Positions 1 through 64,000 of a stretch of 64,000 nucleotides of DNA are shown in pieces. The stretch's first letter is position 1; every line of letters begins with the position of its first letter. Below the pieces are notes generated by a model. It was given only the letters and a program-made list of their open reading frames with translations, was not told where the DNA came from and ran no database searches. The position numbers were made by a program, and so were the translations under genes. The stretch is from a virus, in the IMG/VR virus record IMGVR_UViG_3300025652_000059, positions 1-64,000 of that record. One strand, written 5' to 3'.

Positions 1-511
1 AGAGATCGATCTTCTGCTTCTTACCATCTTTGAACTTGACTTCGCCCATGCTCTTAGTTTTAACGATCTTCTCTAAGTCAGCGATAACGCCTTCTGAGTA
101 GTAGCCTTCTTTATAAGACTCTTCAACTTCTTCTTCGTCATCTTTCATTGCCATTTTAGTAGCAGTTGCGTACATGACATCAGTAGCTTTGTCGCCGTAA
201 CGATCTTTGAACTCGCTCATTTTTTTCTTGAGTTCTTTGACGATAACTTCACGCTTCTCTTTCTGAGCATCAGTCATAGTGCCTTCTTGTACAGACTCAT
301 AAACCTCTTTACCTTGACCCTTCTCTAGATCAGCTAAACGATTAGCAGATAAATCGAGAACCTCTGCCTCTTTGTATCCGTCAGGTAGTTCAATTTTTTG
401 AACAAGATGCTTATCTATGAAAGCCTGTTGCTTTTCTACCGAAGCATTATCGCCGAGATCTTGTATCTCTTTATGAAGCGACTCTATTGTAAACTGCTTA
501 AAAGATTTCAT
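1..511 (-). CDS. Unknown head-region protein, C-terminus cut by window edge (gp68 position)
   Basis: The minus-strand reading frame opens at ATG 511 and stays open to base 1, so only the first 170 residues are seen. The protein starts MKSFKQFTIES and is rich in Lys and Glu. It has predicted helical stretches, for example around KEKREVIVKELKKKMSEF, and an acidic run DDEEEVEES. It lies directly downstream of the gp67-like gene. In T4 this position holds the prohead core gene 68, followed by 21, 22 and 23. A scaffold or core role is therefore plausible by position, but I recognise no motif that proves it. MKxFKxF-type N-termini are common in T4-like phage genes. Confidence 0.75.
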   Translation of the reverse strand, partial: MKSFKQFTIESLHKEIQDLGDNASVEKQQAFIDKHLVQKIELPDGYKEAEVLDLSANRLADLEKGQGKEVYESVQEGTMTDAQKEKREVIVKELKKKMSEFKDRYGDKATDVMYATATKMAMKDDEEEVEESYKEGYYSEGVIADLEKIVKTKSMGEVKFKDGKKQKIDL

Positions 512-524
512 TTTTATTCCTTTA

Positions 525-710
525 TTATTCTGATTCTGGAGCAACTTCTACTTCAACTGGTTCGCCAGCTTCTGTGGAAGCACCAAACATAGAATCGTAT
601 TTTTGTCCGATAGCCGCTGTCATTTTATCTGCCATAACACTATTAAAAGTGTTTTCAAAGGTACCTGCATCTTTCTCGACTGCATTTCTAATCAAATCAC
701 TAACACTCAT
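525..710 (-). CDS. 67: Prohead core protein, gp67-like
   Basis: This 61-residue acidic protein starts MSVSDLIRNAVEKDAG and ends in a Glu/Val/Pro tail (EPVEVEVAPESE). T4 gp67 is a small acidic component of the prohead core that is cleaved during head maturation. The assignment rests on size, acidity, the DLIxxAVxxDxxxFxxxFxxxMxxK pattern seen in marine T4-like core proteins, and its position immediately after portal gene 20, as in T4. It has its own late promoter about 25 bases upstream. A Shine-Dalgarno sequence (GGAGA on the minus strand) precedes the ATG. Confidence 0.7.
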   Translation of the reverse strand: MSVSDLIRNAVEKDAGTFENTFNSVMADKMTAAIGQKYDSMFGASTEAGEPVEVEVAPESE

Positions 711-733
711 GTCTATCTCCTTACTTATATGTT

Positions 734-741
734 TATTTATA
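734..741 (-). promoter_or_regulatory. T4-type late promoter upstream of gp67-like gene
   Basis: The minus strand reads TATAAATA, the exact T4 late promoter -10 box, 24 bases before the start codon of the gp67-like gene and in the gap after the portal gene. The core genes can therefore be transcribed apart from the portal. There is no -35 box, as expected for gp55/gp33-directed promoters. Confidence 0.75.
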
Positions 742-765
742 TTTTATTACAGTTGCTGATTAGGC

Positions 766-2382
766 TTATTCAGGCTCATCTTTTGGATCTTCAAACTCTC
801 CAAAATCATCTTCTGGAGCATCGTCTTTTGGATTATCTTTTGGATCTTCAAACTCTCCAAAATCGCCTTCTGCTTCATTCGAGTCTTCTTCGTCTGCTTC
901 TATTTCTTCTCTCATCTTTTCGATGTCATCTTCGTTCATCATGAGAACATTCTTTCTAACCCAATCTGCTGAGTAGTACTTACCAACATACTCATCGATA
1001 TCACGAAGCATACCTAATCTTTCTCTTAATATTTCACTTTCTTTCAACTCTTCAAAGTAGTTGTCTTGCATGAAATCATATCTGATAGAGGATTGAATCT
1101 CGCCCCACTCTTCAGGTCTTATGATTCCCTTGAGTACTAACTGCTTCTCAAGAATTTTATCAAACAGTGTAGAGAATTTTGCTCTCAATCTACTGATAAA
1201 CTTACTAAACTTAATCTCATCTCTAGATATTTCTGTTGCTCTACCTAGTGAGAATCCTGCATCTGTTTCCATGCGAGAGATAGGTACATTAAGAGACTTA
1301 AATAATCTCTTCTGGAAATATAATACATCGTCTAGTTCTCCTAGATTCTGACCACCAGGCAATGTAGTGATCTCTGTACCTTTTCCACCCTCTCTTCTTG
1401 GCAACCAAAAATCGTCAGTCATACTCATATGTCTACGATCATCTTTAACGTCACCAGTACTTGCATCATATACTAAGCGATTCTTGTGCTTAGTCATCAT
1501 ATCTCGTAGATACTGTTCTGCTTTCATCTTAGGCAGATTACCTACATCGATATAGAAAATTCTTCTTTCAGGCGCTCTAGATATTCTGTAAATAACTACA
1601 GCATCTTCCATCATTCTCAACTGATTCAGAGGCTTAGCCGCTTTATGTAAATGAGATACGACTAATGTATTATCTTCATTAAGCAAACCCGAATTAGCAT
1701 TTACAATAGAGTCTTTTGCAATCTTTAAACCAGCTAGTTCGTTACCCTGCTGTCCTAACTGATTGCCGGCCTGTCCCAGAAATCCCTTTTCACTATAGAT
1801 GTAGTATTCATTCTTAACTTTCTTTGCTAAAAACTTACCATCTCGTGAAGACCCTTCTGACTTAGTTTCAAATTCTCTGACTTTACGAATCTTTCTTGGA
1901 TCGATATAACGCAACTCTTGAATACCTTTTCGGGGTTGCTTGATATCAATCATAACATGATAGTTGATTCTTCCATCAACATACCACTTTTGGAAAGTGT
2001 CGTAACCAGTAGAAGAAAAGTCTAACAACTTCAATACAGTGTCAAACTCTTCTCTGATTTTCTTTTTGATGTTGTCAGCTAGATCGACATCATCCGTAAC
2101 ACATTCAACAACCTTTTCATCCGATGAAATACTAACTGCCTCGTTAATAATATCATCTACTGCTTGAGAAACTTCTGGTTGCTGTAGCATTGATCTATAT
2201 TTTTGCACAAGTTCTGCTTCTGATCTTGCACTACCAGCCAAGTCCAAATAGCTACTTGCGGCAGTACCTGTTGCCGCAATGTCAATAGAACCTTCTTCTG
2301 CGCCCGCCTGAACAAAGGAGGGGATATTATTCTCTTCCTTTTCGGACTTGCGTTTGATTTCAAAACCAAATAATTCAGCCAT
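766..2382 (-). CDS. 20: Portal vertex protein gp20
   Basis: This 538-residue protein matches T4 gp20 (524 residues) in size and in conserved text: a region like VDDIINEAVS near residue 75, the block around YIDPRKIRKVREF near 180, and ISRAPERRIFYIDVGNLP near 270. The portal is the dodecameric ring at the unique capsid vertex. It nucleates prohead assembly and is the channel through which gp17 pumps DNA. The gene sits between tail tube gp19 and core gp67 as in T4. The C-terminus is an acidic tail with an internal repeat (DFGEFEDPKD twice) that T4 lacks. The start is set by an AGAGGATAAAAT leader. Confidence 0.97.
   Translation of the reverse strand: MAELFGFEIKRKSEKEENNIPSFVQAGAEEGSIDIAATGTAASSYLDLAGSARSEAELVQKYRSMLQQPEVSQAVDDIINEAVSISSDEKVVECVTDDVDLADNIKKKIREEFDTVLKLLDFSSTGYDTFQKWYVDGRINYHVMIDIKQPRKGIQELRYIDPRKIRKVREFETKSEGSSRDGKFLAKKVKNEYYIYSEKGFLGQAGNQLGQQGNELAGLKIAKDSIVNANSGLLNEDNTLVVSHLHKAAKPLNQLRMMEDAVVIYRISRAPERRIFYIDVGNLPKMKAEQYLRDMMTKHKNRLVYDASTGDVKDDRRHMSMTDDFWLPRREGGKGTEITTLPGGQNLGELDDVLYFQKRLFKSLNVPISRMETDAGFSLGRATEISRDEIKFSKFISRLRAKFSTLFDKILEKQLVLKGIIRPEEWGEIQSSIRYDFMQDNYFEELKESEILRERLGMLRDIDEYVGKYYSADWVRKNVLMMNEDDIEKMREEIEADEEDSNEAEGDFGEFEDPKDNPKDDAPEDDFGEFEDPKDEPE
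779..864. repeat. Direct repeat encoding the portal's acidic C-terminal tail
   Basis: A 29-base unit occurs at 779-807 and again, identical, at 836-864 (period 57). A partial third unit lies between them. Translated on the minus strand it gives the duplicated DFGEFEDPKD element at the portal C-terminus. Perfect nucleotide identity suggests recent slippage or duplication, so copy number may vary between related phages. Confidence 0.85.
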
Positions 2383-2402
2383 ATTTTATCCTCTAATTCT
2401 TA

Positions 2403-2422
2403 GGGAGAGTTTATTCTCTCCC
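2403..2422 (-). terminator. Stem-loop between tail tube and portal genes
   Basis: GGGAGAG at 2403-2409 pairs perfectly with CTCTCCC at 2416-2422 around a 6-base loop. It lies in the 61-base gap between the gp19 stop and the gp20 start. There is no clear U-tract on the minus strand. It may attenuate or process the tail transcript rather than terminate it fully, which would set the portal level relative to the abundant tube protein. Confidence 0.6.
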
Positions 2423-2443
2423 CTTAAATTATCGTTATCAATT

Positions 2444-2998
2444 TTACTCGTTTGTGCCGCCGTCTCCGGTGACTCCACCAGAAACATTCCACCAGTCATA
2501 CTGGAAGGTGACATCGAATCTTTCGATATCGTCAGTTGTGTTCCAATCCATAGTGATAGCACCGATGGAAGTTGGAAATAGTCCGTTAAAGTTATAAGTT
2601 CTTAAAGGTGCGCCAGTTTTTGAGTACTGAGTAATCTGTGCTTGATTCTTATATTCAGAAGCACTTGCACTACCTAACTGAGTTGTGTTTCCCTCATGAG
2701 CATTGATGGATGCCATCCACTGCTCCATAGCGTTACGAATAAGGAAGTCCTCATCGTTAATGATAGTTACAGTCCACTCAGCGAATGTTCTATCGCCTGC
2801 TATCTTAACCTTACGACCAAAGTATGGAACTTCAATTGTTCCGATAGTAGCTTCAGGGATCTGTGCCGCCTGTACCATAAATGGTGTTTTAAGATCAGCA
2901 ATTCCATTAATGGGATTGGTGATAGCTACTTGGAACAGGGATGCCTTAGCACCCCCGAAGGTCAATTGGCTTTTAATTTCATTGATGTTGAAAGCCAT
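2444..2998 (-). CDS. 19: Tail tube protein gp19
   Basis: A 184-residue tail tube subunit (T4 gp19 has 163). It starts MAFNINEIKSQLTFGGAK and shows the family pattern of FQVAITNP, an AAQIPEATIGTIEVPYFGRKVKIAGDR block and WTVTIINDEDFLIRNAMEQWM. Family members form stacked hexameric rings inside the contractile sheath. The gene lies between sheath gp18 and portal gp20 in T4 order. A hairpin follows the stop. The C-terminal GGVTGDGGTNE is a short flexible tail. Confidence 0.95.
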   Translation of the reverse strand: MAFNINEIKSQLTFGGAKASLFQVAITNPINGIADLKTPFMVQAAQIPEATIGTIEVPYFGRKVKIAGDRTFAEWTVTIINDEDFLIRNAMEQWMASINAHEGNTTQLGSASASEYKNQAQITQYSKTGAPLRTYNFNGLFPTSIGAITMDWNTTDDIERFDVTFQYDWWNVSGGVTGDGGTNE

Positions 2999-3027
2999 CT
3001 TTTTTATCTCCTTGTTTGTTGTCTAAT

Positions 3028-3035
3028 TATTTATT
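3028..3035 (-). promoter_or_regulatory. Possible late promoter variant upstream of gp19
   Basis: The minus strand reads AATAAATA, one mismatch from TATAAATA, 30 bases before the gp19 start and overlapping the gp18 stop codon. Position and spacing match the other late promoters here. The first-base mismatch lowers confidence. Confidence 0.4.
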
Positions 3036-5517
3036 AAGCCGCACCAACGATCTCTGAGAACTCCACGCCTGTTCTAACGGCAACAAAGTTCAACTGGATA
3101 AAGTTGATTGAACGTGCTGGCTTGATGTAAATGTCGCCAACAAATTGGTTAGTGTCTATCACTTGAGGCGTATTGTTAGATTCATCACAGATAACTTTAA
3201 AGTCATAAATGCCTCGTCTACCTTGAACATCTCTCAAGAACGGTTCAACTAAGTTAACAAATGTAGCTCTAGTGAACTCATCGTTAAACTCGAATAATGT
3301 TGACTTAGATGCTTGACTAATAGTCTTCTCAAGAACAATGAACAATCTACGGACATTGATTCTGTCGAATGCGCTAGTAGTGCCAGCAAAAGTCTTGTCA
3401 CCAAATAGTACAGTGCCTTGACCTGGCTGAGTAATTACTGGATTAATACCATTCTTGTATAGTAAATCTCTCTGCGCTTTATTAGGATTAACTTTTAACT
3501 TAACAACATTCTTAACATTTCCTCTGCTGTATCCTGCGGGTGAGAACCATGGATCTCGTAGATCGTCTGTTCTAGCACACAAGCCAGCGATGTCGCCATT
3601 CAAAGGAACCCAACGATATACGTCAGAATACTTATCGTATTGGTATTTATATCCACTGTCAACGACTGCAAAACTACTTGCAGTTAAGTTGGCGACAAAG
3701 GCTACTATAGAAGATGGAGTCATATTGTCTGCGTATGCAGGAGAAACAAATGCTACACAATCTCTACGAACTTCTACAATATTGTCGATGATGTAGTTAG
3801 AGAGTTCGTGTCCTGTCGCTCCTCGTGCTTTACCTTGAAGAACAAACGAGATATCTACATCAGCGGCATCTTTATAAAGATCATACGCTAAAGCTAGTTT
3901 ACCGATTGGAATATCAGTCTCATCGTTACCATCACTACCACCAGTCAAAGCTGTAGCTGAAACAGCACCACTCAATGCGGCTGAACCTGCATCAGTCAAC
4001 GAAATCCAGTCAGAAGATGATACAAGAACATCCGATAGGAAGTTTGTAGATCCGTCTGCACTTTTAGCACCTGCCGTTAGCGATACATTATCATATCTTT
4101 CTATAACAGCACCAGCGGTGCCAGTAATTTTACCATCAGAATCCTTAACGACAACATGAACACTTCCTGTATCTGGAGCAGAGTCGAAGATGTCTGCATC
4201 GCCCCACTGCTTAGTGTACGCTCCACCAGTTATGGTAGTGATGCCTGTGTATCTCTCAATAAAGTTTGCTGTTGCAGTAACTGCGCCAGCTTTAGTTGTT
4301 AACTTATTGGTGCCTGCCGAAAGAGCAGTGATTTGTACGTTATTTTGATTACTTACAGAATAGCTGTTTGCTTTAGCAAGAGTATCTGCTAGTTTAAACA
4401 TATTTGTTGCGCCACTAGTCTCTACACCAACTTGGGTTAATGTATAGCCAGTATTACCTGCGGCGGGTTGAGTAATATCAATAGCGTCAACACCAATTGC
4501 AGGGACTTCAGAGTATAATTTAATCGCTGTTGTGCTTTCTACCTGAACCCAATACTTAGTGCCGTCTGCTAGATTATTGATAGCAGCCTGACTATTCGTG
4601 TTGAATATAACACGATCTCCAGTTGTGTAGCCGTGTGCAGTACCGAATGTAATTGTTTCATTTGTTGTAGAGACGGCATCGTAGTCGAATGATTTTGCGA
4701 CATCTTCTACTGGGATAATGAAGTAGTTTTTATCGTCTACTAAACCAGCTAGAACACCACCAGTTGTTGCGTCATATACAACAGGAGTTCCTTTTGCAAT
4801 GGTTTCGCTTGCGCCCAACTGAATAATACTCGTACCTAATGTGTCTGCGGCATCGTGTATATATACACCACCGTCAGTGTCAACAGTATGATCGTAAGAA
4901 GTTGGAGCGGCATCAGATTCAAATATAAAATCTGCGCCAACACCACCACCTGAAACCGAAGCATCAGCTTTTAGTGTCAAGCTTTGTTCACCAACTGTGA
5001 TTACGTCACCCTTTTTGAGTGCTTGTGCTTGTGCTTGCGAGGCAAAACCGGTAAAAGTACCAGAACTATTACCTGAAGTGATATCGACAGTAGAAGTGCC
5101 AACTCTTGCGGAAGCGAATGATGTGCTATCGCAGTGAGATACTTGAATAGAATTTCCTAACTCGCCATAATACTTGGCTTTAAATTCATCAGCGCCACCT
5201 TTAGTGGCGATAACAGCAGTATCACTTACTGCACGAGTTACGAAAAGTGCATCACTATAGCCTAAGAAATTGGCCGCTGTTAAAAATGTCTCATGGTTTG
5301 TCCATAAGTTTTCTGGAGCATATGCACCAGTATATCGGGTTGACGGCTCACCGAATCTAGAAACTAATTCTTGCTCTGAGGTAACTAAAATTCTTTCGTT
5401 GATTGGACCCCATCGAAATACACCTGCAATTGCCCCTTCGGTCGTTCCAACCGCAGGGGTAGCACTTGTTAGGTCGATTTCGCTGACGTTAATGCCTGGA
5501 CTTGTTTGAAAGGCCAT
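3034..5517 (-). CDS. 18: Contractile tail sheath protein gp18
   Basis: An 827-residue sheath subunit (T4 gp18 has 659). The N-terminus MAFQTSPGINVSEIDLT and the blocks FRWGPINERILVTSEQELVSRFG and AANFLGYSDALFVTRAV are typical of phage sheaths. The C-terminal core has NVRRLFIVLEKTISQA and the closing YIKPARSINFIQLNFVAVRTG. The extra length is in the middle, about residues 150-550. There two similar units, around residues 241-272 and 298-340, share a G-x-x-V then Y-x-V/I pattern, so the surface-exposed domain has been expanded. The gene sits in T4 order between gp17 and gp19, with a late promoter 59 bases upstream. Confidence 0.96.
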   Translation of the reverse strand: MAFQTSPGINVSEIDLTSATPAVGTTEGAIAGVFRWGPINERILVTSEQELVSRFGEPSTRYTGAYAPENLWTNHETFLTAANFLGYSDALFVTRAVSDTAVIATKGGADEFKAKYYGELGNSIQVSHCDSTSFASARVGTSTVDITSGNSSGTFTGFASQAQAQALKKGDVITVGEQSLTLKADASVSGGGVGADFIFESDAAPTSYDHTVDTDGGVYIHDAADTLGTSIIQLGASETIAKGTPVVYDATTGGVLAGLVDDKNYFIIPVEDVAKSFDYDAVSTTNETITFGTAHGYTTGDRVIFNTNSQAAINNLADGTKYWVQVESTTAIKLYSEVPAIGVDAIDITQPAAGNTGYTLTQVGVETSGATNMFKLADTLAKANSYSVSNQNNVQITALSAGTNKLTTKAGAVTATANFIERYTGITTITGGAYTKQWGDADIFDSAPDTGSVHVVVKDSDGKITGTAGAVIERYDNVSLTAGAKSADGSTNFLSDVLVSSSDWISLTDAGSAALSGAVSATALTGGSDGNDETDIPIGKLALAYDLYKDAADVDISFVLQGKARGATGHELSNYIIDNIVEVRRDCVAFVSPAYADNMTPSSIVAFVANLTASSFAVVDSGYKYQYDKYSDVYRWVPLNGDIAGLCARTDDLRDPWFSPAGYSRGNVKNVVKLKVNPNKAQRDLLYKNGINPVITQPGQGTVLFGDKTFAGTTSAFDRINVRRLFIVLEKTISQASKSTLFEFNDEFTRATFVNLVEPFLRDVQGRRGIYDFKVICDESNNTPQVIDTNQFVGDIYIKPARSINFIQLNFVAVRTGVEFSEIVGAA

Positions 5518-5575
5518 TGTTGATTTCTCCTTGTTTATTTTGTAAGTTACAAACTTCTTTTATTTTCTATTTCTA

Positions 5576-5583
5576 TATTTATA
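5576..5583 (-). promoter_or_regulatory. T4-type late promoter upstream of gp18
   Basis: TATAAATA on the minus strand, in the 77-base gap between the gp17 stop and the gp18 start. It would give the abundant sheath and tube proteins a transcript separate from the terminase genes. Confidence 0.75.
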
Positions 5584-5594
5584 ATATTGAGAAC

Positions 5595-7220
5595 TTAGCT
5601 TAACCAACTATTATCGTCATCTGAGACTGCAATTAGATCAGCAGTATCACTATTCATGTCGTAGTCGTTGAATCCAATTGGTAGTAGACTCTCTGCCAAC
5701 TCTTCTTCGTTTCTTTGTCTTAGGTTATTGACTGTGTTTATATTAGTGATCTCTTTAAAGAACATCTGATCAGTCATCCAAGCAAATAGCACTAGACCCA
5801 TGACTAGATCGTCATGACATCCAGATTCTGCTTCATAAGAGTTGCCTTTTCTAGAAAATGTAGAAAGTTCGTTAATCGTATCAAAGTCATTCAATATCAA
5901 CTGATCTTGTTCAACCAACATCTTGAGCATATTACATCCAACGGATTTAACTGCTTTTGTTGTTCGAATGCCCTTATCTGCTTTCTTTGAGAATCCTGTA
6001 GATATTCTTTTACCTGATCTACCTGCGGATTCTGTGAACATGAGTGTTTCCACTTCAAATTCGTAATGCAATGTCTCTGAGACTTGCTCACCTATATCAT
6101 TGACTTCCACTAATGTGTAAGCCTCATTATAACTCTTTATACTTCTATATATGATTTCAGCGTAGTCTATGGGTGTTATCATATTATCTTTAAAGACGCA
6201 AACTTGTCTATAAGGCATTTCTGTAACATCAATAATCTGAAATGCTGAGTAATCTAATCCTTTACCTCTAGCCACATCGACTACACAAACATATGTGTGA
6301 TCTTTCTGAGGCTTTTCATATACTTTCATGTGCTGTGTTTGACCAACTGGAGTTCTAGGTACAAGGTTCTTTAATTTACCACCTTCGATCAGAGTGCCAG
6401 ATGAGCCTAAGAATCCACACTCGAACTCTTGTGAGAACTTCTGCGTATCTTGATCCATAGCCGCAAGAGTCTCTTTTCTCCATGCCTCATCTCGCCCCGG
6501 TACTCTTTGCCACGGCACTTCAACATACTCAAATCCGTTTGTGTCTAGCTTTGCTCCCTCACAAGTCTTATAGAAGTGATTCAGACCATTCGGTGTAGAC
6601 GTATACAACATCTTTGTAGTCTTACCAGACGAAATCGTTGGGAATACAGAAGCAAAGAACTCATCCCAATTTTCCACGAATGCGGTTTCATCTATGTATA
6701 GAAACGATATAGATTTACCACGAATAGCACTCGATGAAGTTGAGCCTGCGATGATCTTACATCCGTTCTCAAACTCAACAGAGCCTTTGTTCCATTCAAT
6801 AACGCCTTGTTGTAGCCACTTAGGAAGTGCTTCGTATGCAATCTTGATTCGATCTAGAATCTCACGAGCCGCATCACCTTTGTTAGCAAGTAAAGCACAA
6901 GTCTTATGCTCATTAAATAGAACATAGTGTAGAATCACAGCAACAGCAGTTGTCGTTTTACCTGCCTGTCGTGAAGTTACCACGGCAACTCTTCGATTAT
7001 TGGTTATCTTCTCAACAATCTCTTTCTGATAATCATACATCTTGATTGGAATAAGACCCCTATCAACGTGTACAATTTGAATATACTTCTCAGAAAAATA
7101 TGTAGGATTATTAGCGCACTTGATAAACTCGCCAACCATATCTTGGGTAAACTCAATAGGAGTACCCTTTCGCTTTAGATTGACGTTACCATTGTAGCCA
7201 CGCTCTTGAACATTAGCCAT
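5595..7220 (-). CDS. 17: Terminase large subunit gp17
   Basis: This 541-residue packaging motor (T4 gp17 has 610) carries an ATPase and a nuclease domain. Walker A is SRQAGKTT (residues 83-90). Walker B is LYIDE (174-178). The coupling motif is TSTPNG (207-212). The nuclease begins with VDVARG (first acidic residue near 315) followed by DYSAF, and has a late acidic pair in CHDDLVMGLV. It docks on the portal, translocates DNA with ATP and makes the headful cuts. It overlaps the gp16 gene by 8 bases, implying coupled translation. No intron or split is present, unlike some T-even relatives. Confidence 0.98.
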   Translation of the reverse strand: MANVQERGYNGNVNLKRKGTPIEFTQDMVGEFIKCANNPTYFSEKYIQIVHVDRGLIPIKMYDYQKEIVEKITNNRRVAVVTSRQAGKTTTAVAVILHYVLFNEHKTCALLANKGDAAREILDRIKIAYEALPKWLQQGVIEWNKGSVEFENGCKIIAGSTSSSAIRGKSISFLYIDETAFVENWDEFFASVFPTISSGKTTKMLYTSTPNGLNHFYKTCEGAKLDTNGFEYVEVPWQRVPGRDEAWRKETLAAMDQDTQKFSQEFECGFLGSSGTLIEGGKLKNLVPRTPVGQTQHMKVYEKPQKDHTYVCVVDVARGKGLDYSAFQIIDVTEMPYRQVCVFKDNMITPIDYAEIIYRSIKSYNEAYTLVEVNDIGEQVSETLHYEFEVETLMFTESAGRSGKRISTGFSKKADKGIRTTKAVKSVGCNMLKMLVEQDQLILNDFDTINELSTFSRKGNSYEAESGCHDDLVMGLVLFAWMTDQMFFKEITNINTVNNLRQRNEEELAESLLPIGFNDYDMNSDTADLIAVSDDDNSWLS

Positions 7221-7641
7221 CGTTATTTTTCATGTCCTTTAACAACTGCTGTAGTTCATTTGTCGAACCAACAAACAGATTGTTATTAGTAGTGAGGCCT
7301 TTGGGTGCTGTCTCAGCATTCTCCGACTCTACTTTAATCTTGTCAGTAGACATCTTAACGAGGTCTTTGTTTGCGTCAACAAGCGTCTTCATGATAGTCG
7401 ATACGACTTCATATGCTCTCGGATGCTCTGATGCTTTTGCCACATCGAGCATTTGCTCTAACGCCTCTGTTCCAGATTCGATTACATTATAGAAGTTACT
7501 TCTAGCGTACTCATAATCTTTATTCATTTTGTCGTCAGTGGGAACTTCTGTTCTTTCAATTACCTTCCCTTCGACTACATCATTCAGAGGCTCAAGTCCT
7601 AGACTTTTACCTATTTCATCATTCATATTATATTGTTCCAT
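7213..7641 (-). CDS. 16: Terminase small subunit gp16
   Basis: A 142-residue protein in the T4 gene 16 position, directly upstream of gp17 and overlapping it (T4 gp16 has 164 residues). It starts MEQYNMNDEIGKSLGLEPLND. It has the family's mostly helical central region with two predicted helices around ARSNFYNVIESGTEALEQML and RAYEVVSTIMKTLVDANKDL, and ends LLKDMKNNDG. Small terminases form rings that regulate gp17 and recognise DNA. The start overlaps the 3' end of gene 15 by 14 bases. Confidence 0.9.
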   Translation of the reverse strand: MEQYNMNDEIGKSLGLEPLNDVVEGKVIERTEVPTDDKMNKDYEYARSNFYNVIESGTEALEQMLDVAKASEHPRAYEVVSTIMKTLVDANKDLVKMSTDKIKVESENAETAPKGLTTNNNLFVGSTNELQQLLKDMKNNDG

Positions 7642-8623
7642 CTCCGTCTGAGATTATTGTCATTGCTTTCCAGTTATCTTCTTCATCTATTTGACTATAT
7701 GGTAGTGTTGCGAATGCGCCAGCGGGTGGATTAGTATTCGGATTTGCGGGTGCTGTGAAAGTATCACCAACTTTATATGTGACACCTGTTGTTGCGTCAC
7801 CCGACACAAATAGATTCCAAGCCGCTTGAACTGCGGGTAGATTGATATTATCTAAATATAGACCACCTACAGTACCCATATCGTATATTTGGTATTGTAC
7901 TCCTGCTGTAATCTGACTTACTGCTACAGGAACAGTAGGAGTTGCTTCAATATGTGTTCCACCAGTATTATCTACGAGTGATGGAAACATATTCACGTTA
8001 GAGAACTTAATCTGCTTTTTCGCCACAGTCGGTGAGAAGAAGTATCCTTTCATCGTAAAGTTTAGTGTCCAAATCAATGCTCTTCTAGTTTGAAAGTCTG
8101 CTTCATAACTGTCTTCTTGAGATACGCTATTCAAGACCACAGGAATATCAACGTATCCCATGTCTTCTACCATTTGAACGCCTACAGTACAGTCTGGCTT
8201 AAAGAAAGGCAGTATCTGCTCGATAATCTTCATTCCATCTTCATTATACTTTGTCATAATGTTTAACTGAAACTCAATATCATATGGTGCAGGAGTAAAC
8301 ATTGTGTTCACACCACCACCTGAGAGTGGTGAACCTTTAACTTGTTTCGTTAGACTAGTCAACTTTCTTTCTGCACTATATGTCATACCTGTGATCTCAA
8401 AAGACATTCTAGGTAGAGTTATCGCATTAGGAGAGTTTAAGTTAGGGTCTTGCTCTAGTTTAGCCAAAAGCTTCTGCATAGGAGCGTAGTTAATGGGCAC
8501 CTTCATCTTCTGTGTTGAAGTGCCAGCATTATTCTTTCTAGTGATCTCGATATCATTAAATAGCGTACCGAACACTGCTACATATCGCCTTGTGGTTTCG
8601 TGATAAAAGTGATTACCAAACAT
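7628..8623 (-). CDS. 15: Tail completion and sheath stabiliser gp15, with C-terminal module
   Basis: The N-terminus MFGNHFYHETTRRYVAVFGTLFNDIEI aligns with T4 gp15 (MFGYFYNSSFRRY...). Family members cap the top of the tail and join it to the gp13/gp14 neck. At 331 residues it exceeds T4's 272. Residues about 238-307 (genome 7703-7912) form an extra C-terminal module, GVQYQIYDMG...VGDTFTAP, of the dispersed type described in the findings. It overlaps gp14 by one base. Confidence 0.93.
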   Translation of the reverse strand: MFGNHFYHETTRRYVAVFGTLFNDIEITRKNNAGTSTQKMKVPINYAPMQKLLAKLEQDPNLNSPNAITLPRMSFEITGMTYSAERKLTSLTKQVKGSPLSGGGVNTMFTPAPYDIEFQLNIMTKYNEDGMKIIEQILPFFKPDCTVGVQMVEDMGYVDIPVVLNSVSQEDSYEADFQTRRALIWTLNFTMKGYFFSPTVAKKQIKFSNVNMFPSLVDNTGGTHIEATPTVPVAVSQITAGVQYQIYDMGTVGGLYLDNINLPAVQAAWNLFVSGDATTGVTYKVGDTFTAPANPNTNPPAGAFATLPYSQIDEEDNWKAMTIISDGDGTI

Positions 8624-10215
8624 TAGAATGAATCCTCGCCAAACGGATTTGAGTTACTGAAATCAACGAAATTGTCTGATCCAAGAGTGCTTTTACCAAA
8701 GTCTTCAAACGCTTGATTGTCTGCAAGTGTGTCGACCTGCTCATCAATGACGATAGTATCCTTACCAGTTACTGCTACGCCAGAAGGATCAAAGCTTGCG
8801 ACAACTTGTTGATATGGCGTGGCCTGTGTTTTACTATAAGCATTGAACTCAGTCATCGCACCCCATATAGTAACACTACGATCAACATCGTTATCAATAC
8901 TACTGATTCTAAACATAGGTTGACCATCAGTAAATTGCGTCCTAATTCGACCACTGCCATCGTCTGTTGTATTTGCGAATACAGCAATTCTCTGCCACTC
9001 TGAACTTGATGGAATATCAATCTCTTCAACAACTTGTTGTGATACTTGACCAAATGCTTCCAGTTTAAGACCAGCATCAGCGTTCTTAACATATATACTC
9101 ATTATCACACCATCTGGATTCGGGGCAGAAGCCATAGATTGCGATAAACGAGTGAAAACAGGTGCATTATTCCCTAAGAATGTTACTGTTGTAGCATCTA
9201 GAGTTCCTCTAGGACTAGATACTCCTGTTGCAGTTACGTTTATATTGGTTTTTGTCCATATTCCCTGATCTAGACCTGCATTTATGTCGTTAGTATAGAA
9301 CATCTTATTATTACTCACGCCGTCTGCACCATTTAACGACTTATATTGATATGTGCCCGAAGTCTGGGGTGTAAATTTAACACAAGAGCCGGGATAGCCT
9401 GGATAATACACTTGATCGCCATTTCCTTGATATCCACCATCACCATCTTTATCGCTATATGTTACAACACCCTCTGCTTCAGTTGTTGTTCCATTATTGT
9501 AGAAAGATAGTCTAGGAGAACTATAAAGATGTCGATTAGAGATATGACTTTGGTCGAATGTGTACTCTATACCCTTTTTAAGTTCTAATGCTTGAGCAGT
9601 ATACGTTGTATCAGACGAAGAGTTGTCTCTAATGACGAACTGATATCCGTCAAGAATTTGCACTTCATATGTCGGTACAAACGTGTCGAAGTTTTTATAC
9701 AATTCATCGATGAATTTTTGACCAGTTCTAAATCTTTCGCCACTATATTCGAATAGTTCTGCACGAAGATCGTACATCTGGAGTGACCCCATCTGATAGA
9801 AGATAGACTCATGCTCAACGTGTTGAATCTCAAATGCTTTATTATTGAGTGGAAGATAGATTAGATCGCCTTCCATAGGTCTAGTATTTGATGTACGATA
9901 TGCTCCTACTTCAGACTCGTATGTTCTTCTTGCGATTGTCATAGTGATTGAGTCTCGAATCTCAAGGCCAAACTTAGACAAGAAGTCTCCTTCGCCTTCA
10001 AATCCGTCAACACTCTTAACGTACATTTCTGCCATGTGCGCCTCACTGAATGTTGAGAGATCATCTTCATTGAGGATGTCGTCTTTGGCTACGAGAGTTC
10101 TTGGTATATACCAGACATCCATTCCGTAGATTTTTATCGACTCAATAACCAGATCCTCGATGAGCGTTTGCTCCATCGAGTTTTCAAAGTTCTCAAAATA
10201 ATAATTCTTAGCCAC
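8623..10215 (-). CDS. 14: Neck protein gp14 with inserted surface domains
   Basis: Residues 1-180 are recognisable gp14 (MAKNYYFENFENSMEQTLIEDLVIESIKIYGMD, IARRTYE, GDLIYLPLNNKAFEI), and the last 30 residues (FEDFGKSTLG...NPFGEDSF) are the usual C-terminus. The protein has 530 residues against 256 in T4. The extra length is an insert of about 290 residues (roughly 183-475). The first part (GIEYTFDQSHISN...FTPQTSGTYQYKS) resembles a cupredoxin-like beta domain. The second (MSIYVKNADAG, EWQRIAVF, IWGAMTEF then ATPYQ) looks like a carbohydrate-binding jelly roll. gp14 with gp13 forms the collar that joins head to tail, so these domains probably decorate the neck. Domain names are inferred from pattern. 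Confidence 0.92.
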   Translation of the reverse strand: MAKNYYFENFENSMEQTLIEDLVIESIKIYGMDVWYIPRTLVAKDDILNEDDLSTFSEAHMAEMYVKSVDGFEGEGDFLSKFGLEIRDSITMTIARRTYESEVGAYRTSNTRPMEGDLIYLPLNNKAFEIQHVEHESIFYQMGSLQMYDLRAELFEYSGERFRTGQKFIDELYKNFDTFVPTYEVQILDGYQFVIRDNSSSDTTYTAQALELKKGIEYTFDQSHISNRHLYSSPRLSFYNNGTTTEAEGVVTYSDKDGDGGYQGNGDQVYYPGYPGSCVKFTPQTSGTYQYKSLNGADGVSNNKMFYTNDINAGLDQGIWTKTNINVTATGVSSPRGTLDATTVTFLGNNAPVFTRLSQSMASAPNPDGVIMSIYVKNADAGLKLEAFGQVSQQVVEEIDIPSSSEWQRIAVFANTTDDGSGRIRTQFTDGQPMFRISSIDNDVDRSVTIWGAMTEFNAYSKTQATPYQQVVASFDPSGVAVTGKDTIVIDEQVDTLADNQAFEDFGKSTLGSDNFVDFSNSNPFGEDSF

Positions 10216-10219
10216 GTTT

Positions 10220-11254
10220 TTATCCTATCATATCGACAGACGGTAGAGAGTAGCTATTAGACATTTCTTCTTCTAGCCTCTGTATCTCTTCTCGTGCATC
10301 GCTTAAAATTTGTTCTCCATTGAACTGAACACCACCAGGCAATGTCATGCCGTTGAACTTAGTGAGATTTGATCCCCACTGATATTTGATTTTTGCTGTT
10401 GCATAGTTTTGCAAGAAACGATCTTTCCACACATCTGAGTATGTGTTAGGATCTACAACTCCATATGCTTCTATTACGATATATTCCCCGACAGATAGTG
10501 TGTCCCAATCCATATCTAACATAATTCGATCTTGATGTCGATTGTATCGCATGGGAACTTTACCAACCAACAGTTCTTCCATAAGCTGTAAATGAGACAT
10601 TGCCATCTGAAAGTTAAGTAACTCAGAGTTAACTATATTGTGTAGATTCTGAAGAACAAAGTGATACTTAGCATTAAAGATGCCTGATCCAATTGAAGTC
10701 GTAGAGTTAGGAGTAAAGACATTTACTGCGCCAATGATATTTTCTGGTACAGGAATATACTCTAGTTCGAACGCACCTTGATGAATAGAAGTAATCGCTG
10801 TAGCAGATCCACTAGTTGTGCTATCAACTTTAGTCATAAATGTATCGCTAGTAACATAACTACCTACATTGAATGTTCCGCTAGTAGGCTTTTTAAAGAA
10901 TAGTCTTTTCTTACCGGCAGTGTTGTCTAAAGCAACAATAGTTGCGAATGCAGTTCCGACTGTAGAACCCGAATCGCCATTTGATACTTCTTTAATCACA
11001 TCTCCAACTTTAAAATGTGGATTATTGTCGGGATCAAGTTCAATGCTATCTGCGACAGTAACGCTAGAATTTGTCACTTGATACTTAACATAAGTCTTTT
11101 CAACACCATCGAAGTGATAGTCTTGATAATATGACAGTGCCTCATCAATGCGATCATCGACTTGATCATCATCGACATTGATCTCGATAACAGGTTTACC
11201 TAATTTTCTGAGGCAAAATTCTTTGAATTGTGTTTTGCTTGTTGGCTGTGCCAT
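10220..11254 (-). CDS. 13: Neck protein gp13
   Basis: A 344-residue neck protein (T4 gp13 has 309). It starts MAQPTSKTQFKEFCLRKLGKPVIEINVDDDQ and continues VDDRIDEALSYYQDYHFDG, the typical gp13 N-terminus. Later conserved text includes IGAVNVFTPN, RYNRHQDRIMLDMDW and IKYQWGSNLTKFNGM. An insert near residues 60-130 (a hydrophobic beta-rich unit with VGDVI...TFNVGSYV) accounts for the extra length. It binds the portal after DNA filling and forms the docking platform for the tail. A late promoter lies 33 bases upstream. Confidence 0.94.
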   Translation of the reverse strand: MAQPTSKTQFKEFCLRKLGKPVIEINVDDDQVDDRIDEALSYYQDYHFDGVEKTYVKYQVTNSSVTVADSIELDPDNNPHFKVGDVIKEVSNGDSGSTVGTAFATIVALDNTAGKKRLFFKKPTSGTFNVGSYVTSDTFMTKVDSTTSGSATAITSIHQGAFELEYIPVPENIIGAVNVFTPNSTTSIGSGIFNAKYHFVLQNLHNIVNSELLNFQMAMSHLQLMEELLVGKVPMRYNRHQDRIMLDMDWDTLSVGEYIVIEAYGVVDPNTYSDVWKDRFLQNYATAKIKYQWGSNLTKFNGMTLPGGVQFNGEQILSDAREEIQRLEEEMSNSYSLPSVDMIG

Positions 11255-11286
11255 GTCTATATCCTAAAATTTGTTGGTATATTATC

Positions 11287-11294
11287 TATTTATA
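11287..11294 (-). promoter_or_regulatory. T4-type late promoter upstream of gp13
   Basis: TATAAATA on the minus strand, 33 bases before the gp13 start and overlapping the stop of the upstream 114-residue gene. It probably heads the gp13-gp14-gp15-gp16-gp17 run, which has no gaps large enough for another promoter. Confidence 0.75.
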
Positions 11295-11634
11295 CTCTGT
11301 CTGCCACACTCAAGTTGAATGGATTATCTGGATCATAAAATTGTTTTACTGTACGTTTTACGTCTATAGATAGGAAATACGGGTCAAAATAACTTCCCAC
11401 AACATTACCATTATCATCATAATATGTTTCACGCATCTCGATTACCTCTTGTGCAGGAACAGTCAAACCATCGATATAACTATCCCCATACTGTAGCCAA
11501 AGGGCGCCCACATTATTTAGAATAGTGCTTATGTTGTCCATTCTTTCGTTTAAGTCACCTGCATCAATTCTCCTATCGAAGTAATCTATGCTACCATTAT
11601 TCAAAACTGTTTTAAGTCGGTATCTAATACTCAT
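11290..11634 (-). CDS. Unknown small structural-region protein
   Basis: A 114-residue protein I do not recognise. It begins MSIRYRLKTVLNNGSIDYFDRRIDAGDLNERM, is rich in Asp, Tyr and Asn, and has no membrane segment or Cys. Its start overlaps the stop of the 372-residue gene by one base, and its stop lies in the gp13 promoter. T4 has fibritin (wac) between gene 12 and gene 13, but nothing here shows a fibritin-like coiled coil. A minor virion protein is likely from context only. Confidence 0.7.
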   Translation of the reverse strand: MSIRYRLKTVLNNGSIDYFDRRIDAGDLNERMDNISTILNNVGALWLQYGDSYIDGLTVPAQEVIEMRETYYDDNGNVVGSYFDPYFLSIDVKRTVKQFYDPDNPFNLSVADRV

Positions 11635-12752
11635 TATATGTTCTCCGCTACTACATGAACTCTATGTAGATATAGATTGCCAGTATTCCCAAGAGTGTTT
11701 GTGGTAACGCCACATCTCCAAACAACATTTCTACTTTGCTGGGTAGCCGGCAAGATGATTTCATGCTCATGTTGAATAGAACCCGCTTCACTAATCACCA
11801 AATTAGTTGTCACCGCATTAGTGTTGTCAGCATGAAAAGTTTGACGATACTTTTTATTAAGAGGAGCAGTGAAGCTTACGAAATTACCATCGATAAAATT
11901 AGTGTTACTATAGTATAGTGTGTCTCCTACCGACAGTAATTGATTATTGTCTGTTGCTGTTATAACTGTGAATCCCTCTGTGGACTCAACGGTACCGAAA
12001 ACACTGTCACCCAAAAATCTTAGTCCAGTAACAGCGTTTATACCCGAACCAGAGTTAGACGTTAAGGAAACTCTGCCAGTTATAGTGTTCAACTTATCTA
12101 CATGATTTCCTCTGATATAAAAATCCCTAGCGCCGGTGAACGGTCCGAATTGCTCAGTTGTTGCAATCTCTACAATCTCGAATGACAGTGGTAAAGTCGA
12201 AGTTTGATTATATTGCACCAACTCTTCAAACTCTATGTATGGACTACCGTGGACGTTTGTAGTTTCGTATGCAGAATAGCTGTAATCAACAGTTATTTTT
12301 AATTTCTGCCTTTTTGCGTATCCGCCTTTTGGTTTAGGTATAAAAAATGCAAAAGTCGGGCCAGTAAAAACATTACCAGTTGGTATTGGATACCCTGCAC
12401 CGAACTGAGAACTACTTCCGCTAGTAGATGTACTATATCCAAAATGCCTTGTAAACTCATACACTTCAGTTTTTCGATTATCAATTGTTTGCTCTATTGA
12501 TTCAGTAGAGTTGTGCCAAGAGTTAAGATTTTTATCATATTGCAGATATGCATTATCCACAACAGGCTGTGAAAAATTTACATTGCTTAAACTATCTATC
12601 TGTGTATCAGGCCCTATAGAAAGTCTATTCGCAACTAGATTACCCTCAGAGTCTATATTAGCTTTTAGGTTATCAGAAGGCGAAGAAATAGTTACGCCTA
12701 AGTTGCCATCAGCGACAATGGTTGCTGTGATTTGCTCGTCAGCATCGCTCAT
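11634..12752 (-). CDS. Probable fibre or baseplate-attached structural protein
   Basis: This 372-residue protein is low in Cys and rich in Ser, Thr and Asn. The N-terminus shows beta-repeat character (ATIVADGNLGVTISSPSDNL, then ANIDSEGNLVANRLSIG), as in fibre shafts that begin with an attachment domain. The C-terminal half (IVQHEHEIILPATQ-like strands, NVVWRCGVTTNTLG, LYLHRVHVV) suggests a beta-sandwich. It is translationally coupled to its neighbours: one base of overlap downstream and one base of gap upstream. No specific family is recognised. Confidence 0.7.
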   Translation of the reverse strand: MSDADEQITATIVADGNLGVTISSPSDNLKANIDSEGNLVANRLSIGPDTQIDSLSNVNFSQPVVDNAYLQYDKNLNSWHNSTESIEQTIDNRKTEVYEFTRHFGYSTSTSGSSSQFGAGYPIPTGNVFTGPTFAFFIPKPKGGYAKRQKLKITVDYSYSAYETTNVHGSPYIEFEELVQYNQTSTLPLSFEIVEIATTEQFGPFTGARDFYIRGNHVDKLNTITGRVSLTSNSGSGINAVTGLRFLGDSVFGTVESTEGFTVITATDNNQLLSVGDTLYYSNTNFIDGNFVSFTAPLNKKYRQTFHADNTNAVTTNLVISEAGSIQHEHEIILPATQQSRNVVWRCGVTTNTLGNTGNLYLHRVHVVAENI

Positions 12753-12753
12753 A

Positions 12754-13122
12754 TTACTTAGTTATCCCACCTGACACAGTAACAGTTCCCTGAACAACAC
12801 GAGTTACTACAGTAGTCGCTGTTGACACAATCTCTACGTCATAAAGATATCTACCTGCCTCTATAGAATTTGTTCCAACTTGAGTTACTGTATCGCCGTC
12901 AACAACATTTGAATTGGGTAATTTTAACGTGATTACACCACCTGCGTCATTGTGAGTTGCGATGAACTGTGCGGTAACTGAACTAGTAGTAAAGTTTTTA
13001 CGCATCTGCGCCCTGACGGTGTGACCTGTAAGGTTATATGCTTGACCATCAGATGACTTTACATCAATGTTTGCCGTAAAGTCTGCGCCCTGATCAATAG
13101 TTATGTTTGCTTTAATTGCCAT
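12754..13122 (-). CDS. BppU-like beta-sandwich N-terminal-domain protein (tentative)
   Basis: The frame is open back to 13239, but the true start is ATG 13122 (MAIKANITIDQGADF), preceded by a good Shine-Dalgarno (GGAGAAAAAAG) and by the late promoter at 13149-13156. A longer start would run through that promoter and into the plus-strand gene. The 122 residues show the pattern of a small Ig-like module common in phage fibre and baseplate proteins: IDQGADFTANIDVKSSDGQAYNLTGHTVRAQMRK, then IELKLPNSN-like strands and YLYDVEIVS. It probably assembles with the two downstream genes. Confidence 0.75.
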   Translation of the reverse strand: MAIKANITIDQGADFTANIDVKSSDGQAYNLTGHTVRAQMRKNFTTSSVTAQFIATHNDAGGVITLKLPNSNVVDGDTVTQVGTNSIEAGRYLYDVEIVSTATTVVTRVVQGTVTVSGGITK

Positions 13123-13146
13123 CTTTTTTCTCCAATAGATACTACA

Positions 13147-13162
13147 GTTATTTATAAATAAC
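13147..13162. promoter_or_regulatory. Palindromic divergent late promoter
   Basis: GTTATTTATAAATAAC is a perfect 16-base palindrome. It contains TATAAATA on the minus strand (13149-13156) and TATAAATA on the plus strand (13153-13160), sharing four bases. The minus copy lies 27 bases before the 122-residue gene. The plus copy lies 36 bases before the large plus-strand gene. This is the only switch in transcription direction between 1 and 54 kb other than the convergent end of that same gene. Confidence 0.85.
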
Positions 13163-13195
13163 AGAATAACCCTATGTGAACTAATTGGAAGAATT

Positions 13196-16033
13196 ATGTC
13201 AAGAACAAAGTATTTAAAATTTGGTGCTAGAGCAGACAAGAACTTGTCAGATCTTACGAATCCTGTCGAAGCGTTAAATAATATACTCGATGATATTTCG
13301 AGCGAGTTGGACGAGAATGGAAATAAGTTACAATTTAGCCTTCAGGATATCAGTGGATTGATCGATCTTGTTAATACGGGTATGGGTCAAAGTGTTGATC
13401 CAGAGACGGGTCGACCATTCCTATTAAATTCATTAGCAGGCACGAATCTTCAAGCAACTGACGTATCAAATACACTAGTTGACGTTTCTCCTAAAGTAAC
13501 ATACCAAGACTACATAAACAATTACAGGGCTGTTCTGGGTGATCCCTTATGGACAGCAGGTGGATCTGGGCCGACAGCAAACTTTATTCCCTCAGATAGA
13601 TTGAATACAAACGCTAAAGGAATAAACTCTGAGCATACTGGCGATTTTATGCTAACAGGACAAATGTATCGAATCGTTAATAAAGGATCAGTCAACGATA
13701 ATAAATGGGATGAAATTGCAGTTGTTGATAAGGGTGCGGCATATGCTGTCGGAGACGTATTTACAGCCGCTATAGACGGAGATACACACTTCGCTACTGC
13801 TACTGTTAGAAATGTTACTCTTCCTACTGGCAACTCTGGAACAACAGACGCTAACGCACTATCACCAGAAAAACTACACACAACAAAGGTTGACGCAACA
13901 TTAACAGATATTGTAGGCCCCGAAGATTTTTGGACAAACGGAGACTTTAGATTCAGTTATAAAGTAAACTCAGATTTTCCTGACTCAGAAGGTGGTGTTC
14001 AGTGGGAAGGATACCAATCTGGACGATTTAATGTTGGATTTCGAACCACTGCATACTTCTTAATAGAAGAAGATGTAAATAATGATAACAATTGGACTAC
14101 ACTAAAAGCCGTTATCGAAGACGAGTATGAAACAGCTTATCCTATAACATGGGCTGACTCTAGTGACGTTACAGAGATAAAACTATATAGCAGACATGAC
14201 TATGCTCGTGTTTGCGAGGGAATGACTATAGAATTAAACCAGGTTAGTCAACAAGTTGTTAAAGTATATAGAAAGTATAATACTACGAGTAGTGAATATG
14301 AGTATTATGCAACACTAGATGGTAATGTTGGTAATGAAGATTCTACAGGATCTATCCAGACGTTTGTCACTGATGTTAATCAAGAACAACTAGATAGTGG
14401 AACTATTGCACTAACTCCAGTTGCTAGAGGAAATAGGCGTCATGTTAGATATACTGCCTTCTGGAGACCTAGACCAGCTAATGACTCTATTGACAGTAAA
14501 TACTTTAATGAGTACGATCCATCCGAAGGTGGCACCCTCAATTTCAACTATTTTTATCCTGATGACGGCTCAACTGATGTTGACGGCCAATATACTTTCA
14601 AGTACTTCTTTGATAACAGAGTAAATTTCACACAACAAAAAACGTCTACTAATTTAAACGTAAATAATACTATATCATTAGAATTTAGCCCACCTCAAGT
14701 TGCGACAGACGTTTTTACTGAATACTCGTCCAACTCTATAGTCAGAAAACAAGTGCAGATTCAGGATAGTTCTGGCTCGATTATAGGCGAGGATATAGAG
14801 TCTACTACATTCTCGGATATAGATGTTGGTGATTGGATTGTAGTGTGCCTTAATTCCACTAGCGTAACTAGAGGAAACACTAATGGCGTATACTACGCAT
14901 ATCAAGTTATCGAAAAAGTTCAGAGTAAGCAGATATATGTACATGAAAGCTATACGACATTGGGTATAAATGAACACGTTCTACACGATGTACTGTTCGT
15001 AAAGAATAAGGGCCTAAAGGGAATATATCAGTCTTCTCCTTTGCTGATTGGTGGTAATCGAGAGAAAAAGCAAGTACTAGCAAATGTGACCTCCAATGCA
15101 TCTTCTATGAATAGACCGTTTGCCACTTATGTAGAATCTGGTGATATTGGTTATAAGGTTGAATATGATTTGCTTACAGCATCGAGCAATCATACAGCAC
15201 ACACTTACCCCTTTAGACTAACAACATTTGTCCCTGCCGCTACTACTGCTCTAAGCACATGGGAGCCACATCCTAGTGCTGTGGCTGGAGATGGAACAGC
15301 AACTACGCTCAATAGTGAGAATTTCGGGACAAGCCCGATAGGCGGTCAAAATGGACTGATGGTGGTTTACTCCAGTAAAGGATTACAAGACTCTAGCGCC
15401 AAGCATGAGTGTGGTGGAGTGTATGGATTAGAGGTTGTCACTCCACCAGGCGGTGCACCCGCAGGATCAAATGACTCTGGTAGTACTAGAATATATGTTA
15501 AAGAGTTGGATGGAGCCGAAGATCAAACAGGTTATTACGTCTACTTTGCCGGCTCTGATCCCGCCGCTCCAGTGATCGATCAACATAGTGTTGGTGGGGT
15601 CTCTACTACAATTGCTAGTCACAGTGCTGACGGTGCCTCTGATCCCTACATTGATATATCTACAGTACTAAATGCTGATATTGCACCAGGCACGACAATA
15701 GTTCTTGTTCCTGATACTAGCTATAATTCGGTTAGTGCTGAACTTCAGAAGAATAGAGAGTATTGTATTATTCCTTTGAACACCGCTCCTCCATTTGCAA
15801 GTACACTTAATGGGCTAGCAACGACAGCTACTTTTGATAATCTAATGGTTTCTGGATTAGAATTTGAAGATGTGGAAGTGTTTTTAGCAGACAGTAAAGT
15901 TGTTGATCTAGAAACTGTCACTTGGGCGGGAAATGGAGTTCCAGACAAAAATGTCGATATACTAGGGCCCAACGATACTGGCGCTGGGTCGAGTACATAC
16001 AAGATTCTTATTAACTCGGATACTTACACATAG
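13196..16033 (+). CDS. Large structural (baseplate or fibre) protein on the opposite strand
   Basis: A 945-residue protein, the only plus-strand gene in the first 54 kb, starting at ATG 13196 after a GGAAG ribosome-binding site. Its N-terminus (LSDLTNPVEALNNILDDIS) resembles that of the LRR protein at 17519-21082 (VDDPVEALKNLGLNIEDLN), which suggests a shared attachment domain. Residues about 151-205 carry one copy of the dispersed module (GQMYRIVNKG...VGDVFTAA). The middle is Tyr/Asn-rich (residues about 400-480) and the C-terminal part is beta-strand rich. No enzyme motif is visible. It is probably a virion surface protein; receptor binding is inference. Confidence 0.88.
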   Translation: MSRTKYLKFGARADKNLSDLTNPVEALNNILDDISSELDENGNKLQFSLQDISGLIDLVNTGMGQSVDPETGRPFLLNSLAGTNLQATDVSNTLVDVSPKVTYQDYINNYRAVLGDPLWTAGGSGPTANFIPSDRLNTNAKGINSEHTGDFMLTGQMYRIVNKGSVNDNKWDEIAVVDKGAAYAVGDVFTAAIDGDTHFATATVRNVTLPTGNSGTTDANALSPEKLHTTKVDATLTDIVGPEDFWTNGDFRFSYKVNSDFPDSEGGVQWEGYQSGRFNVGFRTTAYFLIEEDVNNDNNWTTLKAVIEDEYETAYPITWADSSDVTEIKLYSRHDYARVCEGMTIELNQVSQQVVKVYRKYNTTSSEYEYYATLDGNVGNEDSTGSIQTFVTDVNQEQLDSGTIALTPVARGNRRHVRYTAFWRPRPANDSIDSKYFNEYDPSEGGTLNFNYFYPDDGSTDVDGQYTFKYFFDNRVNFTQQKTSTNLNVNNTISLEFSPPQVATDVFTEYSSNSIVRKQVQIQDSSGSIIGEDIESTTFSDIDVGDWIVVCLNSTSVTRGNTNGVYYAYQVIEKVQSKQIYVHESYTTLGINEHVLHDVLFVKNKGLKGIYQSSPLLIGGNREKKQVLANVTSNASSMNRPFATYVESGDIGYKVEYDLLTASSNHTAHTYPFRLTTFVPAATTALSTWEPHPSAVAGDGTATTLNSENFGTSPIGGQNGLMVVYSSKGLQDSSAKHECGGVYGLEVVTPPGGAPAGSNDSGSTRIYVKELDGAEDQTGYYVYFAGSDPAAPVIDQHSVGGVSTTIASHSADGASDPYIDISTVLNADIAPGTTIVLVPDTSYNSVSAELQKNREYCIIPLNTAPPFASTLNGLATTATFDNLMVSGLEFEDVEVFLADSKVVDLETVTWAGNGVPDKNVDILGPNDTGAGSSTYKILINSDTYT

Positions 16034-16057
16034 CAATTATTGTTTCTGTGTAAGTAT
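16020..16057. terminator. Palindromic hairpin at the convergent gene junction
   Basis: ATACTTACACA (16020-16030) and TGTGTAAGTAT (16047-16057) are perfect 11-base inverted repeats around a 16-base loop. The loop holds both stop codons (16031-16033 plus, 16037-16039 minus). The two genes are only three bases apart, so this element encodes both C-termini and could stop transcription from both sides. It lacks a long U-tract, so strength is uncertain. Confidence 0.65.
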
Positions 16058-17509
16058 ATAGAACTGCTCACCATTTACACTAATGGGGAGTTTGTGAGTA
16101 TATGAGGCTATAGTAATATTTGCTGTATTTACTTGAGATACTGTGGCTGTCTTAGCTGTATTCGTTTTTATAAAATTAACATCTGTCGAAGCCGGAGACG
16201 CAAAGTCTTTAAGCACAAGATCTTTCACTTGAGCAATATTTGTAGAGGGCTCACTTCTAAGTGCGCCACCAGTAATAAATGCCGGAGTAGATCCACTTGC
16301 TACTTCTGTCCAAGGGTTGTCTGATCCTGAGAATGCACGAATCTTATTTCCTGCATTTAAAATGAAAAGACCAGGCGGCTTTGTTGCCTTGATACTAGCT
16401 GTCCCATTACTGCTACCAGATCCCACGTTTACTGCTGTGAAAGTATCGTCATTACTCCAAACTTGTGAAAGGCCAGAGACTCCATTAAAATAGCTATCTG
16501 GAGTATCCCCTTTATCTATTATCTTATATTCTGTTCCTTGAACTAGTGCCGTGTTTACTTCTCTTGGAAATCCTATCTCTAACACAGAGTCGTTATCTAT
16601 TTGCATTAGACCATTGAGTCTAAATCGGACATCGAAATTGTTATCTAAAAAGTTGAGAGGAACTCTAGATTTTTTATACTTAACTTTTGCTACGATATTG
16701 CCTATAAATGCTATCTTTTCTAGAGGAGTCAAGCCCTCAGTTTCGTCATCGTCATTACCGCCACCTTCTTCACCTAGATTAATACTGCCGCCACCTTCAG
16801 CTTCGTCATTAGTAGATATTTTTTGGACTTTCATGTTAGAGATGTTATCGCTTGTAATGGTATCTGATCTAGTAAACGTAACATTGTTTATATCTGCGCC
16901 AGCAATACCAGACAATATAGTATCGATGTTCAATATCGTAGGAGGATCAGCTACATCACTTGCGCTAATTATTTGGAAGACATCTTCGCCATTACTATTA
17001 TAAGATTTGTATGGATAGTCTAGTGTACTCGATTCCCCCACAGCACTTATAGCAAACACTGTATCTGTAGAAAATGCTATCTTATTTGCTCCGACAACTC
17101 GTATACTGTATCCGTTATTGCTGTTGTTGTCGTAAAATCCCTCAAAGTCTGATCTAACGAAAACTTCTTTTGCGAAACCACCACTACCTGTATCTGAAGA
17201 TCCGTCACTTGAAGGAGTAAACACTTGTCCCACCGTTGCTGAAGTAGCACCCAAAGCTACCCAGTCGTGATCAGATCCCAATTCTACGATTTTATATGAC
17301 TTACTTGTATCAAAGTCTCCAAAAAAAACTTCGGTTGGTTTCACTTCCTGTTGGTTGTTTCTGAGTACACTAGCAAACTTACTGTTACCATCAAATAGCA
17401 AAATATCAGATGTTATATCAATACCCCCAAGATTATCGAGGATAGCCCTATCAGACGGAGTGGTAATACTCTCCTGTAAGTTTAAGTTTGCAACAAATCC
17501 TTGAGCCAT
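16037..17509 (-). CDS. Structural protein with two copies of the dispersed module
   Basis: A 490-residue protein of unrecognised family. Residues about 67-115 (SKSYKIVELG...WVALGATSATVGQVFTPS) and about 321-374 (GTEYKIIDKG...NDDTFTAVNVGSG) are two copies of the dispersed module. Between them is a low-complexity Gly/Asp/Glu linker (EGGGSINLGEEGGGNDDDE, about 238-256), which suggests two lobes joined by a flexible tether. A segment LEKIAFIGNIVAKVKYKKSRVPLNF follows the linker. It lies nine bases downstream of the LRR gene, so the pair may be co-translated. Virion structural role is inferred from context. Confidence 0.8.
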   Translation of the reverse strand: MAQGFVANLNLQESITTPSDRAILDNLGGIDITSDILLFDGNSKFASVLRNNQQEVKPTEVFFGDFDTSKSYKIVELGSDHDWVALGATSATVGQVFTPSSDGSSDTGSGGFAKEVFVRSDFEGFYDNNSNNGYSIRVVGANKIAFSTDTVFAISAVGESSTLDYPYKSYNSNGEDVFQIISASDVADPPTILNIDTILSGIAGADINNVTFTRSDTITSDNISNMKVQKISTNDEAEGGGSINLGEEGGGNDDDETEGLTPLEKIAFIGNIVAKVKYKKSRVPLNFLDNNFDVRFRLNGLMQIDNDSVLEIGFPREVNTALVQGTEYKIIDKGDTPDSYFNGVSGLSQVWSNDDTFTAVNVGSGSSNGTASIKATKPPGLFILNAGNKIRAFSGSDNPWTEVASGSTPAFITGGALRSEPSTNIAQVKDLVLKDFASPASTDVNFIKTNTAKTATVSQVNTANITIASYTHKLPISVNGEQFYILTQKQ

Positions 17510-17518
17510 TTCGTTTCC

Positions 17519-20500
17519 CTAGCTTTCTAGCTGTATTGTCCAACCAGCATTTCTCAGTGCGGCCAGTTTGTTTCCAGTAGATAAATCTCCTGTTGTTCCA
17601 TCATTAATCAATCTACTTTCAGTCAAATGATCGCCAGAGTCTGCGTTTTGACCGAGTAAGTTTATAATGACCCCACCCCTTTTTCTCAGAAGATAGTTCT
17701 CATATAAGTCATTGATCAGTGATGTCCCAACGCCACCTGGAAGTTTATTGTTTTTCAGATTAAGTCTAGTTAAGTATTTATTTAGTGCTAGACTGCCTGA
17801 TACATATCCTGAAATCTGATTGTCTTGTAATCTAATATTCCGTAAATTTCCACACTGCGAGAAGTCTGGAAAATTTCCAGTAAATTTATTGTTGTTAGCC
17901 CAAACACGAAAAAGATAAGGTAAGTTCCATGTAGGGAACTGGCCCGGTATGGTATTATTTTCAAGATATAACCATTGCAATCTTGGATTATTCCATGCAG
18001 GTAAGATCTCATCCAATCCTGCTGTCAATACTTTATCATATCCATCTGGTCTAACTGTTCCAGTTCCTGTTATACCGGAAAGATTGGGTGCGGCAGGAGC
18101 ATAAAAGCTGTAGTTTGCATAACTGCCAGCCGCAGAATGATCTACATACTCTGAAATGTTTGCCTTGTTTTGTCCAGTGATAGTATTCCAATCGTCTACA
18201 CTAGTGGTGCCGATATCGTATATTCTATATCTCTTACCCTGTACGAGTGAAGTAGTTGCGATAGGTACTGCTTGATATATAAAGGTATCCCCTACCGCAG
18301 GTTGTGTTCCGCCACTTGTCCCCTGACTCTCACCAGTAACTGGATTCACATTCGTCCAACCAATATCCGCCCACATCTGTAGGCTATTATTGGAACCGTG
18401 ATTTAGATTTGCCTGATTATAAAAACTTACAATAGTATGCTTAACACCCGGCTGAGCCCATCTTACATGAAGATTAGACCTATTGTTCTTGAAATTCATG
18501 TAATATAGTTTAGTATTATTTGTAATATCTGGTAGCTTACCAGTCACTCCTCCACTAGCACCGTACAGTACCCTCAGGTTCAGATTACTAGATAGATCTA
18601 AGAACTTTGTATCGTCTACACTATCTACGAATCTAATACACGCTCTATCCATATTATAGATATATAATCTTTCTAGATCAACTAGTGACTTGAGAGATTT
18701 CCCAGTAAATCCATTATCGCCATTTATGCCTAAAAAGTCATTACTACTCATACCATATGTGGCCCCTGCGATGTAAAGCCTTCGTATCTTAGTAGTATTC
18801 GGGCCGAATACTGAGTCACTAAGCCTAGCATCCATATGAGTATATCTAACATCGATAGTTGACAACTCTGGCTTGTCATTAAACATACCATTTTGTTGCC
18901 AATCACCAAGACAATTAGAAGCAAGCATATTAAATGTTACTAGTGCAGGGCAGTTATCAAACTTGGCATTAACTGTTCTTTCTGCTTTTCTTATGCCGCT
19001 ACGCATATAATTTCTATTATTATCATATGTATGAAGCTTCGTTTTACCAGACATATTAATGATGTTATGCGAACCTCTACTTGTTCTATTATTAGTTGAT
19101 ACAAACTTAGTTATCTCTGTGCTTCTAAGTGTTATTGCTCTATCAGATGATAGCGCATCTCTCTGTGTATTACTGGTTCCACTTGCTGTGTAAATAGGTA
19201 ATTCTGAATTTGTCTCCAACTCAGAACTCGCAAACTCTAATTCTTCCACCTTAGAACTAGTCATAATCCCTATAGGAAGTTGCTGATAAAATGGTTGATT
19301 CTCTATCGAGTATTTCTTTATCCCTCTAGTATCGTCATATAAAACCTCGCCTGTAGCAGGGTCTGCTTTCTTAAAGCAATGTGCGCCAGGGTCACTAGAT
19401 TGAAGAGATGTTATTTCCGTTTGGCTTGGGTGTGTATATATTTTTGCTAGTTGAATACCGCCAGGACTATTACCATGTAGCTTTAGATAATATAAACTAC
19501 CTGGCACTAGTCCAGAGCCAATTGCTCCGTCTGGATAGCCAGTTGGTATTTCTATTGTTCCATCCGAAGCTTCTCTTGCTCCGTTGAAGTATTTAACACA
19601 GATATAATCGTCTGTATTAGGACTACCTGGTGCATATAGCGCATCCATCCAAACGTCATCATCGTGATCAAGTTCTATTAGGTTGTTAGCGGTAGCATAA
19701 TGGAATCTTCCCCAGTCATGGAATCCAGAATTAGCTACAGTCGTATCGACAACTGCGGGCATAACTTTTCCACCAGTCATTCTTCTTCTTAGATCACTAC
19801 CGTAGGTTACACCCATGCTGAAATTTTCTAAGTTGACGTATTGCGTTAAGTCTACCTCAGTAGAATCTTTAAAGCATCCATTAACAGTTATCTTTTTCAT
19901 TGTTAGTGGAAGTCTATTCAACTGTGCATTTGCAGTTGAATATAACGCATTATCGTTATTAGTTAAATTTGTACTACCCTGTAGAGATAACTCTGCTCTG
20001 GCTAGGTTGTTTCCAGTAAGATTTATCTCTTCAAGTGTCGGCGCTAAACCTGCGGTAGACGTAAGTCCATGTTTTGCGGCACCAATTGCTTCAATGTCAT
20101 CTCTAAACTCAGGCATAACTGCTAAGTCATTCTTTTCAAAACTTAATATCTTCAAGTTGGGTAGACTAACATTAGTCCACTGTGAGATATTAGCATCAAT
20201 TATCTTGAACTGCTCTATCTTGCTTGGATTGTAGAAAAACTCTATTCGTCTAGGTCTTGATTGAGAGTCTCTAAATGCATATATTGCAGGATTAGATAAC
20301 GTCCCTGTTCCAACACTACCTGGATTTGCTGCCGTTCCATCACCACTATTAAACACAGTTGCAGAGTTATCTAAGTTGGTCACTCTCCATGTTATGGGAA
20401 TTGTAGATCCACTACTATCTTGTATGCCAACTACACTAGCTGTAAGATCACAGTCTCTAAATGCAGATTCAAATACTAGAGGTATACCCTTCATCGCTAA

Positions 20501-21082
20501 AACATTTTGCTCCACACCGTTGAACTTCATTTTTAAGATATGTGTAGGAACTTCTGCCCGAAATGATTTTTTTAACGGCGTTTTAGTTGTTGCAATGGAG
20601 GAGTAGCTTACAGTACCCTTCTTAGAGTTTACTTCACCACCATAGAATATAGTACTATCTGGAGTAGCTTCTGGGCCTATTGGGGACCAAGACGATATTC
20701 TAGACGTAGAGATGTCAGCCTTTTTCTCTTTCCATTTATTATTTTCAATAGTACTGAAGTCTAGATAGTTATACTTTATCGCAGAGCCAGCTAACTGAGA
20801 GTTGATTAAAATATTAAAGTTCATCGGTACTGTGATGTCTGGTAAAGTGTCAACCAGTTGTCCAGTCTTCTGTGCAGTAGCAAGCATACCAGAAAAAACC
20901 TTTTCCTGATCTTCGCTAAGATTTGCCATAGTATGAAAATCTTTAATGTCTACGTTTACGCTAGTCAGACCACTTATAAGATTTAAGTCCTCTATATTCA
21001 GGCCTAAGTTTTTTAACGCTTCGACTGGATCGTCAACGTCAATCATTCCTTTAGCTATGTTCAAGCCTCTGTATATTGGCAT
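17519..21082 (-). CDS. Leucine-rich-repeat baseplate or fibre protein
   Basis: A 1187-residue protein. The N-terminus (VDDPVEALKNLGLNIEDL) is shared with the 13196 gene product. LRR-like units lie near residues 270-420 (LPNLKILSFEKNDLAVMP, LEEINLTGNNLARAEL, LPLTMKKITVNGC, VNLENFSMG), near 690-860, and near 1026-1115. The last set is close to the extracellular type: LQWLYLENNTIPGQFP, LFRVWANNNKFTGNFPDF, LRNIRLQDNQISGYV, LTRLNLKNNKLPGGV. A dispersed-module copy sits at about 946-1011, just before the last LRR set. Horseshoe LRRs are protein- or glycan-binding surfaces, so a host-recognition role is plausible. Its start overlaps the stop of the upstream gene by one base. Confidence 0.88.
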   Translation of the reverse strand: MPIYRGLNIAKGMIDVDDPVEALKNLGLNIEDLNLISGLTSVNVDIKDFHTMANLSEDQEKVFSGMLATAQKTGQLVDTLPDITVPMNFNILINSQLAGSAIKYNYLDFSTIENNKWKEKKADISTSRISSWSPIGPEATPDSTIFYGGEVNSKKGTVSYSSIATTKTPLKKSFRAEVPTHILKMKFNGVEQNVLAMKGIPLVFESAFRDCDLTASVVGIQDSSGSTIPITWRVTNLDNSATVFNSGDGTAANPGSVGTGTLSNPAIYAFRDSQSRPRRIEFFYNPSKIEQFKIIDANISQWTNVSLPNLKILSFEKNDLAVMPEFRDDIEAIGAAKHGLTSTAGLAPTLEEINLTGNNLARAELSLQGSTNLTNNDNALYSTANAQLNRLPLTMKKITVNGCFKDSTEVDLTQYVNLENFSMGVTYGSDLRRRMTGGKVMPAVVDTTVANSGFHDWGRFHYATANNLIELDHDDDVWMDALYAPGSPNTDDYICVKYFNGAREASDGTIEIPTGYPDGAIGSGLVPGSLYYLKLHGNSPGGIQLAKIYTHPSQTEITSLQSSDPGAHCFKKADPATGEVLYDDTRGIKKYSIENQPFYQQLPIGIMTSSKVEELEFASSELETNSELPIYTASGTSNTQRDALSSDRAITLRSTEITKFVSTNNRTSRGSHNIINMSGKTKLHTYDNNRNYMRSGIRKAERTVNAKFDNCPALVTFNMLASNCLGDWQQNGMFNDKPELSTIDVRYTHMDARLSDSVFGPNTTKIRRLYIAGATYGMSSNDFLGINGDNGFTGKSLKSLVDLERLYIYNMDRACIRFVDSVDDTKFLDLSSNLNLRVLYGASGGVTGKLPDITNNTKLYYMNFKNNRSNLHVRWAQPGVKHTIVSFYNQANLNHGSNNSLQMWADIGWTNVNPVTGESQGTSGGTQPAVGDTFIYQAVPIATTSLVQGKRYRIYDIGTTSVDDWNTITGQNKANISEYVDHSAAGSYANYSFYAPAAPNLSGITGTGTVRPDGYDKVLTAGLDEILPAWNNPRLQWLYLENNTIPGQFPTWNLPYLFRVWANNNKFTGNFPDFSQCGNLRNIRLQDNQISGYVSGSLALNKYLTRLNLKNNKLPGGVGTSLINDLYENYLLRKRGGVIINLLGQNADSGDHLTESRLINDGTTGDLSTGNKLAALRNAGWTIQLES

Positions 21083-24000
21083 TATTGTTCCTTGGCTGTC
21101 AATGTCATCTGAATTACTCCACTATTATTAGATAGTGACGTTGCTTTAAGATATATGGCCTTATCATTTAAAAGACCTCTCGATACACCTCTACGATCTG
21201 TTTCGAATATGTTGCCTAGAGGTATCTCCGTAGGATCATCAGCACCAACAAAAAACGATGATATATTAGTGCCCGGTCTAAGAGGCTGTAATGTTGATGT
21301 ATCATATTCACAAGATTCTAATCTCTCAACAGTATTAAACGCACATGGAGTATCTTCATTTCCTAGAGATCCATAATTTTCAATAGATATATTCGGATTA
21401 GATTGCGATGACTCAGTTATAAGTTGTGGATTATGCGTCTTAACTACACCATCGGCAGTGATCTCTTCTATAACTATACTATTTATAACTGCGTTATTTT
21501 TTAGTGCAAACACTGGATAAAAGGGTTGCGCTCCAAACGGCACTATCTTTAATATCTCAAACTTCTTGTCAGTAAATCTAGCGGCTCCTGATTCAGTCCT
21601 AGACTCTAACTTCCAATCATCTCTTAGTGTAAGAGTTTTAAGCTGAATAGTGCCGGTACTTAAATCAGCAATTAGATTTTGCTCAGTGTTTCCATTTCCA
21701 AGACTTGCATAGAAATAGTTATTACCTGTGCCAGGTCTAAATACCTTACTTTCAAAGAATTTTCCAGTCCCAACAAACTCAGTTCCTATTTCGGCAGAGT
21801 CGTCAAGCGTGACTGATGAATCGTCAGGCCCAGAAACATTGTTTCCGAATGTCACCTTATAGAATTCACCGGCAGGATAGCCGGTATCTGATCCATCTGA
21901 AAGTACTACAGGATTGGTGTCTGCAAGTTGATAATCAAATACCCCAACCTCTCCCTCAACCGCCTGTATTCTTCCTGCTTGAGATCTATTGGCTGTATTA
22001 GGATATCCTTGCCATGTTACAGGGCTTTCATTAAGACGAGGATCTGTATCGAATTTGTGCCCGTATGAAGAGTCCCACTCTAAATCAGTTGCTCTTTTAA
22101 TTGCATCATAGTGTGCAGAAGCATGGCTAAATTTTAGTAGAGGATACTCGTTTATATCAAAACTTTTGAATGTGTCGGGACTAGAAGATGTTTTAAATTC
22201 AACCTTCTCCTGACCATCATTAGTGCCGGCATCAATTGGAAGATACGGAGTTACGGTTATACCAAAATCTGCAAAATGTCTAGATGAATATGTACCATCT
22301 CTAGATATTGGATTCAGCCAATGAATTTTAAACTTATTTGAATATATCGGAGTTTTTGATGCGACTATAGTATAGAAGCCACTTAGCTTACCCGAAAAAG
22401 AATCTTTAGTCTTGGGGTCAACATAGCTGATTCCGTCACCCTTTACTCCCCTGCTTATACTTTGAGCAGTCAGTTCATACTTAGCATCACGATCTACCAT
22501 TAATATACGGCTACTTCTATTATCGGCAAATGATCCATAGTCTACATATGCGCCATAAACACCATCAGCGATAATCTTTGCTTTATCATCTTGTGCGTTT
22601 AGTTTTTTCAATACTGTTGCCGTACCATTACCAACAGCCGAATACCCTGTGACGTTAGTTTGTAATATAATCCGACTATTACTTCTAGATGCGACTAAAT
22701 ATTCTGCCCCATTAACGACTAAAGTGTCACCTCTATATATGCTAGTGGCATAAGATGTAAAGTCTCCATCAACATTTGGTGATCCGGCTGTAATCGTCAG
22801 ACCAGTCAATTCTGGATTGGCTATTGATGCAATACTGACAGTGGTAGGACTTTCAAATTTAAAGTCTAGGTATCTAGTGTCTGGATGATCACCAGAACTC
22901 ACTATGCTAGGAGAAAGATTAAAATGTATTCCGTCAGGCGATCCCTTTATCTCTTCTATGTCAATTCTACATGGCTCTGATGCGCTGACTGAGACCTTGA
23001 TAGGATAGCATTTTTTACTGTTGGGTACTTTTACGCCGTCTCTATTTAATATATCGTTTTTGGGAAGTATCCCTAGAATTGCTGTATTAGTTAAGAATGG
23101 TTTCGAGTCAACAGTTGTTGTTGCAAGTCTCACTGTTCCCTCGTCTCCACCGTCAACATAATAGCTACTACCGTACTTATATACGAACTGCGGGGCTTTC
23201 ATTGTAGACGAATTACTACAAGAAGTAAGGTACTTAAACTTGAAGTCTGGATTATTGAGTACGGGTTTACCTAGTCCATTCTCGATTATGAATGTGTGCA
23301 TTAGTACCCATCTAGCTTCTCCGTTACCAACAGGAACATACGCATAGAATTTTGCTCCGATTGCTCCGTACCAAGAGAACTCAATCTTGTACATTGTCAC
23401 ATCTTCAAAAGATAATATATAACCAGAATCTCCTGATCCTAATAGAGAATCTCCGTTAAATCTACTTCTAGGTATGACTGTCTCATGTAAACCCTGAGAA
23501 TTATTTACACCCTTAACATAAACTACATCTGTAGATTGATCGGTAGTCCTTAATCCCTGACGAACGAGGAGATCATCGGGCATCCGTATCGTACTTCTTC
23601 GTATGATATTGAACTGGCTTCCCTTTAATTGAAACATATACTCATCAGTTTCATTAGAGCATCCCCACTCCAGAACACTTGCTAGAGATGTTGGATCAGC
23701 TTTCATTCTAGTCCCGAAAGTGAATCCACTAGCCCTACCAGGTTGATACCTAAAAGATCTTTTACTTTCAAGTATTGCGAATCTATCTCCAAGCGGAGAT
23801 CCACCCGGTCTACATTGAGTTTTAGCAAAATTAGATAGAATGTCGTAGTCACCAGTTTGTTTATAGTCTGTGATAGCGGTGTTTAGAGGCGGCCAAGTGT
23901 CCAAGTTGTCCTTGATTAAATCAAGGAAATATGTCCAAGATTCTATTTGATCGTAGCATAGTTGCTCGTCTTCGTTTGCATACTTAACGTCATGAAAGCT

Positions 24001-24720
24001 ACCACTACCAACAAATGCGCCACCACCACTAGGGTCCCATGTGATGCTAAGTTTATTGTCATCACTATCTACGATATATGCAATGTCGTCACTTATAAAA
24101 AACTTTTCTGCGAATGTTAAGTCAATAGTTGCGAATGTATTGTAGAAAAATTTACCTAGAGCGATGAAGTTCATATACAGTCTAAACTCTTCTGTTGGGC
24201 TCTGCTCTCGCCTTTCTACAGGTCCTCTGGGGTAGCTATATTGTGATGGGTATTGACTTAAATATAATGCTTGCTCTGTAGACCCTTCGTAAAACTTAGG
24301 TTGACTTCTCCTACCATAGATAGGATTCATTTTTTGATACCACTGATAAGGATTTCTATTATCAGAAAAGTTGTATGTACTCCACTGCTCTTCATCTAGG
24401 CCATATGTCGCAACATCAGCAAATAAACTTAATTGCTCCTCTGCTCTAGGGACACCTAGTAATGAAGAACTTACGTCAGAAGTTTCTGAAAATTTCTCTT
24501 CAACTTTAAGATACCCGCCATCAAATTCCCCATTATTCACATGAACAGATAATGCGTTTTGTGCTGACGTAAATGCGCCTGAAGCAGCCTCCTCTTCTGT
24601 TACGAGAGGATTACCTGCGGCATCAAAAAGCTTTGTGCCCTCGATGTCTACAAGTTGTGTAAACTGCTTCGTGACTGGAGCCGGTATCTTGTCCAGTCCA
24701 ACCTTTATCTGCTTTCCCAT
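21082..24720 (-). CDS. Large virion structural protein, paralogue A
   Basis: A 1212-residue protein sharing several blocks with its 1384-residue neighbour: LLGVPRAEEQLSLFADVATY near residue 85, FRYQPGRASGFTFG near 320, IPRSRFNGDSLL near 425, FSWYGAIGAKFYAYVPVGNGEARWV near 450, and YGSSYYVDGGDEGTVRL near 525. These blocks are typical of a virion structural protein found in marine T4-like phages. The two genes are four bases apart in the same direction, which points to tandem duplication. The C-terminus ends MTLTAKEQ. A likely role is in the baseplate periphery or fibre base. Confidence 0.88.
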   Translation of the reverse strand: MGKQIKVGLDKIPAPVTKQFTQLVDIEGTKLFDAAGNPLVTEEEAASGAFTSAQNALSVHVNNGEFDGGYLKVEEKFSETSDVSSSLLGVPRAEEQLSLFADVATYGLDEEQWSTYNFSDNRNPYQWYQKMNPIYGRRSQPKFYEGSTEQALYLSQYPSQYSYPRGPVERREQSPTEEFRLYMNFIALGKFFYNTFATIDLTFAEKFFISDDIAYIVDSDDNKLSITWDPSGGGAFVGSGSFHDVKYANEDEQLCYDQIESWTYFLDLIKDNLDTWPPLNTAITDYKQTGDYDILSNFAKTQCRPGGSPLGDRFAILESKRSFRYQPGRASGFTFGTRMKADPTSLASVLEWGCSNETDEYMFQLKGSQFNIIRRSTIRMPDDLLVRQGLRTTDQSTDVVYVKGVNNSQGLHETVIPRSRFNGDSLLGSGDSGYILSFEDVTMYKIEFSWYGAIGAKFYAYVPVGNGEARWVLMHTFIIENGLGKPVLNNPDFKFKYLTSCSNSSTMKAPQFVYKYGSSYYVDGGDEGTVRLATTTVDSKPFLTNTAILGILPKNDILNRDGVKVPNSKKCYPIKVSVSASEPCRIDIEEIKGSPDGIHFNLSPSIVSSGDHPDTRYLDFKFESPTTVSIASIANPELTGLTITAGSPNVDGDFTSYATSIYRGDTLVVNGAEYLVASRSNSRIILQTNVTGYSAVGNGTATVLKKLNAQDDKAKIIADGVYGAYVDYGSFADNRSSRILMVDRDAKYELTAQSISRGVKGDGISYVDPKTKDSFSGKLSGFYTIVASKTPIYSNKFKIHWLNPISRDGTYSSRHFADFGITVTPYLPIDAGTNDGQEKVEFKTSSSPDTFKSFDINEYPLLKFSHASAHYDAIKRATDLEWDSSYGHKFDTDPRLNESPVTWQGYPNTANRSQAGRIQAVEGEVGVFDYQLADTNPVVLSDGSDTGYPAGEFYKVTFGNNVSGPDDSSVTLDDSAEIGTEFVGTGKFFESKVFRPGTGNNYFYASLGNGNTEQNLIADLSTGTIQLKTLTLRDDWKLESRTESGAARFTDKKFEILKIVPFGAQPFYPVFALKNNAVINSIVIEEITADGVVKTHNPQLITESSQSNPNISIENYGSLGNEDTPCAFNTVERLESCEYDTSTLQPLRPGTNISSFFVGADDPTEIPLGNIFETDRRGVSRGLLNDKAIYLKATSLSNNSGVIQMTLTAKEQ

Positions 24721-24723
24721 AAA

Positions 24724-27700
24724 CTACTGCTCTTCCCATGTTACACCCAAACTTACGAATTCCTCATCACCCGTTGACAACTCTTCCGAGTCAACTGCAA
24801 AATAGAGACTATCAGCAATATTGGTCAATGGGAAAGAGAGATACTCTTTATTGTAATCAAAATATGTATTCAAGTCAAACTGTTCTGTTCCAGATCGTAA
24901 GTATATAGTCGCTACATTTATGCCAGTTCCAGGTATAGGTACAACACTGTTTGACACGAGTTCTACAGAACTTAGGCCTTCTTTTTCACTAGTAGTTTTA
25001 GTGTTTGTTGCAGTTGTAGGCTGACCATCAGAACCAAATTTGAGATCTGGTAAGAACCCTTCGTCTGCGGCTGACGCACTAGCACCCGATAATAATGTTA
25101 CTGTTCCCTCATAAGATTCCATAAGTTCGAAGTAATACTGATCAGCCTCTTTATATACTCTACCAAAGACAGTTAGATCGTCAGCAACAATTCTTGCTCT
25201 CCACCATCCATAGACGCTCTCACCGTTACCCATGTATGATGCATTAGCATGAACAGGCAGGGGAAGGTTCGCACTAGTAATAGGATAATTTGCACTAAGA
25301 ACAAGATTATTAGTAGTTGTAGTGTGAGTCTGGAACAATGGAGTCTTCTTAAATCTAAGTCTTAGATTATTACCTGAACTTGCGCCCGCCGGAATATTCG
25401 AAGATGACAGCTTAGTAGGATATACTTGTACTCTGTTTCTCACAGCATTACTTTCTCTCGTACTAAGTATCTCTTTCTTAGTCTCGATACCAAAAATATT
25501 ATCTGCCCTATCTGGGGAAAGAGTAATGGAGCTACTACTATCTAACGGTCTAGATAGATAAACTTTAGTAGCATCGGCCCAAACAACCTCAATGTTCTGA
25601 TCTAGTTTGGTACTTGTTTTGACTGATGCTCCCATAAAGAATCTAGGATCTATACCGCCAGCTACGACAATACTAGGCATAGCTATGCCTCTAATTTCAG
25701 TATCAGCCTCTGTATATGTCCCACCTTGTGCGAATTGTTTACCACTGATAGTTACAGCATTGTCGTTGTTATGACTGTATAAACGAACAGTACCACGGTC
25801 ACCACCATCGATGTAGTATGAAGCACCATACTTAACAATGTGATGAGATTCGTTTCCATATCCATAGTTAGCATCATTAATGTCTTCTAGATCACCTAAA
25901 CAATATTGCGAACCACCACCGTAAGTAGTATAAGTAATAGGCAATGTTGCGTTACCAAGAGATGCAATCTTCAACTGATTCGATGCTCTTAGATGATGTA
26001 CTCGTACCCATCGTGCTTCACCGTTACCGACTGGAACATATGCTAAGAACAACGCACCAACAGCACCATACCAAGAGAACTCTACTTTAAGCATCGTTAC
26101 TTTAGTGAAGTCGAAGTTATATACACTTGACTGCTTCTCATCTACATCAGCAGTTACTGTATAGTTTTCACCAGGTCTAACTGTTCCTGCAACACCAGTT
26201 GCTAAATCACTGTAAACTCTGTTTCTAGAGTTATTTTCATCTGTCGCAAGTATTCCGTCTAGGGCATCATGACTGAATCTTGATCGAGGTACACGATATT
26301 CATACACTCCATAGTATTCTGGTTTGACGTTATTTTTAATCCAGTTAATGTATTCTGGGAAAAAGTTTACATTATCAATCTGAGATCTAATTACATCAAC
26401 ATTATCACCAGTTCCAGTTGGACCGTTAGGATCGAGTGCTGTATTCACGAATCCCATGTAGTTGTTTCCTAATCCTGAACTATTAAGATCGTCAACAGTG
26501 GAATACATATATGGGAACATTGCTCCCTGTGGTATTGATCCAATACCTGATAATGCTTTAGTGTTAAATACTCGATGATCACCCGAAACACTGTTACTAG
26601 CCGCTGAATTGGTGAGCGTTGCAGGAGTAGTATCAATTTCGGAAGTTAGGGTTAGCGTTGCAGAGTTAGTGACATCATAATCTTTAGGGAATATGAAAGG
26701 AACAACTGTGTCTACATATAATTTTCCGTTATCGCCAGTAATCGATGTATAATTAGCCTCTGTTAGCTGTGTTGTACCATCTACTACACTGACTGCAATG
26801 AACTCATTGCCCTTTGGCCCTTTAACACTTTTAACTTTATATATTCCACCATTAGGACAATCTGTTATTGCAACTGGAGTATCCCCAGTCCAACTAATTT
26901 TAATATGTTGCCCAAATGTAACAAGACCCTCGGTAAGTCTAATAGTATCGGCTGCGGCTGTTGCGCCTGCTTCCATTACTGCAACAACTTTCTTAGAGTC
27001 TTTAAGTAATGATGGATCATATACGCCAGCATGGACATGAATCAGTCCATCACGAAGAGTAATTAGATTACCCGCAAATCCTCTTTTACCTACATTCATC
27101 GCACTAGTGTTCTCAGACTCGAAGTTGCCGATAATTAAGCCTGCTAATATATCAAAAGCCTTATATTCATCGCTAGAAACAGCATAACCAAACGCCTTTA
27201 ACTCGTTTCGCATGATAGTCCTAAGAAGGGTGTGTCTTGCTGGTTCTGTGATACTACTAGGCACGTTAGAGTCTTGCTGAGAGTATACTGAAAGACCTGT
27301 ACCCCTAGTGAACATACTTGCATTATATACAGTTTCTGCGTTAGCATCTGCTAGAATATCATTCTTATATCCATCAATGACATACCCAACATCACGCTGA
27401 CATTTATATTTAAGTTCTGTCTCAGTAAATGCGGCGCTTAGACCGACACCAGTCGGGACAGTGTAGTTAATATTACTGGCACCTGCATCGGCAATAACAT
27501 CCACAACAATACTTTTAGTAGTTACATAGTATGACCAGAACTGTTTCTTAACGTCAAAGAAAGTTTCTAACTTATCCTTAGTTCCATAGTTTACGCCCGA
27601 TGTAATAGTTGCTGGCGTAAATACAGTTCCATTGTAAGAAGCTATTGTGATATCGATTAAACTTTTAAGGTCAGTTTCGGCCTGAGTGCTTAATGAAATA

Positions 27701-28878
27701 CTATTAGCATCTATGTAAGTCTTAAACGCTTGGTGTACTGGCGTTTCAAATACTGTTGGTTGAGCAGGGAATACACCAACTCTTACATTGTTATTACCAG
27801 TGTCATAATCAAAATCAGTACCACCAGACAGCGCAAAGTTAGTTGTATTGATCTTTGTGTGTGCATCACCACCGTGCTTTAAATCGAGAAGATAGTTATC
27901 TATCCAGTAGTCTAGATCTCGTTTACACTTAGCTTTTATTTGATCCACAGTAAAGCCGGAGATACCGTTCACAGCGTTATAGGCTGCCACAAAGTCAGCA
28001 TAATATCCGCTACCAGTTGTAGTTGCAGTTGATCCTACAATGGTTTGACCAGAAGCAGGTGTACCATAAGTTCCTATTGCACTCGCAAGTACTGCATCAA
28101 TAATAGCAAATCTATTATCAGTTAAAATCTTTCTATCCGCAACAGCTAGACCAGCATCTTCAGATGACTTTTCGCTTGCACCTAAACCAACTATTCTATA
28201 GTCGTCTAGCTGAGTAGTTGTTACGTTACCGGGTGCGGCACCATCGCCTCTAAGTGGCGTAGTAGCGGCAGTAGCGCCTCCTATACCATATGTGCTTAGT
28301 GGAGCATTTGGAAGAGATTGCGTTCTACGAACTACACCAAAGTTATCACCTTGAGCGTTATTTCTAGTTTCCCAGTAGTAGCCATCATACTTATCATAGA
28401 TACCAAACTTGCGAATGGCAGGATTCTGTGCAAAGTTTGCAATAGATACAGAACTCTTAACACCGAAAGTGGCGGCAGATACACGACCTGGCTGATATCT
28501 GAAGAAACGCTTAGATGTCAATACCGCTGTCTTGTTTCGAGATGCCTCTACGAGCGCACCGGCTTCTGTAGGGAGATGCTGTACACCATCGCCTGGAATA
28601 TGGAACGCAGGCTGCATTGACCATTCTGACGGGTTAACGTCATAAGTATTTACGTCAGCAAAGATACCTAGTGCAACTTCTGCTCTTGGAATACCTAGAA
28701 GCGATAGTGCTACTTCAGACTGAACCTTATTCTGCTCAACAACAGGAATAGGAGTCTGATCCGAAGCCATTACTACTGGTATAGACTTGTCAGCGTTTTG
28801 GGCGCCTGGTGATACAGGAGTCGTCCTACCTACGTTTACTACTGATGTGTTTTGGTTTACATTTGTAATACTTGACAT
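24724..28878 (-). CDS. Large virion structural protein, paralogue B
   Basis: A 1384-residue protein related to paralogue A. Shared blocks include LLGIPRAEVALGIFADVNTY, FRYQPGRVSAATFG, VPRSRFSHDALDG, FSWYGAVGALFLAYVPVGNGEARWV and YGASYYIDGGDRGTVRLY. The N-terminus (MSSITNVNQNTSVVNVGRTT, then IPVVMASDQTPIPV) resembles adaptor regions of phage fibre proteins. Between the shared blocks it carries an insert of several hundred residues (about 230-650) with repeated helical units such as YKCQRDVGYVIDGYKNDI and KCKRDLDYWIDNYLLDL, absent from paralogue A. Confidence 0.88.
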   Translation of the reverse strand: MSSITNVNQNTSVVNVGRTTPVSPGAQNADKSIPVVMASDQTPIPVVEQNKVQSEVALSLLGIPRAEVALGIFADVNTYDVNPSEWSMQPAFHIPGDGVQHLPTEAGALVEASRNKTAVLTSKRFFRYQPGRVSAATFGVKSSVSIANFAQNPAIRKFGIYDKYDGYYWETRNNAQGDNFGVVRRTQSLPNAPLSTYGIGGATAATTPLRGDGAAPGNVTTTQLDDYRIVGLGASEKSSEDAGLAVADRKILTDNRFAIIDAVLASAIGTYGTPASGQTIVGSTATTTGSGYYADFVAAYNAVNGISGFTVDQIKAKCKRDLDYWIDNYLLDLKHGGDAHTKINTTNFALSGGTDFDYDTGNNNVRVGVFPAQPTVFETPVHQAFKTYIDANSISLSTQAETDLKSLIDITIASYNGTVFTPATITSGVNYGTKDKLETFFDVKKQFWSYYVTTKSIVVDVIADAGASNINYTVPTGVGLSAAFTETELKYKCQRDVGYVIDGYKNDILADANAETVYNASMFTRGTGLSVYSQQDSNVPSSITEPARHTLLRTIMRNELKAFGYAVSSDEYKAFDILAGLIIGNFESENTSAMNVGKRGFAGNLITLRDGLIHVHAGVYDPSLLKDSKKVVAVMEAGATAAADTIRLTEGLVTFGQHIKISWTGDTPVAITDCPNGGIYKVKSVKGPKGNEFIAVSVVDGTTQLTEANYTSITGDNGKLYVDTVVPFIFPKDYDVTNSATLTLTSEIDTTPATLTNSAASNSVSGDHRVFNTKALSGIGSIPQGAMFPYMYSTVDDLNSSGLGNNYMGFVNTALDPNGPTGTGDNVDVIRSQIDNVNFFPEYINWIKNNVKPEYYGVYEYRVPRSRFSHDALDGILATDENNSRNRVYSDLATGVAGTVRPGENYTVTADVDEKQSSVYNFDFTKVTMLKVEFSWYGAVGALFLAYVPVGNGEARWVRVHHLRASNQLKIASLGNATLPITYTTYGGGSQYCLGDLEDINDANYGYGNESHHIVKYGASYYIDGGDRGTVRLYSHNNDNAVTISGKQFAQGGTYTEADTEIRGIAMPSIVVAGGIDPRFFMGASVKTSTKLDQNIEVVWADATKVYLSRPLDSSSSITLSPDRADNIFGIETKKEILSTRESNAVRNRVQVYPTKLSSSNIPAGASSGNNLRLRFKKTPLFQTHTTTTNNLVLSANYPITSANLPLPVHANASYMGNGESVYGWWRARIVADDLTVFGRVYKEADQYYFELMESYEGTVTLLSGASASAADEGFLPDLKFGSDGQPTTATNTKTTSEKEGLSSVELVSNSVVPIPGTGINVATIYLRSGTEQFDLNTYFDYNKEYLSFPLTNIADSLYFAVDSEELSTGDEEFVSLGVTWEEQ

Positions 28879-28887
28879 TTCTTTTTC

Positions 28888-31800
28888 CTATTTAATAAGC
28901 CCTTGTGCCATCACAAAGTCGTCTACTATATTTATTGTTCCTGTATTTTCAGTTCCTCTGGTACACCCTGCTCCAGTAGCACCATCGACACTTGCGGCAG
29001 TAGCGCCGTCACCTGAGCCCCAATATTTCAGACTGAGCGTTGTTCCACCAAGACCAATAGCAACAATTTCTGCAAGACCTGAATTTGGATCTGCGTGAAG
29101 CGCAAAACTGGTGTGTTCATATATTCTAACGAATTGTCCAACCGAAAGTGGAGTAGAAATCGACACTGTAGTGTTAACTGTATACACAGGATCAGTTGTC
29201 GAGGCACCGTAACTACCACTAGTAGCCCAAGATCCAGAACCAGTTATAGAAGCAACTTTAGCATCATATCTGTAACTAGCTGACCAAGCCAAACCAACAT
29301 GAGATGATCCGAATGGGTGTATCTTAGTAGCATCGCTCACACTTGTTTTGGTGTTTGCGGCATAAAGAGACTGTAGACTAGCAGGAGAATATATACCAGT
29401 CCTAATTTTAGTGTAGTCTGGATCTGATATCTGGAACTGGAACTGTCCTTTATTTCTAGTGATATGTGGTTCAGATGCAGGAACGTCAGTGAATGTAATA
29501 GGTGTGTTAGTACCATTTCCATATCCCACAAACTCACTAGGTGTACAAAATCCGGTCGAACCGCTAGGCGTAACAATACCACTATATGTAAACTCAGTGC
29601 CTGCGTTACTATTAATCGCTCCATGAGTAGTCCAAGTAACATCACCGGGCTCTACAATTACATATCTTTTACCAACAACAAATGTGTTGTGAGCATTTCC
29701 ATCAATCCCAGTTGCGCCTGGCCCAACAAATGTTCCATATTTCTGAGTAGATCCGTCACTCAACTGTTGAACAAGATTTAGTCTATACACTATACTACTA
29801 GAGAAGCCAGTGCTTGTATATGCAAGATCAAATGCCGCTCCATTTTCTTGATATACTAATACATCACTGCTGTATGGTGCAGTATCTCCTAGTTGCTCTA
29901 GATATATGTTTATTGAGTCGTATTCACTATTCAATATGTCTGGACTAGATAAGAACTCATTAGCCGCACCCATAAGAACATTAGGAGAGGATACTAAGAA
30001 TGTTGACCCATATACAAACAGGCCAGATCCACAAGCTTTAATAATATTATTTGCAATAGCACCCTCTGATGTGATAGACGCATCTATATTATCAGTAAAG
30101 TTTTCGAATCTGTTTCCTGTAATAATTGTCGAACTACCATTATCAATTACTAAGGGAGAGAATGTAAATCTATCTGTGACTCCACTGTTAACAACTTCAC
30201 TCGCAGTCATCTTGAACTGATTGGGACTTGTTGCGTATATGCCCGCACCAACTTGGTTTTTAAATCTTGTCCTATCTAATATAATAGAAGTTGGATTAGA
30301 ACCCAAATCAACTAAAAAGTTCAATGATGGATCAGAATCATCGTTGAGTAAATATTGATTCAATAGGTTTCCATCAAAGTCCACTCCAACAAATGAAATA
30401 TTCTGTGCATTAGTTGGTTGGGTCGATTTGACTAGACTGTTATCAGCATTTGCCCCATTATAACCACTCCAAGGCAGTTTTTTAATTTTTGTAATGTTAG
30501 CTGTTCCAACTAAACCAAAGTCATCTGGCACACTAATGTGAGTAGCGTTATATGTTTTAGCATTAAGAGATAAGCTTCTTCTACCCGATGTAGACTTAGA
30601 AGAAATTGCCGCAGTGATTAGACTAGTATCATTATGTGCCAACTGAACAGCATCAGATGTATTTACAAAAGATGATGTTGTTAATCCAATATCAAAAGAA
30701 GAAACATTCTGAGTAATAGTCGATATTGTTACATCAGTCCACCCTCTCTGTGCAGTAGATGGGGCAGTTAGTGGGAAATGCGTTATTGAAGAATAGCTAT
30801 TATCAATAGAGTTTTTTCCAGACCAGCTAGTGTAATCGAATGTGTGATAATCTTTCCAGTTCGGTAACTCTTTATCACCTAGAACAGCAATCAATTTATA
30901 ATCTGTTGAAGGTGCTACACCACCGGGTGCTATCGCCCTATAGATTAATACGCCTTGAGGATCGTTACCAACAGCGTATCCGCTAATAGAAAGTGCTATA
31001 AACTTATCAGTATTGAATGATGTAGACGATGCATCGAATACCACATTACCTGCATTATAGACATTAACGCTTTGTGCTGGCGAGGCTGGCGTAATCTCTC
31101 CAGTCTTTAAATTATAGAAGCATATCTTGTATGAGAAGTTTTTACTATTTGTGCCTGTGCCAGAAGTAAATCCGGTACTTACAGTGACTCCGAGATTGCC
31201 TGCTGTGGGTGCAGTAGTTATATTACTGTCTGTTAGATTTGCACCATATAGTCTTAAAATTTGTCCAGGCTGAAAGCTAAGTGCTAATGTGCTATCTGGA
31301 TCTGGTACACGAATAGTAGAAGACTGGTTAGTAGTAACATTTAAGAATGTCCCAGAGACATCCATCAAACTATCGCCTACTCCACCGCCATCAAATGTAT
31401 CGCTATAACTATTAAACAATGCTCCAAAGCTTTGAGTAAGTTGAGTGATCACCTTATCGTTTGTATAATACTCGTTAGTATTTCCTTCTCTAAGGAAATC
31501 TGTTGTCATTGTTCTGCTGGTTGCGCCTGCGCCAGAAACAAGTATGGACTCTGATGCATTATCATATTTTATATATTCTGGGCTATTCTCAAGCTGACCA
31601 AGATCAGTAATAATATCCGGCTTACCATTTAGATTATTATAATTTCTAAAGTAAGTTGAGTCTCTATATTGACCATCATCCCAAAGTTTCTGAGCCTGAA
31701 GACCATTACCTACTCCAGACTGAAATGCATTCAGCTTGTTCTTTATAGTTTCTGCTTTTGATGTAAGATTTGCATCAGACAGAATCACATTAGAGAGATC

Positions 31801-31914
31801 GTCAGTCTGAATCTTCATCGACTTAGTTTGATCGACATCAGTTACTGCGAATATATCCGTAGCATCCAGTGTCTGGATTCTATCTAACTGCGAAAACTTC
31901 TTTGTTATACTCAT
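28888..31914 (-). CDS. Beta-helix tail spike or fibre protein (gp10-like position)
   Basis: A 1008-residue protein. The N-terminus MSITKKFSQLDRIQTLDATDIFAVTDVDQT is a common adaptor start for marine phage fibres. Residues about 530-660 have the spaced short strands and Asn ladder of a right-handed parallel beta-helix (SIILDRTRFKNQVGAGIYA, STIITGNRFENFTDNI, AIANNIIKACGSGLFV). A dispersed-module copy lies at genome 29545-29682 (GKRYVIVEPG...WTTHGA). It is placed where T4 has genes 9-12, so an adhesin or baseplate pin role fits. No catalytic residues are identifiable, so depolymerase activity cannot be claimed. Confidence 0.85.
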   Translation of the reverse strand: MSITKKFSQLDRIQTLDATDIFAVTDVDQTKSMKIQTDDLSNVILSDANLTSKAETIKNKLNAFQSGVGNGLQAQKLWDDGQYRDSTYFRNYNNLNGKPDIITDLGQLENSPEYIKYDNASESILVSGAGATSRTMTTDFLREGNTNEYYTNDKVITQLTQSFGALFNSYSDTFDGGGVGDSLMDVSGTFLNVTTNQSSTIRVPDPDSTLALSFQPGQILRLYGANLTDSNITTAPTAGNLGVTVSTGFTSGTGTNSKNFSYKICFYNLKTGEITPASPAQSVNVYNAGNVVFDASSTSFNTDKFIALSISGYAVGNDPQGVLIYRAIAPGGVAPSTDYKLIAVLGDKELPNWKDYHTFDYTSWSGKNSIDNSYSSITHFPLTAPSTAQRGWTDVTISTITQNVSSFDIGLTTSSFVNTSDAVQLAHNDTSLITAAISSKSTSGRRSLSLNAKTYNATHISVPDDFGLVGTANITKIKKLPWSGYNGANADNSLVKSTQPTNAQNISFVGVDFDGNLLNQYLLNDDSDPSLNFLVDLGSNPTSIILDRTRFKNQVGAGIYATSPNQFKMTASEVVNSGVTDRFTFSPLVIDNGSSTIITGNRFENFTDNIDASITSEGAIANNIIKACGSGLFVYGSTFLVSSPNVLMGAANEFLSSPDILNSEYDSINIYLEQLGDTAPYSSDVLVYQENGAAFDLAYTSTGFSSSIVYRLNLVQQLSDGSTQKYGTFVGPGATGIDGNAHNTFVVGKRYVIVEPGDVTWTTHGAINSNAGTEFTYSGIVTPSGSTGFCTPSEFVGYGNGTNTPITFTDVPASEPHITRNKGQFQFQISDPDYTKIRTGIYSPASLQSLYAANTKTSVSDATKIHPFGSSHVGLAWSASYRYDAKVASITGSGSWATSGSYGASTTDPVYTVNTTVSISTPLSVGQFVRIYEHTSFALHADPNSGLAEIVAIGLGGTTLSLKYWGSGDGATAASVDGATGAGCTRGTENTGTINIVDDFVMAQGLIK

Positions 31915-31935
31915 TCGGACTTATCCTTGATTTAT

Positions 31936-33690
31936 TTAAGTTATTCTTCTGTAAATATATACTACTTCATAAGGAGGCATATTTTCGTGTCCCTTATCTA
32001 CATCAGCATCGACTATACCAGCCGAACCTGGATAACCCTTTACAACACCGGTGCTACTACAGACTTGACCATCATCACTGGAAGCTGGCCCTTGTTGTCG
32101 ATGCTCATCAATCATCTCAGTACCATACTGCGTATTAATGTGAATACCAAAGGCGTCAAAGCCGGCTTTTGGTGCAGGTATACTGTTATTATCATTAAAC
32201 CCATAGTACTGAATACCAGATTCCCACGATTCCATAGTATGAACATGATCGGGAATATGTTTAGGATCTAGTTTAACATGGCTCATACCACCCTTACTAA
32301 CAGTACCTCTGAAACGATTATTTCTAATTGTAAATCCATTACTAGCAGTAAGATTCGACCCACCTACTTGAATTTCTATCAGATTAGTTACTGTGGGCCA
32401 AACAGAAGTGTATGCAGAATTTGAGTTAACCATAGCACTAACATCTACTCTAATATAGGGTACGCCTGTGAATACGGCTGACATTCCAGACTCAAGAACT
32501 TCAAATCCTGCTCCACTATTACTTCCAAGTGCTTTATTCCACGGTAAGGGGTTATTTGAATCTAGAGTAATATCATCCACATTCAAATCAACTCTATCGC
32601 CTGGCCCGAGTCCGACTTCGTTTTCCGAATCAAACTCATCAAAATAAAAAACACAAGTATATTCAGCGCCATATGTCTCTAGATAAGCATTTCTGACTGA
32701 ATAGTGACCAGCAGATGCAGTAAGTGACCCTCCATCCTTGCCGACTAGTGTTCTACCCTCTGCATATCTTTCCCATGTACCAAATCCTAAACCACCAGTC
32801 GCAAAGATGGGCGATCTAGCAGTACCGGGATCTACATTAGCTGTTGATGTGAATAATGAACCTATAGGATATACTGCTTTTAAAACTTCAACTAGCGCCT
32901 CGTCCGTCAATCCGCCTGCTGTTCCGCTTGCATTACCAGTCACATTACCAGTCACATCACCAGTTACACCACCATTTGCAGTAATAAGACCCGATGCAGA
33001 TACAGTCGAGAATGCGGCAGTCGATGGTGTCGCACCACCTATCGCAGTTCCATCAATAGCACCACCATTAATATCAACTTCGGACAGAGTTGTTTTATTC
33101 GCCCCAGTTCCAAGACAGGTTATTGTAGTAGCAGTGATTGAGCCTGCACCGATATTTGCCTCTGCAAAAACTGATCTAGATGCACCTGTTCCTGTTGATG
33201 TAAAATTAACAGCAGTTATTTCGTCTGGTAAAATATCATTGTTAATTGTAATAGCTTCACCATCAATCTCTTTACCACCAGAACCGTCTGCTTGGAATCT
33301 AATGTAAGAAGCACCGTCACCAATCTCTAGATAACTATGATCAGACTGTGTTGAGATATCCCATGTAGGTGTTCCACCATTACTGAATTGAACTGAAGAT
33401 GCCGACCCTGAACCAGAGTCAAGAGTTAAAACGCCTTGAACTGTAGCGGCATTAGTTATTTTAAAGTCGCCAGTAGAACACTTAGATATATTGTTTACGG
33501 TTATTGTATCCGTAGCTGGGTTACTCACACCCAATGATAAATTGCCATTCAGGACTATGTTACCATTGTTGTCCTCTCCACTATCACCAAGACTGACCGT
33601 CTTTCTAGCGAAAGCCAAAAGCTCATTAGTTCGTGTTTTCCAAGTACCAAATGTGGAGGTGTTTGCTAAGTCAGTTTTGTTGATTGTCAT
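31936..33690 (-). CDS. Short tail fibre, gp12-like, with tail-collar domain
   Basis: A 584-residue fibre. The N-terminus (INKTDLANTSTFGTWKTRTNELL) is the usual attachment segment. A repeat-rich shaft follows, with Gly/Asn/Thr repeats (VTGDVTGNVTGNASGTAGG near 250). A tail-collar region begins AVYPIGSLFTSTANVDPG and continues FGTWERYAEGRTLVG. The C-terminus has an HxH metal-binding candidate (DHVHTM) and ends ENMPPYEVVYIYRRIT, the standard end of collar fibres. T4 gp12 binds receptor through a zinc-coordinating HxH head, and this protein very likely acts likewise. Its start overlaps the upstream gene by four bases. Confidence 0.9.
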   Translation of the reverse strand: MTINKTDLANTSTFGTWKTRTNELLAFARKTVSLGDSGEDNNGNIVLNGNLSLGVSNPATDTITVNNISKCSTGDFKITNAATVQGVLTLDSGSGSASSVQFSNGGTPTWDISTQSDHSYLEIGDGASYIRFQADGSGGKEIDGEAITINNDILPDEITAVNFTSTGTGASRSVFAEANIGAGSITATTITCLGTGANKTTLSEVDINGGAIDGTAIGGATPSTAAFSTVSASGLITANGGVTGDVTGNVTGNASGTAGGLTDEALVEVLKAVYPIGSLFTSTANVDPGTARSPIFATGGLGFGTWERYAEGRTLVGKDGGSLTASAGHYSVRNAYLETYGAEYTCVFYFDEFDSENEVGLGPGDRVDLNVDDITLDSNNPLPWNKALGSNSGAGFEVLESGMSAVFTGVPYIRVDVSAMVNSNSAYTSVWPTVTNLIEIQVGGSNLTASNGFTIRNNRFRGTVSKGGMSHVKLDPKHIPDHVHTMESWESGIQYYGFNDNNSIPAPKAGFDAFGIHINTQYGTEMIDEHRQQGPASSDDGQVCSSTGVVKGYPGSAGIVDADVDKGHENMPPYEVVYIYRRIT

Positions 33691-33875
33691 TTTGTCATCT
33701 CTTTAACTGTGTTTTCGAGTAAGGATAGTGCAGACTCAAGTTTTATAATTCTCTGCTCTAAACCTTTTATATATTTATCTTGCTTTCTTTTAAGTACCGC
33801 ATCATTATAGGCAGAAATATCAGAGTTGACTACTCCTGCTCCAGTTTTAGACCTTATATAAGATGATGCTGACAT
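33687..33875 (-). CDS. Small coiled-coil protein between fibre genes
   Basis: A 62-residue protein, MSASSYIRSKTGAGVV then a helix KYIKGLEQRIIKLESALSLLENTVKEMTK with heptad Leu/Ile spacing that predicts a coiled coil. It overlaps both neighbours (four bases downstream, one base upstream), so it is translationally coupled. It may trimerise or act as a chaperone or connector for the fibre. This is inferred from position and coil only. Confidence 0.8.
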   Translation of the reverse strand: MSASSYIRSKTGAGVVNSDISAYNDAVLKRKQDKYIKGLEQRIIKLESALSLLENTVKEMTK

Positions 33876-36800
33876 TATGTTAACGCTATCGCTCTGTAGT
33901 CATATAGATGAGGGAATAGGTTAATGTCTGGATCTATATTTTTCAGATCTGGACTAGCACTCAACTCACTAGTGGTTGCATGACGCATAACAAACTTTAT
34001 CTGGAATGCGCTATACTCGTTAACTTCACTTGGAAGAGAGTACTCAAAATCTCTATAGTCTCTAGTATTTGCCAAGTTGGAATATACTTCAGGCGTATCA
34101 TTCGTTAGCTGAATCCAATCGCTCATATTACTAACATCTTCTGGATATGTAAATCTAGCATAGGTTTCAATTACAGTTCCTGCGGGTCTGTACGCAGAAA
34201 GCAGAACTCTCAGCCCTACAGCGTCTAACCCATCTCTTAGTATAACTTGCTTAGATATGAATTTAGACGTAAGTGCGGCCGACTCATCAATGATGTATTT
34301 ATATGCAACAAGTTCAGATAGTGCCTGATCTAGTAGTGGAGTATCTGTCTTCTTACCGTTATTATTCATGTTAACACGAATTTTCATATCAGTAGATTCG
34401 TTGTTATCAGCAACAATACGACTCTTACTTGCTATAGTCAAAGGAGTATCTAATGTATAAACATTCTCATTATTACCTATAGACTTAACTTTAGTATTAT
34501 TTCTGAATAGATCCAGATCACTACTTGTATTGATAGAGTTATGAGAAAATACTTGTGGCTGAATAAACGATATTTTCTGATTATTAACAGAAGTCACGAA
34601 TGCAGTTGCGCCACTTTCAGTTCCTCTCAATACTTGCATATTAGGTCTGGCTGATCCAGATCCAGATTCTGTTCCGACCACTAATGCTTTGAATACTTGA
34701 CCAACATAAGGTTCCCCTGAAGCACCAACAGTATTCCAGTTGGTTGTTCCCATATTACCAGTATTCGTAATCGTGTATGTATGGCCTGGAACAAAGCTTC
34801 CATTTTCCACTGTTGCGCTGTCATCAATGTAGTTACTTGATCTTGCACTACTACCCTTTAGTTGTATACTATTAGGGTGTTTGTTATTGAAATGAGACAC
34901 TTCTCCAACCACACATACATTTGCTGTTACTGCCGCTACTTCTTGGAATATCGATCTATCTAGAGTTATTACTGTGTTAGATAGATTCGTAGTGCTTGAT
35001 ATAACCTCTGCTACAAAGTTAACAGTGCTAGTAGCATTAGACTCGATATAGATAAAGTCTCCACTAGTAAACGGAAGTGATGTGTCTGCTATAGTTAAAG
35101 TTTCAAAAGAGTCGCCACTAATGCTTCCTTGAAATTGAAGATTATCTTTTTTAACATAAGCAAGTTCACTCACATTAAAGTTGCCGGCACCTTCACGAAG
35201 TGTAAGGTTTTCTATATCATTTGGTACTAGATCAATAGTTCCAACAGAGGCATTATAATCAAATCTATTGATAACAAACTTAACGTCTTCGTCTTGATAA
35301 GACTTCCACGCACTATCGTTAGTAGATGTGAACAAAACTCCATCACCCCAATCGTTAGTAACAGCAACCCTATAAGGACTTGTTCCTCTAGACAGACTTG
35401 TGTCTCCAACCTTACAGGTGTAGATTAAGTAGTCTGGAGAATTGCCATCTGGAAGAACTACAATAGCATATTCAGTATTAGCATTCAGCTTAATAGGATT
35501 AGTGAACTGAAATTTAGTTACTGCTGTGCCGTCATCCGATACTGCTATATCTGCGGAGTCTAGATGTCTTGATGCGAAAGGTAGAACTTTCTTAGTTGGG
35601 TATCCGTTTTCAACTTCTCGTATTTGTACGGTTGCACCAACAGTAGCACTCTTCTTCTTGAAAAAGAGGTCGATATCACTAACATGAATTACATTAGCTT
35701 CCGATGTGCTTGTAGATTTAATTCTAAATGTTTGAGCAAGTGGATCTCCGACTTGTCTCTGAACTTCTCTTTTAGTAATGTTAACATTAGTATCAAAGTC
35801 CACTGTCCTAGTCGTTACGTTCATCTCAGACTTATTAACCGCAAAGTTATATCCTCTATATGTAGCCTTACCATATGAGGTAGATGCGGAATCGATAGAA
35901 CTATATGTGTCAACATCAACAATCTCTAAGTTGTTTTCGCCAACAAAGAATGTTCTTTCTGGTATGTAGAAGACTGCAAAAAGAATGCCTTGTGAGTTAG
36001 ACTTAACTTTTTGACCAACACCACTCTTTCGATTGAAAGGAGCAACCGTGTCACCAATGTCATAAACACGCTTAACATTAATTTGTCTTCCTCTGCCCAA
36101 AAATCTATTAGTCTCTTCAGATCTAAATGTGCCTACTCTACCAGGTGCTACATATTGATCAACACTCTTTCCGTCAAAGAAGAAATGATGCTCAGTATTA
36201 GGTCTTAATCCTGTTACGGCAACCTTAACTCGCTGTCGTCTCAAATACGGCTTCATATTGATATCTGTTATAAAGTTACCAACCTGCTGTGTAGCACTAG
36301 ATATTGAACTAGTGAGGCTGGTATTTGCCACAGTCTGCTCAAACTCACCCATAATAACTCTTCGTCTGGGTCTATTAGTTCCAGTTCTTACTTCAGATAT
36401 GACATCTTCTCTAGTAAGAGGCATAATCTCTTGTAGATTATCAACCAAATCCAACATAGGACCAGCAATATCAATTTCAAGATTTATTGCCGGATTATTG
36501 ATTACATCATATCCAGAGGAGAATGGAGGATCTATAGCTACCTGGCCTCTAAAGTCATAGAAATTAGATACACAGTTTCTAAATGCAGTTGCATATGGCT
36601 GATCAATAACAGGAAGATTACTACCCGAATCAGTCAGTGTTACCACATCATCAAATGTTATTCTTGTATTGCTTGCTGAAGCAGGATCAATTTTTAGATC
36701 AACTGGAAACTGTTCTACAGCAGGCGCAATTATTTTTCTACTCTTATCGATACTTGATAAGAACTCTGCATCAATAATATCAGCATTTAGTAACGTGTTG

Positions 36801-39415
36801 AATGAGTCTGCCAGTATTCCATTTTTAAATCTATTTGTAACAACACCGTTAACTACACTAGTTATGCTCATATCAATAGTCTCTTGTTCAAGAAGACTCA
36901 AAGATACTATTTCGGTTAATTCGTCCAATCTCTTATCGATAAATCCAATCTCTTCCATTGTATAGTTTTTAGAAGAAACATTATCAACATATATTCTATT
37001 TTCGCCAGAAACTTTTGTGGTATTACCTGGCGATGTTATTTGACCAACTGTGTACAGTCTACCAACTTTAGGCGCAGATGGATTTTCAGACTCTCCACCC
37101 TTAATAATACTAATATTTGAATACTCGTCTAACACCACTCTATCGATTCTAGACATATAGTATGTCTGATCTCCAGATATAGCAGTATTACTCATAACAG
37201 CTACGCCACGACTAAATGTATAATCCACAAATGTAGGAACTGCACTTGAGCCACCTGCATCTAGTGCCGGTGTGATAGTTGCATCTGCATATGGTCTGAA
37301 GTCATATGAGTTTAGCGGATTAAAGACTGTTCCATCTTTAGTGGTGTATGTGGTAACTAGAGACTTACTAGATACTGTATCGTAACTATTAGCAGTCAAG
37401 AATCCACTGTTTACTAAAGTAGTTCTATCGAGATATCGAAACTTAATTAGTAGTTCGTTATTAGAAAGGGTTTCTCCAGATCTCAAAGAGATAAAAGAAT
37501 GTCCATAGAAATCATCTTTTTGATTTTTATTCAATCTAAATTTATATGTTACGTCTGTACCCACTGTTCCCGAAGTAGAGTTAGTATTACCAAAGAAATC
37601 TGTAACGCTAATGAGTTCAATAACATTGGGTATGCCGAGACTGGCCATTGCATTACCACTGTTACCAAATGCATTAACAGTGCTGTGGGTTGCCTTCACA
37701 TAACCGACTTTCTCCGTCAGAGTATCTGCTGACAGGTTAGAGTCTACACGAGTGTAATATAGAACATCAGGATCATTCGCTGAGTTATCGAAATCCACAT
37801 TCACATTACTAGCATCAGGGGTTGCAGTAGTTACTGGAACAACAACATTATTTGCGCTCATCCCCATCACATCAGTTGATAGTGGGGCAGTATCACCAGT
37901 ACCAGATATAGTCAATTCGCCACCAGCGTTTACACTAACATTAGTCTCACGAATTCTTCTAACTACATTGATATTGGATATGCTTTGCATATCGGGTCGA
38001 CCTGCGTCAAATATCATAGATGCAGATTCAGGTTCATATAGTCTGCTTGCTGGCTCAGAAGAACCTGCAGGTGCGCTCAATACAGTATTACCTATTCTTA
38101 GTACAGGAGTGTTTTCAGAACCCGCATCTTTCTTAATACCAAAGACAAATATCTTACCTGGCAAAAGATTAGAGACTGAACATTTTCCTATTGCAGTCGT
38201 GCCACCTGTATCTGAATATAACGTGTACCGAGTACCGTCTACCTGAAAGTGATCAACAGTTGTCGTTGTACTAGCATTGTATGTGAAATATTGTCCGTAG
38301 TTAATACCAGTGTGCTGACTAGTTCTACTTTGAGTTAAAGTAACTGGATCTATTGCAAGTCTAGTTGGAGATACGTTTGTAACCTCTTTACCATACACAT
38401 AAGCTTTACCGGGGCTGACTACAGCGTAGGCAGTATTATTTTCTTCCTCTAGAGAAACCTCTAACCCGTTAACCACATAGTTACCAGACTCTTCGAATGT
38501 TCTTCTTGCGATCTCTTCACCGATTACGTTGAACTCAGTGTTATCCCTAATACGAACTGGATTACCATCGACATATCTGATGAGTGCGAAAAATTCTGTG
38601 GGCTCAGATGCGCTGTCATAAGATACTAGAGTTGGTACAAGCTGAAGTCTATCAGCGCCAGGTGCATTTACGTTATTGAATCCTGCCGCATTATCTTGAA
38701 GAGATGCGTCTGCATCGGAGTCGATAAGATTCTCATTTACAGAAAATCCTACTGATTTATTACCGGGCGTATTCGTATACTTCTCAACAATGATGAACTG
38801 ATTATCCACAAAAATGAAGTGCCCTTTCTGATAGATAACACCTTCTTCACATGATACTCCAAAAGAATTTCCTGTCTGATTAGCGACACTGGCAACAGTA
38901 ATACTAACCTGAAGACTATCGTCAGATTCTTTTCTAATTTCTAATACTTCACCTGCGATAAATTGCTTAACATCACCATCATTATCTTGACTTGTGTTTA
39001 GATACTTGATATAAAGAGTTTTTAGATCGGGATCTTGAGTTTGGAATCCATTATCGCCCTTTATGATCTCTGCTCTAAGTTGGGAAGTTTGACCGACTAA
39101 TACATAGGTAGTTTTTGTTCCATCATCAGAGACAATCTGATTATATAAAGATGGATTGGTAAAATCTACTTGATCATTTATTTTGACATAAAACAAGTCA
39201 TCACGAGCAGTCAAGTTAATACCGCTAATGATAGTTCCTTCTTTATATACATTAGATCCGAATCGTTCCACCTGTTTCTGTAGAATAGTTTGAAGCTGAG
39301 TTAACTCTCGTGCTTGGACAGCCTTACCTGGCTTGAACAAAACACGATTGAATTGTTTAGCTTCATTAAAGTCATCGTAATACGGATCTACGTTTAAATC
39401 TGTGTTAATACCCAT
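33875..39415 (-). CDS. DUF4815 giant virion structural protein
   Basis: The longest gene here, 1846 residues. The N-terminus (DLNVDPYYDDFNEAKQFNRVLFKPGKAVQARELTQLQTILQKQVERFGSNV in spirit, seen over residues 6-57) is the hallmark of the DUF4815 family of marine T4-like phages. The middle repeats beta-rich units. Residues about 1541-1592 (genome 34640-34795) carry a dispersed-module copy (GHTYTITNTG...WNTVGA...VGQVFKA). The C-terminus (WIQLTNDTPEVYSN, RDYRDFEYSLP, FQIKFVMRHATTSEL, YDYRAIAL) resembles a terminal beta domain. It is placed after gp8, where T4 has gp9 and gp10, so a wedge-to-fibre connector role is likely. Confidence 0.92.
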   Translation of the reverse strand: MGINTDLNVDPYYDDFNEAKQFNRVLFKPGKAVQARELTQLQTILQKQVERFGSNVYKEGTIISGINLTARDDLFYVKINDQVDFTNPSLYNQIVSDDGTKTTYVLVGQTSQLRAEIIKGDNGFQTQDPDLKTLYIKYLNTSQDNDGDVKQFIAGEVLEIRKESDDSLQVSITVASVANQTGNSFGVSCEEGVIYQKGHFIFVDNQFIIVEKYTNTPGNKSVGFSVNENLIDSDADASLQDNAAGFNNVNAPGADRLQLVPTLVSYDSASEPTEFFALIRYVDGNPVRIRDNTEFNVIGEEIARRTFEESGNYVVNGLEVSLEEENNTAYAVVSPGKAYVYGKEVTNVSPTRLAIDPVTLTQSRTSQHTGINYGQYFTYNASTTTTVDHFQVDGTRYTLYSDTGGTTAIGKCSVSNLLPGKIFVFGIKKDAGSENTPVLRIGNTVLSAPAGSSEPASRLYEPESASMIFDAGRPDMQSISNINVVRRIRETNVSVNAGGELTISGTGDTAPLSTDVMGMSANNVVVPVTTATPDASNVNVDFDNSANDPDVLYYTRVDSNLSADTLTEKVGYVKATHSTVNAFGNSGNAMASLGIPNVIELISVTDFFGNTNSTSGTVGTDVTYKFRLNKNQKDDFYGHSFISLRSGETLSNNELLIKFRYLDRTTLVNSGFLTANSYDTVSSKSLVTTYTTKDGTVFNPLNSYDFRPYADATITPALDAGGSSAVPTFVDYTFSRGVAVMSNTAISGDQTYYMSRIDRVVLDEYSNISIIKGGESENPSAPKVGRLYTVGQITSPGNTTKVSGENRIYVDNVSSKNYTMEEIGFIDKRLDELTEIVSLSLLEQETIDMSITSVVNGVVTNRFKNGILADSFNTLLNADIIDAEFLSSIDKSRKIIAPAVEQFPVDLKIDPASASNTRITFDDVVTLTDSGSNLPVIDQPYATAFRNCVSNFYDFRGQVAIDPPFSSGYDVINNPAINLEIDIAGPMLDLVDNLQEIMPLTREDVISEVRTGTNRPRRRVIMGEFEQTVANTSLTSSISSATQQVGNFITDINMKPYLRRQRVKVAVTGLRPNTEHHFFFDGKSVDQYVAPGRVGTFRSEETNRFLGRGRQINVKRVYDIGDTVAPFNRKSGVGQKVKSNSQGILFAVFYIPERTFFVGENNLEIVDVDTYSSIDSASTSYGKATYRGYNFAVNKSEMNVTTRTVDFDTNVNITKREVQRQVGDPLAQTFRIKSTSTSEANVIHVSDIDLFFKKKSATVGATVQIREVENGYPTKKVLPFASRHLDSADIAVSDDGTAVTKFQFTNPIKLNANTEYAIVVLPDGNSPDYLIYTCKVGDTSLSRGTSPYRVAVTNDWGDGVLFTSTNDSAWKSYQDEDVKFVINRFDYNASVGTIDLVPNDIENLTLREGAGNFNVSELAYVKKDNLQFQGSISGDSFETLTIADTSLPFTSGDFIYIESNATSTVNFVAEVISSTTNLSNTVITLDRSIFQEVAAVTANVCVVGEVSHFNNKHPNSIQLKGSSARSSNYIDDSATVENGSFVPGHTYTITNTGNMGTTNWNTVGASGEPYVGQVFKALVVGTESGSGSARPNMQVLRGTESGATAFVTSVNNQKISFIQPQVFSHNSINTSSDLDLFRNNTKVKSIGNNENVYTLDTPLTIASKSRIVADNNESTDMKIRVNMNNNGKKTDTPLLDQALSELVAYKYIIDESAALTSKFISKQVILRDGLDAVGLRVLLSAYRPAGTVIETYARFTYPEDVSNMSDWIQLTNDTPEVYSNLANTRDYRDFEYSLPSEVNEYSAFQIKFVMRHATTSELSASPDLKNIDPDINLFPHLYDYRAIALT

Positions 39416-39433
39416 GGGCTATATTCTCTTTCC

Positions 39434-41449
39434 TTAAAAGTCAAATGTGAACTTTACTTTTTCTCTTGTGGTTGACGATCTGGTTATCGGCGCAAAATCG
39501 ATAAAGTGTAGTAAGTCTCCTGTGTACGGAGTATAAGCACCATAAACAATATCACTAAAGTTATTTATGCTTATCGCAGTGGCGTTTTCTGCGGTTGCAG
39601 TAATTTTTATACGGATGTTACCCTTCTGAAGTCTACTTCTAAAATCTCCGTAATAGTCCACCAAATATATTTTAGTGACACCGGACTCAAACGAACTCTC
39701 GTGTATTTTAGCAGTTACAATCTCTTGCTTTTTATCACGAGAAAGAGTATCTACTGCCACTGTAGCTACGCCAGTTTTAGTCGCAGATAGTGAAGACACG
39801 CCCGAGGATGCCACAAACGATGTTCCTGCAATTGCAGTAGCATCAGTAAGTTCTGTAGTCGATATTGCGTTCCAATCAGAAGTAGTCATATTACCCAAGT
39901 CAGATATCACATACGATTCACCTATAGTCAGATCTGTAGCATTAACGAACTCTATATATTGCTCAATATAGTAATCAGGTATTGCGACTGCGGTGTAATC
40001 ACCGGCCTTGCTGATCACGACTCTATTGTCAAAACTTTCGGGGATTGCCCCATTAGTAAACTGCGGATTTTTAACTAATCCCATTTGCGTATATGTGTTG
40101 CTATCTGGGACATCATCAGAATCTCCAGAAAAGTTTGTAACAATAGAGAGTCTACTCATCCCTAACTCATTTATTGGATTAGACCCATGTCCACCTTTAG
40201 TTGAAACTACAGCACGAAGACTGGTAGTTCCTGTAGAACTTAAACTCTTTGGGGTTATTAGTTTCGCTGATGCGAACTTATAGCTACTCCCTCTAGTCTC
40301 AAACGCAACACGCTTCAGTGTACCAAACTGATCGATAACTCCATATGCTTTTGCTCTAACACCGTTATAGTCTGGAGAACTAATTTCAATCTTGGGGACT
40401 AGTTGACCAGAGCCTGAAATTGCATCAGTAGTTTCTAGCAATAATGTTATTGTACTCTCAGTCGTATTTGTGGTTGATCCAATCACATCATATAACTTTC
40501 CAGATGTTGACCCGTCAGCAGATCTGAAGTACATATACTTGTATGAGTCTGAATCATTATATAGTGATCTACCAGTCAAGTCCTTTGGCTTTACCTTTAG
40601 ATTTGTGACTCCCGATCCTGCTGAAGTCTGAGATATAGATTCAACGTCAGACGAGTTAGCCACGCTAGTTGCAGTACCAAACAAGTATTGATTGAATAAG
40701 TTGACCGGAGTATCTTCGATAATTACTTGCGATATAGTTTCCTTTGCGTTACTAATTACTTGTGCATCTCCATACACACCATCAGATACTATTGGTAGAG
40801 GTAGACTATCAGTCGTCTTGTATATGTTAGCATCAGAAGAGGGCACTGTGAACATATAGTGCCAGATGTACTTGTCTCCAGTTTCAACTGACTGATAATT
40901 AGCAGTAAACTGAGATAGAGTTGTCTGAGGGTTAATTGTAGACGGCCCACCATTGTTATTTTCAATACACTTGAATACTAGATAGTCGGAATCGGAATTA
41001 AGAACAGTGACGATTTGGTTGCTACCTTCAAATGGTTCAGTATCGTCATATGCATCATAGACAGTACCTGTTTGCCAGTTGTTTTCGTAGAACATATATC
41101 TTGCTGTGGAGTCTCCCACTTTCGAACCAAATATAACCTTTCGTTGGAAATCCCTTTTATTATTCTGCGTATTCTTTATACTACCAGACTCATCCTGTCC
41201 AGAAGGCAATGCCTTCGATGCCATAATATAATAACTAGATTCTGGTCTTAGTCTGTCAAGTTGATCATCAACCAAAGCACGAATTGCAATATTATCCTCC
41301 GCAGTCAACGATATTGATGACGACTGAGTATCATAGACTGCTAACTCGGACATGAAGTTATCACCCAGAGTTTTATTTTGATTTTTAAATGACTTAAACA
41401 ACTCGTTAGTTGTCTCGACTTTAAAATTTTCTGTAATTATCTTTGCCAT
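39434..41449 (-). CDS. 8: Baseplate wedge protein gp8 with inserted module
   Basis: A 671-residue protein (T4 gp8 has 334). Matching blocks are SNQIVTVLNSDSDYLVFKCIEN (T4 DIVVCNSA...WLVYRCLD), GDKYIWHYMFTVPSSDANIYKTTDSLPLP (T4 GDGYVWEYLFEIPPD), and the C-terminal VKFTFDF (T4 INILFTF). Gene order gp6-gp7-gp8 supports it. The extra length includes a dispersed-module copy at genome 39761-39931 (GESYVISDLG...WNAIST) and further beta insertions. gp8 dimers bridge gp6, gp7 and gp10 in the T4 wedge. Confidence 0.9.
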   Translation of the reverse strand: MAKIITENFKVETTNELFKSFKNQNKTLGDNFMSELAVYDTQSSSISLTAEDNIAIRALVDDQLDRLRPESSYYIMASKALPSGQDESGSIKNTQNNKRDFQRKVIFGSKVGDSTARYMFYENNWQTGTVYDAYDDTEPFEGSNQIVTVLNSDSDYLVFKCIENNNGGPSTINPQTTLSQFTANYQSVETGDKYIWHYMFTVPSSDANIYKTTDSLPLPIVSDGVYGDAQVISNAKETISQVIIEDTPVNLFNQYLFGTATSVANSSDVESISQTSAGSGVTNLKVKPKDLTGRSLYNDSDSYKYMYFRSADGSTSGKLYDVIGSTTNTTESTITLLLETTDAISGSGQLVPKIEISSPDYNGVRAKAYGVIDQFGTLKRVAFETRGSSYKFASAKLITPKSLSSTGTTSLRAVVSTKGGHGSNPINELGMSRLSIVTNFSGDSDDVPDSNTYTQMGLVKNPQFTNGAIPESFDNRVVISKAGDYTAVAIPDYYIEQYIEFVNATDLTIGESYVISDLGNMTTSDWNAISTTELTDATAIAGTSFVASSGVSSLSATKTGVATVAVDTLSRDKKQEIVTAKIHESSFESGVTKIYLVDYYGDFRSRLQKGNIRIKITATAENATAISINNFSDIVYGAYTPYTGDLLHFIDFAPITRSSTTREKVKFTFDF

Positions 41450-41467
41450 TATTGGGTTCCGTATTCG

Positions 41468-42304
41468 TTATGACGATCTTTGTTCTTTTGTGCTTCTACC
41501 TACTATATATGGATATGCAGGAGAAGTAAATGTTCCGTCCGAGAATGTCAAGAAGTATGCGTATGTTCCGTTTGTGTAATCTGGGGTAACACAATATCTT
41601 CCATTATATTCATCTAAATTTCCTGAAGATGTATACTCATAATCTTCACAGAACTTACCTTGAGGGATTATATCATATCCGTTAAGTCTAGATGCTAGTG
41701 GTGTTGGTCTAACAGTATAACTAGACTCCATCCTGATCACAGCAGATGCATTATCTGTCGGTGAAGCGTATCCCATTGGGCCGTATATTGGGTATCCATC
41801 AAATGCATATCCTAAGATTCTAGAGTGTCCATCTGGATGCTCAGTACCATTAGTATAATATGTACTAGATCCTGTGAATGATGAATTACTTTGAAGTCCA
41901 TTTGTATAGAACCCACCACTTCTGTATCTATACTCTCCACCAGTCTCTGGCTTTCCACCACAGAGATCTTGATAAAATTCTGTTTGATTCTCTATGATAT
42001 TCCAGTGATATCCAGGTGGTGCCGCCTGTCCAGAAACTGGTAAAACCGAATTCGGTGCCATTGGTGAGTATATAACAACACCCGTTGTCGTTATACCTAT
42101 CGGCAAATCCTTATCGACAATCTGAGGATTGGAAGTATTACTTCCGCCTCTATATTTAATAGTGAAGTCGTTACTCTGATCTGCAATATTCGATGAGTCT
42201 TGGAATGTTCTAGCACTACCATCATTCTTTGGAACATTTGTTCCGTTATGCCCAGCCTTCGCAGGAAACGGATCGCCGTCTGATTGTATTCTTAATGTAG
42301 CCAT
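41468..42304 (-). CDS. YHYH-domain protein
   Basis: A 278-residue protein with the YHYH family signature: SRILGYAFDGYPIYGPMGYASP (seen from about residue 162), then YEYTSSGNLDEYNGRYCVTPDYTNGTYAYFLT. YHYH proteins are bacterial secreted proteins of unknown function, and relatives occur in marine T4-like phages next to wedge genes. The gene overlaps gp7 by one base and precedes gp8, so it is part of the wedge operon and probably a virion component. No signal peptide is present. Confidence 0.85.
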   Translation of the reverse strand: MATLRIQSDGDPFPAKAGHNGTNVPKNDGSARTFQDSSNIADQSNDFTIKYRGGSNTSNPQIVDKDLPIGITTTGVVIYSPMAPNSVLPVSGQAAPPGYHWNIIENQTEFYQDLCGGKPETGGEYRYRSGGFYTNGLQSNSSFTGSSTYYTNGTEHPDGHSRILGYAFDGYPIYGPMGYASPTDNASAVIRMESSYTVRPTPLASRLNGYDIIPQGKFCEDYEYTSSGNLDEYNGRYCVTPDYTNGTYAYFLTFSDGTFTSPAYPYIVGRSTKEQRSS

Positions 42305-45300
42305 TACGAAACTCCTGTTTCAGTTGCAATATCTGCAACTAGATTCTGTGTAACTACGTTGTCAGAACGGAATGTTACAATAAGCCCGTTTGTTGAATAT
42401 AGTGGATCTGTCGCAGCCGCATTGTAAGTTATAGTAGGAATAGTTATGTCCAATGCCGAATTCCCAACAACATGAAGCGTTACACTCCTGTACTCATTGG
42501 GCGCAGTGCCCTGTATCGACCCGACTGTCTTAACTTGATATGTTGTATTCGGTGCTGTAAAGTTGGACGGATTATTGGCGACATCTGTTCCTCCACCAGT
42601 CATCTGTACGAAGTCTCCAACTTGAGGTACATAATCAAAAGTTGTAAAAACTCCGATTGTATTATTTGAAAAGATTAATGTGCTTGGAGCATAATTGACG
42701 CCCGAAGCATTAACGCCTGGATATGTAACTGAGTTTTGGGTTACATATTCAAAGTCACTCACACCATTAGTCGCTATGAAATTTTGAGACTCTATATTAT
42801 AGTACACGAATTCTGCATCCAGTGTTGTATCAATTACGTTATCACTATTTATCAGTGGAGTAGAGAATAGTTTTGTACCCGCAACACCAACAACATCGCT
42901 GATAAGTCCTGTGTATTTTTTGGGATCAATGATAGAGGATATATCATATGAATATTCTTGATAGTAATTATTGTCATGAATCTTCTTAGACTCTTCGCTC
43001 AAGAAAGATGTTTTAGATTTCCATCTACCTGCTGTCTTTCCCTGACCCAATGTTCTAATTGTTGCGTCAGCAATCTTTTTACCATAGCTAGGACTATCGA
43101 CTTCTTCATTAAAGATTTCGACAGCCTCACCATCCGTATATCTATATCCTGTCTTAGTTATAGCTACAGTATCTATCTGTCCAGTTTGATATGATGCCAC
43201 TCCCTGAACCTTACCATTATTTCCCATAACACTAGATGTCAGGTCTTCTCTTAAACCACTAAATGATTTGAGTACGCCTCCAACCAAAACTTTAGTTAAT
43301 AGTACATCATCGTCATCTCTGCTTTCATCGAACTGATAGAAAGACATAGGTCTAAAGTAGAAATCTGATCCAACTCTTTTTAAGAATTTTGCCTTTGATT
43401 CATATGCTATAGTGCCACCAGAAACGTAGTCGAATGAAGTCTCACTATCCTGATAACCAATAGCACCATTAGTCGATGTTGCGGCCAAGTTTTCTATCTC
43501 AGCTTCAGAAAGGTTACCTGTTAGGCCAACTTCAATATCTGGAATAGTTCTATTCTGAATTATAGTATCTCCAACACTAAGGTTAAAGTCTACAACATCA
43601 AAGTTTAAAATAAAGTCATGTTTCTGAAACTTCGAGATTAAGTCAAATTCTATATTAGCGAAAACATCGTTCTGATAGTTAGAACCAGCATTCGACACAT
43701 TTAACGTATCTAATGAGCCTATAGTAATTGTTATTGGTGAGAACGCATCAGCTATGCTTGTGTTTAGATTTTCTGCATTAGGGCCTGTCATACCATAGTC
43801 ATCGTTCGATGGAATACCATCAGCATCTAACACGACATTTGTAAAATCACCAATCTGATCCGTAATCAATGTGACAGTTTCTTTGTTTCTCACATTACCA
43901 ATATCAAATTGCGCTGTGTCATTAGGAGTTCCCAAACCAACAATGTCGACCGTATTACTAGAGTCGTGATTAACCTCAACAGTAAATGACGGATTCTGTA
44001 GTGCTGTGGGAAAAGCAACTCCTGTCGCTAAAGAGCCTTGGAGATTATCAGCATTGGGAGTCGGTTGAGTCGTCACGGCAGTAAGGGGTGTATAGAAATC
44101 AAGTAGAGTAAGAGCCCTAAGCCATCTCTTTGCTTGCAGTTTTACAGCGTCTGATGCCTCTGGAGTTGCTCCTCCAAAAGCATCATATTTGAAAAGGGCT
44201 GGTGTTCCATATACTGAATATGTTAAGCCGCTTGTGTCGCCATCTGTCTCTTGTAGCTGATTGATATTAGCAATAAATTGTACGTCAATACTATCGACAG
44301 CACCGTTGTCGTCAATATCTATAGCAGAATTAGTCTCGCCCGCTACAGGAAACGGAGCATTCAGCACAGATGCCCAGTTCTCATATGGAGCATATACAGT
44401 AGGATCTGTAAATGCGCTTGCACCACCAAACGCCGCAATAGAAGATATTATTTGAGTAAGAAGTCCAGTGGCTGTTGCACCATTTGGTGCTTGAGTACTC
44501 CATAGTGTGTTATAGTCATCTATGTTTGAACTCTCGACAAATAGTAGAGGATGATTATATTGTATAACTTTTGCATGACCATTCATTACATAAGGAACTG
44601 CATCAGCATCTCCACTTCCAGTGTAAGTCAATGGAGAGGCATTAGCACTAATAATATCGCCTGGCTTTAGTTGTAACGTGTTAGCATTATTGACAATAAG
44701 AACTTGATTACTAATCCCTATCTTATTGCTTACAGATATACTACTAGCAGGATCAATGTAACCAAACCCGTCATCAAGAATCCGAAAGTCTATAGATCCA
44801 GTCTCTTGCTGTGATGTGGTTAATACACGAGCAGTGCCGTCAATACCAGTAAGTGCTGATCGAAGACTAACAGCGTCACCAACTTTCTGATTCGCTATTC
44901 TGTTTAGTGGGTTAATATTAACTTCACTCACTGATCCAGATATTAATTTACCTACGTTAGTCTCACCATCAGCAGAGAATACGATTATGCCATCATCAGC
45001 AGAGAATGTTCCAGTTATGTTTGATAGATATATGATAGGAGATAGTGCGCCCGAGAAGTTAACAAAGATTACTTCATCAACGAATGCGCCTGCTTGAGAT
45101 AGATCTCCTTTTATTCTATCACCCTTATTAATAGGATAGTCATCTACTTGGAATACAGTACGCATTTCAAGATAAGCGTCTCCTCCCCAAATAGAATCCG
45201 AAGGCCGCAAAATAGAAGTACTAGGATAGAAGACTTCAATGTCTTGATCAAAGAATATCTTGAACAGCAACTCAAGTGATTCCTGAGTACCCTTTCGTGT

Positions 45301-45573
45301 GTACATATCCTTAATATGCTTGAGTACATATCGAACATCGATAGCGGCATCTAATGGTAAATCAGCAAGATACTTCTTCTTAAAGAATACTATAAAGGAA
45401 CTAAGAGTACTATCAATATCACGAAGTTTAGGAACGTCACGATCCATCTTTTCGTCAAGATGCTCATAGTACGCCTCTACAAAGGATATGAGAAAGTCAC
45501 CATTTTCCTTATAGACATCTGGAAATTGATCAGCTATCTCTGCATAGATACTACTTCTCAGGTTCAAAGCCAT
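42304..45573 (-). CDS. 7: Baseplate wedge protein gp7-like
   Basis: A 1089-residue protein. Its first 130 residues (FPDVYKENGDFLISFVEAYYEHLDEK, FIVFFKKKYLADLP, YTRKGTQESLELLFKIFFDQDIEVFYPS) match the C-terminal domain of T4 gp7 (FCEAYIQYLSDGY..., YSTKGIEASYKFLFKVLYNEEVEIE). The T4 N-terminal part is missing and different beta-rich domains follow, so it is gp7-like rather than full-length homologous. A dockerin/EF-hand-like loop (DIDDNGAVDSID) lies near genome 44280-44320. gp7 joins gp53, gp6 and gp8 in the wedge, and the order fits. Confidence 0.88.
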   Translation of the reverse strand: MALNLRSSIYAEIADQFPDVYKENGDFLISFVEAYYEHLDEKMDRDVPKLRDIDSTLSSFIVFFKKKYLADLPLDAAIDVRYVLKHIKDMYTRKGTQESLELLFKIFFDQDIEVFYPSTSILRPSDSIWGGDAYLEMRTVFQVDDYPINKGDRIKGDLSQAGAFVDEVIFVNFSGALSPIIYLSNITGTFSADDGIIVFSADGETNVGKLISGSVSEVNINPLNRIANQKVGDAVSLRSALTGIDGTARVLTTSQQETGSIDFRILDDGFGYIDPASSISVSNKIGISNQVLIVNNANTLQLKPGDIISANASPLTYTGSGDADAVPYVMNGHAKVIQYNHPLLFVESSNIDDYNTLWSTQAPNGATATGLLTQIISSIAAFGGASAFTDPTVYAPYENWASVLNAPFPVAGETNSAIDIDDNGAVDSIDVQFIANINQLQETDGDTSGLTYSVYGTPALFKYDAFGGATPEASDAVKLQAKRWLRALTLLDFYTPLTAVTTQPTPNADNLQGSLATGVAFPTALQNPSFTVEVNHDSSNTVDIVGLGTPNDTAQFDIGNVRNKETVTLITDQIGDFTNVVLDADGIPSNDDYGMTGPNAENLNTSIADAFSPITITIGSLDTLNVSNAGSNYQNDVFANIEFDLISKFQKHDFILNFDVVDFNLSVGDTIIQNRTIPDIEVGLTGNLSEAEIENLAATSTNGAIGYQDSETSFDYVSGGTIAYESKAKFLKRVGSDFYFRPMSFYQFDESRDDDDVLLTKVLVGGVLKSFSGLREDLTSSVMGNNGKVQGVASYQTGQIDTVAITKTGYRYTDGEAVEIFNEEVDSPSYGKKIADATIRTLGQGKTAGRWKSKTSFLSEESKKIHDNNYYQEYSYDISSIIDPKKYTGLISDVVGVAGTKLFSTPLINSDNVIDTTLDAEFVYYNIESQNFIATNGVSDFEYVTQNSVTYPGVNASGVNYAPSTLIFSNNTIGVFTTFDYVPQVGDFVQMTGGGTDVANNPSNFTAPNTTYQVKTVGSIQGTAPNEYRSVTLHVVGNSALDITIPTITYNAAATDPLYSTNGLIVTFRSDNVVTQNLVADIATETGVS

Positions 45574-45576
45574 GAA

Positions 45577-47337
45577 TTATGATTCCAATGGAGATACAGT
45601 TATAAGAACATCTTCACCACGAATCACGATGATACGATCTTTTGGAGGACGAATATCTTTGTTCGTTGTGTTAGCAGTAAACTTAATTGCTTTATTCTGG
45701 AATGAACTAATGTTTAGATTAGATAACTTGATGGCGCCTGTAGTATAATCAACAGTTCCGACAGACGATTTAAACACGCTTTCGACAGTAGTGTCACCAG
45801 TCACTAGCATAATGTTTCCTTTACCATCATCCTTTGCTGATACAAGTGATCCATCAACAGTAAACTTACTAGATGATACAGCAGGCTTGAATGTAGTAAA
45901 GCCTTCTACGTCATCAAACGGATAAGGTTTAACTAACTCAGACTCAAATGAGAATGATGGACTTGTTGCTAGATTAAGTGTAGGAACATACTCAATAATA
46001 GGCTTAGCCACAATATCAGAAGATACAATAGATCCATCAACAGTATCAAGGAATGCCGCTAGTCTTGATTGACGAAGTGTCTTATTAAAGTCATTGAGGT
46101 TTGTATTCTGATATGCTATAATAGAGTCATTTAACTCAGATCGAATCTGAGCTGGCGACTTGTTAGTTACATTAGGATCATAGACAACATTAATGTTAGC
46201 ACTAACATATAGAAACTTAGCAACAACAAAGACAGGCTCAATTGTTAATGGAGTCTTATCCTTTAGATAGTTCTTGAAGTTAGCAATCTCATAGTCAGCC
46301 GCACCTTCACCACCAGTTACGTCAACTGAGATAATTACTTTTCCGAACTGAGGAGGATCAACTTCATCACCACCATATACAGAGATTGCTTGAATATTAG
46401 GAAAGCGAGAACGTAGTAGAGTCTCGTAGTCTCGTTTCGTTACTGCTCTCTCTTGTACTTGAAACGCCTTAGGAGCGAACGTCCGAATTGACTCAATATC
46501 TTCTGCCATCGATCCGCCCGATGTAGCAGTCGTGACATTCACAGTTATAGAACTCGCTCCGCCAAAAGCGCCAATCGTCAATGAAGTTACTCCATTAGCG
46601 GAAGGGCCAGAAGCTATTCTATACTCTGCTTTAATGATATCAGTTGCTGTAGGTTGTACTCCAAACTTGTTCTGTCCAAACTGTAGAGAGTACTTTCCGT
46701 CATTCTCAGGTTGTAGATAGAAGACTTTATCAGTTGAAGAAACACCAAAGATATCACTTCTATATGTGTACGTCTCGTTATTAACAGTGATCTTGAGAGA
46801 CCGAGTATCAATAGCATCATTACTGAGAGTCGTATTAGATATCGTGAGAGTCTCCTTAATCACACGGCCTTCAAATAGATCGACATTCTCAATAACATAT
46901 AGACTATTATCACCATTAGATCGTACAGCAGTATATGCTTTATCCGTTAATAGATTATATGTCTTGTTACCACATCGTCCAATGAACTTAGTATTAGCAG
47001 GAATGTTAAAGTAGTTACTGTCTAGATTGGGGGCGACTACATTAATCGTTGCTTTAGCACCTGCACTACGTCTACTTGTAGGAAGATAGTTAAGTTCCTT
47101 TGCATGGCTCAATACGCTATTACGTTGACTAGCACTATCCAGAAACATCTCGGATATCATCATGTTATAATAGTAGTTGTTATAGAACGTATTATATGAT
47201 AGTACATCAAGTAGCACATTCGTGTTAGAGCCTTCGTAGTCAAAGTCCTTGAAACGATCCTGATTCTTTAGAAACGTCTTGAGTGCTTCTTTCGTTTCAG
47301 CGAAGTCTAAATTTTTTATTGGTGACAAGTTGGCCAT
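45577..47337 (-). CDS. 6: Baseplate wedge protein gp6
   Basis: A 586-residue protein (T4 gp6 has 660). The N-terminus (SPIKNLDFAETKEALKTFLKNQDRFKDFDYEGSNTNVLLDVLSYNTFYNNYY, residues 5-56) and the block SASQRNSVLSHAKELNYLPTSRRSA are typical gp6. So is the Mu gp47/baseplate J-like central part (VQERAVTKRDYETLLRSRFPNIQAISVYGG). gp6 forms the inner ring that links wedges during contraction. It is separated from gp25 by only four bases. Confidence 0.97.
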   Translation of the reverse strand: MANLSPIKNLDFAETKEALKTFLKNQDRFKDFDYEGSNTNVLLDVLSYNTFYNNYYYNMMISEMFLDSASQRNSVLSHAKELNYLPTSRRSAGAKATINVVAPNLDSNYFNIPANTKFIGRCGNKTYNLLTDKAYTAVRSNGDNSLYVIENVDLFEGRVIKETLTISNTTLSNDAIDTRSLKITVNNETYTYRSDIFGVSSTDKVFYLQPENDGKYSLQFGQNKFGVQPTATDIIKAEYRIASGPSANGVTSLTIGAFGGASSITVNVTTATSGGSMAEDIESIRTFAPKAFQVQERAVTKRDYETLLRSRFPNIQAISVYGGDEVDPPQFGKVIISVDVTGGEGAADYEIANFKNYLKDKTPLTIEPVFVVAKFLYVSANINVVYDPNVTNKSPAQIRSELNDSIIAYQNTNLNDFNKTLRQSRLAAFLDTVDGSIVSSDIVAKPIIEYVPTLNLATSPSFSFESELVKPYPFDDVEGFTTFKPAVSSSKFTVDGSLVSAKDDGKGNIMLVTGDTTVESVFKSSVGTVDYTTGAIKLSNLNISSFQNKAIKFTANTTNKDIRPPKDRIIVIRGEDVLITVSPLES

Positions 47338-47341
47338 GTGT

Positions 47342-47749
47342 CTATCTTACCCTATTAAGATCAATTGTAAGTTCTGAAGTGTTACTAGTATTTATCACAG
47401 AGAATACTATTCTTACTCTCAGATCGTTTGTGTCTATGTTAGCTTCAACTTCTACGTTGTGTAGATTACATCTTGGTTCATATGTATTAATCGTATATCG
47501 AATATTGTCTTTCAGTAGTAATATAGTATTGGGATCTATGTTCTCAAACAATGATCCTCGTATATCACATCCTATATTAGGCTGAAATAAACGCTCTCCA
47601 CGATCCGTCATAACGAGATTATGTATGCTCTCTTTTACAGCATTCTCGTTAATACGTCTACTCAGATCCTTACGGCCAGGTATCTGCTCTAGATTCCTTG
47701 TGAAATCAGAGAAGAACTCTTGTGATCGTGTGCGTGGCGTTAATGACAT
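47342..47749 (-). CDS. 25: Baseplate wedge protein gp25
   Basis: A 135-residue protein (T4 gp25 has 132). It starts MSLTPRTRSQEFFSDF, has VKESIHNLVMTDRGERLFQPNIGCDIRGSLFE (residues about 39-70) and the conserved EPR motif in NTYEPRCNLHNV, both diagnostic of the gp25/VI secretion TssE family. It anchors sheath initiation at the inner baseplate. A late promoter lies 21 bases upstream. Confidence 0.97.
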   Translation of the reverse strand: MSLTPRTRSQEFFSDFTRNLEQIPGRKDLSRRINENAVKESIHNLVMTDRGERLFQPNIGCDIRGSLFENIDPNTILLLKDNIRYTINTYEPRCNLHNVEVEANIDTNDLRVRIVFSVINTSNTSELTIDLNRVR

Positions 47750-47769
47750 TTCTTTTATCCTTTATAGTG

Positions 47770-47777
47770 TATTTATA
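47770..47777 (-). promoter_or_regulatory. T4-type late promoter upstream of gp25
   Basis: TATAAATA on the minus strand, in the short gap between the M15-peptidase gene and gp25. It probably heads the gp25-gp6-gp7-YHYH-gp8 wedge run. Confidence 0.75.
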
Positions 47778-47779
47778 TG

Positions 47780-49738
47780 CTATGCTTTAGGTCGTTTGCC
47801 TGATTTATCAAACTCTTCTAGTTCTTCTTTTGTCATCTGACGTATTGACTTTAAACCTCTACTATTATATGATGCATCAACCTCTCTCATTATACTCTCA
47901 GACTCAAAAGATCTTGCAGAATCATTCTTCTGTCTTTCACTCCTAAGTTGTTTAAAATACTGGGCAGTCTGCTCTTCAGTTAAGTCTTCAGTAGCTATTG
48001 TACTTAAATCAATTATCTCGACTTCCTCCCCTTCATCACGAACCTTTCTATGTCCATCACTATCATGCTTATTCATAATCTTCTTGATATCAGCTAGATC
48101 GGTACCTGCGAATTGTTCAGTAGGAGATATATCAATTCCCTTATCTCCGGCCACCCATGATCTTCTTGTTCCTACGTCTAGATGAAGGAATGTCTTATAT
48201 ACTCCTATGCCTGAGAATCCGGCTTTACTGGCGGCTATAATAGTATCTTTTCTATTCTTATCATTGATAGAAATATCTACAGCAAATCCTGTTAGATGTA
48301 TGTGATTAGATGTACCGCCCATAGTAGCAGTTGTATTAGTCTTCTTCTTCACTCCATTAGTGACTTCATACTCTGTATCTGTCGCTTTAACAATACGCAG
48401 TAACTTACTCCATACAGAGTTATCGACATCCTGCCATTCTTTATTCTTGACAACACTAGAAGAAAATGTTATACTAGCGCCTAGTCCTGCATCACTAATC
48501 TTATTAATAATCTCCATCTCTTCTTGTGTTGGACAAGGATCTGTGATATGATCTTTAGGCACTTTAGACTTCTTAGACTCTTCGTTATTCTTCTTAATGA
48601 CCTCCTCACGCTTCTTGAGACGCTCCGCAGGCGCCACTCGTACTGCTCCATTCTCTACAGCTTTCATAGTCTGTTTAAGTCCTGCTGACTCTAATGCCCT
48701 TGTCTCGTTCTGTGTTACAATAGCGATTCTCTGTACTTCATTCGCATCTCCCATAAGAAGTGCTTGTAACTGCTCAGTAAATCGGCATAGCTGATACATA
48801 AGCATAAGAGCATTCTCTAGTGTCAGACGTTGAAAGTTGGCCACCATGTTATTAATGAATGTATCAATCTCGTCTCTAATACGCTTTATATTCTCTTCAG
48901 AGAAGAACTCGTTAATCTGATCTATCTTCTTTCTCATCTTCTTAAAGAAAGCCTTACTCGCACACCCCATATTCTTGAGTTGTGGAATAATGCTATTAAC
49001 AGTCTTGAGAACTTGACGCTTGATCTTCTCAACTAGCTTTTTAATAGTGTCCTTAATCTTCTTCTTAATGGCATCGATCTTTAGCTTCTGTGCTAGTTGA
49101 ATAGCAAGCTTCTTAGGATCAAGATCTTTAATCTTAGCTAACGTAGCATTCAGCGTATCAAGTAATTGAAATACTCCAAGCAACTGCATAAGAGCATTTC
49201 CGAATGCACCACAAGTACCCGCACTAATAGATGCTCCTAGATTCTGATTATAGTAGAAGTCAAGATCTCCTAATAGGCCACCTATGAACGCATCCGTTAA
49301 CTGATTACTATTTGCCCCACCTAGTCCTCCGTCTTTTGAACTATATCCCACAAAGGGCCCTAGAGTGTTTCCACCCCCTGATCCAGTATTCTTTCCTCCG
49401 TTTCCTTCCTGAAAGTTGTTCAATCCGTTAAGAAGATCATTAACATTTTCATTATTATTGATAGCAAATGCCGCTATCTCAGTAAACGTCAGAGGAAACT
49501 GATCGAATCTTTCCTTGAGTGTATCAAATCCAGTTAGATCAGATGCTCCCAATAACCCATTTAATCCATTTGTCAAGTCAATAATAGCATTACGATTTAA
49601 CCCGGCCGATCCGAATGGATCAGTATCATCAATCAGAGACGATACATCAATGAGATTATCGAATAGCGCACTGTCATTCCCCAGAGTAGATCCGGCTTTG
49701 CCCGCTAGTGGTGTTGTGTTATCACATTCTATTGACAT
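47780..49738 (-). CDS. Baseplate protein with M15-type peptidase domain
   Basis: A 652-residue protein. Residues 1-180 are Gly/Asn-rich. About 200-400 is a Lys-rich helical region (IDAIKKKIKDTIKKLVEKI and later helices). The C-terminal part holds a peptidase M15 signature: SNHIHLTGFAVDIS near 476 (S-x-H-x-x-G-x-A-x-D) and FLHLDVGTRRSW near 517 (H-x-D). The two His and two Asp are the zinc ligands and active-site residues of D-Ala-D-Ala or L-Ala-D-Glu peptidases. Placed between gp25 and gp5, it is probably carried on the baseplate to cut peptidoglycan during injection. Confidence 0.88.
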   Translation of the reverse strand: MSIECDNTTPLAGKAGSTLGNDSALFDNLIDVSSLIDDTDPFGSAGLNRNAIIDLTNGLNGLLGASDLTGFDTLKERFDQFPLTFTEIAAFAINNNENVNDLLNGLNNFQEGNGGKNTGSGGGNTLGPFVGYSSKDGGLGGANSNQLTDAFIGGLLGDLDFYYNQNLGASISAGTCGAFGNALMQLLGVFQLLDTLNATLAKIKDLDPKKLAIQLAQKLKIDAIKKKIKDTIKKLVEKIKRQVLKTVNSIIPQLKNMGCASKAFFKKMRKKIDQINEFFSEENIKRIRDEIDTFINNMVANFQRLTLENALMLMYQLCRFTEQLQALLMGDANEVQRIAIVTQNETRALESAGLKQTMKAVENGAVRVAPAERLKKREEVIKKNNEESKKSKVPKDHITDPCPTQEEMEIINKISDAGLGASITFSSSVVKNKEWQDVDNSVWSKLLRIVKATDTEYEVTNGVKKKTNTTATMGGTSNHIHLTGFAVDISINDKNRKDTIIAASKAGFSGIGVYKTFLHLDVGTRRSWVAGDKGIDISPTEQFAGTDLADIKKIMNKHDSDGHRKVRDEGEEVEIIDLSTIATEDLTEEQTAQYFKQLRSERQKNDSARSFESESIMREVDASYNSRGLKSIRQMTKEELEEFDKSGKRPKA

Positions 49739-49765
49739 ATTTCTCTCTTTTCTTTAAATTAATTG

Positions 49766-49793
49766 TTGACAATGTACAAATTTGTGTTATAAT
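49766..49793 (+). promoter_or_regulatory. Consensus sigma-70 promoter, antisense to gp5
   Basis: TTGACA (49766-49771), 16-base spacer, TATAAT (49788-49793) on the plus strand, while all flanking genes are on the minus strand. It sits in the gap upstream of the M15 gene start and would transcribe antisense into the 3' end of gp5. About 39 bases after the -10 there is a strong bulged hairpin (49832-49859, 11 pairs). It shares much of its sequence with the element at 51412-51439. Confidence 0.65.
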
Positions 49794-49814
49794 AGAAGTT
49801 GCAACCTTTATATT

Positions 49815-51386
49815 CTAATCTAAGTTATCTCCCGATCCCATAACTCCTGTTATGATCGGCTTCAATCTCTCTACTAATCTCTTCAGTTTAGGGAACAATG
49901 AATTAGTTATCTCAGGTGGCTTGACAACAGCGGCTAATTCTGTTACACTTATATTAGGAACTGCTCCTAATGCACTCTGTACTATCTGAGGAGCAAGAGA
50001 CGATGTTACTGTTCCTGTCGCTAATCCACCTGTAGCACTTGCTGTTGCGTTACCAATATTAACTAATGCTCCGTCTAGATTCACAAGGGCACCCGCCCCC
50101 AATCCAAGCTGTGCTGTTGAGTGGATATCTAATGTTCCGATACTCTTGATTCCAAGTGCGGCACCACTATTTATTCCCATGATTCCCAAAGCATTAATGT
50201 TCATAGTCGCAAGTGCATCAATTCTTAACGATGTCTTACTACTAATGTCAACCCCAAGATGAGCAACATCTGGATAAGGAAGTATCTGTGACGATATAGC
50301 AGGCGTTCCTGTACTATGTATCTTCGTGTAAGCAAGACTATACATATTTGTCTTATATGAGTCAACATGAAAGTCTCCTCCATCTCCTGCTATATTGCCC
50401 GGCATGAGACACTTGAAGTACATTCCTCCCAGGTTCGTCATTGCTTTTAGATTTGCTTGAGCCACCATATTGATATCATCTGAAGTAGCATGAAGTCCAA
50501 TGCCTGCTCCTGATACATTCGTTTTAAGTGCGCTGTGTAGATTAATATTACGAGCGGCTCTTACATTAAAGTCATTACACTCGATATCAAGGTCGCCTTT
50601 AATCTTAATCGTTCCTGACTTTCCTACTTGTAATGTATAGTCTTCGCTAATGTTCTGATCTAATGAACCTTGAACATTCGTTGCTTCACATCCCTCTGTT
50701 GAGTTATACTTGTCTCCAAATGCTTTAATAAAGACTGTGCCGTTAGCATCTATCTGTACAACTGATCCTGAACTATGAGAGATTAAAAAGTAATCACTAG
50801 CATCTCCATCTTCTGCTGATCCCAATACAATGAAGTTATCGCCGTCTTTTGATTGGATCACTCGATTATTATAGTTATTCTCAGGCATCATAATAGCGGG
50901 TTCATCAAACGATCCCCCATCAGCAGTCTCTATATTACTTCTCTGATAGACTCGTTGATTCACTCCCTGTCCCATTGCGGCATCTTCTCCAGTCACATAT
51001 CGATGACAATGTGGCTCGCCCCATTTATGAATCGCTTCTGGAGGAGTGTATCCGTCTTCTCCAGGCTCCCCTGATCCTGCTGGAAATGACAAATTCATCC
51101 CCGGTAGTCTGCCCATAACGATGGGTTGTTGTGCTTCTCGTCCATCAATAAAGAATCCAAACACCCAGTCTCCAACACTAGGAATGATAGGAGACGTTCC
51201 ATAAGTTCCATCTAATACAGTGGCCCAAGGAAGATACGCTGTAGGAACACTATCTTCATTCGTCTTAGCATCACGAGGAGGATGTATTCCAAACGCTCTT
51301 ACTCTCACCCGCCCACTATTTGTTAGATCATGAGCGTCTTCTACGACTCCCACAAAGTGTAACATATTGTCAAAACCTGCACTCAT
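49815..51386 (-). CDS. 5: Baseplate hub spike protein gp5, without lysozyme domain
   Basis: A 523-residue protein. The N-terminus (MSAGFDNMLHFVGVVEDAHDLTNSGRVRVRAFGIHP) and PSVGDWVFGFFIDGREAQQPIVMGRLPG form the gp5/VgrG-type OB fold (about residues 8-110). The C-terminal half shows the regular short strands of a triple beta-helix needle (IKIKGDLDIECNDFNVRA, INLHSALKTNV, LRIDALATMNINALGIMGI). T4 gp5 (575 residues) has a lysozyme between these parts; no such catalytic domain is visible here. The neighbouring M15 gene may supply the wall-cutting activity. Confidence 0.93.
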   Translation of the reverse strand: MSAGFDNMLHFVGVVEDAHDLTNSGRVRVRAFGIHPPRDAKTNEDSVPTAYLPWATVLDGTYGTSPIIPSVGDWVFGFFIDGREAQQPIVMGRLPGMNLSFPAGSGEPGEDGYTPPEAIHKWGEPHCHRYVTGEDAAMGQGVNQRVYQRSNIETADGGSFDEPAIMMPENNYNNRVIQSKDGDNFIVLGSAEDGDASDYFLISHSSGSVVQIDANGTVFIKAFGDKYNSTEGCEATNVQGSLDQNISEDYTLQVGKSGTIKIKGDLDIECNDFNVRAARNINLHSALKTNVSGAGIGLHATSDDINMVAQANLKAMTNLGGMYFKCLMPGNIAGDGGDFHVDSYKTNMYSLAYTKIHSTGTPAISSQILPYPDVAHLGVDISSKTSLRIDALATMNINALGIMGINSGAALGIKSIGTLDIHSTAQLGLGAGALVNLDGALVNIGNATASATGGLATGTVTSSLAPQIVQSALGAVPNISVTELAAVVKPPEITNSLFPKLKRLVERLKPIITGVMGSGDNLD

Positions 51387-51411
51387 GAATCAAATTCCTT
51401 TAAAATATTTG

Positions 51412-51439
51412 TTGACAAACCGCAAAAATGTGTTATAAT
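51412..51439 (+). promoter_or_regulatory. Consensus sigma-70 promoter, antisense to gp27-like gene
   Basis: TTGACA (51412-51417), 16-base spacer, TATAAT (51434-51439) on the plus strand, in the gap between the gp5 start and the gp27-like stop. The sequence TGTGTTATAAT-GAAGT--CAACC is shared with the 49766 element, so the two are copies. It reads antisense to the gp27-like gene. A short inverted repeat (CTAGG/CCTAG) follows near 51468-51482. Confidence 0.65.
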
Positions 51440-51462
51440 GGAAGTAACAACCGAAGCATTCA

Positions 51463-52800
51463 TCATACTAGGCCACCCCTAGATAAGCCAATAGACTGAG
51501 TATAGTTATCTTCATTGAATGAATGTGTAATAGAAGTCACTACATATTTACCACTTCGCTGAGTATCCTTCTCTCTTGTCCCCGCTGGCGTATGACTAAA
51601 CTTAATCAAATCAAGATTAATCATCATGCCTGGGTATAGTTCAATCCTTCCTTTAATAACAACATTAAACGAATTACGCTTTAGATGATACTGTGTAATA
51701 GGCTTTGCTGTATAGTTCTCATAGAAGTGCTGATAAGGCCTAAGCATATTATCCTTTCCCTCGTTCATTCCTATCTGTGGAAAGTCTGTAATCAGTATCT
51801 GTTCAGGCGCCTCGTGAGCCGGCATATAAGTGTTGACAAACTCCTGCGAATGTGTTAGAGAAACTTCCTCGGGCATCTTATGGCCATCGTATTCTGTCGT
51901 GTAATCATAGTCTCTTGATATACGGGTTCTCGTATTGATGTCGAGTTCTGTCACGCTTCGTCTGTATGCGCCTTGCTTTATATCAGAGAATGTATCGACC
52001 TTTGAGGGAAATGTAATCTCGTTTATACTCTGCTGTGCTATCCTTTGCCCTGGTCCTGTATTGTCATTTAACGTGTTGTATATAAAAAATAACGGGTTTA
52101 TTTCTTCCCCACTTTTCTCCCCCAAATCGCCATATTTTCCCACTAAGTACTCAAACGTACAAAAGAAATACTTCTCTCTCGTCTCAAAGAATCTAAATGA
52201 TGATGTATTATTCTCTGCGCTATATGCTCTTCTAGATAAAAAGTGCATTGCGGCATCTGGTTTAAGACAAGGGATGACTAATGTCTGTTCTCCATCTGTT
52301 TCTTCTATCTCTATCTCTTTATCTACTGACTTATCGCCTGTAATGAAGTAATCATTATAGACTTCTTCTACTATTTGTGATATCTTTTGTTTAGCGAATG
52401 ACTTTCTTATCTCTTTAGTATCAGAGAATAGCTTTTGTTTTGTAGTAAATTTGATAGTATACTTCTGCATTCTATCATTAATAGATGATTCGGGGCTTAT
52501 ATCTTCAACAGCATATAGGAAAAATTTCTGCGTGGCGCTTTCACCATAGAAGTCTTCATATGTGATTTCAATTTCTTCTTCTCCTCGTAGCGGAACGTCT
52601 TCAAGGAGGTTATCTGATTCGTGTATTACTGCGCTTCCAGTGATATAAGGCGAACCCATTGCTTCTGAAAGACTCCAGTTGACAATGACCTTTGATAGTT
52701 CTATGTGATCAGATATAGTATTCTCCCTATTATCGAACATAGGTCGAACTTTAAATGATCTTAGAACATAATATCCTGCTTGTGCTTGACTACTTGGCAT
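51463..52800 (-). CDS. 27: Baseplate hub protein gp27-like
   Basis: A 445-residue protein (T4 gp27 has 391). It has the hub-type beginning (YYVLRSFKVRPMFDNRENTISDHIELSKVIVNW, residues about 11-43) with SEAMGSPYITGSAVIHESDNLLEDVPLRGEEEIEI, an FYGES insert, and the C-terminal SGKYVVTSITHSFNEDNYTQSIGLSRGG. That last block is the usual end of gp27/gpD-like hub proteins. gp27 forms the trimeric torus on which gp5 sits, and the gene precedes gp5 directly. It overlaps gp53 by 11 bases. Confidence 0.88.
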   Translation of the reverse strand: MPSSQAQAGYYVLRSFKVRPMFDNRENTISDHIELSKVIVNWSLSEAMGSPYITGSAVIHESDNLLEDVPLRGEEEIEITYEDFYGESATQKFFLYAVEDISPESSINDRMQKYTIKFTTKQKLFSDTKEIRKSFAKQKISQIVEEVYNDYFITGDKSVDKEIEIEETDGEQTLVIPCLKPDAAMHFLSRRAYSAENNTSSFRFFETREKYFFCTFEYLVGKYGDLGEKSGEEINPLFFIYNTLNDNTGPGQRIAQQSINEITFPSKVDTFSDIKQGAYRRSVTELDINTRTRISRDYDYTTEYDGHKMPEEVSLTHSQEFVNTYMPAHEAPEQILITDFPQIGMNEGKDNMLRPYQHFYENYTAKPITQYHLKRNSFNVVIKGRIELYPGMMINLDLIKFSHTPAGTREKDTQRSGKYVVTSITHSFNEDNYTQSIGLSRGGLV

Positions 52801-53353
52801 TTAATTCTTCTTTTAATTGACTATCAATATCTTCTAGATAAGATTTATTCGTTAAAACAATCTGGCGCCTTGACTCATTTAATTGAAATTCGTAGTCATA
52901 TACTCGAACTGGATAGAACTCAGACTTCTCGTTATCGTCTTGTGCTAGAAAGGAGGCTCGATTGAGTCTAATATTAGAGTCAGAATGTGATCTATACTCT
53001 ACGATATTAGCACCGAGAGTAGCGTTCTTACTCCACTCAATGACTGCGTATCCTGTTGTGCCTGATGCTTTTTCGTACTCATTCATAATATATCTTTCAA
53101 ATGTATTATGATTCTTCGGCCACTGTGTATACGGATCAACAATATCATTAGATGCTAATACTAACCAAGCGTATGACGGATCATCATAGTAATAATATGC
53201 GATATCTTCAGGCCTTTCTCCCTCTTTTATTGTGTAACTCATATAAGATAGAGCGTTAGATTTTGTCCCTTTTAATAAAGCGGCTTTGCGAGTAATGTCA
53301 ACAACTTCTTGACCATTAAATGATGTTGTAGGAAATCTACTAAAGTATGACAC
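52790..53353 (-). CDS. 53: Baseplate wedge protein gp53
   Basis: A 187-residue protein (T4 gp53 has 196). The block ERPEDIAYYYYDDPSYAWLVLASNDIVDPYTQWPKNHNTFERYI (residues about 50-92) matches T4 gp53 (PEELANAIYGNPQLYWVLLMCNDNYDPYYGW). gp53 surrounds the hub and joins adjacent wedges. The order gp4, gp53, gp5 in T4 is kept here except that gp4 is on the other strand. It is three bases downstream of gp48. Confidence 0.93.
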   Translation of the reverse strand: MSYFSRFPTTSFNGQEVVDITRKAALLKGTKSNALSYMSYTIKEGERPEDIAYYYYDDPSYAWLVLASNDIVDPYTQWPKNHNTFERYIMNEYEKASGTTGYAVIEWSKNATLGANIVEYRSHSDSNIRLNRASFLAQDDNEKSEFYPVRVYDYEFQLNESRRQIVLTNKSYLEDIDSQLKEELNAK

Positions 53354-53355
53354 AA

Positions 53356-54600
53356 TTAAAATCCTCCCGGTACTTCAGGAAATCTATACACTGGATTAGT
53401 TGATGATGCAAGTTGTTCTTGAGTCTTTCCTGTTGACTCAACTGCTTCAGTTATAGGGATAGTTGTTTCTATTGTCTCTCCAGTAGGCAAAGTATTAGTA
53501 ACAGTTACTTCATCACTTGACTGAACAGGCGCATCTGTTGGAATTTGTCCAGTAGGATTACTATTAACAGTATCACTACCTTCTACATTATCCACATTAT
53601 CCGCACTATCCTCCAACACTTGTTCTGTCTTTTCAGGAACGCTTTGAATTTCTGTTGTTGGATACTTGTCTACGTCACCTTTTGTATGAATAAATGCTTC
53701 GTTTAATGTCATTGTAATACGAATAGCAGATGGCTTACCGCCCTTATTAACTGCTAATCCATTAGGAGTATAGTCAACATTAAACTGTGATATCATTGAC
53801 GTTTTAAATCTAAAGTAATATTCTTGATCAACTCCCATTAAATAAATATTAACCATTGAGGGATATCTAAGAATACCTTTATCCATAACACTCATTCCCC
53901 TTTCTTGACCTTCTGCGTCATTTCCTAGTGGGCTTGTTGCTTCTGGTAAAATATTCGATTGAATAATTTTAATAATATCTTTTAATTCACGTTGCTCTTC
54001 TTCACTTTCTGGTGATAATAACCACTCAAGCGAATGTACTTTAAGATCGACTCCCTTAAATACTAGAGATGCGAATGGATTGACTGCGGTTCCCTTTCCT
54101 TGTCCAACTCCGGCCAATATATCAGGCGCTACTTTACCTAATCCCGCCTTTGCTAAATATAGTCCAGTGTTCGATGCTTTATCCATTGCTGATGATAGTG
54201 CCGCTACAGCATCTTTTTGTCCACTAGCAAAGCCCGCAATTGAATCAATTCCCCTTCCAATCGAGTCAACAAAGCTTGAGCCAACTGACTTGGCCGCTTC
54301 CGCATCCTGTGCTAATCCAATAAGATTGGCGGCACCTGTTCCAAGAATACCAATTTCGTCACCCCCAACATTAATTTTAAAGCTATCATTAATCTGTTTG
54401 GGAAGAGGCAACATAACTTTATGTCCATCAAGTCTTTCGCCTCCTTTTACACCACCATAAGTGTATTCAAAGAAATGCATAAGAGTGCCATGTGATCCTA
54501 TATTAACAGGAAACTTATGTATCGTTTGATCACCATTAGTCTTTCCCTTTCTATGGGAAATTAACTCTTCGGCGTTAGTTTTTAGTAGTCCTCTAGTCAT
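53356..54600 (-). CDS. 48: Baseplate tail-tube cap protein gp48
   Basis: A 414-residue protein (T4 gp48 has 364). Typical blocks: ASLVFKGVDLKVHSLEWLLSPESEEEQ, II-IIQSNILPEA, RYPSMVNIYLMGVDQEYYFRFKTSMISQFNVDYTP and IRITMTLNEAFIHTKGDVDKYP (central and later region). gp48 with gp54 forms the platform for tube polymerisation. Residues about 320-400 are a Ser/Thr/Pro/Glu-rich tail that T4 lacks. A late promoter lies 42 bases upstream. Confidence 0.92.
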   Translation of the reverse strand: MTRGLLKTNAEELISHRKGKTNGDQTIHKFPVNIGSHGTLMHFFEYTYGGVKGGERLDGHKVMLPLPKQINDSFKINVGGDEIGILGTGAANLIGLAQDAEAAKSVGSSFVDSIGRGIDSIAGFASGQKDAVAALSSAMDKASNTGLYLAKAGLGKVAPDILAGVGQGKGTAVNPFASLVFKGVDLKVHSLEWLLSPESEEEQRELKDIIKIIQSNILPEATSPLGNDAEGQERGMSVMDKGILRYPSMVNIYLMGVDQEYYFRFKTSMISQFNVDYTPNGLAVNKGGKPSAIRITMTLNEAFIHTKGDVDKYPTTEIQSVPEKTEQVLEDSADNVDNVEGSDTVNSNPTGQIPTDAPVQSSDEVTVTNTLPTGETIETTIPITEAVESTGKTQEQLASSTNPVYRFPEVPGGF

Positions 54601-54613
54601 CTCTGAACCTTTA

Positions 54614-54621
54614 TATAAATA
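54614..54621 (+). promoter_or_regulatory. T4-type late promoter for gp4
   Basis: TATAAATA on the plus strand, 44 bases before the gp4 start. It lies upstream of, and points towards, the minus-strand late promoter at 54642-54649, so the two fire into each other across about 20 bases. Confidence 0.75.
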
Positions 54622-54641
54622 ATAAGTTAGTCTATGTTGAT

Positions 54642-54649
54642 TATTTATA
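54642..54649 (-). promoter_or_regulatory. T4-type late promoter for gp48
   Basis: TATAAATA on the minus strand, 42 bases before the gp48 start. Predicted start sites of this promoter and the plus one at 54614-54621 fall between the two boxes, so the 5' ends of both transcripts would overlap by a few bases. Confidence 0.75.
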
Positions 54650-54664
54650 TGTATTGGAGAGAAA

Positions 54665-55117
54665 GTGTCTAAGTATTATCAAGGGAGATTTAAGCCCGAA
54701 CATCCGCAAAAGTATAAAGGTGATCCGTCTAATATAATATATCGTAGTGGATGGGAACTTAAACTGATGCGTTATTTAGATAAGCACCCCCATGTTACTA
54801 AATGGAATAGTGAGGAAATAATTATTCCATATAGATCACCAATAGATGGGAAGATGCATAGATATTTTCCAGACTTTTATGTTGAGAAAACATATCATGG
54901 AAAGAAAGAAAAGATATTAATTGAAGTAAAACCATGGGCTCAGACTCAAGCACCAAAAGTTCAGAACACTAAAAAGAATAAGCCGACTAAGCGTTATATA
55001 AATGAAGTCAAGACTTATGGAACAAACTCAGCTAAATGGAATGCGGCTGAAGAATATTGCAAGGATAGAGGGTGGAAGTTCTCTATTATAACAGAAAAAG
55101 AGTTAGGAATAAAATAA
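54665..55117 (+). CDS. 4: Head completion protein gp4 (PD-(D/E)XK fold)
   Basis: A 150-residue protein, the same length as T4 gp4. It starts at GTG 54665 after a GGAGAG ribosome-binding site. Text matches T4: RFKPEHPQKYKGD, NIIYRSGWELKLMRYLD, SEEIIIPYRSPIDGKMHRYFPDFYVE. Nuclease-type residues are E31 in WEL, D70 in FPDF, and E87-V-K89, a PD-(D/E)XK arrangement. gp4 acts at head completion before tail joining. The rare GTG start and crossing promoters may hold its output down. Confidence 0.95.
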   Translation: MSKYYQGRFKPEHPQKYKGDPSNIIYRSGWELKLMRYLDKHPHVTKWNSEEIIIPYRSPIDGKMHRYFPDFYVEKTYHGKKEKILIEVKPWAQTQAPKVQNTKKNKPTKRYINEVKTYGTNSAKWNAAEEYCKDRGWKFSIITEKELGIK

Positions 55118-55126
55118 TATCTAACG

Positions 55127-55134
55127 TATAAATA
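55127..55134 (+). promoter_or_regulatory. T4-type late promoter for thermonuclease gene
   Basis: TATAAATA on the plus strand in the 44-base gap after gp4, 27 bases before the nuclease start. It is followed by an AAGGA ribosome-binding site. Confidence 0.75.
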
Positions 55135-55161
55135 GTCTATAAACACAAGGAATTTTAAATA

Positions 55162-55605
55162 ATGTATGAGTATAAAACAAAAGTAGTGAAGATCGTTGAT
55201 GGCGACACAGTTGATGTGGATATAGATCTTGGATTTGGTATCTGGTTATATAACGAACGTGTCCGTATTATGGGCATTGATACACCAGAATCAAGAACTC
55301 GTGACAAAGTTGAGAAGAAGTTTGGACTAGCATCCAAAGCAAGACTGAAGTCTCTACTAGGAAAGAATCCAGTATTGAAGACACAGATCAGTAAGAAAGG
55401 CGAAGATATGCGTGGTAAGTTTGGGCGTGTACTCGGAGACTTTGATGTATATTGTGCTAAGACAGATGCATGGCGCCCAGCTACTCAAATATTAGTTGAA
55501 GAAGGTCATGCTGTTCCTTACTTTGGTGGATCAAAGGATGACGTTGAAGCGCAACATATGGCTAACAGAGAGCGATTAATCGCTGAAGGTATCGTAACAC
55601 TATAA
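55162..55605 (+). CDS. Thermonuclease (staphylococcal nuclease-like)
   Basis: A 147-residue SNase domain. Key parts are VDGDTVDVDID (Ca-binding Asp at 15), RVRIMGIDTPE (R35, D40, T41, E43, the same numbering as the classic nuclease) and GKFGRVLG (R89 as the second catalytic Arg). The Tyr- and Gly-rich end (AVPYFGG) is also typical. It is predicted to cut DNA and RNA with calcium. There is no signal peptide, so it should act in the host cytoplasm or virion. Phage-borne SNases occur in marine T4-like phages. A role in host-DNA breakdown is inference. Confidence 0.93.
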   Translation: MYEYKTKVVKIVDGDTVDVDIDLGFGIWLYNERVRIMGIDTPESRTRDKVEKKFGLASKARLKSLLGKNPVLKTQISKKGEDMRGKFGRVLGDFDVYCAKTDAWRPATQILVEEGHAVPYFGGSKDDVEAQHMANRERLIAEGIVTL

Positions 55606-55727
55606 TGTCTAAGAGAGAGCGTGTCAAGTGTCTAAGTAGGTCGTGGGAGAAGCGATTGAAGAAGCGTTTGAAAGCTAAAGAGAGACAAGCTAGTAGGAAA
55701 GAGGTGCGTGATGGCAGTAATATTTGA
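55605..55727 (+). CDS. Very small basic protein
   Basis: A 40-residue protein starting at ATG 55605, which overlaps the nuclease stop (TAATG). Sequence begins MSKRERVKCLSRSWEKRLKK and is about half Lys and Arg, so it should bind nucleic acid. Its 3' end overlaps the next gene by 17 bases and contains that gene's ribosome-binding site (GAGG). It may be a real basic protein or a leader that couples translation. Confidence 0.5.
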   Translation: MSKRERVKCLSRSWEKRLKKRLKAKERQASRKEVRDGSNI

Positions 55728-56304
55728 TGAAATTCTAACAAAAGGTGTAAGATCTGGGCAGATACCTGCTCGGACTGCTAAGGCTCGTGATTGGTATCGT
55801 GGGACAGCTAAACAGTACAAGACTGTAAAAGAGAATCAGTTCTTTGGATCAAAGAGTGATAAGGATAGAATGTCTTCTCGTCCACTTATTGGTGGAATGT
55901 ATATGTATGAGTATATGGCTAAGACTAGAGCAAAGCTACCGTACTATGATAGACTTCCATTAATATTTCCATTCAAGACTGTTAAGGGTGGATTCTATGG
56001 ACTGAATATGCACTATCTACCGCTACCACTTCGTGCTAAGTTGATGGACGCACTATATGAAACAGCTAACAATAGTAAATATGATGAGACTACAAGACTG
56101 AGAATTAACTATCAAATATTAAATAAGGCGGCTAAGTTCGAAGCATTCAAACCGTGTGTTAAGAGATATTTGAACTCACAAGTACAAAGTAAATTTATGT
56201 ATGTATATCCATCAGAGTGGGATATCGCATTATTCTTGCCGACAGAAAGATTTGTTGGTGCATCTAAATCGACTGTATTTGCACAGTCTAAGAGAAAGAT
56301 ATAG
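55711..56304 (+). CDS. Conserved unknown protein of marine T4-like phages
   Basis: 197 residues from ATG 55711, preferred over GTG 55708 because GAGG lies six bases before it. Features: RDWYRGTAK, NQFFGSKSDKDRMSSRPLIGGMYMYEY, KLPYYDRLPLIFPFKTVKGGFYGLNMHYLP (residues about 78-107) and CVKRYLNSQVQSKFMYVYPSEWDIALFLP. It is rich in Tyr, Arg and Lys, with no membrane segment. I do not recognise a named family. It sits between head completion and tube-initiation genes, so a morphogenetic role is likely. Confidence 0.85.
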   Translation: MAVIFDEILTKGVRSGQIPARTAKARDWYRGTAKQYKTVKENQFFGSKSDKDRMSSRPLIGGMYMYEYMAKTRAKLPYYDRLPLIFPFKTVKGGFYGLNMHYLPLPLRAKLMDALYETANNSKYDETTRLRINYQILNKAAKFEAFKPCVKRYLNSQVQSKFMYVYPSEWDIALFLPTERFVGASKSTVFAQSKRKI

Positions 56305-56312
56305 GACTAACA

Positions 56313-57083
56313 ATGGCATTCAGTTTACAAGACTTCAGTGCAAAATTAAATAAACGTGGTGTAGCAAAGAATAATCTGTTTGCTGTTACTTTTACACTTC
56401 CTAGAGCATTACTCGCAGAGATAACATCTGTAGAGGACAATCTGGATATAACAAAAGACATAACATTCTATTGTAAAAGCGTGACCCTACCAGAACTAGA
56501 TCTAGTGACTACTGATATACAGCATCAAGGATTCGGTGCAACTGCTAGGCGCCCTCAAGGACTAAACTTTCCTGTTATGCCTGCACAGTTTATGGTCGAT
56601 TCTGACTTTGCTGTTATGAAACTATTCCACAGATGGATGCAAGCTATCATAAACTTCGACACAAGTGGTGGTAGATTCTCGGGCGTGAGTAATCAATTAC
56701 CATATGAAATGGGATATAAGAAAGATTACGCAACAACAATGAAAGTTGCAGTATATTCATTTAACTCAGAGTCTATTGAGTATTTGTACGAGTTTAGTGG
56801 GCTCTATCCTGTTCAAGTAGGTAGCATCAATCCTGCGTGGGAAAATAATGGTGAAGTTCTTACTCTACCTGTCGGATTTACTTACGATGAAATGAGCGTA
56901 ACTGGATCTAAGACGGGTATTGTTTTAGATGATAGAGATGGTACTGCGTTTGGTGGTATATTGAGTTGGTTCTCTACTATCAATACAGTAGCACAAACGA
57001 TCAAGGGAATTAGAAAGCCCAGAGGAGTACAGGATGCTATCAATCAAATAAATAAAGTAAATACACTTTTAGACAAATTTTAA
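56313..57083 (+). CDS. 54: Baseplate tube-initiator protein, gp54-like
   Basis: A 256-residue protein (T4 gp54 has 320). The start MAFSLQDFSAKLNKRGVAKNNLFAVTF parallels T4 MYSLEEFNNQAINADFQRNNMFSCVF. Tube-like features: FYCKSVTLPELDL, PVMPAQFMVDSDFAVMKLFHRWMQAI and LYPVQVGSINPAWENNGEVLTLPVGFTYDEM. This fold, shared with gp19, forms the first ring on gp48. It could also be called tube-like without naming gp54, but order and N-terminus support gp54. Confidence 0.82.
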   Translation: MAFSLQDFSAKLNKRGVAKNNLFAVTFTLPRALLAEITSVEDNLDITKDITFYCKSVTLPELDLVTTDIQHQGFGATARRPQGLNFPVMPAQFMVDSDFAVMKLFHRWMQAIINFDTSGGRFSGVSNQLPYEMGYKKDYATTMKVAVYSFNSESIEYLYEFSGLYPVQVGSINPAWENNGEVLTLPVGFTYDEMSVTGSKTGIVLDDRDGTAFGGILSWFSTINTVAQTIKGIRKPRGVQDAINQINKVNTLLDKF

Positions 57084-57120
57084 AATTTAAACAATTAATA
57101 TATTATAGGAGTATAGTGCA

Positions 57121-57834
57121 ATGGGATTACCTAAGATTGATATGCCACTTTTTGAGACTAAAATAGTTTCGTCTGGTGAAGTAATTAAATATAGACCATT
57201 TACAGTAAAAGAAGAAAAGATATTATTGATCGCTCAAGAGACACAGGAGTCAGATCAAATAGTTTTAGCAATGAAACAGATAATCACTAATTGCTGTCAA
57301 GGTGATATTAATGCAGAGGATCTCCCTATGTTTGACTTGGAGTATCTTCTTTTACAGATCAGGGCTAAGTCTGTCAATAACACTCTTTCCTTTACTGTAA
57401 CAGATCCAGACACACAAGATCCTGTTGAGTGTGAAATAGATATTGAAAATATAAAACTAGACGTTCCAGAAGGACATACAAAATTCATTACGGTTGATGA
57501 TGACACTCAACTAGTTATGGGATATCCTAAGTTGGAGCAAGTAAATGACTTCTTATCGATTGCTAATCCAGATGTTAATCAGGGAGAGGTGTTGTTTGAT
57601 GTGATGCTAGGATGTATTGACTCGGTAGTCGTAGGTGATGAAGTACAATATTTAAAGGATTTCAGTAAGGATGAAGTGGATTCTTTTCTAGGATCTTTAC
57701 CGGGCGAAGCAACAGTAGCTTTGAAAAGCTTCTTTGAAACTATGCCACAGTTATCATACACTTTGGAATATACAAACACCAATGGTGATGAGAAGACAAT
57801 GGTGTTGAAGGGTACTGAAAGTTTTTTTCTCTAG
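57121..57834 (+). CDS. 26: Baseplate hub assembly protein gp26-like, frameshift donor
   Basis: A 237-residue protein of the T4 baseplate gp26 family (PF12322 type; T4 gp26 has 208). It starts MGLPKIDMPLFETKIVSSGEVIKYRPFTVKEEKILL and has MKQIITNCCQGDINAEDLPMFDLEYLLLQIRAKSVN and VNDFLSIANPDVNQGEVLFDVMLGCIDSVVVGDEVQ. The family helps build the hub and behaves like a tail assembly chaperone. It ends at a T7 run (ESFFL stop) which is a perfect -1 slippery site. A second frame continues beyond the stop; see the frameshift entries. Ribosome-binding site TAGGAG. Confidence 0.9.
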   Translation: MGLPKIDMPLFETKIVSSGEVIKYRPFTVKEEKILLIAQETQESDQIVLAMKQIITNCCQGDINAEDLPMFDLEYLLLQIRAKSVNNTLSFTVTDPDTQDPVECEIDIENIKLDVPEGHTKFITVDDDTQLVMGYPKLEQVNDFLSIANPDVNQGEVLFDVMLGCIDSVVVGDEVQYLKDFSKDEVDSFLGSLPGEATVALKSFFETMPQLSYTLEYTNTNGDEKTMVLKGTESFFL

Positions 57835-57849
57835 TGTTGAGTCACACTA
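57822..57849 (+). promoter_or_regulatory. Probable -1 programmed frameshift signal
   Basis: The zero-frame codons AGT TTT TTT contain T-TTT-TTT (57822-57828), an ideal X-XXY-YYZ heptamer, two codons before the TAG stop. Three bases later a hairpin forms, TAGTGT (57832-57837) with ACACTA (57844-57849), loop six bases. Shift by -1 at the heptamer avoids the stop and enters a 58-codon frame. A GTG at 57834 that overlaps the TAG is the alternative way to start that frame. Confidence 0.65.
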
Positions 57850-58004
57850 ACTTAGGATTGTATTATAAAACAATATTTTCCCTGGCTCAACATCATAAAT
57901 ACAGTATAGCAGAACTAGAAGGTCTAATACCATATGAGCGTGATATATACGTTGATATGCTTATAGATTATCTAGAAGAGCAGAAGAATCAACAACAAAA
58001 ATAA
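57828..58004 (+). CDS. Frameshift extension of gp26-like protein (T-like domain)
   Basis: The -1 frame encodes 58 residues, SLVLSHTNLGLYYKTIFSL then AQHHKYSIAELEGLIPYERDIY, and ends at TAA 58002-58004. A product fused to gp26 residues 1-236 would have 294 residues. The frame has no ATG and no good ribosome-binding site near its only GTG (57834, giving 56 residues). The pattern EGLIPYERDIYVDMLIDYLE resembles the short T-type segments made by -1 shift in lambda G/GT tail chaperones and phage small hub genes. Fusion is inference; expression of the frame in some form is likely because the coding pattern is conserved-looking. Confidence 0.7.
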   Translation, partial: SLVLSHTNLGLYYKTIFSLAQHHKYSIAELEGLIPYERDIYVDMLIDYLEEQKNQQQK

Positions 58005-58015
58005 CGGAGCAAGTG

Positions 58016-58342
58016 ATGAGTGAAGAAACAAAACCAAAAGATGTATTTCACCCAGCCGATACTAACGGTGATGGTAAAGTAAGTGATGCTGAAGAGACAT
58101 TATACTTAGAGTTTAAGCGTAAAGAGCTAGAAGATGCGGATGCTATGCGTGATGCACAGCGTAACATGACATGGTTTGCTCTTGGTGGTTTGTTATTGTA
58201 TCCATTTGCTGTTGTTCTAGCATCTCTCGCAGGATTAGATGAAGCACAAAAGACATTAGGAAGCATGGCACCGACATACTTTGTCGCTGTTGCCGGTATC
58301 GTTGCGGCATTCTTTGGCACACAAGCAATGAAGAAGAAGTAA
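58016..58342 (+). CDS. EF-hand membrane protein (holin-like topology)
   Basis: 108 residues from ATG 58016 (GGAG six bases before; the GTG at 58013 is less well placed). Residues 15-26, DTNGDGKVSDAE, form a canonical EF-hand calcium loop (D1, N3, D5, S9, E12). A charged helix follows. Two membrane segments lie at about 51-74 and 85-105, and the C-terminus is KKK. The small size, two helices and basic end are like holins, but the calcium loop is unusual. A virion or membrane role cannot be excluded. Confidence 0.85.
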   Translation: MSEETKPKDVFHPADTNGDGKVSDAEETLYLEFKRKELEDADAMRDAQRNMTWFALGGLLLYPFAVVLASLAGLDEAQKTLGSMAPTYFVAVAGIVAAFFGTQAMKKK

Positions 58343-58343
58343 A

Positions 58344-58460
58344 ATGAATCCAGTTGAAGCATGGGAAACTCTCTCGTATCTAGACGGTGTATTATTCACT
58401 GTTTGGTTGGGAGTGTTGTACTATGGAAAATGTTGGATAGACAGTAAGTTCAAGGACTAA
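58344..58460 (+). CDS. Very small single-span membrane protein
   Basis: A 38-residue protein starting at ATG 58344, one base after the previous stop and ending three bases before the tape measure gene. The hydrophobic stretch LDGVLFTVWLGVLYYGKCWI makes one membrane span with a short charged end (DSKFKD). It is tightly packed in the plus operon. It may pair with the EF-hand protein in lysis or membrane control; this is position-based inference. Confidence 0.65.
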   Translation: MNPVEAWETLSYLDGVLFTVWLGVLYYGKCWIDSKFKD

Positions 58461-58463
58461 GAA

Positions 58464-60362
58464 ATGTCGGAAGATCCCAAAAAAGTTATTACTATCGTAA
58501 ACCCAGAGCAAGCTGGTCTAGATGAGGCTCGTTATGCACATCTACTCGATGTTTTAGACAGTATGCACTCCGCTTTAAAACGCCACACGCAACTATTTCA
58601 AAGCGCAGAAGAAAGGGATAAAGAAGCGGCAGAAGACGCTAAACGAGCAAGATTAGCCGCATCTGTATCAGATGGTGATAATGATGGTGGGGAGGATAGC
58701 AAGAAGGGAGCAGGAGCAGGAGCAGGAGCAGGAACTAGTCCCAAAAAGGATGATGGTGAAGGAGGCGGTGGTGTCAATGCTTTCTTTGCTGGCGGAGGAC
58801 TCATGGGTGCAGTATCCGGTTTACTGGGTGGTACTATTGCAGGAATGTCTACTAAAAAGTTCTTTCTGGGTCTGGGGAAAAAAGTAATCGGATTAGGAAT
58901 TGCGGCTGCTATAGCGCCTGCTGTTGGTAATTTTATTGAGGGTGCAGTAAATAGATCACTAGATAAAATGGGTGTCGATCCAGAAGTTGGTGATGAAATA
59001 GCAAGCGGAATTAACTTTGCCGCAGTAAATGCTATAATAGCGGCCACTATAAACAAGAGATGGGCTTTGCCTGCATTTTTAGCATCTTTAGCATATAAGG
59101 TTGGTGCTAAATTAGACGAACTCGATGGTGAGGACGATGGAGCAATTGCGGGAGTAGAAGTTTCTGATGAGACACTAAAAGCTGTCGGAGGTATTCTTGG
59201 AGTTGGCTTTGGGTTTTACCTACAAAATAAACTCATATCATTAGCGAAAGCGGCGTCAGCCAAGCTAAAGGGTGTGCCTGTCGATGAGGTTATAGAGGAA
59301 GTAACTGATACTACTGTTGGCGTTGGACAGAACGATACTAATAATAATAAGAATAAAGATAATCGGGACGAAAGATCAAAAAATAACGACAAGCTTAATA
59401 GGCGTCAAACAGATCTCATTAATAAGGGAATTAGACTGCCTGGATTTTTGGCTTTCAATAGTAATGGGCAGGCAATAAACGAGTTGGGACAGATTGTATC
59501 TAACGATGATATCAAAGCGGCACTAGCTAAACTGGATAAAATGAATGTCACTAAGTATGCAGGATTATTGAAGTTTGCGGGTGCGGCCGCATCTGTAGGA
59601 TTTTCTATGGTTGATGTCTATGACGCAATAGCTAACGGCGAAAGTGAAGATGTAATTATCAAAGAACTGTCTGGTGCATTAGGTGGTATTGCGGGTGGTT
59701 TTGGTGGAGCAAAACTTGGCGCACTTGCAGGAATGGTGGGTGGGCCGATAGGATCATTTCTAGGCGCACTAGTAATGGGTGGATTTGGCGCACTAGCAGG
59801 GGAAGATCTCGCAGAAATGATCGCAGAATTTGCAGTTACTGGAAAAAGCGAAGGCCTTGATAAGCTAGGAAATACGTTAGCTGTAGCCGGATCAGGATTT
59901 ACGACCGGTCAGGGATTCATGGGAAATCCAGCTATCATGGGAAGAGCAATGCACCAGAAATCACTGAAAGACGATTTCGAATCTTTCAAGTCAGGGGATA
60001 TGTCGTTTGAGCAGTTCAATAAGCGTCATCCGGCAGATAAGAAGGCTTTGCAGAGGGCTCAAGCCATTATAGACGCTCAAAGAGCAGAGCGTGAACAGCG
60101 CATACGGAATACAGTCCCAGTTGGTTTAGGAGTACTTAGACCAGAAAATTTAAAAGTTGTCCCTATGGAAGATAAAGTCGATGCAATGGGTCAATTCTCT
60201 ATGTTCCCTCCATCTGGCGGGCAGGGGTCTATGCAAGCAGTGCAAAACTTTAGTCCAGTTCAAAATACAGTTAATACTGTCGGTGGTAACGAGAATAATC
60301 AATTTACTATAATTCAAGGTGGTACATCTTCACTGGACAATAGCATTCCAGTAAGTCAATAA
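58464..60362 (+). CDS. 29: Tape measure protein, gp29-like
   Basis: A 632-residue protein (T4 gp29 has 590). The N-terminal 60 residues are helical with heptads (LLDVLDSMHSALKRHTQLFQ). A Gly/Ala-rich linker follows, encoded by tandem GGAGCA copies (58709-58735). Two long hydrophobic helix-rich sections (about 105-225 and 370-460; MGAVSGLLGGTIAGM, LGGIAGGFGGAKLGALAGMVGG) follow. The end is NQFTIIQGGTSSLDNSIPVSQ. Tape measures set tail length and leave through the tube at injection; membrane-like helices are typical. Position after gp26 and size support gp29. Confidence 0.85.
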   Translation: MSEDPKKVITIVNPEQAGLDEARYAHLLDVLDSMHSALKRHTQLFQSAEERDKEAAEDAKRARLAASVSDGDNDGGEDSKKGAGAGAGAGTSPKKDDGEGGGGVNAFFAGGGLMGAVSGLLGGTIAGMSTKKFFLGLGKKVIGLGIAAAIAPAVGNFIEGAVNRSLDKMGVDPEVGDEIASGINFAAVNAIIAATINKRWALPAFLASLAYKVGAKLDELDGEDDGAIAGVEVSDETLKAVGGILGVGFGFYLQNKLISLAKAASAKLKGVPVDEVIEEVTDTTVGVGQNDTNNNKNKDNRDERSKNNDKLNRRQTDLINKGIRLPGFLAFNSNGQAINELGQIVSNDDIKAALAKLDKMNVTKYAGLLKFAGAAASVGFSMVDVYDAIANGESEDVIIKELSGALGGIAGGFGGAKLGALAGMVGGPIGSFLGALVMGGFGALAGEDLAEMIAEFAVTGKSEGLDKLGNTLAVAGSGFTTGQGFMGNPAIMGRAMHQKSLKDDFESFKSGDMSFEQFNKRHPADKKALQRAQAIIDAQRAEREQRIRNTVPVGLGVLRPENLKVVPMEDKVDAMGQFSMFPPSGGQGSMQAVQNFSPVQNTVNTVGGNENNQFTIIQGGTSSLDNSIPVSQ

Positions 60363-60553
60363 TCATCTTTCTTCTTGCGAGGCAATGTAGTTTCTATGTT
60401 GTCTTGCTTGAGAAGTTCTTCAAGTTCCTCAACTGAAACATAATCTAAGTCCCAGTGATTGCAGATATCATTGCGATATCTCGTATGATTCTTGTCAGAA
60501 CTCTTTGACTTCTTCTTGTTGAAGTAGTTTACTAATCGATCACTTATTTTCAT
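60356..60553 (-). CDS. Unknown small protein convergent with tape measure
   Basis: A 65-residue protein, MKISDRLVNYFNKKKSKSSDKNHTRYRND then an acidic helix VEELEELLKQD and a basic end PRKKKDDY. It has no recognised family. Its last seven bases overlap the end of the tape measure gene. The terminator at 60579-60617 lies upstream, so it probably has its own weak promoter, which I could not identify. Confidence 0.65.
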   Translation of the reverse strand: MKISDRLVNYFNKKKSKSSDKNHTRYRNDICNHWDLDYVSVEELEELLKQDNIETTLPRKKKDDY

Positions 60554-60578
60554 ATAAACAACCTCTTATTTTATGTAA

Positions 60579-60617
60579 TAAAAAAGGGAGACTTCAGCTT
60601 GTGGCTTCCATCTCCCT
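60579..60617 (-). terminator. Rho-independent terminator after gp32
   Basis: On the minus strand AGGGAGA (60617-60611) pairs with TCTCCCT (60591-60585) around a 19-base loop that has a weak inner helix (AGC/GCT). A run of six to seven T follows (60585-60579). It closes the transcript that includes gp32. Confidence 0.85.
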
Positions 60618-60647
60618 ATAAACTCGCTATATTGAGTTTTGTCTCCT

Positions 60648-61583
60648 CTAGTCTTCAGCTAGACTTTTGAAAAAGTCAAGAGAGTCGTCCGTTGACTCTG
60701 AAGAGGTTGAGGATGAGGATGGGGCTTCAGCCTGAGCAACAGCAGGTGCCGCTCGCTCTTTAAAGTTTGGCTGAAACGCCATCCCCGCATTGCTGTCCTC
60801 GGCGGTCGCTACGGGTGCGTGTGAACCACCATCAAGTTGTAGAACTTTGTGCAGTTTTGCTTTAAGTTCTCCATAAGACTTGAAGTTTTTAGGATCAACA
60901 ATTTCGGCTAGGGAGTGCTGTTTGTTCCATACTGCTTCCATATCTTCATCAGACAGTGCTTCACCATCAGTGTTAGCAATTGGAGCAGGAGTAGCAAACT
61001 CAGATTTGTCGTAGTTGCGATAGCCTTCTACTTGACGAATCTTTAGTTTGAAGTCAGCGCCTTCCCAGAAATCGAATGGATTGATTGGATCTTCATCAGC
61101 GAACTGAGGATTCATAGCATCGTTCAGTTTGTCGAAGATTTTCTTACCAAATTTATACAAATAAACTTGACCTTCACGAGAAGGATTTGATGGATCAGAT
61201 ACGACCATTACATTAGCTACATAGCTAAGACGGCGTTTCTGTTTACGAGCAATCTCTTTGTCTTCATCATGACCAGAGTTCCACAACTGAGAGTTATACT
61301 CAGATACTGGATCGTCTTGACTTAGAGTTGTTAGAGACTTCTCGATGTACCAACCACCTGGCCCTTGAAAGCCATGATCCCAATAGCGAACGAAAGGCAT
61401 ATCTTCGTTCTCAGAAGCGGGTAGGAATCGAAGTACAGCGTAGCCATTGCCAGCTTTATCGACTTCTGGTTTCCAGTAGTTGTCGTCACCTTTGGACATT
61501 TTTTGATTTGACATTGATTGTAGTTGAGAGTTCAACTTATCAAAAGAGTTCGTACGGTTTTTCTTTAATGATGCAAAAGACAT
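60648..61583 (-). CDS. 32: Single-stranded DNA-binding protein gp32
   Basis: A 311-residue protein (T4 gp32 has 301). Conserved text: VLRFLPASENEDMPFVRYWDHGFQGPGGWYIEKSL, RRLSYVANVMVVSDPSNPSREGQVYLYKFGKKIFDKLNDAM, NPFDFWEGADFKLKIRQVEGYRNYDKSEF, and an acidic, Ser-rich C-tail (SSSSTSSESTDDSLDFFKSLAED). The N-terminus SLKKNRTNSFDKL fits the cooperativity segment. The T4 zinc ligands are reduced to one His (WDHGF); the three Cys are absent. It coats ssDNA in replication and recombination. A strong sigma-70 promoter and a possible late promoter precede it, and a terminator follows. Confidence 0.97.
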   Translation of the reverse strand: MSFASLKKNRTNSFDKLNSQLQSMSNQKMSKGDDNYWKPEVDKAGNGYAVLRFLPASENEDMPFVRYWDHGFQGPGGWYIEKSLTTLSQDDPVSEYNSQLWNSGHDEDKEIARKQKRRLSYVANVMVVSDPSNPSREGQVYLYKFGKKIFDKLNDAMNPQFADEDPINPFDFWEGADFKLKIRQVEGYRNYDKSEFATPAPIANTDGEALSDEDMEAVWNKQHSLAEIVDPKNFKSYGELKAKLHKVLQLDGGSHAPVATAEDSNAGMAFQPNFKERAAPAVAQAEAPSSSSTSSESTDDSLDFFKSLAED

Positions 61584-61641
61584 ATTATGTTCTCCATATT
61601 TGCGTTGTATTTACGATTTTAGTACTTCTCGTATGCGTTGT

Positions 61642-61670
61642 ATTATACTAGGTGTTGCTGTATTTGTCAA
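61642..61670 (-). promoter_or_regulatory. Consensus sigma-70 promoter for gp32
   Basis: On the minus strand TTGACA (61670-61665), 17-base spacer, TATAAT (61647-61642). The -10 is 59 bases before the gp32 start, and the promoter overlaps the gp59 stop. The leader carries one copy of an 11-base direct repeat (AATACAACGCA at 61611-61601); the other copy (61644-61634) overlaps the -10 and start site. Host RNA polymerase should read it early. Confidence 0.8.
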
Positions 61671-62247
61671 GAACTATTTTCTTCATTTTCACTTTATCAT
61701 AATCTAAAAAAGGTTTATAGTTGTTAACAGTCTTATTTATATCAGGGAAAACTATGGTGTCACGAATAGTCTTCTCCCAATACTTAAAGCATCCAGTGAG
61801 TTCATCAATGATAATCAATGTCTCAATGCATACCCTTCTTCTGTTGAACAGAGATAGGAGTTTTGGATATTCTCCATCTTCGACAACAATGTTGGCATTG
61901 AAGTCATCGTCTAACTCATCTAAATCATTCTTAAATGTGTAAGTCAATGACTGTTGCCTTTTTGACCACTCAGTATAGACTTCATCTGCTTCATGACTGT
62001 CTATTAAGTTGCCAATCCAGAGATCAGGCTTCTTTAATATATTCGCTAGAATATAATCTTTAGCATCTTTCCTCTTAGATAACTTATAGAAAAAGAACTT
62101 ATCTTTTCTATTTTCAAATCCATCGACAGTAAGTCTCATCTTACCGCCATACTTCACAAAGTCATAAGTTGATGTGAAATGCTTCTTGATTGCCATGTAG
62201 TAACTATAGAGTTCGAACGCATCTCTAGTAGAATACATTGAACTCAT
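61648..62247 (-). CDS. 59: Helicase loader gp59
   Basis: A 199-residue protein (T4 gp59 has 217). The segments ELYSYYMAIKKHFTSTYDFVKYGGKMRL and DGFENRKDKFFFYKLSKRKDAKDYILANIL, then PDLWIGNLID, match T4 gp59 (LMIKQHMNGKYDVIKYNWCMRV..., RRDKYFFQKLSEK, DAWIGDISD). It loads gp41 helicase on gp32-coated forks. The start overlaps the gp33 stop (ATGA). Position next to gp32 and gp33 is as in T4. Confidence 0.92.
   Translation of the reverse strand: MSSMYSTRDAFELYSYYMAIKKHFTSTYDFVKYGGKMRLTVDGFENRKDKFFFYKLSKRKDAKDYILANILKKPDLWIGNLIDSHEADEVYTEWSKRQQSLTYTFKNDLDELDDDFNANIVVEDGEYPKLLSLFNRRRVCIETLIIIDELTGCFKYWEKTIRDTIVFPDINKTVNNYKPFLDYDKVKMKKIVLDKYSNT
61734..61741 (-). promoter_or_regulatory. Possible late promoter for gp32 inside gp59
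   Basis: TATAAATA on the minus strand within the gp59 coding region, about 150 bases before gp32. T4 also makes late gene 32 transcripts from promoters inside gene 59. The sequence is exact but inside a gene, so confidence is moderate. Confidence 0.45.
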
Positions 62248-62495
62248 ACAGGTAATCTCACAAGTTTCTCGACCATGTTTAACTCTTCAGCTTCTTTGTA
62301 AATGTTTGCTTTTAGAAGAGGCGACTTACGAATAATCTCACCAACAACTTCGATTTCAAGACCATTCTTCTCAGCGTACTCGACTACTGCGTCAATATAG
62401 GGCACACCTGCGTCAATGTGTCTCTTTATATCTAGCATTATACGCTCAGAGTTTAGTCTGTTAAGTAATTTAAGGTCACCCTTCTTATCACCCAT
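62244..62495 (-). CDS. 33: Late transcription co-activator gp33
   Basis: An 83-residue protein (T4 gp33 has 112). The pattern GVPYIDAVVEYAEKNGLEIEVVGEIIRKSPLLKANIYKEAEELNM (about residues 30-74) is the helical gp33 core of marine T4-like phages. gp33 bridges RNA polymerase and the gp45 clamp at late promoters, which fits the TATAAATA boxes of this window. It overlaps gp59 by four bases (ATGA) and the upstream gene by eight. Confidence 0.88.
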   Translation of the reverse strand: MGDKKGDLKLLNRLNSERIMLDIKRHIDAGVPYIDAVVEYAEKNGLEIEVVGEIIRKSPLLKANIYKEAEELNMVEKLVRLPV

Positions 62496-62697
62496 TTAGA
62501 ACCTTTATCCCTAACGCCCAGTTCTCTGCGGCATCTTCAGCCCACTGTAGAGACTTACGCTCATGTAGTTCAGTTGACACTAGTGTGCCACGAGGATCGT
62601 AGTACTCAATTCTCCAACCATTATCAGCTTCAAAGATAAGTGCTTGAGCGTTGCCCGCTTCTTCAACCTTGATTCTTCTACTAACTAGTTTAGACAT
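62488..62697 (-). CDS. Unknown small protein in gp33 operon
   Basis: A 69-residue protein: IKVEEAGNAQALIFEADNGWRIEYYDPRGTLVSTELHERKSLQWAEDAAENWALGI seen over residues 9-64. It has a small beta-plus-helix look (strands around WRIEYYDP, then the AEDAAENWALGI helix). Similar short proteins are common beside gp33 in marine T4-like phages, but function is unknown. It overlaps gp33 and is four bases after dsbA. Confidence 0.8.
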   Translation of the reverse strand: MSKLVSRRIKVEEAGNAQALIFEADNGWRIEYYDPRGTLVSTELHERKSLQWAEDAAENWALGIKVLNG

Positions 62698-62701
62698 AAT
62701 A

Positions 62702-62971
62702 CTATCCTATAGTTTCGAGTAATGCTTCGATGTCTTCGATCTCAGAGATCAACTCAGACACATTTTCTTTATGATAAATTTTAGCCATTTTAGCTAGGTA
62801 CTTTTTAGGGATATCAACATCATCAGAGAGTGAGACGATAGCTTCTTTAATGAAGTCTCGTTCAGCATCGATGCGAGTATAAGATGCACTGATCTCATTC
62901 ATAGCGCCTTTGATGCGTTGCTTATCAGAGTCTGACGATGGTAGAATAATAGAGTTTGTTGGTGTTGTCAT
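62702..62971 (-). CDS. dsbA: Double-stranded DNA-binding protein DsbA
   Basis: An 89-residue protein, the same length as T4 DsbA. The C-terminal half (VDIPKKYLAKMAKIYHKENVSELISEIEDIEALLETI, about residues 52-88) parallels T4 (VDGKMFNRLLALYHKDNRDVFEAETEEVVELYDTV). T4 DsbA binds dsDNA near late promoters and enhances late transcription. It sits directly upstream of the gp33 run as in T4. A GGAAC ribosome-binding site precedes the ATG. Confidence 0.9.
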   Translation of the reverse strand: MTTPTNSIILPSSDSDKQRIKGAMNEISASYTRIDAERDFIKEAIVSLSDDVDIPKKYLAKMAKIYHKENVSELISEIEDIEALLETIG

Positions 62972-62994
62972 AGTATAAGTTCCATATCAATTAA

Positions 62995-63123
62995 AAGAAG
63001 GGGCCCGTTTTGAGTAACACTTATCGTTGGAATCTACCAACTGTGTCGTCTCTTCGCAATCCATGCTAACTAGCATCCATGCCTGTGGTGGGCCAAGCCA
63101 CACTCCTCTTTAGTTATTGACAT
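62995..63123 (-). other. Hairpin-rich leader between tmRNA and dsbA
   Basis: No gene of normal size is present in 62972-63190. Three perfect hairpins follow one another: TGTGG/CCACA (63084-63088 with 63098-63102), ATGCT/AGCAT (63063-63067 with 63072-63076), and GTTGG/CCAAC (63026-63030 with 63037-63041). GAGT/ACTC could close them as a junction (63102-63105 with 63013-63016). A 17-codon frame, MSITKEECGLAHHRHGC, lies at 63070-63123 on the minus strand after AAAGGA. It may be an RNA regulatory element for dsbA or part of the tmRNA 3' trailer. Confidence 0.4.
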
Positions 63124-63189
63124 TTTCGAATTTCCTTTTTCGGGTATGTCGTACCTCTCTTCTACACATACTGTTATCATACTTTGTAT

Positions 63190-63478
63190 ATGAGAAGTCG
63201 TGTGGACAACTTCTGTTGCTAGGCGTGTCCAGACCCCGGTAGATTATGCCGCTAGGGCAAAATCACCATGTGCAAAATTATTATCGTTTGCGATTATTTT
63301 ATTAGCTTCTTTAGTCGGGAACTCCCAACCCTTACAGTCTTTAGCATTGACTGATTCTCCACATAACCTCAACCGTCTGTCGAATCCAGAGCGTCCCCAT
63401 CATAAAAACACTAAACAATGCTCTTATGGTGGAGACGAGGGGAGTCGAACCCCTGTCCAAACAAATCTACTTTATGCT
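63190..63478 (-). ncRNA. ssrA: Circularly permuted two-piece tmRNA (ssrA)
   Basis: Minus strand, 5' to 3'. Acceptor piece: T-arm with AGGGG stem, TTCGACT loop and CCCCT (63454-63438), then CGTCTCC and encoded ACCA, ending at 63427. A 28-base intervening segment follows (63426-63399). The coding piece begins GGGGACG (63398-63392) and continues TCTGGATTCGAC as in tmRNA 5' ends. GGGGACG pairs with CGTCTCC to give a 7-pair acceptor stem with G3-U70, the alanine identity pair. Upstream of the tag is TAATCGCAAACGA, like other tmRNAs. The tag is at 63291-63244. The 3' boundary (near 63190) is approximate. Permutation is typical of alphaproteobacteria and some cyanobacteria. Confidence 0.93.
63244..63291 (-). 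other. tmRNA tag reading frame
   Basis: The resume codon is GCA at 63291-63289. The frame reads ANDNNFAHGDFALAA and ends at TAA (63246-63244). ANDN at the start is the alphaproteobacterial tag style, and ALAA at the end is the usual degron read by ClpXP-type proteases. It tags proteins from stalled ribosomes for removal. Confidence 0.93.
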
Positions 63479-63709
63479 TCACTGAATACTTTTATTGACT
63501 TTTTTGTACAGAACTTCGTGCTGTTCTCGTAACCAATCGTCATACACGCAATCACTAAATTCATCTTCAGTCATTGCGGTTAAACTGTCAATATACATAT
63601 TAAACGAAAGAAATGATCCACTCATGCCAGTTGCTATATCCATAGGCTTTGCAATTTGTTCCAGTGCATCAATTCTACTTTTAAGTTCACTCAATACTTC
63701 ACTTCTCAT
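63479..63709 (-). CDS. Unknown small protein upstream of tmRNA
   Basis: A 76-residue protein, MRSEVLSELKSRIDALEQIAKPMDIATGMSG then NMYIDSLTAMTEDEFSDCVYDDWLREQHEVLYKK. It has a helical N-terminus and an acidic middle, and no membrane span. Its stop codon lies directly before the tmRNA acceptor piece, so gene and RNA share one transcript from the late promoter 23 bases upstream of the start. Function unknown. Confidence 0.75.
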   Translation of the reverse strand: MRSEVLSELKSRIDALEQIAKPMDIATGMSGSFLSFNMYIDSLTAMTEDEFSDCVYDDWLREQHEVLYKKVNKSIQ

Positions 63710-63730
63710 AATATACTCTCATCGAATGTC

Positions 63731-64000
63731 TTATTTATACTCTTGCTCTTTTCTCAACTTCAGCAACCATGAGTCGCCTCTACGTTCAGCATCATAAAAG
63801 ACTGCCGCTGTAAATGTAGCCATGAACAACAATACAAAGTGAATAACAAGGCTTATGCCCATATAGATTACGCTACCAATGTAGATTCCAAACGTGATTG
63901 ACCACATCCAAGCTAGAACAGTCATTATCCACATTCGTGATAATGGATCTGGGATATGTCTTAGCGGGTTCTTGCTATGGTCAAACAGCCAATTATAAAA
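63731..64000 (-). CDS. Membrane protein, N-terminus cut by window edge
   Basis: The minus-strand frame is open from 64000 to the stop at 63731. At least 22 residues (WLFDHSKNPLRHIPDPLSR among them) precede the first in-window Met at 63934, and they look coding, so the true start is probably beyond the window. Two hydrophobic spans follow (MTVLAWMWSITFGIYIGSV and ISLVIHFVLLFMATFTAAVF), then a charged end (DAERRGDSWLLKLRKEQEYK). It resembles small membrane proteins of marine T4-like phages; function unknown. Confidence 0.75.
   Translation of the reverse strand, partial: FYNWLFDHSKNPLRHIPDPLSRMWIMTVLAWMWSITFGIYIGSVIYMGISLVIHFVLLFMATFTAAVFYDAERRGDSWLLKLRKEQEYK
63732..63739 (-). promoter_or_regulatory. 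T4-type late promoter for small gene and tmRNA
   Basis: TATAAATA on the minus strand, 23 bases before the 76-residue gene and overlapping the 3' end of the membrane protein gene. With no other promoter seen before the tmRNA, it suggests that the tmRNA is made late in infection. Confidence 0.7.

Follow-up and report, generated by a model that had tools for sequence, protein, structure and literature searches.

A phage-encoded, circularly permuted two-piece tmRNA gene at a conserved place in T4-like phages

The tmRNA locus and its neighbours

The window, that is, the whole stretch of 64,000 nucleotides analysed here, corresponds to bases 1-64000 of a viral record of 65,496 bases. It encodes T4-like portal, sheath, terminase, head closure and neck proteins together with gp32, gp59 and gp33, and it contains no tRNA genes. 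The single RNA gene that ARAGORN found in it is a permuted tmRNA at 63153-63519 on the minus strand, with the tag ANDNNFAHGDFALAA followed by a stop. In Rfam, RF04321 (tmRNA_permuted) matched 63488-63244(-) with 106.2 bits (cut-off 47, E 1.1e-19) and was covered end to end (model positions 1-213), and RF01850 (beta_tmRNA) matched 63524-63191(-) with E 1.5e-24. The score of the latter, 86.2 bits, lies barely above its cut-off of 84, which counts against reading the element as a functional beta-tmRNA. Within the clan of alpha, beta, cyano and standard models, the top model for the window tmRNA was beta_tmRNA, and not one of the alpha and cyano models with which the sequence-only reading had proposed to search; alpha_tmRNA (RF01849) came first only for phages Melnitz and Mosig.

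The permuted order can be read directly in the sequence, where the 3' tRNA-like part comes first, followed by a spacer and then by the 5' part. ARAGORN, Rfam and direct reading together confirmed what the sequence-only reading had claimed, a phage-encoded, circularly permuted two-piece tmRNA. That reading had the location right at 63190-63478, and the element reaches slightly further on both sides, from about 63489 to about 63164 on the minus strand. The 28-base spacer, the cut points at 63427 and 63398, the G3-U70 pair and the tag ANDNNFAHGDFALAA with its stop are all present as it had described them. The parts of the tmRNA and the surrounding genes are:

63732-63739, minus strand: T4-type late promoter motif TATAAATA, 30 bases ahead of the ORF 63479-63709 and upstream of the tmRNA
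63479-63709, minus strand: 76-aa ORF between the late promoter motif and the tmRNA
63427-63489, minus strand: acceptor (tRNA-like 3') piece, from sequence, Rfam and covariation of helices 1-5, with the cross-piece helix strands ATTC (63487-63484) and CATAA read from sequence, the T-arm AGGGG-TTCGACT-CCCCT, the acceptor strand CGTCTCC, A73 and an encoded CCA ending at 63427
63399-63426, minus strand: 28-base spacer between the pieces, hairpin-capable
63164-63398, minus strand: mRNA-like piece, from sequence, Rfam and covariation, with the acceptor strand GGGGACG from 63398, the D-loop region CTCTGGATTCGACA, cross-piece helix strands, PK1 region, tag, PK2, 3' hairpin and a probable 3' end near 63164
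63244-63291, minus strand: tag frame ANDNNFAHGDFALAA plus TAA, resume codon GCA (ARAGORN)
63194-63231, minus strand: H-type pseudoknot after the tag, from sequence (helices 6-7 of the covariation count), with stem 1 TGGACA (63231-63226)/TGTCCA (63208-63203) and stem 2 GAAGT (63213-63209)/ACTTC (63198-63194)
62702-62971, minus strand: DsbA-like transcriptional regulator, downstream of the tmRNA
62488-62697, minus strand: 69-aa ORF, downstream of the tmRNA
62244-62495, minus strand: gp33-like late-transcription coactivator, downstream of the tmRNA
61648-62247: gp59, beyond the gp33-like gene
60648-61583: gp32, following gp59

The 7-bp acceptor stem spans both pieces and has G-U (G3-U70) as its third pair, the T-arm and CCA are present, and the tag frame has a GCA resume codon, a hydrophobic end and a stop codon. 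The setting had been described as a structural and late region. Structural genes do lie on the same contig, but the direct neighbours form the gp33-gp59-gp32 control and replication cluster.

The last codons of the 76-aa ORF overlap the tmRNA 5' helix strand, i.e., the first bases of the acceptor piece. This ORF matched no PHROG or Pfam family; its relatives were found only within the same phage (the window and contig L023), and it is absent from the sister phages. Further upstream, at about 64498-65190 of the contig, lies a ferredoxin-dependent bilin reductase (L002:4499-5191(-); Pfam Fe_bilin_red, 4e-19). Its closest counterpart is that of Pelagibacter phage Mosig (48%), which makes it PcyX-like.

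The interval that separates the tmRNA from the DsbA-like gene contains a stretch of about 170 bases (window 62985-63150(-)) that is 68-86% identical over four lineages, its counterparts being L008:2483-2662, L003:1513-1700 and L182:930-1125. It folds into a long closed structure in which 6 pairs changed on both sides among the four sequences, and a possible ORF of 17-19 codons lies within it (in the window, MSITKEECGLAHHRHGC). A permissive Rfam search gave no match for it even at E 1. Its location roughly matches that of the glutamine riboswitch in Melnitz, and it may represent a new leader RNA.

Conservation of structure and place

Covariation was counted over 39 pairs in 13 aligned phage tmRNAs. 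Paired bases occupied 80.6% of cells, and double-sided changes were seen in 19 pairs (65 cells). The covariation score was 0.361 compared with 0.179 for shuffled alignments, none of 500 shuffles reached it, and it fell to 0.07-0.15 when the partner strand was slid by 1-3 columns. Chance origin of the structure is excluded by the covariation and the slid controls. The acceptor and T stems were paired in 100% of cells, including compensated changes (e.g., A-U to G-C in the acceptor stem), the helices joining the two pieces covaried too, and G3-U70, a U-G third pair, was kept in all 13 tmRNAs. This strong helix covariation across the phage relatives shows that the tmRNA is a maintained RNA. Its folding z-score is -3.75, and RNAalifold recovered the same core unaided. 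Two regions speak against a functional tmRNA. The pseudoknot helices 6-7 (PK2) were paired in 48-56% of cells, being clear in the window phage and its near sisters and pairing poorly and inconsistently in distant phages, and the PK1 region contains an insertion of about 20 bases and is just 38-41% identical to the sisters.

We found the tmRNA at the same place in seven other IMG/VR contigs, with a near-identical tag, making four lineages with the window. Members of the group are L023 (the same phage), L008/L021, L003 and L182-L184, and the tmRNA is present in 8/8 related contigs examined at this place. The last three had been recruited via the conserved downstream stretch and not via the tmRNA, yet they also carry it. 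All group contigs share the order 99-aa membrane protein, tmRNA, DsbA-like regulator, ORF, gp33, gp59, gp32, with bilin reductase and thioredoxin-like genes further upstream of the membrane protein. Sister loci that reached a clan cut-off had beta_tmRNA as their best model, like the window.

Identity to L008, L003 and L182, respectively, is 100, 98 and 94% for the tag DNA, 89, 87 and 78% for the acceptor piece (78-89% for the acceptor and mRNA 5' parts) and 53, 21 and 29% for the spacer, whose length over the four lineages is 28 (window), 30, 12 and about 86 bases. The tags across the group are ANDNNFAHGDFALAA, ANDDNFAHGDFALAA and ANDDNFAHGDYALAA. A diverged spacer with a constant tag is the pattern predicted by selection on a processed two-piece RNA.

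At wider range, a scan of viral contigs returned 38 with a beta-like permuted tmRNA pattern; the scan pattern fits beta-like D-loops only, and the alpha-type phage tmRNAs of Melnitz and Mosig fall outside this number. Rhizobium phage RHph_I1_18 gave a match (60 bits). No permuted tmRNA was found in the nearest isolates by terminase (phiM12, phiN3, XG4, S-CREM1) or in P-SSM7, and its absence from phiM12 and phiN3 indicates that the tmRNA is dispensable over longer distances.

Computation thus establishes a gene in permuted order, with covarying helices, G3-U70, an encoded CCA and an open tag frame ending in ALAA, at a conserved place. Judged from these sequence features, the phage very probably encodes a functional tmRNA in two pieces, circularly permuted and of the beta (RF01850) type. 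This adds a further group of T4-like phages in which the two-piece tmRNA gene is conserved and structured.

Promoters, tag and proposed function

The motif TATAAATA occurs in 14 copies on the contig, 8 of which lie 28-66 bases before gene starts, several of them structural (P 1.5e-11). Among 28 distinct phage tmRNA upstream sequences, the exact motif stands 72-76 bases before the end of CTCCACC in 7 (L003, L008, L015, L019, L025, L182 and Melnitz), where shuffles led us to expect 0.13 exact copies, and NATAAATA stands at the same spacing in 13. None of 76 bacterial tmRNA genes has the late motif at that spacing. With T4 late promoter geometry, transcripts would begin at roughly the first base of the acceptor piece that pairs. 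The motif ahead of the tmRNA suggests late production of the rescue RNA; a role at that stage of infection had been proposed in the sequence-only reading and gains backing from the placement of these predicted late promoters. In the window phage, the 76-aa ORF separates TATAAATA (63739-63732) from the tmRNA, so its primary 5' end would differ from that of the sisters, which goes against the explanation we favour.

Sigma-70 promoters are found here as well. A perfect TTGACA-17-TATAAT with TG ahead lies at about 64095-64067 of the contig, 576 bases before the gene, and the same is seen in L003. In L019 and Melnitz (and L103), a sigma-70-like promoter (TTGACA..TATAAT/TATAAA) overlaps or touches the late motif before the tmRNA, an arrangement that would permit early and late expression from one site. 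Expression of the Melnitz tmRNA was inferred to be early from a sigma-70 promoter (PMC9004378), and the consulted portion of that report does not mention a late motif for the tmRNA. The upstream sigma-70 promoters make early expression likely too, and they are what favours the view, offered for Melnitz in PMC9004378, that the tmRNA is expressed mainly early and helps break down host proteins. This view concerns timing alone and is compatible with our main explanation. We consider it possible but rather unlikely, as TATAAATA stands at fixed spacing in seven phage genes, most of them without a strong -35 box there, and precedes structural genes on this contig. Both promoter types may be active.

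The tag of 15 aa ends in ALAA and is longer than most tags in the sampled bacteria. Its form, ..[HY][GERK][DE][FY]ALAA, was found in no bacterial genome among 84,980 species, a scan that covered genes with GCAAACGAY and not all codings; in the comparison with host ssrA tags that the sequence-only reading had suggested, the phage tag differs from most in length and, among genes so coded, from all in form. Several distinct groups of phage tmRNAs have tags that are longer and carry an acidic residue close to the end, unlike most sampled host tags (YYGDYALAA, YYEDFALAA, FYGEDRLAA and FAHGDFALAA in L004, L005, L040, L017, L028, L035, L006 and the window with its relatives; VPVDYALAA in Melnitz).

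Such a tag would also suit a decoy. The phage tmRNA would then compete for the SmpB and AlaRS of the host and block or redirect its trans-translation, and FAHGD before FALAA would alter the fate of tagged proteins. Besides the length and form of the tag, this idea draws on the tag-less tmRNA of phage DS6A, which inhibits the endogenous tmRNA when expressed in E. coli (PMC11915505). We regard it as improbable here, because the tag frame with its stop and ALAA end, the acceptor and the CCA are all intact, and because the part conserved best is the tag, which a decoy would not need. The long tag may still alter the handling of tagged chains.

Although ssrA often serves as an integration site and fragments of it occur in prophages (PMC9004378), we rejected as very improbable, on covariation and conservation, the idea that a recently captured remnant of host ssrA, or a scar left by a temperate element at its attachment site, persists here without a function in the phage: the gene is complete, its pairs change on both sides across phages, the same locus recurs in four diverged phage lineages with the spacer changed and the tag constant, the phage sequences cluster together apart from the sampled host genes, no integrase is among the families found for the scanned proteins, and the gene set is T4-like.

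Our preferred reading is that the phage supplies an RNA for ordinary trans-translation, which would be made at least partly late. SmpB is absent from the contig and from 11 phage genome records, including those of Melnitz and Mosig, so the phage RNA must use the SmpB of the host, together with its AlaRS, EF-Tu and proteases. Gene, structure and conservation are computed results, whereas timing, processing, charging and tagging are steps that we infer. Transcription would occur late, from the gp55/gp33-type late promoter (TATAAATA), where transcripts of the sister phages are expected to start near the first base of the acceptor piece that pairs; read-through from a sigma-70 promoter further upstream would probably contribute too. 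The spacer would be cut out at 63427/63398 by the host's RNase P and tRNA 3' processing, host AlaRS would charge the RNA, and host SmpB and EF-Tu would deliver it to ribosomes stalled on truncated mRNAs. Translation would resume at GCA, and the nascent chain would gain the phage tag ending in ALAA and go to host ClpXP-type proteases. Ribosomes would thereby be kept recycling while mRNA is cleaved and host genes no longer supply tmRNA. The fuller proposal, that this T4-like phage family runs its own trans-translation as a late function, with a gp55/gp33 promoter, a start at the acceptor-piece 5' end, a long phage tag and host SmpB, strikes us as an evenly balanced call. The late-promoter motif makes the timing of phage tmRNA action experimentally addressable in the isolated phage Melnitz.

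Lineage, host and comparison with known two-piece tmRNAs

In a tree of 81 tmRNA genes (230 columns, moderate support, cyanobacterial rows left out), the window and its sisters fell on the beta side and Melnitz and Mosig on the opposite side of a split with support 87/82, and the phage tmRNAs clustered by themselves, apart from the sampled host genes.

The tmRNA had been taken to point to the host clade. The markers conflict: the tmRNA is of the beta type, the terminase and portal are closest to Sinorhizobium phages (58-59%), the bilin reductase to that of a SAR11 phage and gp32 to cyanophages. Melnitz has an alpha-type tmRNA and an OM43 host, which its authors assign to the Gammaproteobacteria together with the former betas. 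In BUCT628, a beta-type tmRNA goes with an Acinetobacter host. These disagreements show that tmRNA type and host need not match. We therefore rejected a host assignment from the tmRNA, and caution that a phage host should not be read off tmRNA type.

A permuted tmRNA had also been called unusual for a T4-like phage, which does not hold, as Mosig and Melnitz each carry such a gene at this position. PMC9004378 (2022) counts 133 unique tmRNAs across 402 phages, including 53 that are two-piece (50 being marine or aquatic), and describes the Melnitz tmRNA as two-piece; 79 unique phage tmRNA sequences were listed, and RF04321 defined, in PMC11915505. The two-piece tmRNA gene is thus a kind already known in phages, and ours is a further case. 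Although of a different tmRNA lineage, it sits at the genome position where the SAR11 and OM43 phages carry theirs.

Like the window phage, Methylophilales phage Melnitz (MZ577097) is T4-like and has a permuted two-piece tmRNA directly upstream of gp33-gp59-gp32, with TATAAATA 76 bases ahead of the acceptor end. It differs in its alpha_tmRNA type, its tag ANDNYVPVDYALAA, a long spacer and a glutamine riboswitch behind the tmRNA, whereas the window has the beta type, a 28-base spacer and no riboswitch found by Rfam. Pelagibacter phage Mosig (MT647606, SAR11 host) likewise has a permuted tmRNA directly upstream of a gp33-like gene, gp59 and gp32, but it is of the alpha_tmRNA type, no TATAAATA was found ahead of it, and its ARAGORN tag is GEDNFALAA.

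Permuted tmRNAs were seen unannotated in the records OK149171 (Alcaligenes phage vB_Af_QDWS595), MZ593728 (Acinetobacter phage BUCT628) and OR257569 (Ruegeria phage RpAliso), L185-L187 in our set. Those of BUCT628 and vB_Af_QDWS595 are, like ours, phage-encoded and of the beta_tmRNA type (94 bits each), but these phages are not T4-like and the tags are ANDNVFGAKTLAA and ANDNVYAAAA, respectively. The betaproteobacterial two-piece tmRNA (RF01850; Rhodocyclales and other betas) shares with the window the permuted order, a hairpin in the inter-piece spacer, the TGG.TTCGAC D-loop and the acceptor architecture, whereas its tags have 10 aa, mostly ANDE[QR]FA[IVL]AA, its PK regions differ, and the phage version scores low in bits.
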